Part shown: piece after piece, positions 1 to 33,161 of the stretch
Layout of the letters: each line of letters starts with the position of its first letter
Numbering within the stretch: the stretch's first letter is position 1
Assembly: GCA_028821785.1 (NCBI GenBank)
Contig: JAPKFC010000017.1
Coordinates: 1 to 33,161, forward strand
Length of the DNA stretch: 33,161 nucleotides
From: Candidatus Poseidoniaceae archaeon
GTDB taxonomy: Archaea; Thermoplasmatota; Poseidoniia; Poseidoniales; Poseidoniaceae
Direction of reading: 5' to 3'
The notes under the pieces: generated by a model
The model's database searches: none
The model's input: the letters and a program-made list of their open reading frames with translations, nothing else
What the model was told of the DNA's origin: nothing
Position numbers and translations under genes: made by a program

Positions 1-2200
1 CTCCATCTTCAACATAGCCCAATAATTCTGCAAGTCTTACAACTGTACGCCTCTCTGTTATGTTTCTCATCGTCACTCTTAGGTTACAATGTTCAAAGGA
101 TACTGCCTGCAGGTTTTGTTCTCCGATTCTAATTGTTGAACCAACTGGTTGAAGTTGTAAGGCTTGCCAAATACGCGGCATTAGTTCACACCAACGTCGC
201 TCTCCGTTCCTAATATCGCCGATAACATCATTTCGATTGACCATGCCGTTATTTCGCAAGTAAATCCAATTATCGCCATAAGGCGGATTCATTCTATGAG
301 TGATTTCTATTGCTTCATTAAGCGGCTTGAATGATACTTCTTGGCGCCATTCATCAACAAATTTTCCAATTGGCGGTGGGTTTCCTTGAGAAACTTCTCT
401 AAGTGTTGCGTTGATGTATTTTGTATTGCGCGACCTTCGTTCTTGGGGCATGTCACCCATAGCACCAAAATAGAAGTTATTTGGGCCTCTGATAGCGCCG
501 AGATGAGGACGTCCATTTGGGTTTCGGAGCACTCGTCGGGCGTCGTGATTTCTTTCTAACAAATTTTGTAACGATTCCTTTTCTTGCTCTGGAAGAGAAT
601 CTTCATCAAACTCATACCATGCGATTGGTATGGTAGACTGAAGGCGGAATTGCTCAAGTGCTTTGGCATCAATAAATGGTTTTTCGATCGGGGTTAGTTT
701 ATTATTAAAACCAAATGGTGGATTGATAGTTATTTCTGCCCGCAAACTCTCAACTCTATCGGCTAATGTTACATCGTCCACTAGTGAAAGTACTACTGAA
801 GCAATAGTGTCTCCCAATGGAACTTGGGCGTGGAACCTTCCATGATGGATGCACAATGGAATGGGTGAGTGTGGGGATATACTCCTGAGGGCGCTGATAT
901 GGAATGGCGCCCCGTGCGCCCCTTTTCCAACTCGTACTTCATAAAAATGGCCTAGTCGACCAATGACCAATATCCTACCTGATTGGACAAATACATTATT
1001 TGAATTGGCCGTAATTATCTGGTTTAGAAAACTAATTGACCGGCGTATTGGAGCTGAAATATCTAATTTATCATCATGGCTAGCGGTCCAATTGTTTTGA
1101 ATGGCCAATAAGTTTAATCCGATTTGTGATTCAAGTGGAGATAAAACTGCAGAAATCAAATAAGCCCAGATTACTGGATCTTCTGGTATATTTGCTAGGC
1201 GTGAATTGCCTGCCTTTGTCCTAACTCTAAATTGCCATTTATTTCTTGAAAGTTTTAACGGCCAATCCTTGAGTGCTAGAGGCCTATCTGTCGGCCTATG
1301 GTTTAACCATCTTGAAATCCAAGGAGAAGTTATCAAGTCGAGAGAGCCTTTTGGGTGATGGTCAAAACCTTCAATCACTACCCTTTTGAAAGTGGTTGGA
1401 CTTGATACATGAACTCGTAAACGTACATCTCTTGCCCATGCACTTAATGGATGAGTGCCATTAGAAGTTTCACTATCAAGTCGATCTTCGGCTTCTATTT
1501 GCAACCAAGTTAACATCGCCACCAGTGGTCGCTTTTGGCAGTTATTTGGTTGCTGGCGCCCGTCACGTAATTCTCTCCTTCGCATCATTCTATGCCTTCT
1601 ATAATCATTGAAAACGCGACCATAATGCTCTTGTTCTCGGGAAGTGATTGCATCGTAGACTAAGGAGCCCATAGTCGAAACTAACTTAGAAATATTCCAC
1701 CCAATTCTTTTTTTCTCATCAGAGATTAGAGTTAAGATTGAGATCATTGGAACGGGTGCAGGAAGTTTTCTTCCATCGAGTACGGCTGTGTCTTGTAAAA
1801 AAGAAAGAAGTTTCCCATCGTGTAATGCGAAGCCAATTTGCAATATTCTCCGTTCTTCGTGCTGTAATCGGTGACCCTCTTTTATCAAATGAATAATTCC
1901 CTGAAGCCGTTCGATTGAACAAGGTAATGAATGAATTGGATCCTCATTATCTCTCAACCTAGCCCATGTAACATCTGCAGTTCCGTCTACATTGGCTTTT
2001 AAATTCGACCAGCGTTGCTTTGAGGTTCGACCCCTCCCTCCGAACAATTCAATTCCTTCTTCATGTTCCCTTGGAGATAAAACTACATTCCAATCTGTGC
2101 CTAATGAATTGCCGACAATCGACTGGCATAGCAGGCAGAGTGTTTCAGAGCCAGCATTGTTTTTACAAGCATCACAATTTTGCTTGTCCTTCGAATCCAT
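1..2200 (-). CDS. Large uncharacterised protein with N-terminal zinc ribbon (3' end outside window)
   Basis: The minus strand is open from an ATG at 2200 to the window edge, about 733 codons with no stop, so the C-terminus is missing. An in-frame TGA lies four codons before the ATG, which fixes this as the first possible Met. Residues 9-25 hold two CxxC pairs (C9/C12 and C22/C25), as in a small zinc ribbon. The rest looks soluble: no signal peptide or membrane segment, a basic Arg-rich stretch near residues 205-225, and alternating charged and hydrophobic segments. I do not recognise the family. It lies 69 nt downstream of threonine aldolase on the same strand and may share its transcript. 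Short ORFs in other frames here are shadows. That it is a real gene is well supported by the unbroken frame; its function is unknown. Confidence 0.8.
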   Translation of the reverse strand, partial: MDSKDKQNCDACKNNAGSETLCLLCQSIVGNSLGTDWNVVLSPREHEEGIELFGGRGRTSKQRWSNLKANVDGTADVTWARLRDNEDPIHSLPCSIERLQGIIHLIKEGHRLQHEERRILQIGFALHDGKLLSFLQDTAVLDGRKLPAPVPMISILTLISDEKKRIGWNISKLVSTMGSLVYDAITSREQEHYGRVFNDYRRHRMMRRRELRDGRQQPNNCQKRPLVAMLTWLQIEAEDRLDSETSNGTHPLSAWARDVRLRVHVSSPTTFKRVVIEGFDHHPKGSLDLITSPWISRWLNHRPTDRPLALKDWPLKLSRNKWQFRVRTKAGNSRLANIPEDPVIWAYLISAVLSPLESQIGLNLLAIQNNWTASHDDKLDISAPIRRSISFLNQIITANSNNVFVQSGRILVIGRLGHFYEVRVGKGAHGAPFHISALRSISPHSPIPLCIHHGRFHAQVPLGDTIASVVLSLVDDVTLADRVESLRAEITINPPFGFNNKLTPIEKPFIDAKALEQFRLQSTIPIAWYEFDEDSLPEQEKESLQNLLERNHDARRVLRNPNGRPHLGAIRGPNNFYFGAMGDMPQERRSRNTKYINATLREVSQGNPPPIGKFVDEWRQEVSFKPLNEAIEITHRMNPPYGDNWIYLRNNGMVNRNDVIGDIRNGERRWCELMPRIWQALQLQPVGSTIRIGEQNLQAVSFEHCNLRVTMRNITERRTVVRLAELLGYVEDG

Positions 2201-2269
2201 AGTAATGCATCAAGCCTAGAGTATTTGAAGTACGCAAACAAAACACTACGCAGCAATACTAAACAAATT

Positions 2270-3313
2270 CTAACTTAATTGTGAAAATGCTTTGATTATT
2301 CTCTGTTCATCCTCATCATCAATGTGTAAATGACAAACAATTCTGACACTATTTGGACCTAGGTCAAAGAGATCGATTCCATGCTTCTGCAACTCTTCCA
2401 CGACTTTATATGCGGATTTCTCACAAGTGACATAAACCATATTTGTTTGAACAGTGTCCAAATCTACTGAGAAGTTGTCCATGGAATTAATGGCTGTTGC
2501 AATACGTTTTGCTCGCTCATGATCTTGTTCCATCCTCTGAATATTATTGTCTAATGCGAAAAGACAGGCTTGTGCTAATATCCCCGCTTGCCTCCAGCCT
2601 CCACCGAACATCTTTCTCCAGCGATGAGCCCGAGCGATGAACTCTGTACTGCCGACCAAGACAGAACCTACAGGTGCTCCCATTCCCTTTGAGAAACAAA
2701 TTGAAACCGAATCATAATCTCTAGTCATTCGTTTTGCATCTATTCCCGTTTTGATTATCGCATTGAATATTCTTGCTCCATCGATGTGTGTTTTGCATCC
2801 GTTTTTATTGGCAACCGCAGCAATTTCATCTAATGTCTGTTGAGGATAACAAGTGCCTCCCCCTAAGTTTGATGTGTTCTCTACACAGACCAAGGTACCA
2901 TTTGGATAATGCCCTTGGCTACCTTCTGCCTTTCGTATTGCTAATGCAACATTATCAGGGCTCATGATACCGTTTATTCCCTCGACTAAAGCGATGCTAA
3001 CTCCACATAATGCTGCGTATCCACCACCTTCATATTTGTAGATATGAGCGGTTTTATCACATATAATCTCATCACCAGGGACGGTATGTGCACGGATTGC
3101 AATAGCATTAGACATCGTTCCTGAAGCTACGAAAAGAGCGGCTTCTTTACCGAATAATTTTGCGACTCTGTTTTGTAATTCGATGACTGTTAAATCATCA
3201 CCCAGAACGTCATCTCCAACACTAGCACTCTCCATTATGGCTCGCATTTGAGCGGTTGGCTGAGTTACTGTGTCCGAGCGGATATCTACTCGGTCACTCG
3301 GGTGGTCGCGCAT
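2270..3313 (-). CDS. ltaE: Low-specificity L-threonine aldolase
   Basis: A PLP-dependent fold-type I enzyme that cleaves L-threonine or allo-threonine to glycine and acetaldehyde in the cytosol. Numbering from the ATG at 3313 (347 aa, normal family length): IRSDTVTQPT opens the protein, H90 lies in the KTAHIYKYEGGG cofactor-stacking segment, D178 and R181 lie in HIDGARIFNA, and K209 in SICFSKGMGAPVGS is the expected Schiff-base lysine. The frame stays open 42 codons further upstream, but those residues are unlike the family and would run into the divergent DUF805 gene, so I chose the internal ATG that starts MRDHPSDRVDIRSD. It is divergent from the DUF805 gene (90 nt gap) and upstream of the large unknown gene. 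The family assignment is firm; which threonine stereoisomer it prefers cannot be read from sequence. Confidence 0.93.
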   Translation of the reverse strand: MRDHPSDRVDIRSDTVTQPTAQMRAIMESASVGDDVLGDDLTVIELQNRVAKLFGKEAALFVASGTMSNAIAIRAHTVPGDEIICDKTAHIYKYEGGGYAALCGVSIALVEGINGIMSPDNVALAIRKAEGSQGHYPNGTLVCVENTSNLGGGTCYPQQTLDEIAAVANKNGCKTHIDGARIFNAIIKTGIDAKRMTRDYDSVSICFSKGMGAPVGSVLVGSTEFIARAHRWRKMFGGGWRQAGILAQACLFALDNNIQRMEQDHERAKRIATAINSMDNFSVDLDTVQTNMVYVTCEKSAYKVVEELQKHGIDLFDLGPNSVRIVCHLHIDDEDEQRIIKAFSQLS

Positions 3314-3403
3314 GTACTCGCCTGTTCGGCAACACACATCAAACCGGTGGTTTTGTTTGTTTACAGAAGGTAGAGTTATTACTTCAATTACGAAAGCGCA
3401 GTC

Positions 3404-3853
3404 ATGCAACCTCAACAAATGGGAAACATAATGCCCCAAGCGGCTAGGCCAGCACAGATGATGTCAATGATGGATTCCGTCAATAAATGTTTGAAATTCG
3501 GATACGTCGATTTTGGCGGTAGAGCAACGCGCTCTGAGTATTGGTGGTTCCAATTGGCAATTGGGATTGGAATGGGGGCAGTGATGGTCGGATTAGCAGT
3601 CGTCTCTGCGATTATTGGAGGGGACTTGGGTGCAACACTTTTCTTTGCTGGGTATATTTTGGCTTATTTGGCAATTCTTTCACCAATACTAGCAGTTACA
3701 GTTCGAAGACTTCATGATCTTGGGAAATCTGGCTGGATGTTGTTAATTGGGATGATTCCTTTTGTAGGATCAATATTATTACTCGTGTGGTTTGTTTCCG
3801 ATGGAGAACCTCAAGATAATCAATACGGCCCAGTACCTACTAACAAACTTTGA
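3404..3853 (+). CDS. DUF805 family membrane protein
   Basis: A small integral membrane protein of 149 aa. After a Met/Gln-rich N-terminus comes the DUF805 signature: FGYVDFGGRATRSEYWWF before the first membrane segment, then several hydrophobic helices (about residues 50-70, 77-98 and 110-130), and the VRRLHDLGKSGW motif between the second and third. The end, GEPQDNQYGP, is also typical of the family. Its molecular function is unknown; family members are inner-membrane proteins often linked to envelope or stress contexts. Alternative starts are Met6 and Met10. An AT-rich stretch (GAGTTATTAC) about 26 nt before 3404 could be a TATA box giving a leaderless transcript. It is divergent from ltaE and followed 53 nt later by the amidotransferase gene. 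Confidence 0.9.
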   Translation: MQPQQMGNIMPQAARPAQMMSMMDSVNKCLKFGYVDFGGRATRSEYWWFQLAIGIGMGAVMVGLAVVSAIIGGDLGATLFFAGYILAYLAILSPILAVTVRRLHDLGKSGWMLLIGMIPFVGSILLLVWFVSDGEPQDNQYGPVPTNKL

Positions 3854-3877
3854 TTCATTGCCATTTTAGGGCGAGGA

Positions 3878-3887
3878 TTAAAATATA
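3878..3887 (+). promoter_or_regulatory. TATA-like box for the amidotransferase gene
   Basis: TTAAAATATA lies about 26 nt upstream of the ATG at 3907, the spacing expected if transcription starts at or next to the start codon. No Shine-Dalgarno motif lies between, so a leaderless mRNA is the simplest reading. This is inference from spacing only. Confidence 0.5.
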
Positions 3888-3906
3888 CTCGTGATAATTT
3901 AGTATT

Positions 3907-4623
3907 ATGTGTGATTTATTCGCAATGAGTTGTAACGAAGAAGATAGAGCAACGAGAAGTTTACCAATATTCTCAGAATATGCCGGTTCAAACCCCGATG
4001 GCTGGGGCGTTGGATGGTTTGATGGAAATAATGCAGTAGTACATCGTGCGCCTTGTAGAGCAGATTTGGATGAGAGATTCTATGATAGCATAGATGAGGC
4101 ACGTAGTCGCAATCTAATCGCTCACATCCGCTATGCTACACAAGGTGAGCGGAATGAGTGTAATTGCCATCCTTTCACTCGCCACTACAACGGTAGAGAT
4201 TGGATGATGGCTCACAATGGCTGGGTCGATGATGCCGGAGGTCATCCGGGTGCTGAAGGGAATACTGATTCGGAAACTATTTTTCATGAAATAATGGACA
4301 AGGTCAGTGAATATCAAAATTCAGGAACCTTTAGAGGTAAATATCAAGCATTGAAAAAAGCGATAAAAAATGTATTTGATTCGTATCATGGCACTGTTAA
4401 CTTGAATCTGTTAATTAGTGATGGTAACATGTTGTATGCTTTCAACCACTATACTAACAAACCAATGTACATGCTTAGGCGTTCAAAATCTTATGGTGGA
4501 GCGATTCTAATTTCGACCAAGAAATTAACTGAGGAGAATTGGGAAGTAATTCCTAAAGATAGGCTGCTCTGTATTAACAATGGTGAAATAGAAATATTGT
4601 CCATTCCATTCGTTTATGAATAA
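3907..4623 (+). CDS. Class II glutamine amidotransferase (YafJ/GATase_4-like)
   Basis: A stand-alone Ntn-type glutaminase domain of 238 aa. Cys2, exposed once the initiator Met is removed, is the expected nucleophile (MCDLFAMSC). NPDGWGVGWF (29-38), the substrate-binding HIRYATQG with R75 (73-80), CHPF (87-90) and the oxyanion-hole AHNG with N104/G105 (102-105) are all present. GNTDSETIF is also typical of the family. No synthetase, isomerase or other acceptor domain is fused, and no obvious partner is adjacent, so the ammonia acceptor is unknown. The DUF805 gene is upstream; the Pth2 gene is convergent with only 14 nt between the stops. The start is fixed because Cys must follow Met1 directly. 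Confidence 0.9.
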   Translation: MCDLFAMSCNEEDRATRSLPIFSEYAGSNPDGWGVGWFDGNNAVVHRAPCRADLDERFYDSIDEARSRNLIAHIRYATQGERNECNCHPFTRHYNGRDWMMAHNGWVDDAGGHPGAEGNTDSETIFHEIMDKVSEYQNSGTFRGKYQALKKAIKNVFDSYHGTVNLNLLISDGNMLYAFNHYTNKPMYMLRRSKSYGGAILISTKKLTEENWEVIPKDRLLCINNGEIEILSIPFVYE

Positions 4624-4637
4624 TTGGATAAATGAAA

Positions 4638-5054
4638 TTAAAGAAGTTTGAGATTTCCGGTGATTTTCTCAACTGAATCGTCTTGACAAGGTCCGATTGC
4701 CAACACTGTCAAAGAACCAGATGGGATTTGAGTATGTCCAGCATCATGTATCTTTGACGTTAGTAATCCAGCCTCCTTTGCTTGCTTTTCTAAAGCGAGT
4801 AACTGGTCAGCATCAGCGCCTTTTAGACAGACCTTCTTTTGTCCCGAAGATAACCACGCTTGAAGAGCGAGTGGATTCTTTTCTCCAGCCTTTAATGTTG
4901 CTTGGACTGAAGCATGACCTGCTTGTGCAGCGATTTTCCCTTTGCCCATTTTCAATCCATTGTTGATAATAAGAATTAATTTGACTGGACCTGAAGGAGA
5001 TTCTCCATAATGTGATGGAGCAGTCATCTTGTGAATAATTGAACGTAGTCCCAC
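4638..5054 (-). CDS. pth2: Peptidyl-tRNA hydrolase type 2, copy A
   Basis: Pth2 releases tRNA from peptidyl-tRNA that has dropped off the ribosome. This 138-aa protein has the full fold: a beta strand (VKLILII), LKMGKGKIAAQAGHAS (34-49), KVCLKG (74-79), DAGHTQI (104-110, with D104 and T108) and VLAIGP near the end. Most Pth2 proteins carry Arg-x-Asp just before KMGKGK; here the segment is NNGLKMGKGK, so both the Arg and the Asp are missing. Met10 is an alternative start, since the first ~20 residues are outside the family core. It is the last gene of the minus-strand cluster, 33 nt after copy B. Family assignment is firm; whether it is a full hydrolase is less certain because of the lost residues. 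Confidence 0.9.
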   Translation of the reverse strand: MGLRSIIHKMTAPSHYGESPSGPVKLILIINNGLKMGKGKIAAQAGHASVQATLKAGEKNPLALQAWLSSGQKKVCLKGADADQLLALEKQAKEAGLLTSKIHDAGHTQIPSGSLTVLAIGPCQDDSVEKITGNLKLL

Positions 5055-5087
5055 TTCATCCCCTCAAGGAGAGGCTGGGCTCAACCC

Positions 5088-5456
5088 TCAATAAGGCTTC
5101 AACTGTGAAGTGAGCGCATCGATTGACCTTCTTGGTGCTGGTCCAATGCCAAGAACTGTTATCGTTCCAGGCTCCACTTCTGTATGGCCAGCATCTTTGA
5201 CGATGTGTGTTACCAAACCTGCTGCTTGTGCCTGTCCGGCTAATTGTTGCAAACTTTGTAGGTCGTCAATTTTGAGACATATCTTTCTGGCTCCGCCATT
5301 TAGCCACCTCTCCATTAATCTTGAATTGGCCTTACGCGAAGACATTGTGCACGAAACCGCTGCATGTGCGCACTGAACTGCCGTTTTACCTGCTGATAAC
5401 CCAAGATCTTTTCGAACTACCAAAGCCATTGAAGGGGAATCATCGCTAGTTGACAT
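5088..5456 (-). CDS. Peptidyl-tRNA hydrolase type 2, copy B (diverged)
   Basis: A second Pth2-family protein of 122 aa directly upstream of copy A. It keeps ALVVRKDL (11-18, the Arg-x-Asp element), QCAHAAVS (28-35), KICLKI (58-63), DAGHTEV (88-94) and VLGIGPAP (101-108). The usual KMGKGK stretch is changed to GLSAGK (19-24), so only the last Gly-Lys is kept. It is therefore altered exactly where copy A is intact, and intact where copy A is altered. It lies 22 nt after the ECF-S gene and 33 nt before copy A, so all three are probably co-transcribed. It may act with copy A, on a different substrate, or as a non-catalytic partner; the sequence does not decide. Confidence 0.88.
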   Translation of the reverse strand: MSTSDDSPSMALVVRKDLGLSAGKTAVQCAHAAVSCTMSSRKANSRLMERWLNGGARKICLKIDDLQSLQQLAGQAQAAGLVTHIVKDAGHTEVEPGTITVLGIGPAPRRSIDALTSQLKPY

Positions 5457-5478
5457 AACCTTCTACAACCTTCACTAT

Positions 5479-6180
5479 TCATGATTGCTGAACAATAGAT
5501 TCCACTGCTGTGGATTTAATTTCTTCAACAACGAGATCCTCTGCAACTACATCTGCAAACCATGAGCCAAACCAAACTGCAAATGTTAGGTTGCCGAGTG
5601 CATGTAGTAAATCATATGGAATTCCATGAGCAAGATATGTTAGGAAAGTTACTATCGTAAATGAACTATCAATGATCGATAATGAAACGATAATGTCGAA
5701 GACGAAGGCGGAAGCGATCGCTGCAATAAAGAGACGGCTGCGTTGTAATTCTCCATTGACGATTAAGGATAACTTTGAGCCCATAACCGCGACGCCTGCC
5801 CAACCGATGGCTTGGAAAATAGTCCACCATCCGTTACCGATAATCGCATTGGAAAGCATTGCGACCAATATTGCGAAAGCAGCACCACGTCGCGCTCCTA
5901 ATTGAGCTCCAACGATTAATGCTGCAACTGTTACAGGTTGAATATTAGGCAAAGGTTGCATTAATACTCGTGTTGCTGAAACAGCGAGAACTAATGTTAG
6001 TAGTAACAGTGAATCTCCAAGACTTTTCTTTGAAGGAGTTGCCAATAGCCAAAATGCTGCGACTAACAAAATTACATCCAGAACAAGACTAGTTGTTGGG
6101 GAAAATACTGGTCCGTGTGTACCAAGGGCTTGGAACATATAACAAGCCAAGGGTAACGCCTCCTTGAGGGTTGCGCGCAA
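5479..6180 (-). CDS. ECF-type transporter substrate-binding (S) component-like membrane protein
   Basis: A 233-aa polytopic membrane protein with about six hydrophobic helices. The middle segment, from RVLMQPLPNIQPV through GAQLGARRGAAFAI to NAIIGNGWWTIFQAIGW, matches the pattern of energy-coupling-factor S components, which capture a vitamin or metal and pass it to a shared EcfT/EcfA module. No EcfT or EcfA gene is in the window; such modules are often encoded elsewhere. The neighbour upstream (21 nt) is a secreted protein ending in a DUF4430 domain, the domain also found in transcobalamin-like proteins, so cobalamin or a related corrinoid is a reasonable substrate guess. The acidic C-terminal tail is probably cytoplasmic. 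Membrane topology is clear; the substrate is inference. Confidence 0.72.
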   Translation of the reverse strand: MRATLKEALPLACYMFQALGTHGPVFSPTTSLVLDVILLVAAFWLLATPSKKSLGDSLLLLTLVLAVSATRVLMQPLPNIQPVTVAALIVGAQLGARRGAAFAILVAMLSNAIIGNGWWTIFQAIGWAGVAVMGSKLSLIVNGELQRSRLFIAAIASAFVFDIIVSLSIIDSSFTIVTFLTYLAHGIPYDLLHALGNLTFAVWFGSWFADVVAEDLVVEEIKSTAVESIVQQS

Positions 6181-6201
6181 ATTAGCACCGATTTTGCAAT
6201 A

Positions 6202-7953
6202 TCATGCAGGTAGCCAATGAACGATTGTATTTTCTTCAATCGCTATGTTTTCTGCCGCTAATGAACCTCTTGAACCATTGACGAAAAACTCCCAACCTTG
6301 CCCTTGGTGACCATTAAACGAAGTGATATAAGTGCCTATATCTGATTGCTGTGAACTAATTGTAATATTTAGGTCAGAGGCTGCTTGAGTCGTTAACTGT
6401 AAGACATTGTCATATCCTGAATATCCACCCATGACTTGCTGTTGACCATCTATTTCAATAATTAATATCTGAGTATCTTGCCATTGTTCAGGCCAACTTT
6501 GGTTCCATTCTGCCTCGACTCCATTCGTTGCGCCTTCATCAATAGACGCACTCAAATCATCTACTTTGCCCGACCATTGAGTCGACAATGTTGGTATTGT
6601 GATTACCGCTATGATCAAAATAAGCAATATTGAAAATTTCTTACCTTGTTGTGGCTTTCCTGCTACGAATAATATTGCGCAGAAACTACTGAAAATTACA
6701 AGTAAAACGATTTGATTATTATTTTGTTTATCATTATCTGTTGAAAGGTTTTCATCCACCTCTTCAGCAATATTTGTTTCATTCAATCCACGCCAGTAAA
6801 CAACCATTCTACCAGCATCATTTGCCAGTACTAACCAATCTGAATCCGCTTCAGAATATACTGCAGGGGCTGCGGTTGTATATGTTGAGAAGCCCGGCTG
6901 GAATCCTCTAATATGCTCAAGTAATCCATTTTCAACCAATGTAAATCCTTTCCATCCACCTTGGGCAGTGTTGAGTGGTACCATGAATTGGCCATCTAAT
7001 CCCATTGCCATCTCGCCGTTTGTGGCGAATGTCAGCGAAGATAATGCACTGCAATTTTGAGAACAGTCAAATGAACGTAATTCAGATGAATCACCCGTTA
7101 CCAAATATCCATCTACCATGATTGGCATAGCTGGAGAAGACCCTGAGATATGACTATTGATTATCGAATAGTTTTCGTCTAGTAGGGCAATTGTGCTCTG
7201 TCCTTGACCTTGAGCGTGTATCACTATTCCTCCATTGATCAAGAGAGGTGAGTGCCTAATCTTGCCAATTGCCAGTGGATATGATGTCAAATTACCATCG
7301 CGTGATAAATGCCATAGAGTTCCATTTTCATCACCTGCTAGATAGCCTGTATCAGTCACAGTAACGCCGTTTCTCCAGCCTAAATCAGTTGTTGCGTTTT
7401 GAATTAAAGTTCCATCTGCAAGACACAAACTAACGATCCCTGTTCTTGTTGGCGCTACTAATTTGTCCGCATCTTGGGCTAATGAACCTGTAATTCCCCA
7501 AACATTTACCTCGCTTTGATAGTGCCAATTTCTCATCCCTGTCATCGGTTCAAGTGATTCGATTAATCCATCAGACCATGCTACGATGAGTTGCTTAGAC
7601 CAGGTTCCGCATTGGCCTTGGCCTGCTTCTATTATCTTCAATGGTGACATGTCATGTTGGGTGGCATTTTGATTGGTATTATTCCATAATTCCTTACCGG
7701 TTAATTCGTATGCAAATATTTGTGGCCTATCTTGGCCGACCCACATTCCACTAGTCCGCACGAATAATGTTGCATCATCTATAATGGGTGCAGTGGTGAC
7801 ATATCCAGCGGCGAATTGTTGAACCCATTGCGCCTCAAATCCATAAATTTGGTCAGACTCACTTGGACTTGATATTGCACTCGCCGCACCTGTGCTTAGA
7901 ATTAAGAAAGTCGCGCAGAGTATGAGCACCTTTTGTAGGCGATTCATGGCCAT
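6202..7953 (-). CDS. Secreted beta-propeller (PQQ-like) protein with two TM segments and DUF4430 domain
   Basis: A surface protein of 583 aa. A signal peptide (about residues 4-26, ending TGAASA) leads to a region with repeated short strands such as GKELW, DGLIESLEP and NGTLWHLSRDGN, as in PQQ-type beta-propellers. An Asn/Asp-rich linker follows, then two membrane helices (about 414-432 and 440-457), then a C-terminal domain with GWEFFVNG (553-560), typical of DUF4430. The start is the ATG that overlaps the gatE stop as TGATG; a GTG at 7956 and an ATG at 7947 are alternatives. With both membrane segments in the middle, propeller and DUF4430 would lie on the same outer side. The ECF-S gene follows at 21 nt. 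A ligand-capture role in vitamin uptake is inferred from the domain and the neighbour. Confidence 0.8.
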   Translation of the reverse strand: MAMNRLQKVLILCATFLILSTGAASAISSPSESDQIYGFEAQWVQQFAAGYVTTAPIIDDATLFVRTSGMWVGQDRPQIFAYELTGKELWNNTNQNATQHDMSPLKIIEAGQGQCGTWSKQLIVAWSDGLIESLEPMTGMRNWHYQSEVNVWGITGSLAQDADKLVAPTRTGIVSLCLADGTLIQNATTDLGWRNGVTVTDTGYLAGDENGTLWHLSRDGNLTSYPLAIGKIRHSPLLINGGIVIHAQGQGQSTIALLDENYSIINSHISGSSPAMPIMVDGYLVTGDSSELRSFDCSQNCSALSSLTFATNGEMAMGLDGQFMVPLNTAQGGWKGFTLVENGLLEHIRGFQPGFSTYTTAAPAVYSEADSDWLVLANDAGRMVVYWRGLNETNIAEEVDENLSTDNDKQNNNQIVLLVIFSSFCAILFVAGKPQQGKKFSILLILIIAVITIPTLSTQWSGKVDDLSASIDEGATNGVEAEWNQSWPEQWQDTQILIIEIDGQQQVMGGYSGYDNVLQLTTQAASDLNITISSQQSDIGTYITSFNGHQGQGWEFFVNGSRGSLAAENIAIEENTIVHWLPA

Positions 7954-9995
7954 CACTCTATCACTTTTTGAATCGCTACTCGTAATAATGCGCTAACCTG
8001 CTTACCATCTGCACCAGCAGCAGCCTGCATTACAATTCCCATCAATGGGCCCATAGCACCCATGCCTCTTTCTTTAACAAAGTCAATTCTTTGGGCGATT
8101 ATTGAATCTACTACCGAAGCTAAATCTGCAACATCAGCAGGTTTGTATCCATTCTTTTCAGCGTATTCGACAATCTCTTCAAGTGTCGGATTTGAACCTG
8201 CGAATGTTGTAACGATCTCGTTCATAGATTCGCGTGAAAGGTGTCCTGCTTCCTTTGCCCGTAGTACATTAGCCAATAATTGAGGGTTTACAGTATCGTT
8301 TTCCAAAATCAATGTAGCCAGACCCTTGTGTGGTAAATCACTGATATTATCCACGAAAAGGTCATCTAATTGCCTTGCAATTATTTGTTTAGATTGGTCT
8401 TGTGAAATCTCAAACTGCTGCATTCTGATATTCCGGTCATCATCGCTCATCGGCAAATTCTCAAGAATATTGTGCCATTCTTGGTTGGATAGAGAGAACG
8501 ATGGAATATCTGTTTCTGGGTACATTCTAGCACCACCTGGAAGTGGTCTCATCGGAGAGGTTGTGCCATCTTCGGGAGCACCTTTTTTGATTACTACATT
8601 GCGTACTTCTTGTGGAATGCGGTGCCACGCTAAACGTGCCCTGTGAAGGACGCTTTCAAGTGCTAATTCCGCTTGCCAACGGGGTGCTAAACACAAGATG
8701 AATGCATCTGAATCTGTAAGTTTCAATTCACTGCGGACCTGTTTTACTTCATCTACCTCGACTCCATAGGCTGGTAACTCATCTGAATGGAATACGCCTT
8801 TGACACCTGCTTGCTTTGCCGCACCAGCAAGTTCACGGCCGAGGCGAGGTAGTTGAGAATCGCCATTATCCATTTGTTTTGTTCCAATCTTTCCGGCGAG
8901 GTTTGCAAGTGGTAATGCCATCATTACGCTGCCATTGGATAAACCATTGACAACCATTTTTGAGGTACATTGTGCAAAGCAATTCGTAACATCATGCAAA
9001 TCTAATGGCAACAATTGTGCTACTGCTGCTGAGACTTGAGATTCTATTGCCAAATCTGTGGTTCTCCTATCAGGAGTTAGTAATGGTAGATTCATTGAAC
9101 TTCTCAATTCATTTGTAAGGCGATAAAAATGTAATTGCCTTGCCATTTCAAGACTAATTATTCTTGGAATCCAAGACAGGTCCTGGCAGCCTTTGATTTC
9201 AACTCTATCGCCGCACATCAATGAGACATTGAGATCTTGACGGATTGAACCCAATCCACGGCGAACTCTTCTTGTTTGACGTAACACTCTTCCCAAAGCA
9301 ATTGCAGTTTCCTTTGCATGTTGTGGTGAAGTGATATCTGGAGCTGTTGCGATCTCGATTAAAGGTAGGCCAAGGCGGTCAAGATTGTAAATCACATTTT
9401 CACCCTTAGTAGTCATTTCAGTTTCTAACTTTCGCGCTGAATCTTCTTCAAGACATAGTAAATCAATCCCTACTGGCCCTGTTTCGGTAGATAGAATCCC
9501 ATCGGTTGAAATTAGGGAAGTTCGTTGAAATCCACTTGTATTGGAGCCGTCAACCACAGTCTTGCGCATGGTTTGGATTAACGATACTGGCTTTGCCTGA
9601 AGTAATGCTGAGACTGTTAATGAGATATCTATTGCATCTCGGTCATGCGGTAAAGGAGGTTGCTCATCCAATTCTATCAAGCCAGCATTAGGCGATTGGA
9701 CATAGGTAAATGAACGATTACGAAGGGATTCAAATCGTGCTGCAACATCTATTTTTCCGCCTTCTCCCTTACCTGCTCTAAGTCTGCGATTGTAGCGCGG
9801 CCAGTCTTCGGGGACTGTATCTATTGTGACATCATATAGTTCGCCTTTTTGACGTGAATGAAGTTTTCCGGTTGCCAATTGCTGATGGACTTCTATGCCG
9901 CACATAAAGCCCAAAATCTCGGGGTTCAAAGCATCAGCATCAGCAATTTCGCCAACTGGCTGCTCTGTGAAAGTCTCCCCCATAGCAAAGCCCAT
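7953..9995 (-). CDS. gatE: Glu-tRNA(Gln) amidotransferase subunit E
   Basis: GatE, with GatD, converts Glu-tRNA(Gln) to Gln-tRNA(Gln) in archaea. The protein (680 aa from this start) has CGIEVHQQL near its N-terminus, the GatE-type MRKTVVDGSNTSGFQRT, GLPLIEIATAPDI and SIRQDLNVS of the GatB/E cradle domain, a central insert (AspRS-like in this family), and a C-terminal helical plus YqeY-like tail ending in MGPLMGIVMQAA. The length and the dGSNTSGFQRT motif separate it from bacterial GatB (about 480 aa). The ATG at 9995 is preferred because GGTGAG (10004-9999) sits just upstream as a ribosome site; an ATG at 10010 is the longer alternative. It follows mcm by 30 nt and overlaps the next gene by one base. 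GatD is not in the window. Confidence 0.95.
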   Translation of the reverse strand: MGFAMGETFTEQPVGEIADADALNPEILGFMCGIEVHQQLATGKLHSRQKGELYDVTIDTVPEDWPRYNRRLRAGKGEGGKIDVAARFESLRNRSFTYVQSPNAGLIELDEQPPLPHDRDAIDISLTVSALLQAKPVSLIQTMRKTVVDGSNTSGFQRTSLISTDGILSTETGPVGIDLLCLEEDSARKLETEMTTKGENVIYNLDRLGLPLIEIATAPDITSPQHAKETAIALGRVLRQTRRVRRGLGSIRQDLNVSLMCGDRVEIKGCQDLSWIPRIISLEMARQLHFYRLTNELRSSMNLPLLTPDRRTTDLAIESQVSAAVAQLLPLDLHDVTNCFAQCTSKMVVNGLSNGSVMMALPLANLAGKIGTKQMDNGDSQLPRLGRELAGAAKQAGVKGVFHSDELPAYGVEVDEVKQVRSELKLTDSDAFILCLAPRWQAELALESVLHRARLAWHRIPQEVRNVVIKKGAPEDGTTSPMRPLPGGARMYPETDIPSFSLSNQEWHNILENLPMSDDDRNIRMQQFEISQDQSKQIIARQLDDLFVDNISDLPHKGLATLILENDTVNPQLLANVLRAKEAGHLSRESMNEIVTTFAGSNPTLEEIVEYAEKNGYKPADVADLASVVDSIIAQRIDFVKERGMGAMGPLMGIVMQAAAGADGKQVSALLRVAIQKVIE

Positions 9996-9998
9996 GCA

Positions 9999-10004
9999 CT
10001 CACC
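9999..10004 (-). promoter_or_regulatory. Ribosome binding site deciding the gatE start
   Basis: GGTGAG on the minus strand is four to five bases before the ATG at 9995 and lies inside the longer alternative reading from 10010. It matches the 3' part of the archaeal Shine-Dalgarno sequence and favours the shorter protein. Confidence 0.45.
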
Positions 10005-10040
10005 CTTCATCAGTCAAGCGATTGATATTGCCTGAATAAC

Positions 10041-12170
10041 TCAAACTATTGCCAATGTTCCATCCACAAGTGATGGGCGCATCAATGTTCCACTTAGAAC
10101 CAATTTTTCAATTATGGTTTCTGCATTGTTTCTATCGATTCCTACTTTTTCTGCTTCATTATACACATCTAACGAATTTGCGATTCCATCACCATCATTT
10201 TGTAGTCTTGAAACGATATCTCGAATCGCCCTCTCCTTGTTACGAACCGAACCTTTCTTTCCAGCATATGTTGAGGTCTCATCATAATTTTCACCCATTA
10301 ATGCATATCGCCATAATCTAGTGAGATTAATCGCCCTTTCTGCATCCTCGAGTGTTGCATCTTGAGATAGACGGATTCTTGCACTGGCCTCTGCCAATCT
10401 TGCTAACGCTTCAAGTGAACGAGCTGTGATCGACACGCTATCGCTTGAATTGCCGCCTTTTTTCCTGGTCTCAATGTAAAACTTGACGATTAAGTCTCTC
10501 GCTTCATCGGTTAAATTAGGGTGAACTGTTCTCTTGGCATGGGCGATATATTTGCGGATTAATTCTCTTGGTAGCATTTCTGGCTCGCCAGATGATTTTT
10601 TCAATTCTGATGATGATTTAGACGGGTCTGATGCACTGCCTTCATTGACTAATAATTCGCTAACGCCTCGCAATCTATTTTTGATGATGTGATTGGCAAT
10701 TTTAGCGTCTTTGTTTTCGTCTGCATCATCGGTTAGCAACCAAATTATATCAAAACGAGAAACTAGAGGTGGGGACAAATTGATTTGCGAAGTAAAGGGA
10801 ATCTCTGAAACTGGTTCAAACTTACCCTTCTTGGGATTTGCCGCTGCCAAAATCGCACATCTAGTTCGCAAACTTGCATTTATTCCTGCCTTTGAAATAG
10901 AGATTCTTTGTTGTTCCATCGCTTCGTGCATACTCGACCTATCGCCCTCATTCATTTTGTCGAATTCGTCGATTGCAGCAAGGCCTAAATCTGCGAGAAC
11001 CAACGCACCGGCCTCTAATGTCCATCTTCCATCAGCCGATGGGTCTTGGACCGCGGCGGCTGTTAGACCTGCAGCGGATGCAGATTGTCCTGAAGTGAAA
11101 CGCCCTCTTGGAGAAAGTTTTGACATGTAATTGAGTAATTGTGATTTAGCAACTCCGGGGTCACCCATTAGCAGAATGTGAATATCGCCACGATTCCTTG
11201 TGCCATCTTCATTTAATCTAGCCACTCCACCGAATAATTGTAACATTAAAGATCTCTTGATTTCATCCATTCCAAAAATAGAAGGCGCGATACTGTTGGT
11301 GAATAAGTCATAGATGTCGGGGCGCCGTGCTAGTTCTTTGATCTCCAACTCTTCGTCTTCGGTAATAGAAATCTCTTCTAGTGGAATATTTTGCCTTTCC
11401 AATGATTGAATTCGCAAGAATATATCAAACACAGGGGTATCTTTTCCACCTTTTCTTTGAGAGCGTATGAAGAGAACTCCGTTTGCTTTTACTCGGTCAC
11501 CAGGATTCAACTTTCCTGCAAGGTCGTGTTCACCGATGCAGATTATTCTTTCTGGTTGAATTCCACCCTTCATCTGTTCAGGTAATTCTTGTAATTCGAT
11601 GAATTGTGAATTAATCAATATTGATTCTTTATGATTCAAGACAAATCGTGTTAGGCGTTTTGCTCTTCCGCAACCACCAGTAATTTGTTCACATTCAATT
11701 GGTTCTATCAATTCCTGTTCATTTGGTTGATTGATAACCATGGAATGCTGACACGCCACACACTCAAACACTGCAGAGTAAATACGCGGTCTAACACCTG
11801 AAATTTTTGTCACTACTGAATCAAGTGCCAACATTTGACCAATATCATCAGCCCGTAGTTGTGAGACGGTGCGAACTTGGTCACTCGGAAGATGGATTAT
11901 ACGTACAAAGGGATACATTGCAACTCCACCGGCATCGATTAAGAATTGACGAAGCGCTTGATTTGCTGCATGGAAATGGAGGTCGGGGTTTTTGACAATA
12001 TCATTGGCAAATTCTGTATCGAATCCTTCTATTATACGGTATGATATCTCTAAAGATTGATCATCTGGCCATGTCTGTGCCAAATTGTGAACTGCTTCCG
12101 AGAAGTAGTCTTGAATGAGGGAAGTCCAACGCGCTGGTAAATCAAATTCTTGTAACATTTTGAACACCAT
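10041..12170 (-). CDS. mcm: Replicative DNA helicase MCM
   Basis: The archaeal MCM hexamer unwinds DNA at the replication fork. At 709 aa it has normal length. Visible elements: N-terminal domain with a zinc site (C137, C140, C160, C167); Walker A GDPGVAKS (336-343); Walker B LAAIDEFDK (397-405); sensor 1 AAANP (442-446); arginine finger SRFD (471-474); and a C-terminal winged helix from about residue 630. No intein is present. Met5 is an alternative start. It is the first gene of a close-spaced minus-strand cluster (gatE follows after 30 nt), and its upstream gap carries an origin-recognition-box-like element, which could be a replication origin or a binding site through which Orc1/Cdc6 controls the gene. 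Confidence 0.97.
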   Translation of the reverse strand: MVFKMLQEFDLPARWTSLIQDYFSEAVHNLAQTWPDDQSLEISYRIIEGFDTEFANDIVKNPDLHFHAANQALRQFLIDAGGVAMYPFVRIIHLPSDQVRTVSQLRADDIGQMLALDSVVTKISGVRPRIYSAVFECVACQHSMVINQPNEQELIEPIECEQITGGCGRAKRLTRFVLNHKESILINSQFIELQELPEQMKGGIQPERIICIGEHDLAGKLNPGDRVKANGVLFIRSQRKGGKDTPVFDIFLRIQSLERQNIPLEEISITEDEELEIKELARRPDIYDLFTNSIAPSIFGMDEIKRSLMLQLFGGVARLNEDGTRNRGDIHILLMGDPGVAKSQLLNYMSKLSPRGRFTSGQSASAAGLTAAAVQDPSADGRWTLEAGALVLADLGLAAIDEFDKMNEGDRSSMHEAMEQQRISISKAGINASLRTRCAILAAANPKKGKFEPVSEIPFTSQINLSPPLVSRFDIIWLLTDDADENKDAKIANHIIKNRLRGVSELLVNEGSASDPSKSSSELKKSSGEPEMLPRELIRKYIAHAKRTVHPNLTDEARDLIVKFYIETRKKGGNSSDSVSITARSLEALARLAEASARIRLSQDATLEDAERAINLTRLWRYALMGENYDETSTYAGKKGSVRNKERAIRDIVSRLQNDGDGIANSLDVYNEAEKVGIDRNNAETIIEKLVLSGTLMRPSLVDGTLAIV

Positions 12171-12242
12171 TTACGATAGATTGTACTACCCGACTTATCG
12201 CATGTGAAGTCAACAGTTTATGATGATTCATGCTGAGAATCT

Positions 12243-12264
12243 ACACCCCTCGGTTTCCACTGCA
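12243..12264 (-). promoter_or_regulatory. ORB-like element (candidate Orc1/Cdc6 binding site)
   Basis: On the minus strand 12262-12246 reads CAGTGGAAACCGAGGGG. This matches the archaeal origin recognition box: a TGGAAAC core, three bases, then a G-string, in the same order and spacing. It lies about 75 nt upstream of mcm in a gap without genes. An inverted copy of its core lies at 12294-12303. Consensus recalled from published archaeal origins; binding is not shown. Confidence 0.55.
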
Positions 12265-12303
12265 AATGGAAAGCGGGCAACAGGTAAACAATAGCAGTGG
12301 AAA
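12254..12303. repeat. Inverted repeat, 10-bp perfect arms, upstream of mcm
   Basis: TTTCCACTGC (12254-12263) and its exact reverse complement GCAGTGGAAA (12294-12303) are separated by 30 nt. The left arm is part of the ORB-like element; the right arm has the same core but no G-string. A weaker core (ATGGAAAGCGGG) lies in the spacer and another CCACTGC at 12311-12317. Inverted ORB pairs are typical of archaeal origins. Confidence 0.75.
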
Positions 12304-12384
12304 TTTACTACCACTGCACGAATGCCGGTGATGAAATTCTAGATTTTATCGGCGACCGATTAGCCCTTGTGTGTGTTCATCTAC

Positions 12385-12393
12385 GGAGGTGAT
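12385..12393 (+). promoter_or_regulatory. Strong Shine-Dalgarno site of the esterase-like gene
   Basis: GGAGGTGAT ends directly before the ATG at 12394 and is a near-complete match to the anti-SD. It sets the start at 12394, although the frame is open from a TTG at 12367. Confidence 0.7.
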
Positions 12394-13419
12394 ATGCCGG
12401 AGCATAATTTCACTCCTCTTAGCGGCCGAATGGAGAGGTTTTCAGTCGATTCAGAATTACTGCAAAATCGCTTAGGAGATCCTACTCTCAGAGAGATTTT
12501 AGTACATATCCCACAACAAGCGAAATCGGCAATGGAGAATGGGGAATTGATTCCAGTCATCATCTATCTTGCACCATTTACATCTTCTGGACCACAGCGC
12601 GCTGGATGGAAGGCTTTTGCTGAAACATTGCCACAGCGCCATGAAAGACTTATTTCTGAAGGGAAAATGAAACCAACTATTCTTGTATTCCCTGATACCT
12701 TTACCAGCCTTGGTGGCAATCAATTTGTTGACTCTCCAATAATGGGTAAGTGGTCAAGTTGGCTATCTCAATGTTTGAAACCTGAAATCTCTAAACGTTA
12801 TTCTACCAATGGAAAATTCGCCTTGGTCGGCAAATCATCCGGTGGCTATGGAGCATTGTATAATGCCATGACACAACCCAATGTTTGGACTGCTGTCGCC
12901 AGTCATTCTGGAGATGTGGGTTTTGACCTAATGTACAAGCCTACTTTTGCTGAAACAATTACTCATATCGCAGCACATGGAAGTGCTGCTAAATATGTAG
13001 AAAGTGTTGTTCAAGCCGCATCTTTATCCGGTGCAGATTTCCACTCCTTGATGATGTGTGCACTAGCAGCATCTTATGATCCTAAACCTGTAACTTCAGA
13101 CAACATTCTCGGAATTACCCTACCCGTATCATTTGACAAATGTCTAATCGATCAACAGTCCTGGAATAATTGGTTGAAGTTTGACCCATTAACGCTAGTT
13201 GAAAATGCTTCACAGAACTTACAGGGCCTAAGTGCGTTATACATCGACTGTGGTAATCGGGACCAATATCACATCCAATATGGCTCTCGTAGTTTGGTTG
13301 AACGGCTAACCGACCTAGGAATTTCCCATCAATGGCAAGAGTTTGTTGGCACTCATTCCTCTATTGATTACCGCTTAGATACCTCGCTCCCTCTACTTTC
13401 AAAGGCATTATATCAATAA
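12394..13419 (+). CDS. Putative esterase (esterase D / alpha-beta hydrolase family)
   Basis: A 341-aa cytosolic hydrolase of the putative-esterase type. VIIYLAPFTSSG corresponds to the oxyanion-hole loop, ILVFPDTFTSLGG to the strand and loop after it, and ALVGKSSGGYGAL contains the nucleophile-elbow Ser (G-K-S-S-G). SALYIDCGNRDQYHIQYG carries the likely acid Asp, and EFVGTHSSIDYR the likely catalytic His near the C-terminus. The order of the triad is as expected. There is no signal peptide. Substrate unknown; relatives act on S-formylglutathione, enterobactin or acyl esters, and none can be chosen here. The start at 12394 is set by a strong ribosome site. It is divergent from mcm and 23 nt upstream of purM, probably co-transcribed with it. 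Confidence 0.85.
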   Translation: MPEHNFTPLSGRMERFSVDSELLQNRLGDPTLREILVHIPQQAKSAMENGELIPVIIYLAPFTSSGPQRAGWKAFAETLPQRHERLISEGKMKPTILVFPDTFTSLGGNQFVDSPIMGKWSSWLSQCLKPEISKRYSTNGKFALVGKSSGGYGALYNAMTQPNVWTAVASHSGDVGFDLMYKPTFAETITHIAAHGSAAKYVESVVQAASLSGADFHSLMMCALAASYDPKPVTSDNILGITLPVSFDKCLIDQQSWNNWLKFDPLTLVENASQNLQGLSALYIDCGNRDQYHIQYGSRSLVERLTDLGISHQWQEFVGTHSSIDYRLDTSLPLLSKALYQ

Positions 13420-13442
13420 TATTAGAGTAATTCACCAAGCGC

Positions 13443-14597
13443 ATGGTTCTTCAAACCCCTTGCTTTGGAATGGTTATGGACGAGCCAATGGACTATGCTA
13501 GCGCAGGTGTCGATATTGACCTTGAAGGCTCAGCAGTCGCTTCTTTAATCGGTGCATTAGGCAAGTCTGTTCGCAAAGCCGGAACTCCAGGAGCGCCAGT
13601 TGACTTGCCTGGAGGTTTCGGAGGACTAATCGAGTTTGGAGATAATCTTCTTGCTTTAGCTACCGATGGTGTCGGTAGCAAATTACAAATTGCTAGTGCA
13701 TTAAATCAATGGGCCGGAGTTGGCATCGATTGCATGGCTATGAACGTCAATGATCTACTCTGCGTAGGTGCTGAACCAATCGCTTTTGTTGATTATGTTG
13801 CAGTACCAAAACCGGACCCTGAAATCCACGCTGCTTTAGGAGCGTCTCTGGCTGAGGCTTGCCGTTTAGCAAGGGTAACTCTCGCTGGTGGAGAAACTGC
13901 ATCACTACCTGGAATCGTTACTGAATTAGATATGTCTGGAACTGCCCTCGGATGGCTACCAAAAGGTGAAGCGATTACTGGGGAACATTTGCAAGAAGGC
14001 GATGTATTGATTGGATTGCCTTCTTCTGGAATCCATTCTAATGGTTACTCGCTGGTAAGAAAAGTATTGGAGCATGGTGGAGTGTCATATACCGATGATG
14101 CACCGTTTGATACCAATGCGTTAGGGCGAGAAATTATGCGCTTTGCAGGACAGCAGGATACACCTATTAGTGTCGGAGAACTTTTACTAAATCCTACTCG
14201 TATCTATTGTGACCCAGTAATAGATCTACTAAATGGTGCAAGAGGGGATGAACAATTTTCTCTTAGCGACATCAGAGCAATTTGCCATGTTACCGGTGGA
14301 GGCTTATCCAACCTATTACGACTGCATGACTCGCTGGGATGGCATATTTCATCCCCACTAACCCCACACCCTGAATTTACTTGGTTACAACAAATAGGTG
14401 GTGTTGAAACAAGAGAGATGTATAGAACATTCAACATGGGTACAGGAATGATTATTGCGGTTTCCCCTCAACACGCTGAAGCTATCTGTGAATGGTTATC
14501 TTCACGCATGCAAGGAACTGCTATCATCGGCACTGTTGTCGACAATGGACACAAGGTAACACATGCGTTACCAGGTGTTGAGTTCTCGCATTATTGA
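13443..14597 (+). CDS. purM: Phosphoribosylformylglycinamidine cyclo-ligase (AIR synthetase)
   Basis: PurM closes the imidazole ring of the purine precursor, turning FGAM into AIR with ATP. This 384-aa protein has the PurM hallmarks: DYASAGVDID at the N-terminus, ALATDGVGSK (71-80) for ATP/metal binding, MNVNDLLCVGAEP (100-112), AGGETASLPG (148-157), PSSGIHSNGYSLVR, HVTGGGLSNLLR and the C-terminal FNMGTGM. Met12 and Met16 are alternative starts that would fit the family's usual N-terminus better, but an AT-rich TATA-like stretch (AATAATATTAG, ending 13424) at about leaderless spacing supports 13443. Other purine genes are not in the window. Convergent with the CD36-like gene, 22 nt apart. Confidence 0.94.
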   Translation: MVLQTPCFGMVMDEPMDYASAGVDIDLEGSAVASLIGALGKSVRKAGTPGAPVDLPGGFGGLIEFGDNLLALATDGVGSKLQIASALNQWAGVGIDCMAMNVNDLLCVGAEPIAFVDYVAVPKPDPEIHAALGASLAEACRLARVTLAGGETASLPGIVTELDMSGTALGWLPKGEAITGEHLQEGDVLIGLPSSGIHSNGYSLVRKVLEHGGVSYTDDAPFDTNALGREIMRFAGQQDTPISVGELLLNPTRIYCDPVIDLLNGARGDEQFSLSDIRAICHVTGGGLSNLLRLHDSLGWHISSPLTPHPEFTWLQQIGGVETREMYRTFNMGTGMIIAVSPQHAEAICEWLSSRMQGTAIIGTVVDNGHKVTHALPGVEFSHY

Positions 14598-14619
14598 AGA
14601 TGAACGGCTAATTCGCTAT

Positions 14620-17388
14620 TCATTCCGATGCTGCTTCAGCAATTTCAACAGGCGCTTCATCGTGCTTTTCTGCATCGTTGCTTTCCTCAGATTCCTCTTC
14701 AGCAAGCATTAATTTAACACCGTTAGCGATGCATAATAGAGCACCGATATAGAACAATACCGTTATGTAATCAACTGGGTGATCAAAGTTTGTCCAATAC
14801 GCGAACGAATCTTGATTGGTCACAATTGAACTTTCCATAGTATCAGCATCTGCTGCACCTATTGACGATGATGACTTGATTGTGAAAACCTTAGTCAAAT
14901 CAGACATTTCTGGAGCTGTTGTCATATTTGTATTTTGACGGGTGTCCAAGTAGAATGTTGTTGTAGATTCGCCAGCAATAATCAAACCAGATAGTTTCTC
15001 ACTCTTCAATGTAATATCGCTGCCCAAGAAAATTGGTAGAGCGCTCGGTGTTGCATCTAGTAAAGTGAATGTTTTCAGGTTCTTTGCTTGAATCGAACGT
15101 GATGTTGCTTCAACAGATGCTGTACAGATGTCAACTGGAATACCTTCAACGGTTCCTGTTTCGTCACAGGTAACAGGAACTACTGCATATCCTGATACAT
15201 CGACCTTGTCGTCAGTTCCTGTAAGGAATCCGCCTGTTGCACCATCTAGGTATTCAACTCCGATCAATCCATAGGTTGCTATTGCCATTCTGGTGTTATG
15301 CCATGGCAATTCATTGGAACCATCTTCTAATACAGATTCACCTTTGTCACATCCTGCAACTTCTCCAGTACAAATTGTGTATGATGTTCCATCACCATTG
15401 AGAACTCCATCTGAACCATAGTATGTTTCATTGGTATCTAGAGAAGCCCATCCAACAGTCATGTCCATTGGGTTTCCTGAAGCAAGGAAAGCATTAACTG
15501 GGTCATGCCATCCGAATAACCACGCACTCACAGGTTGAGTCAAATACTGCGTAGTTCCAAATGTACTCATCAAATATCCAGGTACGAAAGATGCTGGTGT
15601 TTCGCCATATATTGGGCCCATCATCAAAGCGCGAACTGCGGAAGCAGCATTTACATCAATTCCATACAAAGCAGCAATCGTTGAAGCATCCCAAGTCATT
15701 TGGGCACCTGGTTGCATTGTAGTGAAATCAATTGGAGGTGTTTGTCCTGATAGTTCACCGAATAGGAATAAAGTCGCACCTGTCTGAGTTGTTAGACCAA
15801 GTGGGCCATAGAGAAGGTTACCAGATTGTGCAGCGGTTAACTCGACTGCTGGAGCGCCAAGAGAGGCACCGACAAGTCCCCATGCACCGCCTAAGTTCAG
15901 GCTGTTGGTTAGGAAACCACCGTTGATCGGGTCTGCTGCGCCAAAGGTAGTATTGACGAATAGTGATGCTGTCATGTCTCCTGCTCCACCTTTGAGAACC
16001 ATAGGCAAACTGCTAACATCGGTTAGCCAAGCACCAGCCCACATTGCAATAGCTCCATATTGAGTAGCATCAAGACCAAATGCGGTCATTGCTGAAACTG
16101 CATCCATTTGCATGAAAGTTGCAAGTCCGAATGCAGTTTGATCTGCATTGCTAGCAAGAAGACCAGTTGGAGTATCTGTGCCTTGTCCTGCGAAGAGTAA
16201 ATTCATTGCAACCATGTTGTCAATAGTAATTCCCATATTAGCGAATCTTGCTGAAGCATTTACTGAGGTTGTAGGTGTAGCAAACCATGTTGCATCGCCA
16301 CCACCATTGGTTAGGAAGGTTCCTCCAACTCCGTAGCAAACTGCATGGTCTCTAGCGATTGTAGTGTTAAAGTCTGGAGTAGTTGCATCTGCCATTGCCA
16401 TATATCCCCAAATGGTTGCACGTTGCATAGTACCTACATTGGCGAATCCATTGGCTGCATCTGCCATGATTCCTGCGTAATCAGCAGTAGCATAAGCGGA
16501 ACAATGTCCTGCAAGTAGTAAAACGCCAAGCCCTCCAGTCAATGCCGCAGAATCACCTGTTGGCATCATTGCTGAGTTCATAGCCATCGACATATCTGTG
16601 AAATTTGCTAATTGCCCGACCATTGCTTGTGAATAAGAGATTGTTTCGCCCATGCCTGACATATTGTTATACCCTGAACCATTGATTGCAGCGAAATAAG
16701 CATCAAATGCATCAAACCATCCATTGGCTACTGCTGCTGGAGCCATTGCATCTGCAGTTGCTTGAGGTACCCCTGAAGCATTCATTAGTGCCGCTGCTCC
16801 TGCCATTTGTGCTGAAATTGTTGCCGCTGTTGCAGTACCTGCTTGCATGTTTTCCAAATCATTGCCCATCATACCGGCTGCGAATGCTACTTTAGTTAAG
16901 TCCATAATTCCGTTAATGGCCATTCCTGTTGCACCGATAACCTGTGGTTGGAATCCAATATTTATTTGAGTTACAGGAGTATCACAAGGCATTGCACTAT
17001 CTGCAGCGCATTGATGTGATTTGACTTGAGTATATGTTAGAGTACCATTTGTTTCATCATAGCCAGTAATGGTATTCGTTTTGGTAATATCATAAGTAAA
17101 TGGACCAACTTCTGTATAAGCCGGTTCAGAACCATTGGCTAAGACATCATCTACATTGGTTATTGTCCAAGCAGAATAGTCGCGTTGGGAAGTAGAAACT
17201 GCCCATTCGGCCTCTGCTTCTGTACAATCGTCGTTTGCACATGCTGTATCTTTTGTGTAGGTCGCAAATGTTTCGTCTACTGCATCTTGGACTCCACCAG
17301 TCGATAGTGGTGCCAAAAGTGCGAGGTTTAGAACAAGGAACATTAGGCCGGCTGCAAGCATTGTCTTATCTGATTTTAGAAGTGACAT
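14620..17388 (-). CDS. CD36 / scavenger receptor class B-like two-TM surface protein
   Basis: A 922-aa membrane protein built like eukaryotic CD36/SR-B1/LIMP-2: one TM near each end (about 9-30 and 872-895), a large outside domain and short cytoplasmic tails, the last one acidic. Landmarks appear in CD36 order: WTITNVDDVLANG (74-86), YTEVGPFTYD (91-100), WLFGWHDP (623-630, compare LLWGYxDP), YTICTG (670-675), LPIFLG (784-789, compare PVYISLPHF) and TFYLDTRQNT (811-820, compare TYLDIEPITG). CD36 is about 470 aa; here an extra ~400 residues rich in Ala, Gly and Met (about 165-600) sit where CD36 has its apex helix bundle. There are ten Cys outside the TMs. In animals the family binds lipids and passes them through an internal tunnel. 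The fold call rests on motif order read by eye; the role is inference. Confidence 0.72.
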   Translation of the reverse strand: MSLLKSDKTMLAAGLMFLVLNLALLAPLSTGGVQDAVDETFATYTKDTACANDDCTEAEAEWAVSTSQRDYSAWTITNVDDVLANGSEPAYTEVGPFTYDITKTNTITGYDETNGTLTYTQVKSHQCAADSAMPCDTPVTQINIGFQPQVIGATGMAINGIMDLTKVAFAAGMMGNDLENMQAGTATAATISAQMAGAAALMNASGVPQATADAMAPAAVANGWFDAFDAYFAAINGSGYNNMSGMGETISYSQAMVGQLANFTDMSMAMNSAMMPTGDSAALTGGLGVLLLAGHCSAYATADYAGIMADAANGFANVGTMQRATIWGYMAMADATTPDFNTTIARDHAVCYGVGGTFLTNGGGDATWFATPTTSVNASARFANMGITIDNMVAMNLLFAGQGTDTPTGLLASNADQTAFGLATFMQMDAVSAMTAFGLDATQYGAIAMWAGAWLTDVSSLPMVLKGGAGDMTASLFVNTTFGAADPINGGFLTNSLNLGGAWGLVGASLGAPAVELTAAQSGNLLYGPLGLTTQTGATLFLFGELSGQTPPIDFTTMQPGAQMTWDASTIAALYGIDVNAASAVRALMMGPIYGETPASFVPGYLMSTFGTTQYLTQPVSAWLFGWHDPVNAFLASGNPMDMTVGWASLDTNETYYGSDGVLNGDGTSYTICTGEVAGCDKGESVLEDGSNELPWHNTRMAIATYGLIGVEYLDGATGGFLTGTDDKVDVSGYAVVPVTCDETGTVEGIPVDICTASVEATSRSIQAKNLKTFTLLDATPSALPIFLGSDITLKSEKLSGLIIAGESTTTFYLDTRQNTNMTTAPEMSDLTKVFTIKSSSSIGAADADTMESSIVTNQDSFAYWTNFDHPVDYITVLFYIGALLCIANGVKLMLAEEESEESNDAEKHDEAPVEIAEAASE

Positions 17389-17506
17389 GGTCTAAGGTGG
17401 CTACAATACTGTATAGTCGTTGCTCTAGTTGAATCAATAATTTAATGGGTCTTTCTATTGATAATAGAAGCGGTTTTGTCAAAAACAAACAAGGTCAGGG
17501 CTGGCT

Positions 17507-18871
17507 ATGTCGGGCGATGCTACGGGAATGACAACCCCGGAGGGTTGGCCTGGGCAATTGTGGCTTGAAGGCCGAACAATAATTCATCTCAAACAACAAC
17601 AGGAACGGCCAACACACATGCCAAGAGGGCCTGCTAAAAATACTGGACAAGGTTTTCTGAACCCCGCCATGGCTCCAGCTCGCACACGCTCAGTTCTTCT
17701 TTTAGCAGACGCATTAGAGAATGATTGGTTGGTGACTGGAGAAAAACCAATTCGCGTATTAGACGCTCTTTGTGCAACAGGTGTGAGAGTACGTCGTTGG
17801 CGTAATGAGATACCTGCTAATCTGCAACAACGGTTGAGAATTAGTGCAAATGATTTGGATGAGTTTGCATTGAATTGGACTCGAATGTCTCACATCGCCC
17901 ATCCTCCTGAAGTAATAGTGGATCAAGAATTTGAGGATGATAGGTATGACAGGATTCCGAGTGGAGAAATAATCAACGGAATACATATTCAGCAATTAGA
18001 TGCGCGTGTAGCGATGATGGAATCTGCTTTCCAATGGGTTGATTTAGATCCTTTCGGTTCTCCGGTAAGTTTCCTTGACTCCGCCCTTCAATGCTTATCT
18101 CGCAGTGGCGTTCTTGAGGTCACAGCCACCGATACTGCTGCATTAACTGGTTCATCTCCCTCTAGTATGGCGCGAAGATACGGCGCTAAAGGACTGGTTG
18201 ACATCTATGCTCATGATGATGCGGTGAGAATCTTGCTCGGTTTAATCGCTACTTCTGCAGCGCGTCTCGACAAAAAGATAAAACCGATTCTAGCATTATT
18301 TGATGGCCATCATGTGCGTGTTTCTGTTCAACTAAAAACCAGCAAAGAAGGTGCTAGTGAAATCACAAAAAACATGGGTTGGAGAGTACGTGGTGAAGAT
18401 GAGCCATACCGATTTGTCACTCATCCAAATGCAGATCAATTAGAAAATGCAAGCGGCCCTATGTGGATTGGTCCATTGTGGGATGCTGAAATCGCAGGAA
18501 GAATGAGTGAAGAAAAAGCCATTCAAATGTGTAGCCCATCTCCGGCTCAATTACAACAGATGCGTGCAAGTGGCCTAGTCTGGAATGATGAAGACATTGA
18601 ATATTCACAGCGTGAACTTCGTAGGAGTGTGCGCTATATTGCTGATGCTGCAGATTTAATGTCAAGAGATCATCTATTGATAAATCTTGACTCACTACCA
18701 AAATGGGCTGGAACTGGCGGCGCTCCTAAGATGGAGAAAATTATAGCTGCTTTACAACAACTAAACTTTGCTGCTGCAAGATTACCTGATTTGGAACCTG
18801 TTTTCGTTACCGATGCTGCTTTCGCAGATGTAATAAAAATTGTACAAGAAATGTGGACACCGAATGCTTGA
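17507..18871 (+). CDS. trm1: tRNA (guanine26-N2)-dimethyltransferase Trm1
   Basis: Trm1 uses S-adenosylmethionine to methylate N2 of guanosine 26 in tRNA. The 454-aa protein has RSVLLLADAL preceded by FLNPAMAPAR (conserved in Trm1), SAM motif I VLDALCATGVRVRRW (84-98), ANDLDE (115-120), the catalytic-type DLDPFGSP (179-186), EVTATDTAALTG (204-215), then a C-terminal domain with RFVTHP and GPLWIGPLWD-like GPMWIGPLWD. Many archaeal Trm1 proteins carry a Cys cluster in the C-terminal part; I do not see a clear one here. Met8 is an alternative start. It is divergent from the CD36-like gene (118 nt gap) and its stop is one base from the stop of the convergent PAC2 gene. Confidence 0.95.
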   Translation: MSGDATGMTTPEGWPGQLWLEGRTIIHLKQQQERPTHMPRGPAKNTGQGFLNPAMAPARTRSVLLLADALENDWLVTGEKPIRVLDALCATGVRVRRWRNEIPANLQQRLRISANDLDEFALNWTRMSHIAHPPEVIVDQEFEDDRYDRIPSGEIINGIHIQQLDARVAMMESAFQWVDLDPFGSPVSFLDSALQCLSRSGVLEVTATDTAALTGSSPSSMARRYGAKGLVDIYAHDDAVRILLGLIATSAARLDKKIKPILALFDGHHVRVSVQLKTSKEGASEITKNMGWRVRGEDEPYRFVTHPNADQLENASGPMWIGPLWDAEIAGRMSEEKAIQMCSPSPAQLQQMRASGLVWNDEDIEYSQRELRRSVRYIADAADLMSRDHLLINLDSLPKWAGTGGAPKMEKIIAALQQLNFAAARLPDLEPVFVTDAAFADVIKIVQEMWTPNA

Positions 18872-18872
18872 T

Positions 18873-19685
18873 TCAATTGAAAGAAGGATCTCTTGTATCT
18901 CCATTGGTCGAAGGTGGATAATATCCTTGCTCATCTGATTCACCTTTACCTGTTTGACCTGGTCCGGGAATCATTGACATGGAATTTTCAAAGGTTTCTC
19001 TAACGCTTTCTTCGACCGCTCTAGCGTTTTCCAACAATTCTGTTAGTGGAATATCTAAACCGGTTAAATCACTAACAGCCTCAACTGCAAGAGCTGCTGC
19101 TCTTGCATCGGGATACATTGGAGATGCTTCCGCTAATAATGCGGTAACATCAATTCCTAATCGGTCACCTTCGCCCAACAAAAATCCTGTAATCCCTGCA
19201 ACGATTCCTTGCTGAATTGGTTCAATTCCTGCTACCTGTAGTCTTTCTCTTGCTGCATCCGAAGATCCCACTCCAAATAATTCACCTGATGTGATCTCTT
19301 TATCTGGACGTGTTAGTCCATCAATAATAATTAATTTATCAAATCCACCACGAGTAAACCATTCAATAACGGTGCTAGCAAACATGATGTCATTTTCATT
19401 CTTGAATTGTATCTCAGAAGTGAAAACTCCGACGGATTTGCCTTGATAGACTCTTACTGGATGTTTCGGAACTTCGTTATGAATCAATGCTACTGCTGGA
19501 AAATCAGCATGCATAACCGTTCCTAATTGTTTTAATTTTAGAGTTGAAATAATGTGACTTGTTGCTATCACGCCAACCATTCCAGCAGTTGTAAATCCGC
19601 AAATTGCAACCCCACCAGTACGTGGGTCTGCGCCATCGTGAAGGACTAGAGAGTATGCCGGCATTCCACTATCCATACTCTCCAC
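18873..19685 (-). CDS. PAC2 family protein (proteasome assembly chaperone-like), copy 1
   Basis: A 270-aa soluble protein. It has the PAC2 pattern: GVAICGFTTAGMVGVIATSHI at the N-terminus, FPAVALIHN, a central strand KLIIIDGLTR, and GIVAGITGFLLGEGDRLGID followed by MYPDARAAALAVEAVSDLTG. The last ~35 residues are Gly/Pro/Ser-rich and probably disordered. In eukaryotes PAC2 helps build the proteasome alpha ring; archaeal members are less well defined. Met4 and Met8 are alternative starts. It lies 39 nt downstream of the giant FG-GAP gene on the same strand and converges on trm1. A second member lies at 32301-33104. Family call firm, function inferred. Confidence 0.85.
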   Translation of the reverse strand: MESMDSGMPAYSLVLHDGADPRTGGVAICGFTTAGMVGVIATSHIISTLKLKQLGTVMHADFPAVALIHNEVPKHPVRVYQGKSVGVFTSEIQFKNENDIMFASTVIEWFTRGGFDKLIIIDGLTRPDKEITSGELFGVGSSDAARERLQVAGIEPIQQGIVAGITGFLLGEGDRLGIDVTALLAEASPMYPDARAAALAVEAVSDLTGLDIPLTELLENARAVEESVRETFENSMSMIPGPGQTGKGESDEQGYYPPSTNGDTRDPSFN

Positions 19686-19724
19686 CTCAAACAGCCGTCG
19701 TACCTCTTGGCCAAAAGTTCTGCG

Positions 19725-22700
19725 TCAGTCTTGCCACTCAGCCCAGTCTTGCCAACCTTGCTCGCGATACCACCAAACTCCAACTTCATCTTCGTACCAT
19801 TCTGTACCGTTTTCATCAACAGTGATTCCATCCGAAGACTGTTCGGTTTGTTCTATTTCCGCAACCTCAGACTGGTATTCAGTACCGCCATCTACTTCAT
19901 CAAATAATTGTGAAGAAGGTCCTGCTGGTGCATCTTCTCCGATAATAGTCCCCTCTGCTTTCAACTCATCAAGAGTTTTGTTTGTCTTTGGAACAACGGA
20001 CTTAGATGGTCCTCGAGTGGCTGGGAGTGCTTCCTCTTCAACCCAGTCTTCATCTTCGAAATCAAAGTCTTCATCTTTCGGCCTGAGAACTATCACTGCG
20101 CCTACTATGATTGCAAGAACTATAATCGCCCCGATTCCGATGAACAATGGAGTATTACTCTTAGTCGGTGTCGGTGTAGTATTGTTAGTATCTGTGCCTG
20201 AATTATCAATGATTTCTGATTCTAAATTCCAATCGAATTGGCCACTATCAATACTCTCTAAATCCCACTCGGTAGCAGTTGACGTGATTGTCCAAGACAC
20301 TCCCATGTTTCCTGCAAAGAGGCCGGTGGAAGGTCCATTTCTAATAACTGAGAAGGTCATTGGGATTTCAGATTCATTAGCCGCAAATATGTAGGGGGTT
20401 TGAGTCAACAATGTAAACTCAATAGCACCTTGATCTCCTAGAAGAATTTCAACGCTTACTTCGAAAGGATTCGGATTAGACATTATGCATACCAATGCAG
20501 TATCGGTTGCATTTTGCGCCCATAAATAGTTCTGCATTGGACAGGTTAGAGTGACCGAACTAATCGTTGTAGGTTGCCAAGTATCTGTATTGTTTTGCGT
20601 CTCGTTTCCTGTTTCATTGGTTACCACAGTATCGTCGACCCAGGCTAGGAAAGAGATGCTGAAATCATCGTTATCATTATCTAACCAAGAAGATGTATTC
20701 AATGTCCAGACTCTCAATACTGTATTTTCTAATGCGAAGCCACTAATTTCTATTTCTCCACCCTTAACCTCTTCAGTTCCAGATGAAGTCAAATCCCCAT
20801 CTGCTGTGCTAATCTGCCAAGAATACTGAACTCCTTCTAGCAAAAATTGTTGTTCTACCGTTGGAGAGTCAACTGTAATGATTGTTGAAAATGAATTATC
20901 CGCAGCTAATTGAATAGTACTATCTGCTGTTACAATTGAATGGACTTTAGCACTAATAGTCTGATTTAATGCTGAATTGCTAATTGGTTGAAGGAGAATG
21001 TTGTCAGTAGACCCTTCATAACCTGCGCTGAATTCAACATCGCCAACCATGCCGAACATGACACTAGATAATTCGCTTAATTCAGCTACCGAAATCGCCT
21101 GCCAAGTTCCATTTTCATCAGTAGCCCCAGTAAATGTTTGTGTGTATAGAGGATGTTCCATCTTTACCCATAACTGTTCACCCACTATTGGGTTTCCATC
21201 GGCCATCAAATTCAAATTAATATCCAATGGGCCTGCTGCTTCAAGATGCATTTGTTGTTGATGAGTACTAGCAGAAATGTCCCATGTTAGATTGGCTGAA
21301 CGAATGGTGTCGTTTCTAGTATAAACTGGTCCAAATGCTTGGACTGCATCAGTTGTATTGCCAAGCGTATCGTATCCAATAACTGAAACCCAATATGCAG
21401 TGCCATCTACCAATTGTGAATCTAATGCACAGCAACTAACTGTTGCGTTTAATATATCTGGAGTTGTAAATCCTGAATAGGAAGCAAGAGCGATGGTTGA
21501 AGAAAGATTAGATACATTCATTGTGTTGATATAAATTTTGTATTCGGTTATTGTATCGTCGCCAGCAAGCCATGCAATATCCAAAGATCCACCTCCATCA
21601 TTTGGTGTATCTTGAGCCGTTACTCCTGTGATTGTTGAAGGCGGAGATGGATAAGGTATTGTCACTGAAACTATTGCCGATAGATTACTAGTGACCCCAT
21701 AGGTGTGTAAAGAACGAACTGCGTAATCATAAGTTGCACCAAATGTAATGGAAGAGTCCATTGTGAGGTTAAGAGGGGTATTTGAAAAGATTGTGTTAAA
21801 GTCGATTGGGTTTCCATTGTCTACTCTAAATATTTCAAACTCTACCAAATCAGGTCCGAAGTCAACGACGTCTTGCCATTCGAGAACTACTACTTCTGAA
21901 GTTAATTGGGCGACAACCAGAATTGGCGTTGGTGGTAATGCTAAATTGGGCGCACCATCATGGTATTCCGCTGCAAGACTCAAGATTGTGAAATTACCTG
22001 CCAATGTTGAATTGAATGCCAATGGGACATCGATTATTCCCACCCCCCCTGTTTGTCTTTGATTGAATACATTTGTTAGGTTTCCAGAAGAATGGGGGTT
22101 TGTATCAACTATGAAATCTGCATTATAGCCAAAGTCTAGTTGTGATAGATTGAAAGTTCCAATACTATTGGCAGAGAAATTAAAAGTATATTCTGACATT
22201 GAGATTCCGTATCCATCTGTAGTATATCCTCCTACACTCATTTGCGGAGAGAGGATTTGGTACATCTCTCCAAATGGATCCATTATTTCCAACGGCTCTT
22301 GACCTAATACTCCATCTCCTGCATAACCAGTCGCATTAAGGTCAGAAATTCCATCTTTATTGATGTCCACTTTAATACTATACCATGCTGAAATGTATAG
22401 TCCGGTAAGATTTCCTTCACCTGCAATAATTATCTGCTCATCAAGACCATCGCCATCCATGTCTCCGAGAATAATATCCTGTGGATGTGACCACGGGTAT
22501 ATGTCTGGATGAGAGGCAGAAGAAGTTACTCTCCAACCTCCACCCCAGCCGCTACGATAGTAAATGTCCTTAAATTCAATTTGGCCTTCTACTGTACTGG
22601 CATTACCATCAGGCACACCTGGTGATACCATCATCAGTGAATTATTACCGTCGCCATCATGATCTGCAATCGTCGCATTGATTAGATTCGCTGACCGGCT

Positions 22701-23948
22701 ACTGCTGTCGGTATCCCAAGTACCACTGTTTCTCATTCTTGTTATTTTGGTCCCACCGTTTCCTCTTCTCGAAACGAAATCCATATCTCCATCATTATCA
22801 ATATCTCCACAAACAATATTGTACCCCAATCCATCAAGGTCATTTGTAGTCTCGTAAATTGCATTTTGGAACCACTTTACTTCAAATCCATCGCCGTCAT
22901 TACCAATTACAACTGCAGAAATATTGAATCCCATGCGAATACTACCTAGGAATAACTGAGAAAGGTTGGCTACTGTTAGCGGATTGTCGCCATGGAGTGT
23001 GGTTGTCACATTATTGCCCCAAGAACTTGATTTGTTTGAATATGCGCGGAATGCGAATGTTCCATTGGGGTGAATTGAAACTACGTCCGCAGATCCGTCA
23101 TTAGTGAAATCTGCAAACCCTGCATCTCTAGCACCTCCATATAAATCAAGTTCAAATAATGGACCTGGTAATCCGGTTGTTGTATTTGTTAAGTGGATAC
23201 ATGCCAAATCATCATTTAAGGCAAATGTTGCAACATCGTCTAATCCGTCCTTATTCATATCTGCTACATTCGAATATGTCGCATTATCACATGTAGCAGT
23301 CCAAGAGGTATTTGTCAAGCCATTAGTTGCATTCCAAGTTACAAATGAAATTGCTGTACCGACACCGGTTGTATTATTTAATTGTGAAAGAAGTACTACA
23401 TCTTCGTTTGAATCATTATTAACATCACCGAGAACCATGTCAGTAATGTGCCCTAATTGCAACATTCCCCCTCCTATTTGTGGAGAAAATGACATGTTCA
23501 AATCCGCAGTATATAATGAAGCTGCGTGTGGCAACAAAATGGGGTCTGAGGTAGACCAATTCGATCCATTTGTTGGAATTACTTTGTATGTAGATGAATC
23601 ATTAAATGTATTTTGATGTGCAAAATCACCATATCCTGCGCCTGTAAATGCCCATTCATTACTACCATCTTGGTCAATATCTAGCCATACACTACCAGGG
23701 CTAGTTTCGGCTGCTTCTGCTTTAATGAAGAAAGATGCACTGTCAAAGGTTACATTACGAGGAATTTCAATAGCAGAAGTATTGTCAATTGTCGAGCCCT
23801 GTAAAGTGACATCGATATTAGCAAAACCTCCCCCAAAGGTGTTTAGTGAGCCTGTATGCCCATTAGCAGATACCAAAACCGCCGACCACGAATTAAGAAC
23901 TAATAAGGCAATGAAAAGAAAAACTGCCCCCCGCTTATGTCGTTGCAT
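19725..23948 (-). CDS. Giant secreted FG-GAP/VCBS and fibronectin type III surface protein with C-terminal TM
   Basis: A cell-surface protein of 1407 aa. The signal peptide follows MQRHKRGAVF (cleavage near LVSANG). The first ~600 residues hold about eight Asp/Asn-rich calcium loops of the FG-GAP/VCBS type, for example DVNNDSNEDVV, DMNKDGLDDVA, DIDNDGDMDFV, DMDGDGLDEQI and DINKDGISDLN, as in integrin-alpha-like propellers. Two Fn3-like domains follow (starting near ILVVAQLTSEVVVLEW and STITGVTAQDTPNDGG), then beta-rich domains, a Thr/Asn-rich stalk, one TM (about 1266-1290) and a 117-residue acidic cytoplasmic tail rich in Trp and Tyr at its end. The frame is open to 24047, but only the ATG at 23948 gives an N-terminal signal peptide. 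Adhesion or carbohydrate/protein binding is likely; no catalytic motif is visible. Confidence 0.88.
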   Translation of the reverse strand: MQRHKRGAVFLFIALLVLNSWSAVLVSANGHTGSLNTFGGGFANIDVTLQGSTIDNTSAIEIPRNVTFDSASFFIKAEAAETSPGSVWLDIDQDGSNEWAFTGAGYGDFAHQNTFNDSSTYKVIPTNGSNWSTSDPILLPHAASLYTADLNMSFSPQIGGGMLQLGHITDMVLGDVNNDSNEDVVLLSQLNNTTGVGTAISFVTWNATNGLTNTSWTATCDNATYSNVADMNKDGLDDVATFALNDDLACIHLTNTTTGLPGPLFELDLYGGARDAGFADFTNDGSADVVSIHPNGTFAFRAYSNKSSSWGNNVTTTLHGDNPLTVANLSQLFLGSIRMGFNISAVVIGNDGDGFEVKWFQNAIYETTNDLDGLGYNIVCGDIDNDGDMDFVSRRGNGGTKITRMRNSGTWDTDSSSRSANLINATIADHDGDGNNSLMMVSPGVPDGNASTVEGQIEFKDIYYRSGWGGGWRVTSSASHPDIYPWSHPQDIILGDMDGDGLDEQIIIAGEGNLTGLYISAWYSIKVDINKDGISDLNATGYAGDGVLGQEPLEIMDPFGEMYQILSPQMSVGGYTTDGYGISMSEYTFNFSANSIGTFNLSQLDFGYNADFIVDTNPHSSGNLTNVFNQRQTGGVGIIDVPLAFNSTLAGNFTILSLAAEYHDGAPNLALPPTPILVVAQLTSEVVVLEWQDVVDFGPDLVEFEIFRVDNGNPIDFNTIFSNTPLNLTMDSSITFGATYDYAVRSLHTYGVTSNLSAIVSVTIPYPSPPSTITGVTAQDTPNDGGGSLDIAWLAGDDTITEYKIYINTMNVSNLSSTIALASYSGFTTPDILNATVSCCALDSQLVDGTAYWVSVIGYDTLGNTTDAVQAFGPVYTRNDTIRSANLTWDISASTHQQQMHLEAAGPLDINLNLMADGNPIVGEQLWVKMEHPLYTQTFTGATDENGTWQAISVAELSELSSVMFGMVGDVEFSAGYEGSTDNILLQPISNSALNQTISAKVHSIVTADSTIQLAADNSFSTIITVDSPTVEQQFLLEGVQYSWQISTADGDLTSSGTEEVKGGEIEISGFALENTVLRVWTLNTSSWLDNDNDDFSISFLAWVDDTVVTNETGNETQNNTDTWQPTTISSVTLTCPMQNYLWAQNATDTALVCIMSNPNPFEVSVEILLGDQGAIEFTLLTQTPYIFAANESEIPMTFSVIRNGPSTGLFAGNMGVSWTITSTATEWDLESIDSGQFDWNLESEIIDNSGTDTNNTTPTPTKSNTPLFIGIGAIIVLAIIVGAVIVLRPKDEDFDFEDEDWVEEEALPATRGPSKSVVPKTNKTLDELKAEGTIIGEDAPAGPSSQLFDEVDGGTEYQSEVAEIEQTEQSSDGITVDENGTEWYEDEVGVWWYREQGWQDWAEWQD

Positions 23949-24054
23949 AGTATCCACCCTATACACTGAGGAATAGTCCCCCTTGAAGTTACTTACGCAT
24001 AAAAACTTCAATGAATAGGAATAAAAATGATAATTTGCTATGTTCATTGAATTA

Positions 24055-24086
24055 TTTTGGCAAAATGTTATTATTATTTTGCAAAA
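24055..24086. repeat. Tandem palindromes, candidate operator
   Basis: TTTTGGCAAAA (24055-24065, imperfect) and TTTTGCAAAA (24077-24086, perfect palindrome) have centres about 21.5 bp apart, close to two DNA turns. They lie in the gap between the divergent FG-GAP gene (-) and the winged-helix-like gene (+), about 100 nt from each start. This is the usual layout of a dimeric regulator's double site. The AT-rich setting makes chance less unlikely. Confidence 0.5.
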
Positions 24087-24174
24087 AATTTCATTCTAAA
24101 ATAACTATTTCTTGTTTGAGTTGCAATTATTATGTCGCTAAAGGGTTATCAAGGCGCTAATCTACGCTCATTAT

Positions 24175-24180
24175 GAGGAG
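24175..24180 (+). promoter_or_regulatory. Shine-Dalgarno site for the gene at 24186
   Basis: GAGGAG ends five bases before the ATG at 24186, an ideal position, and supports that start. Confidence 0.65.
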
Positions 24181-24185
24181 AGAGC

Positions 24186-24686
24186 ATGACTGGTTCAAAT
24201 CGAGTATCTATTACCGCTGGTGATATTGAAATAGAATTAGAAGGTGCTACGATTGAAGTCAATGAAAGACTTGGAATGATGAAAGAAGAAGACACATGGA
24301 CTATTCTCCTTGAGAGGCTCCGTGATGCAAGAGAAGCGGCGATAGGAGCGGCTAAGGCTGCCGCAAAAAGTTCTGGGTTACCGGAGCGTGGTTCAGCCTT
24401 TGCAGCGTTATTATCCAATTGTAGATTGACCAAGAAACCCGACCAAGTTTTAGGTGCAATTCACTACTTAAGAGAAGTTGAATCATTGAAAGATGCACCT
24501 CCAAGAGTAATAAATGGTTTATTTGAAGACGCTGGTTTTGAACCGCCAGGAAATTTGTCCCTTTACCTAAATAGGCTAAGAGAACGTGGTTTCTTAGAAA
24601 TTCCAGAAAAAACAGAAGATAAGAATAGATTTGCTATTTTAACTACTGAAGGCAGAGAACATTTGGACAAACGATCATCCAATTGA
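24186..24686 (+). CDS. Uncharacterised protein with C-terminal winged-helix-like region
   Basis: A 166-aa soluble protein I do not recognise. Residues 1-30 are short strands (VSITAGDIEIELEGATIEV). A charged, Ala-rich helical segment follows (about 38-65, possibly coiled coil). From about residue 100, PPRVINGLFEDAG, LSLYLNRLRERGFLEI and FAILTTEGREHL have the helix-helix-wing spacing of winged-helix DNA-binding domains. A strong ribosome site supports the start. The pentapeptide-repeat gene follows after 9 nt, so the two are very likely co-transcribed. Tandem palindromes lie in the upstream gap and could be its own operator; that is a guess from position. Confidence 0.75.
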   Translation: MTGSNRVSITAGDIEIELEGATIEVNERLGMMKEEDTWTILLERLRDAREAAIGAAKAAAKSSGLPERGSAFAALLSNCRLTKKPDQVLGAIHYLREVESLKDAPPRVINGLFEDAGFEPPGNLSLYLNRLRERGFLEIPEKTEDKNRFAILTTEGREHLDKRSSN

Positions 24687-24695
24687 GGTTTTAGT

Positions 24696-25136
24696 ATGGT
24701 TATGTCTGGTGGTGGAAACACGGACTCAAACGACCCTGATAAGGAAGCTGAAGTCTTAGACTGGTCATACCAAAATCATGCAGAAGGTTTGTTACGCGGT
24801 GGGAAACATTGTGGTTCAAGTTTCAAAAGAGCGATTTTAGATAATGCTGATTTGACTGAAGGCGATTTTACTAATTGTGATTTCAGTAAAGCCTCAATGG
24901 TTGGAGCCGACCTAATGAAATCTGCTTTTGATGGGGCTGATTTTAGAAATGCCGACCTACGTAAAGCACGCTTAAATTTGTCCAATTTTCGTAATTGTAA
25001 GATGAGTGGAGCCGACCTCAGAGGAATACGAGGAAGGTATGCGATTTGGCAGGGTTCTGATTGGTGGAATGCTAAATTAAATGAAGACTTAGAGAAAGTT
25101 TTAGCAAAGAAATGGCCACGGCCGAAGAGTGAATAA
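24696..25136 (+). CDS. Pentapeptide-repeat protein
   Basis: A 146-aa protein whose middle (about residues 44-115) is a run of A(D/N)LXX-type pentapeptides: AILDN ADLTE GDFTN CDFSK ASMVG ADLMK SAFDG ADFRN ADLRK ARLNL and onward. Such repeats fold as a right-handed square beta-helix. The N-terminus is Gly/Asp-rich and likely disordered; the C-terminus is Trp-rich (AIWQGSDWWN) and then basic. The run is short (about 14 repeats), so this is not a full-length gyrase-protecting Qnr/MfpA-type protein. Met3 (24702) is an alternative start. It lies 9 nt after the winged-helix-like gene, and its stop is 3 nt from the convergent membrane protein gene. Function unknown. Confidence 0.87.
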   Translation: MVMSGGGNTDSNDPDKEAEVLDWSYQNHAEGLLRGGKHCGSSFKRAILDNADLTEGDFTNCDFSKASMVGADLMKSAFDGADFRNADLRKARLNLSNFRNCKMSGADLRGIRGRYAIWQGSDWWNAKLNEDLEKVLAKKWPRPKSE

Positions 25137-25139
25137 TTT

Positions 25140-25787
25140 TCATTCTTGCTCTTGGATTAGAGCCACTTTATCTTCACCGTACAAAGCCATTCTTGCTGCG
25201 ACATTGAATAATGGCATTACTGCTAATGCAATACATGCGGCCATACAAACACCACACAGATACATTAGTAATTCGTGTGTCAATAAAAGTGGCCCATGTA
25301 ATGTTTCCAACGCTGCTTGATTCAATTGATAACTTCCTGCAACTCCGCCGAGGAAACCTATCGATGCTCCTGCTATTGACAACTTAGCGCCAAGAGGGTT
25401 TAGTTTGAACAATAATGGAGCGCCGATAAAAATCAAAATCGCGGCCCCCCCCAATCCGGTTGCTATCAATAAATACCCACCTGAACCTCTTGCTACATCA
25501 TGGAACTCTTGATAATCCTCAACAGATAATTGCTCTCCACCTTGTGAATTCGGCTGTTCTATGATCACTTCGACATCAGAATCCTTCAAATCTTGTGCGG
25601 AATTTGATTGCCAATTCTCAACAGCGAAAATTGCGATTAATATCGCACCTATTATCAACAATATTGCAACCGTTTTTGGTCCCTTTTTATCTGCCCGAAT
25701 CGCTAAAATATCGGTCGGAAATTGTGGACCTTCGGGGATTGAATCTTCCTTCCCCATCATAATAGAAATGCCTAATTCGTCACTCAC
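25140..25787 (-). CDS. Four-TM membrane protein of unknown function
   Basis: A 215-aa integral membrane protein. An N-terminal cytoplasmic stretch of about 37 residues is followed by TM1 (TVAILLIIGAILIAIFAV), a polar loop of about 45 residues with acidic and Gln-rich parts, then three more hydrophobic segments (LLIATGLGGAAILIFIGAPLL, SIAGASIGFLGGVAGSY, ELLMYLCGVCMAACIALAV). I recognise no family. It starts with GTG, overlapping the thioesterase stop as GTGA, with a GAGGAG ribosome site five bases upstream (25798-25793), so the two genes are translationally coupled. Convergent with the pentapeptide-repeat gene. Confidence 0.78.
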   Translation of the reverse strand: MSDELGISIMMGKEDSIPEGPQFPTDILAIRADKKGPKTVAILLIIGAILIAIFAVENWQSNSAQDLKDSDVEVIIEQPNSQGGEQLSVEDYQEFHDVARGSGGYLLIATGLGGAAILIFIGAPLLFKLNPLGAKLSIAGASIGFLGGVAGSYQLNQAALETLHGPLLLTHELLMYLCGVCMAACIALAVMPLFNVAARMALYGEDKVALIQEQE

Positions 25788-26206
25788 AGTATCTCCTCAC
25801 TGAGGTGTTTTTGTAATCCTACACGTAAGTAGTCTGGAATTATTTGTGGATTTAGTGAATCCATGTCAACGCAAACTGTTACTTGTTTACTAGTCCACAA
25901 TAATTCACCATTTTGATTATGAAATAAATAATTCCAAGTCAATGATTTAGTACCAATATTGTCGATCCAAATAGTTGCTATTACCTCATCTCCAAATCGC
26001 ATTGGTGCAGAAAAATCAGATTCTATGTTGACTACTGGGAAACCAATTTTATTGATATTGATTAAATCTGGATAACTAATTCCGCACATTTCTAGCCAAC
26101 TTTGTTCAAAGAATTTATGAGCCAAATCATAGATTCTTGGGTAATAGGCGATATTTGCTCCATCGAGCATTGAATATTCAACTGGTCTGGTGAAGGTTAC
26201 CGCCAT
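25784..26206 (-). CDS. Hotdog-fold acyl-CoA thioesterase (4HBT/YbgC-like)
   Basis: A 140-aa single hotdog domain that probably hydrolyses an acyl-CoA thioester. LDGANIAYYPRIYDLAHKFF aligns with the DxxGIVxYPNYxRW segment of 4-hydroxybenzoyl-CoA thioesterase, keeping the catalytic Asp (D15). ESDFSAPMRFGDEVIATIWI is the usual second part of the fold (strands after the long helix), followed by NIGTKSLTWNYLF and the closing strand LLWTSKQVTVCVD. The frame is open to 26257, but the ATG at 26206 (MAVTFTRPVEY) gives the normal N-terminus. It is followed by a GTGA overlap with the membrane protein gene. Acyl substrate unknown. Confidence 0.85.
   Translation of the reverse strand: MAVTFTRPVEYSMLDGANIAYYPRIYDLAHKFFEQSWLEMCGISYPDLININKIGFPVVNIESDFSAPMRFGDEVIATIWIDNIGTKSLTWNYLFHNQNGELLWTSKQVTVCVDMDSLNPQIIPDYLRVGLQKHLSEEIL
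25793..25798 (-). promoter_or_regulatory. Ribosome binding site before a GTG start
   Basis: GAGGAG on the minus strand, five bases before the GTG at 25787. It lies inside the 3' end of the thioesterase gene and supports the unusual start codon. Confidence 0.6.
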
Positions 26207-26290
26207 ATCCCGTCCACAGAGCGATGTAAAAAGAACTCTCCGTTTGAATTTTATCAATTAGATTGCCCGACACCTGACAATTCCGTCGTT

Positions 26291-26299
26291 ATTAAAAAG
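26291..26299 (+). promoter_or_regulatory. TATA-like box of the tRNA-Arg gene
   Basis: ATTAAAAAG is about 30 nt upstream of the mature tRNA 5' end, the normal distance for an archaeal TATA box allowing a short leader removed by RNase P. Confidence 0.5.
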
Positions 26300-26325
26300 G
26301 AGTCGCGGGTGGCTCGGATTACCAA

Positions 26326-26399
26326 GGCCCCATAGTGTAGCTTGGATATCACAGTGGCTTGCGGAGCCACGAACCCGTGTTCGAATCGCGGTGGGGCCG
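26326..26399 (+). tRNA. tRNA-Arg (anticodon GCG)
   Basis: The cloverleaf is complete. Acceptor GGCCCCA pairs with TGGGGCC, discriminator G. The D arm has a three-pair stem (GTG/CAC) with a GG in the loop. The anticodon stem GTGGC/GCCAC carries the loop TTGCGGA with anticodon GCG, reading CGC (and CGU by wobble). The T arm is CCGTG TTCGAAT CGCGG, with one T-G pair. The 74-nt gene has no intron and no encoded CCA (TCA-containing CTCA follows). G26 is replaced by A here, so this tRNA would not be a Trm1 target. Confidence 0.95.
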
Positions 26400-26420
26400 C
26401 TCAAATAATGCTAGTTGACT

Positions 26421-27350
26421 TCAAGCGGAAGCAAGTTTAGCGATTTTCCTGTCCAGTTGCACAAATATTTGATGAAGTGATTCTGGATGATCCGAGAGAC
26501 GGTTTTCTCCATCAAGGTTTTCAGTATGAATTTGAGTCGCAAGAGGTTTGTAATATTGCCCCACAATTCTACGTACCAATGAGAATGAACTCCATTCGTC
26601 TTCAAGTAATGATTTAGGAAATTCTGAGACTAAAGCTGCAGCGTCAAGGAGATTGCCAAAACGGTAACTAGATGGAAGGTGGCGTGTGTCTTCGGAAATT
26701 AACTGCCAATTCTTTTGACGTGGCTTTTTCATCTCTAATGAGAATCCATAGACAAGAGGATTACCAAAGCCGATACGCCAAATAAATCCATTTGTTCCAG
26801 CCAAATTTAGATACCCTCTTTTGATATCCATTGTTGCACTGTGTGTTTCCTGAAGGTACTTTACCAGCGGTTCGGTCAAGGGGCTGAGAGTAAGTCCGTA
26901 AGTTTGCAAGAGCGCATCGCGCAACGGACTCATGTTTGGTTTAGTCCAAGTGGCTAAATCATTTGAAAGACCTAAAAGATAGGATGCGATTACATCTCCA
27001 GAGGGGATTTCATCTGATGCATCGACCTGGATACAGGCTCTACTTTCGTTGCTGACAAAGTGGTCTTTGGGATGTACTTCCACTGTATCAAAGCCTGAAT
27101 CGCTGTTAGAAAATGGTGATTTCATCCTATTCAATATAGGTTCAATTGGAACACAATATGTGGCAAGGTCTCCGCGTATAACGATATTCTCTTTACCCAT
27201 CAGCATTCTTTTTGGGTTAGAAGAAATTATCTTTATCAATAGTTCAATTGCTTTACCATTTGCTGAAATAATTTCATCGAGAGATTGTTTCAACTCATTC
27301 AATCTCTTGCTTTGCATTTGCCTGTTAATATCTGCAGTGTTTTCATCCAT
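26421..27350 (-). CDS. Uncharacterised protein, 309 aa
   Basis: A soluble protein I do not recognise. It has no signal peptide and no membrane segment. The first ~45 residues are charged and helical (possible coiled coil: RLNELKQSLDEIISANGKAI), a mixed alpha/beta body follows with HPKDHFVSNESRACIQVDAS, and a late conserved-looking part YLNLAGTNGFIWRIGFGNP. The C-terminus is helical (LHQIFVQLDRKIAKLAS). The ATG at 27350 is used; the frame extends one codon to a TTG. It is the last of the minus-strand cluster, 50 nt after the HAD gene, and its stop is 22 nt from the convergent tRNA-Arg. No function can be assigned. Confidence 0.7.
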   Translation of the reverse strand: MDENTADINRQMQSKRLNELKQSLDEIISANGKAIELLIKIISSNPKRMLMGKENIVIRGDLATYCVPIEPILNRMKSPFSNSDSGFDTVEVHPKDHFVSNESRACIQVDASDEIPSGDVIASYLLGLSNDLATWTKPNMSPLRDALLQTYGLTLSPLTEPLVKYLQETHSATMDIKRGYLNLAGTNGFIWRIGFGNPLVYGFSLEMKKPRQKNWQLISEDTRHLPSSYRFGNLLDAAALVSEFPKSLLEDEWSSFSLVRRIVGQYYKPLATQIHTENLDGENRLSDHPESLHQIFVQLDRKIAKLASA

Positions 27351-27400
27351 CAACCTATTTTTAATTCAACTTACTATAAAGGTAAGATAAATGCGATCGA

Positions 27401-28093
27401 TCAAACCTTCCAGGACTCAATAGTCCATTCCTTTTGCTCGGCTAATTTACGCAGGGGTGTTTCGGGATTGACCGCAACTGGATTTCCACACAGTTTCATA
27501 AACCAAGAATCTGCTAAAGTATTTCCATAAGCCCAGCACTGTGAAAGATCATGATCGTTTTGTTGTGCATCCTTTTCGACTATCGGAACCTTGCCCTTTC
27601 TTCTTGGAACCGACCAACCCTTTTCTGAACCTGATAGTCGGCCTTGGCGATTCTCTGGGCCGCAGCCATATACGCAATCCATTGCTAATTCTTTGGCCAT
27701 TGCCTCTGCCATTGGCAAGACTGTTGCAGTAACAAGAACCAATCTATGCCCTTGCTCTCGATGCCAATCCAGCCTTTGCCTTGCTTGAGGAGGAACACGT
27801 TGTGATAATTTATTGGCAACCAATTCCAATGATATTTTATCAAGACTTTCCCAACTAGCCATAGTAAAATGTCCTCGGTTTCTTGCAGAATCATAAACGG
27901 ATTTCCCAGTCGCCAAGGAGCCGATGAACCTTAGACTCCAAGCACTAATGGACAATGGTATTCTCCAAGGTCTTCGTTTGGACAAAGTAAATGCCAAACT
28001 CTTCTCGCTTGAAGCATCTAGCAATGTGCCATCGAGGTCGAAGTAGGCCGCAACCTGCTTACTCATATCATGGGCTGGCAATCCGACATACAT
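27401..28093 (-). CDS. HAD-superfamily phosphatase (subfamily IB-like)
   Basis: A 230-aa HAD hydrolase related to the phosphoserine-phosphatase-like IB group. Motif I FDLDGTLLD (D19 nucleophile, D21 acid/base) is intact. A helical cap follows (about 28-95). Motif II is VLVTAT, motif III Lys lies in the basic RRKGKVP stretch. Motif IV reads YGNTLADSWF, where GDSxxD is usual, so the first acidic Mg ligand is an Asn; the second Asp is kept. This may weaken metal binding. Substrate unknown. An ATG at 28066 (MSKQVAAYFDLDG) is a good alternative start; 28093 is kept because an AT-rich TATA-like stretch lies about 27 nt upstream. Confidence 0.85.
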   Translation of the reverse strand: MYVGLPAHDMSKQVAAYFDLDGTLLDASSEKSLAFTLSKRRPWRIPLSISAWSLRFIGSLATGKSVYDSARNRGHFTMASWESLDKISLELVANKLSQRVPPQARQRLDWHREQGHRLVLVTATVLPMAEAMAKELAMDCVYGCGPENRQGRLSGSEKGWSVPRRKGKVPIVEKDAQQNDHDLSQCWAYGNTLADSWFMKLCGNPVAVNPETPLRKLAEQKEWTIESWKV

Positions 28094-28131
28094 GAGGCCA
28101 TGCCCCGCTCAGATGACAAAAATACCAATTA

Positions 28132-28422
28132 TTACAGATTATTATCTCTTGGTTCAGCTTCACAGCCGATTTCCCCATAGACTCTTCGCCCTGCTCTATG
28201 GTCTTGCCACCAAACCAAGGATTTTGCAAGATGCCTTGGAATAAAGAAACCAACTTTCCTTGGAGTTAACCCGTGGTTGCGCATTGCTCTATCATGTTGT
28301 AAACAAGCAACTATCGATTGGGCTGAACAACCTGGATTGGCTGTTACAAAATTCATTATTTCAGTCTTTAATCTATCAAAGCGAGCCTTCTTCTGGCTTC
28401 CTTTACCCTCTCTTCTTGGCAT
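28132..28422 (-). CDS. Small winged-helix-like basic protein
   Basis: A 96-aa basic protein. After the N-terminal MPRREGKGSQKKAR comes a helical region with the spacing of a winged helix: LKTEIMNFVTANPG, SAQSIVACLQHD, LTPRKVGFFIPRHL, then a short hairpin VWWQDHRAGRRVYGE. This could bind DNA or RNA. The frame is open to 28491, but the extra residues are hydrophobic and unlike the rest, so the internal ATG at 28422 is preferred. It lies between the small unknown gene (72 nt upstream) and the HAD gene (38 nt downstream), all on the minus strand. No family recognised. Confidence 0.65.
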   Translation of the reverse strand: MPRREGKGSQKKARFDRLKTEIMNFVTANPGCSAQSIVACLQHDRAMRNHGLTPRKVGFFIPRHLAKSLVWWQDHRAGRRVYGEIGCEAEPRDNNL

Positions 28423-28494
28423 AGGCCGAAATTTGGCTCCTACCCTTATCAAAGAAATGATGGGGACCCCATCTAAATTGGCACAAAACAAACC

Positions 28495-28848
28495 TTATTC
28501 GAAGGTGACTGGTTGTTGTGTCTTCCAGTTTGCAGTTGCTAATTTCTTAGCTTTACCATCTGCAATTATTGGGTGTATATCCTTTAGTCTACCGTGCATA
28601 CCATGGACTTGAAATTTGACTCGTAATTCTGCTGATCTATCGCGTTGTACTGCTTCGAGTTGCTCATCATCTAATTCTATGGATGCTAATGCTGCACCAG
28701 TTTCTTTACTGCTCACAGTGAAGGTGTTTCCTGCAACGGATAGCGTTGGTTGAAACTGCCAATCGTCTGGATGGGTCATCCAAACCGAAAGGTCAACTGA
28801 CAGTGAGTCTCGGATGTTGACGCGGCTGATTTCTACTGTATCTACCAT
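28495..28848 (-). CDS. Small uncharacterised protein, 117 aa
   Basis: A soluble, beta-rich small protein (for example VEISRVNIRDSLSVDLSVWM, LSVAGNTFTVSSKETG, AELRVKFQVHGMHG) ending in a basic stretch (DGKAKKLATANW). I recognise no family. The ATG at 28848 is chosen because GAAGGA (28863-28858) lies nine bases upstream; the ATG at 28857 would touch that site, and the frame is open to 28920, where it would overlap the PKD gene. Same strand and probably same transcript as the lipoprotein gene upstream (61 nt gap). Confidence 0.65.
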   Translation of the reverse strand: MVDTVEISRVNIRDSLSVDLSVWMTHPDDWQFQPTLSVAGNTFTVSSKETGAALASIELDDEQLEAVQRDRSAELRVKFQVHGMHGRLKDIHPIIADGKAKKLATANWKTQQPVTFE

Positions 28849-28909
28849 GTTGACCATTCCTTCGCAGTGGGTGCTACTCAATACCTTTTTCTGTAAACCA
28901 CTTTGTTCT

Positions 28910-30094
28910 CTAATAGGCAATTTCTACTAATTTCGGAACCAATACAACGATTCTGATTGTTAATTGCCAATCGTTTCCAGGGTCTGGGTCTGGGAGTCCC
29001 TCAATCAATGAATCCGGTTCTGCTTGTTGGGCAATAACCGTCAAAGTCCAGTTACCTTGGCCTTTTCTTGCACCTGATTGTGAAAGCAATATCTCTAATA
29101 ATTGCGCCTTTGAATCAGCTTCTAATGTCTCATTATCACCGAAAGGATTTATATTTTCACCTTCGATCATTGCTGAAGAAGATTCGTTATTTGTCAGATT
29201 CCCTCCCTCAGTATTTGCACTCTTGCGATATCCATCTTCTGTTATTGCTAATATCAAAGTAAAATTATCTTGAGGTGCGACCAAATCTGGGTCCAACTCA
29301 AGGAGTGCCTCAAATGAAATAATTCTGCCACCATCGCCAGGAGTAATATTGCCTTGCCATTCTCCTCCCTGCTCGAGGTATTCGTCCCAACTATATTCTA
29401 TTTCTTGGGACTCCCAAGTCACTTCAAATCTTCTTGTTGTAATTTCAAGGGTAAATGTTTCTGTTATTGACGCACCCTGCATATCGGTGATTGTTAAACT
29501 ACAGGAGATATTTCCAGACTTGTTTGTAGGAGCTAGGACTGTGGCTTCATTAGCATCGATATCGTTGCGATTATCTGTATCACCATCACTATCATTGTTC
29601 AAATTTAAATCCCATGCAAAGTCAAGTTCTCCTCCTTCGGGGTCAATACTATTGCTGGCATCAAGGAATACACTATCCCCTGCTCTAATTACTTCTGGAA
29701 TTGAGAGATTCACTTGTGGTGCGCCATTGACGCTAATCGTTGCAGTGGAGTCATCTTCTCCGCCTTGGTCATTGACGACGGTTAGACGGACCGTATAAAC
29801 TCCGAATTCAGGATATGCATGTGATGTAAATCCAACAACTGTTTCTGCTAAATTGCCATCACCAAAATCCCACTTGTAGTTGGTGATGAGCCCTTCGACT
29901 GGAGAAGAGTCTCTTGCATCAAAGGTTACCATTTCACCTTCTTGGATTTGCAAGGGGTAGGCTTGCAGACTTGCTCTTGGATCAACTGTTGAATCAAGAG
30001 CATTGATACATCCCGACAATCCTGAAGTCAATATCATCAAGGCTGTGAGAACTAGTAGAGATGTAGTCCCTCTCATCCTTTTCGCCCCCAACAT
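28910..30094 (-). CDS. PKD-domain lipoprotein
   Basis: A secreted, lipid-anchored protein of 394 aa. The signal peptide ends in the lipobox LSGC (C29 would carry the lipid). PKD domain 1 (about 42-122) has YKWDFGDGN and FGVYTVRLTVVNDQGG; PKD domain 2 (about 126-217) has DASNSIDPEGGELDFAWDLN and an Asp/Asn-rich insert (NNDSDGDTDNRNDID) that looks calcium-binding. The remaining beta-rich part has no recognised domain. PKD domains are extracellular binding or spacer modules. The ATG at 30094 lies inside an inverted repeat; the ATG at 30076 (MRGTTSLLVL) is an equally good start. Divergent from the exonuclease gene (132 nt gap). Confidence 0.87.
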   Translation of the reverse strand: MLGAKRMRGTTSLLVLTALMILTSGLSGCINALDSTVDPRASLQAYPLQIQEGEMVTFDARDSSPVEGLITNYKWDFGDGNLAETVVGFTSHAYPEFGVYTVRLTVVNDQGGEDDSTATISVNGAPQVNLSIPEVIRAGDSVFLDASNSIDPEGGELDFAWDLNLNNDSDGDTDNRNDIDANEATVLAPTNKSGNISCSLTITDMQGASITETFTLEITTRRFEVTWESQEIEYSWDEYLEQGGEWQGNITPGDGGRIISFEALLELDPDLVAPQDNFTLILAITEDGYRKSANTEGGNLTNNESSSAMIEGENINPFGDNETLEADSKAQLLEILLSQSGARKGQGNWTLTVIAQQAEPDSLIEGLPDPDPGNDWQLTIRIVVLVPKLVEIAY

Positions 30095-30110
30095 AACCCC
30101 TATGGGGTTA
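30094..30110. repeat. Inverted repeat covering the lipoprotein start
   Basis: TAACCCC TAT GGGGTTA: seven-base perfect arms around three bases. On the minus strand it runs into the first ATG of the PKD lipoprotein gene, so it could be an operator, or a hairpin that hides that start. Confidence 0.5.
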
Positions 30111-30226
30111 GTTCTCGTTTCTAATGCTGTTGGGTGCGAGTGTAGTAATATTATGATTATAACTTCAAAATAGATTAGTCAAAGTAAGGACATTGGTTAA
30201 GAAGCCTCGGTGACAGGTTTGATATT

Positions 30227-31045
30227 ATGGCGCAAGACTTACTCAGTGGTGAGCGGGTTTTGGCATTTGATTTGGAGACCACTGGCATCTCAACAAATAA
30301 TGATAGAATTGTTCAATTAGCATTGATAGGAGTCGATGCTGATGAACAACCAATTCATTTTGAAACCTTAGTCAATCCAAGAATACCAATTCCCTATGAT
30401 GCGACTAATGTTCATGGCATTTCTAATTCAGATGTTAGAGGAGAGGGAGACTTTTCAACTATTGCCGATAAGGCATTTGAATTGATAGATGGTTCCGTAA
30501 TCATTGGCCATAATGCTAGAAATTTTGATATGAAATTAATTAATTCGGAATTTCTGCGCTTAGGAAAATTGCCCCCGAAGCCAAAGGTTGTTTTGGATAC
30601 TCTTGAGGTTGTTAGGAGGCTGAAACTCGCTCGACCTCATAATTTAGGGGCCCTCTGCAGACGTTATGGAATCTCATTAGAAAACGCTCACACCGCCGCT
30701 GCTGATGCTGCTGCTGCGATGTTATTATTTTGGCGACTTACCGTCGACCACCCCTCTTCGTTTAGAAGGAGTATTACCGAAGTTGAACGTTGGTTAGTCA
30801 ATGGAGAAATAAAATCTGATGCTTCTGTTATTGGACGGGGAATCGATGATTTGAGTTTAGTAGATCCGCAAGGAAGAATAAGAAAAGATGGTGAACAATA
30901 TGTCGTTGCTTTCGGAAGACATAAGGGTAAAGAAATTAGTCAAATCATCAGCGAAGACCCTGGTTATCTCAATTGGTTATTATCGCCAAAAGGAATTGAA
31001 GATGATGCCACAAGAGAATTGATTAGAACTCAATATTCTCTGTGA
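30227..31045 (+). CDS. DEDDh 3'-5' exonuclease with C-terminal DUF3820-like domain
   Basis: A 272-aa DnaQ-like exonuclease. Exo I is AFDLETTG (D15, E17), Exo II is IGHNARNFDMKL (D101), Exo III is HTAAADAAAA (H155, D160), so all DEDDh metal and base residues are present. NVHGIS and PHNLGALCRRYGI are also typical. From about residue 223, AFGRHKGKEISQI and GYLNWLL match the small DUF3820-type domain, which is found fused to exonucleases and helicases. It probably trims DNA ends in repair or recombination rather than proofreading, as no polymerase is adjacent. Its 3' end overlaps the end of the opposite-strand RecB/Cas4-like gene by 16 bp. Confidence 0.9.
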   Translation: MAQDLLSGERVLAFDLETTGISTNNDRIVQLALIGVDADEQPIHFETLVNPRIPIPYDATNVHGISNSDVRGEGDFSTIADKAFELIDGSVIIGHNARNFDMKLINSEFLRLGKLPPKPKVVLDTLEVVRRLKLARPHNLGALCRRYGISLENAHTAAADAAAAMLLFWRLTVDHPSSFRRSITEVERWLVNGEIKSDASVIGRGIDDLSLVDPQGRIRKDGEQYVVAFGRHKGKEISQIISEDPGYLNWLLSPKGIEDDATRELIRTQYSL

Positions 31046-32211
31046 TATTCAATATCGTCTGGAATTGGATTCCACGGCAATACATCACACCAATGTCCAA
31101 TTCTCCACGCTCTTCCTTGAGTCATTACCGAACCGACAAAGATAGGGCCTTGATGTCCTGTATCCAATAATTCCTTCAACGCTTCTAAGCCTCTTCCATC
31201 GAATTTTGCACTGGTACGAACACCGCTTGGTAATACACGGCCACTATCATCTAATGGCTCACATAGTTCGATTGCGGCTGCACCAGATTCCAAATCAATA
31301 TCATGTAACAAGATTACTGCGTCGGCGAAATCCGCCTTGTGAAGTGTACCGTTATCGCTACGCCATTTCCACCAATGTGGGCACCAAGCTTTCCAGTCAC
31401 AGAAACCACCACAAGATTCGTCGCCTATTTGCGGTGCCATCGGTAAAGGAGTTGGTTGTGTTTTCTGCCATGCAGCAAATGCCTGTTCCAATACATTCTC
31501 TCCTTTCGCTTCCCATTTCGCTGAAGTCTTAGTGTACCAACCCTCTGCTATCACTGGTGGTGCATTTGGATTATTTGCTAATAATATGTCTCGATACATC
31601 AGTAATTGGCGATTGACTTCACTCTTCAGTGTGCCTTCAGGCGCCCTTCCTGTTTTGAAATCTGCAACTACCCACCCACTGAGTTTACCTTCATCATCAA
31701 CATCGGCGAGTAGTAAATCCAATCTCCCCATCAGACGGCCATCGCTTGTTTTCAATTCACCTTCAACTGCGATAACCAATGATTGTATTTTCCTCCACAA
31801 TGCAGCGGTAACTTTCTCATGAGGTAAACCGCGTACACCGATGTGATCCAATAGCAAAATAATGCCACCTTTTTGTTGACGTAGGGCATCACTCCACTTA
31901 TCTTCCTTCCATTGAGGATGCCTTGGTGTAGCAAAGAATAATGCTTTTTCTTCTTCCCATCTTGCCCGAAGCAGTATCTCTCCTTCTCCCTTTAACCAGC
32001 CTGCATCAATATCGTTTTTTGCAGAGAGGTCCATGTTTAGAAGGTCTTCCAGAGATGCGTGAACTGCAGTTCCTATCGATGCTGCCATACCTGCTTTACG
32101 CGGCAATCCTTGCCGACTCAACCAATACATACGCGGGCATGTTTCGTAACGATTCCATGCTGACGGAGAGAGTTGGTGCGGCCGTGCTGTCTTGTTTGCT
32201 TCGCCGCTCAT
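31030..32211 (-). CDS. PD-(D/E)XK nuclease, RecB/Cas4-like, with Fe-S cysteines
   Basis: A 393-aa nuclease of the RecB/AddB/Cas4 group. LSPSAWNRYETCPRMYWL (14-31) holds the first cluster Cys (C25), GTAVH has H51, GRLDLLLAD gives D165, VVADFKTG gives D184 and K186 (the D-x-K core), and QLLMYRD gives the conserved Q202. Three more Cys (C267, C271, C277 in CGGFCDWKAWCP) complete a likely 4Fe-4S cluster. About 100 residues follow (295-393) that could be an OB-like domain (GPIFVGSVMTQGRAWRIGHW). It probably acts on DNA ends. There is no CRISPR array or cas gene here, so Cas4 in the narrow sense is unlikely. Its 3' end overlaps the exonuclease gene. Confidence 0.9.
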   Translation of the reverse strand: MSGEANKTARPHQLSPSAWNRYETCPRMYWLSRQGLPRKAGMAASIGTAVHASLEDLLNMDLSAKNDIDAGWLKGEGEILLRARWEEEKALFFATPRHPQWKEDKWSDALRQQKGGIILLLDHIGVRGLPHEKVTAALWRKIQSLVIAVEGELKTSDGRLMGRLDLLLADVDDEGKLSGWVVADFKTGRAPEGTLKSEVNRQLLMYRDILLANNPNAPPVIAEGWYTKTSAKWEAKGENVLEQAFAAWQKTQPTPLPMAPQIGDESCGGFCDWKAWCPHWWKWRSDNGTLHKADFADAVILLHDIDLESGAAAIELCEPLDDSGRVLPSGVRTSAKFDGRGLEALKELLDTGHQGPIFVGSVMTQGRAWRIGHWCDVLPWNPIPDDIEYHREY

Positions 32212-32270
32212 GCCATGTCGTTTACCTCTCTAATGATGAAGGCTTTGTCGTGACCTTGCCCGCCAATGGT

Positions 32271-32281
32271 TTGATACATTA
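32271..32281 (+). promoter_or_regulatory. TATA-like box of PAC2 copy 2
   Basis: TTGATACATTA lies about 26 nt upstream of the ATG at 32301, at leaderless spacing. The match to a TATA box is moderate. Confidence 0.35.
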
Positions 32282-32300
32282 ACCATGATGTGGCAGATTC

Positions 32301-33104
32301 ATGGAAGGACCAATGCTTCGTTTGAATGCAGATGTAAAAACCGATAATGCCATGGTAATAACCTGTTTTCCAACTGTAGGAATGGTATCGAGTATTGTTG
32401 GTCACTATTTGATTGACCACTTAGACCTTGAATATGTGGGTGGTTTAGTAGACCCTAGGCTACCGTCTATTTCACTCATCCAAAAGGGTGTACCATTGCC
32501 TCCTATTCGCGCCTATGCGGGTGAGCCAACATGTACCCTTGAAGGTTGTACTCAAATCATTTTATTGATGAGTGAATTAGTAGTTCCTGAACAACTAGTG
32601 CATGAGATTGTTTGGAAGTTATTTGAATGGTCAAAAGAAGAGGAAATCAAGGCTGGAGTAGTAATTGATGCATTTGCTAAGACTGGAATGAAGGCAAATC
32701 TGAATGGTTCTGAACCTATGATCGATTATGACGATACCGAGGGTGTTGATTTAGTTGGTATCGGAGCAAATGAAGAAATGCGCGACAAACTGGTTGAAAT
32801 GGGAATACCTCTGCTTGAACAGGGTGTTATCAAAGGAATAAATGCTGCAATATTGGGTGAGGCTCATCGTCGCGGTCTTGGTTTAATGTCAATCATGGTC
32901 GAGGCTGACCCTCGATTCCCTGACGCTCGAGCTGCTGCTGTGTTGATTGAAACCCTAAATGCACTATTACCGGCTATTGAATTGGATCATGCTCCTCTGA
33001 TAAAAGAGGCTGAACAATTAGAACTTCAGTTGAAGGAAATGATAGAAGGTGCTGCTGCAATTAGCGAAGGACAGGGAACTCCTAATTCCATGTTGTATGG
33101 TTGA
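32301..33104 (+). CDS. PAC2 family protein (proteasome assembly chaperone-like), copy 2
   Basis: A 267-aa soluble protein with the PAC2 pattern: AMVITCFPTVGMVSSIVGHYLI at the start, LPSISLIQKGVPLPPIRAY, a central strand AGVVIDAFAKTG, GVIKGINAAILGEAHRRGLGL and RFPDARAAAVLIETLNALL near the end, then an acidic coiled-coil-like tail. It resembles copy 1 (18873-19685) in motif order, but its tail differs and copy 1's disordered end is missing. Met5 (32313) is an alternative start preceded by GAAGGA. It is divergent from the RecB/Cas4-like gene (89 nt gap). Family call firm; partner and function unknown. Confidence 0.85.
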   Translation: MEGPMLRLNADVKTDNAMVITCFPTVGMVSSIVGHYLIDHLDLEYVGGLVDPRLPSISLIQKGVPLPPIRAYAGEPTCTLEGCTQIILLMSELVVPEQLVHEIVWKLFEWSKEEEIKAGVVIDAFAKTGMKANLNGSEPMIDYDDTEGVDLVGIGANEEMRDKLVEMGIPLLEQGVIKGINAAILGEAHRRGLGLMSIMVEADPRFPDARAAAVLIETLNALLPAIELDHAPLIKEAEQLELQLKEMIEGAAAISEGQGTPNSMLYG

Positions 33105-33161
33105 TGGTTCCGGTCATTGACGGATTTCAAGACTGTGACACTTCATCTGTTTACGAGGGTA

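Follow-up and report, generated by a model that had tools for sequence, protein, structure and literature searches.

A CD36-family protein with a large apex insertion in Poseidoniales archaea, and its possible role in lipid capture

The gene, its protein and its neighbors

This study examined a gene in a contig of a Candidatus Poseidoniaceae archaeon (the window, meaning the whole stretch of 33,161 nucleotides that was analyzed). The gene lies on the minus strand and encodes a protein of 922 aa, which an initial annotation had described as having a transmembrane segment at each end and five motifs of the CD36 family between them. Both descriptions held. By hydropathy there are two transmembrane segments and no others, at residues 7-33 and 872-896, and both of these terminal helices were also present in the structural models of this protein and of an orthologue, L157. 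All five motifs occurred in the order claimed: TNVDDVLANG (residues 77-86), EVGPFTY (93-99), WLFGWHDP (623-630), YTICTG (670-675) and FYLDTRQNT (812-820). The features of the gene are listed below, from the start of the protein to its end.

14620..17388, minus strand: CD36-family protein, 922 aa; open reading frame with an ATG start and without internal stop, matching PF01130 and with orthologues
17290..17370, minus strand: N-terminal transmembrane helix, residues 7-33; hydropathy maximum 2.26, AlphaFold helix 7-31
16909..17265, minus strand: CD36 barrel core part 1, residues 42-160, including the TN..DVL.NG and EVGPFTY motifs; PF01130 match 74-160, modelled strands
15607..16908, minus strand: apex insertion of about 434 aa, residues 161-594, nearly all helical; break in the PF01130 and LIMP-2 alignments, DSSP
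15499..15540, minus strand: hinge motif TQPVSAWLFGWHDP, residues 617-630, with LIMP-2 counterpart VTHTVDELLWGYKD; profile alignment to LIMP-2
14794..15606, minus strand: CD36 barrel core part 2, residues 595-865; modelled strands, Foldseek match to LIMP-2
14701..14775, minus strand: C-terminal transmembrane helix, residues 872-896; hydropathy, model helix 871-908
14623..14700, minus strand: short acidic C-terminal tail, residues 897-922, predicted to be cytoplasmic; sequence, and topology inferred from the two transmembrane helices

In the AlphaFold model the strands of the first part of the barrel core span residues 64-76, 91-111, 116-127 and 138-142, and those of the second part residues 668-673, 740-747, 750-759, 786-797, 802-815 and 831-842, while the C-terminal residues 900-922 have pLDDT values below 50.

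The neighboring genes, on both sides, encode GatB/GatE, an MCM helicase, an AIR-synthase-type (PurM-like) protein, a Trm1 tRNA methyltransferase and a PAC2 protein, and their order is conserved in three further genomes (L051, L061 and L063), four in all. A 1440-aa protein with FG-GAP repeats (19725-24047, minus strand), possibly a second large surface protein, is found at the same place in four genomes.

Family membership and predicted fold

CD36 (PF01130) was the sole Pfam family in the 922-aa protein, with a score of 47 bits (E = 1.7e-12) against a gathering cut-off of 26.5 bits. The match extends over residues 74-160 (about 87 residues), equivalent to profile positions 57-134. All 38 aligned archaeal relatives also matched the family (E <= 0.01, best 1.6e-20), and matches were found in none of 14 control prokaryote genomes. 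The search proposed in the initial annotation was therefore positive, and the view that the likeness of the motifs goes beyond chance gained firm backing from the E value and from the 38 relatives. The same annotation spoke of a full-length CD36 architecture, which was right as to family, transmembrane helices and motifs, but which hid an insertion of about 430 aa and passed over the restriction of the PF01130 match to residues 74-160. It is owing to this insertion that the protein is twice the size of CD36.

Searches of the PDB with archaeal profiles led to the same family. A 38-member profile retrieved human LIMP-2 (E = 2.8e-6) and CD36 (6e-4), the one remaining match being non-significant (E = 0.061), while a 7-member profile (LIMP-2, 3.4e-7; CD36, 2e-6) and a 90-member profile retrieved these two proteins and no others. 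The window's protein gave no match to the PDB as a single sequence, so profiles are required to reach LIMP-2. In the profile alignments the first four motifs paired in order with TNPEEILRG, EVGPYTY, LLWGYKDE and YVFLTG of LIMP-2. The alignment was collinear, covering the N-terminal strands, then the LIMP-2 hinge VTHTVDELLWGYKD opposite archaeal TQsvNNWLfGWhD and, after the hinge, LIMP-2 YVFLTGED..G..SLDW opposite archaeal YtiCTGE..G..eLsW (90- and 7-member profiles). The fifth motif, FYLDT, was paired with LIMP-2 solely in a pairwise segment below threshold, and so is not counted as independent evidence.

The PF01130 match (profile position 134) and the alignment with LIMP-2 are both interrupted around residue 160, with resumption near residues 595-617, and since the corresponding break points in LIMP-2 are just 15-30 residues or so apart, residues 161-594 represent an insertion. 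It is almost entirely helical, as judged by DSSP of the AlphaFold model, and its removal leaves an ectodomain core of about 390 aa, as large as the ectodomain of LIMP-2. The insert was present in 90 of 90 aligned members, at lengths of 240-467 aa, with a mean identity to the window's protein of 38%, compared with 46% for the core. The compact three-helix apex bundle of CD36 was not found, being replaced or enlarged by this helical insert. Such a bundle is not needed for membership, as many eukaryotic members are expanded at the apex, and in eukaryotic CD36s whose ectodomain is long the extra sequence lies at the ligand-binding apex helices alpha4/alpha5 (Boohar et al., PMC10715195, section 10), the same place as the archaeal insert. 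The insert of the window's protein (15607-16908) has 7.8% charged residues, below the minimum of 11.3% among 434-aa stretches sampled from neighboring genes; very low charge was rejected as a trait of the family, for which the median is 15.5%.

AlphaFold modelled the window's protein with a pLDDT of 84.7 and a pTM of 0.74. In a Foldseek comparison of this model with the PDB, the best 13 matches were all LIMP-2/CD36, with LIMP-2 at the top (E = 3e-6, prob 1.00), although the superposition was moderate (TM-score about 0.41 on target, rmsd 6-7 Å). The divergent and shorter orthologue L157 (725 aa) modelled better (pLDDT 86.9, pTM 0.80) and matched LIMP-2/CD36 over essentially its whole length (E = 1.1e-10; TM-score 0.62-0.67 on target, except for the 5uph chains, 0.53-0.54). 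At E <= 0.001 there were 12 matches for the window's model and 13 for that of L157, all to LIMP-2/CD36. The structure comparison suggested in the initial annotation thus recovered the LIMP-2/CD36 barrel, at an identity to LIMP-2 in the structural alignment of about 10%. The WLFGWHDP hinge is modelled as a short strand (615-619) followed by a helix (620-625), and likewise in L157 (strand 418-422, helix 423-428). Motif M6 of the eukaryotic proteins is a short strand plus helix that links the apex helices (Boohar et al., PMC10715195), and the hinge, going by this published description and not by a motif matrix, would be its counterpart. Alignments and models together show a predicted CD36/LIMP-2-like barrel core of about 390 aa, split at the apex, in the alpha4/alpha5 position, by a helical domain of 240-467 aa. 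On profile and model evidence it is nearly certain, for fold and family membership alike, that this archaeal protein truly belongs to the CD36 (class B scavenger receptor) superfamily.

Next after LIMP-2 and CD36 among the Foldseek matches of the L157 model came LmcA of Mycobacterium smegmatis (E = 1.2e-3, prob 1.00, TM-score 0.35 on target), the only confident match to a PDB structure other than CD36. The crystallographers of LmcA had themselves reported its likeness to CD36 and LIMP-2 (DALI Z 11-12; PMC8972800), and its domain, DUF3068, has been described as confined to actinobacteria (PMC9678360). Short, deep-branching members of the archaeal family gave weak, collinear matches to PorA/DUF3068 (PF11271), the best at 8.9e-5 and 22.4 bits, below the cut-off of 29.5. 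In whole-genome searches the CD36-like gene was the sole match in each of four genomes, within the second half of the barrel, and the window's genome gave no match. These resemblances in sequence and model point towards a wider superfamily without demonstrating membership.

Distribution and descent in the Poseidoniales

A search of 390 sampled Thermoplasmatota genomes with PF01130 found matches in 102, all of them Poseidoniales. With the 90-sequence archaeal profile this rose to 115 of the 127 Poseidoniales (Marine Group II) genomes, against none of the 263 sampled from elsewhere in the Thermoplasmatota; most of the 12 Poseidoniales genomes without a detected copy are incomplete. Within the sampled Thermoplasmatota the gene is confined to this one order. 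Public genomes gave a similar picture, as 79 of the 80 relatives kept came from entries titled Poseidoniales, Poseidoniaceae, Thalassarchaeaceae, Poseidonia or Euryarchaeota/euryarchaeote. That contig scan used one family-specific motif, which distant homologues elsewhere may escape. A bacterial carrier (L081, from a bin titled 'Rhodobiaceae') was rejected, because its contig coordinates are identical to those of Poseidoniales genome G197 and it looks like a mislabelled bin. No relative was detected in IMG/VR, and no significant match among viral structures.

Copies occur in G015, a genome assembled as one contig of 2.06 Mb, and the gene is present in AH-273-O19 and AG-333-I22, which to judge from the style of their isolate names are single-cell genomes. 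The second CD36-like copy of G015 (L062:6544-9236, minus strand) is split into two overlapping reading frames of 578 and 331 aa, which points to a pseudogene or to faulty assembly.

In a tree built from 61 full-length proteins the order's two families came out separate, apart from three changes of label. One f2 protein (L040:5419-8028) was nested, with full support, among f1 sequences, indicating some transfer within the order. Genus g14 carries two divergently transcribed CD36-like genes arranged head to head (L040:5419-8028, minus strand, and L040:8115-10667, plus strand; likewise in L032 and L033), and the nesting of one copy in the other family suggests transfer within the order to a position beside a resident copy. 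The simplest reading of this history is that the gene was acquired once, at the base of the Poseidoniales or earlier, and has since descended mostly vertically.

CD36 is otherwise described from eukaryotes, and the gene might have come from eukaryotic DNA through an error of binning or assembly. This explanation was rejected and has a negligible probability, as archaeal housekeeping genes flank the gene on both sides, synteny is conserved in four genomes, 115 of 127 genomes are positive, the one-contig genome and those with single-cell-style names carry it, and the gene tree follows the two families with just three label changes. That an unrelated archaeal exported protein came to share a few motifs with CD36 by convergence is a very improbable account, even though PF01130 covers just 87 or so residues of the window's protein: the sequence-profile and structure evidence are independent, collinear landmarks stand on both sides of the insert, and the insertion falls at the site of the eukaryotic CD36 expansions (PMC10715195, section 10).

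Possible function and relation to known systems

By analogy with CD36 and LIMP-2, the likeliest of several roles, with roughly an even chance of being correct, is that of a surface receptor for the capture of lipids or fatty acids, which would then reach the membrane by way of the barrel. The N- and C-terminal tails would lie inside the cell, with the barrel and apex outside as one large extracellular domain, anchored by a transmembrane helix at both ends. The apex domain may bind lipid-bearing matter outside the cell, be it vesicles, debris of phytoplankton, phospholipids or free fatty acids, and lipid would then move via the putative barrel cavity to the membrane, where it could be activated and beta-oxidized or re-esterified. 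For CD36 and LIMP-2 themselves, the binding and conduction of fatty acids and sterols are established (summarized in PMC10715195). Fatty-acid degradation genes are present in all genera of Poseidoniales (Rinke et al., PMC6461757, a paper in which the word 'receptor' is absent), and the window's genome has five matches to acyl-CoA dehydrogenases and three to PlsC-type acyltransferases.

The gene neighborhoods varied across the order. At three loci in two genera (L035:4411-6099, L055 and L059) a PlsC-type acyltransferase gene (PF01553) divergently adjoins the CD36-like gene, and at three loci of one genus (L048, L052 and L057) the next gene downstream, on the same strand, encodes a Band-7/SPFH (stomatin-like) protein. 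Flotillin-type proteins organize membrane domains. At four loci (L056, L060, L067 and L070) the CD36-like gene is followed, on the same strand, by one for a large protein that is predicted to be exported and has lamin-tail and PLD-like domains, and at seven loci a gene for a TctA-type transporter lies upstream. There was no universal operon partner conserved across the Poseidoniales loci compared, so that the argument from neighborhood is weak. Proteins with the CD36 fold also act as adhesion receptors, as carriers of enzymes (LIMP-2) and as envelope-lipid proteins (LmcA), and with so many roles served, the fold alone has no power to fix function.

The protein might instead resemble LmcA in its work, handling the envelope lipids or glycolipids of the archaeon itself during membrane assembly or turnover and not the uptake of food. 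LmcA is the sole confident fold match outside CD36 (E = 1.2e-3, prob 1.00), the weak PorA/DUF3068 matches of four genomes (best 8.9e-5) fall in the CD36-like gene, a PlsC-type acyltransferase adjoins the gene in one clade, mixed G3P ether-lipid membranes have been inferred for the Poseidoniales (Rinke et al., PMC6461757), and near-universal presence would suit envelope housekeeping. We nevertheless regard this as rather unlikely, given that the PorA matches are below the Pfam cut-off and absent from the window's genome, that LmcA is without an apex bundle (PMC8972800) whereas the archaeal apex is hugely enlarged, which speaks for an outward-directed role, and that 12 of 127 genomes, most of them incomplete, had no detected copy. 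A role mainly in adhesion or recognition, in which the large helical apex attaches to particles, to the surfaces of algae or to other cells and the barrel is a mere stalk, would fit an insert that accounts for roughly half of the protein, occurs in every one of the 90 members and differs among them in length (240-467 aa) and in sequence (mean identity to the window's protein 38%, core 46%); Poseidoniales are also thought to attach to particles (PMC6461757). It too must be judged unlikely, as the barrel core is better conserved than the insert, which suggests that the barrel itself matters.

Poseidoniales are common in the surface ocean and rank among its most abundant archaea. They have genes for fatty-acid degradation and no lipid receptor described in the literature cited here, and the protein is a candidate for their capture of lipids from seawater. 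Class B scavenger receptors have been regarded as a family of eukaryotes that goes back to their last common ancestor, and the eukaryote-wide study of the family makes no mention of archaea (PMC10715195). A search of 5.39 million openly available papers (subscription papers and preprints were outside its scope) turned up no account of CD36 proteins from archaea, Poseidoniales included. Automated database annotation of archaeal CD36-like proteins is likely. What is new here is an archaeal branch of the CD36 superfamily with a large new apex domain. More tentatively, and short of being probable, the superfamily may predate the eukaryotes, with the Poseidoniales proteins as an ancient prokaryotic branch that lies between the class B scavenger receptors of eukaryotes and the LmcA of actinobacteria, serving as lipid-capture receptors with a new apex domain. 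Given an archaeal family that spans a whole order and is tied to LmcA by fold and, weakly, by sequence, prokaryotic outgroups can be used to test where CD36 came from.

Three groups of known proteins can be compared with the archaeal family. LmcA/MSMEG_0317 (DUF3068, PF11271 'PorA') of Mycobacterium and Corynebacterium is likewise a prokaryotic envelope protein with a CD36-like barrel fold, but it is smaller and has neither apex bundle nor insert (PMC8972800), and the archaeal matches to PorA are below the cut-off. Dictyostelium LmpA and the SR-Bs of Phytophthora and Tetrahymena share with the archaeal protein a lineage-specific helical expansion at alpha4/alpha5 with the barrel kept (PMC10715195); these expansions, likened to the archaeal insert by description, differ in being eukaryotic and were judged independent in origin (PMC10715195). 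The class B scavenger receptors (human CD36, LIMP-2/SCARB2 and SCARB1) have a compact three-helix bundle in place of the insert of 240-467 aa, an identity of about 10% and hosts that are not archaeal, but they have in common with the archaeal protein two terminal transmembrane helices, the TN..E(V)GP(F/Y)TY strand motifs, the hinge (WLFGWHDP, in LIMP-2 LLWGYKDE) and a barrel core of about 390 aa that superposes with a TM-score of up to 0.67 (L157).
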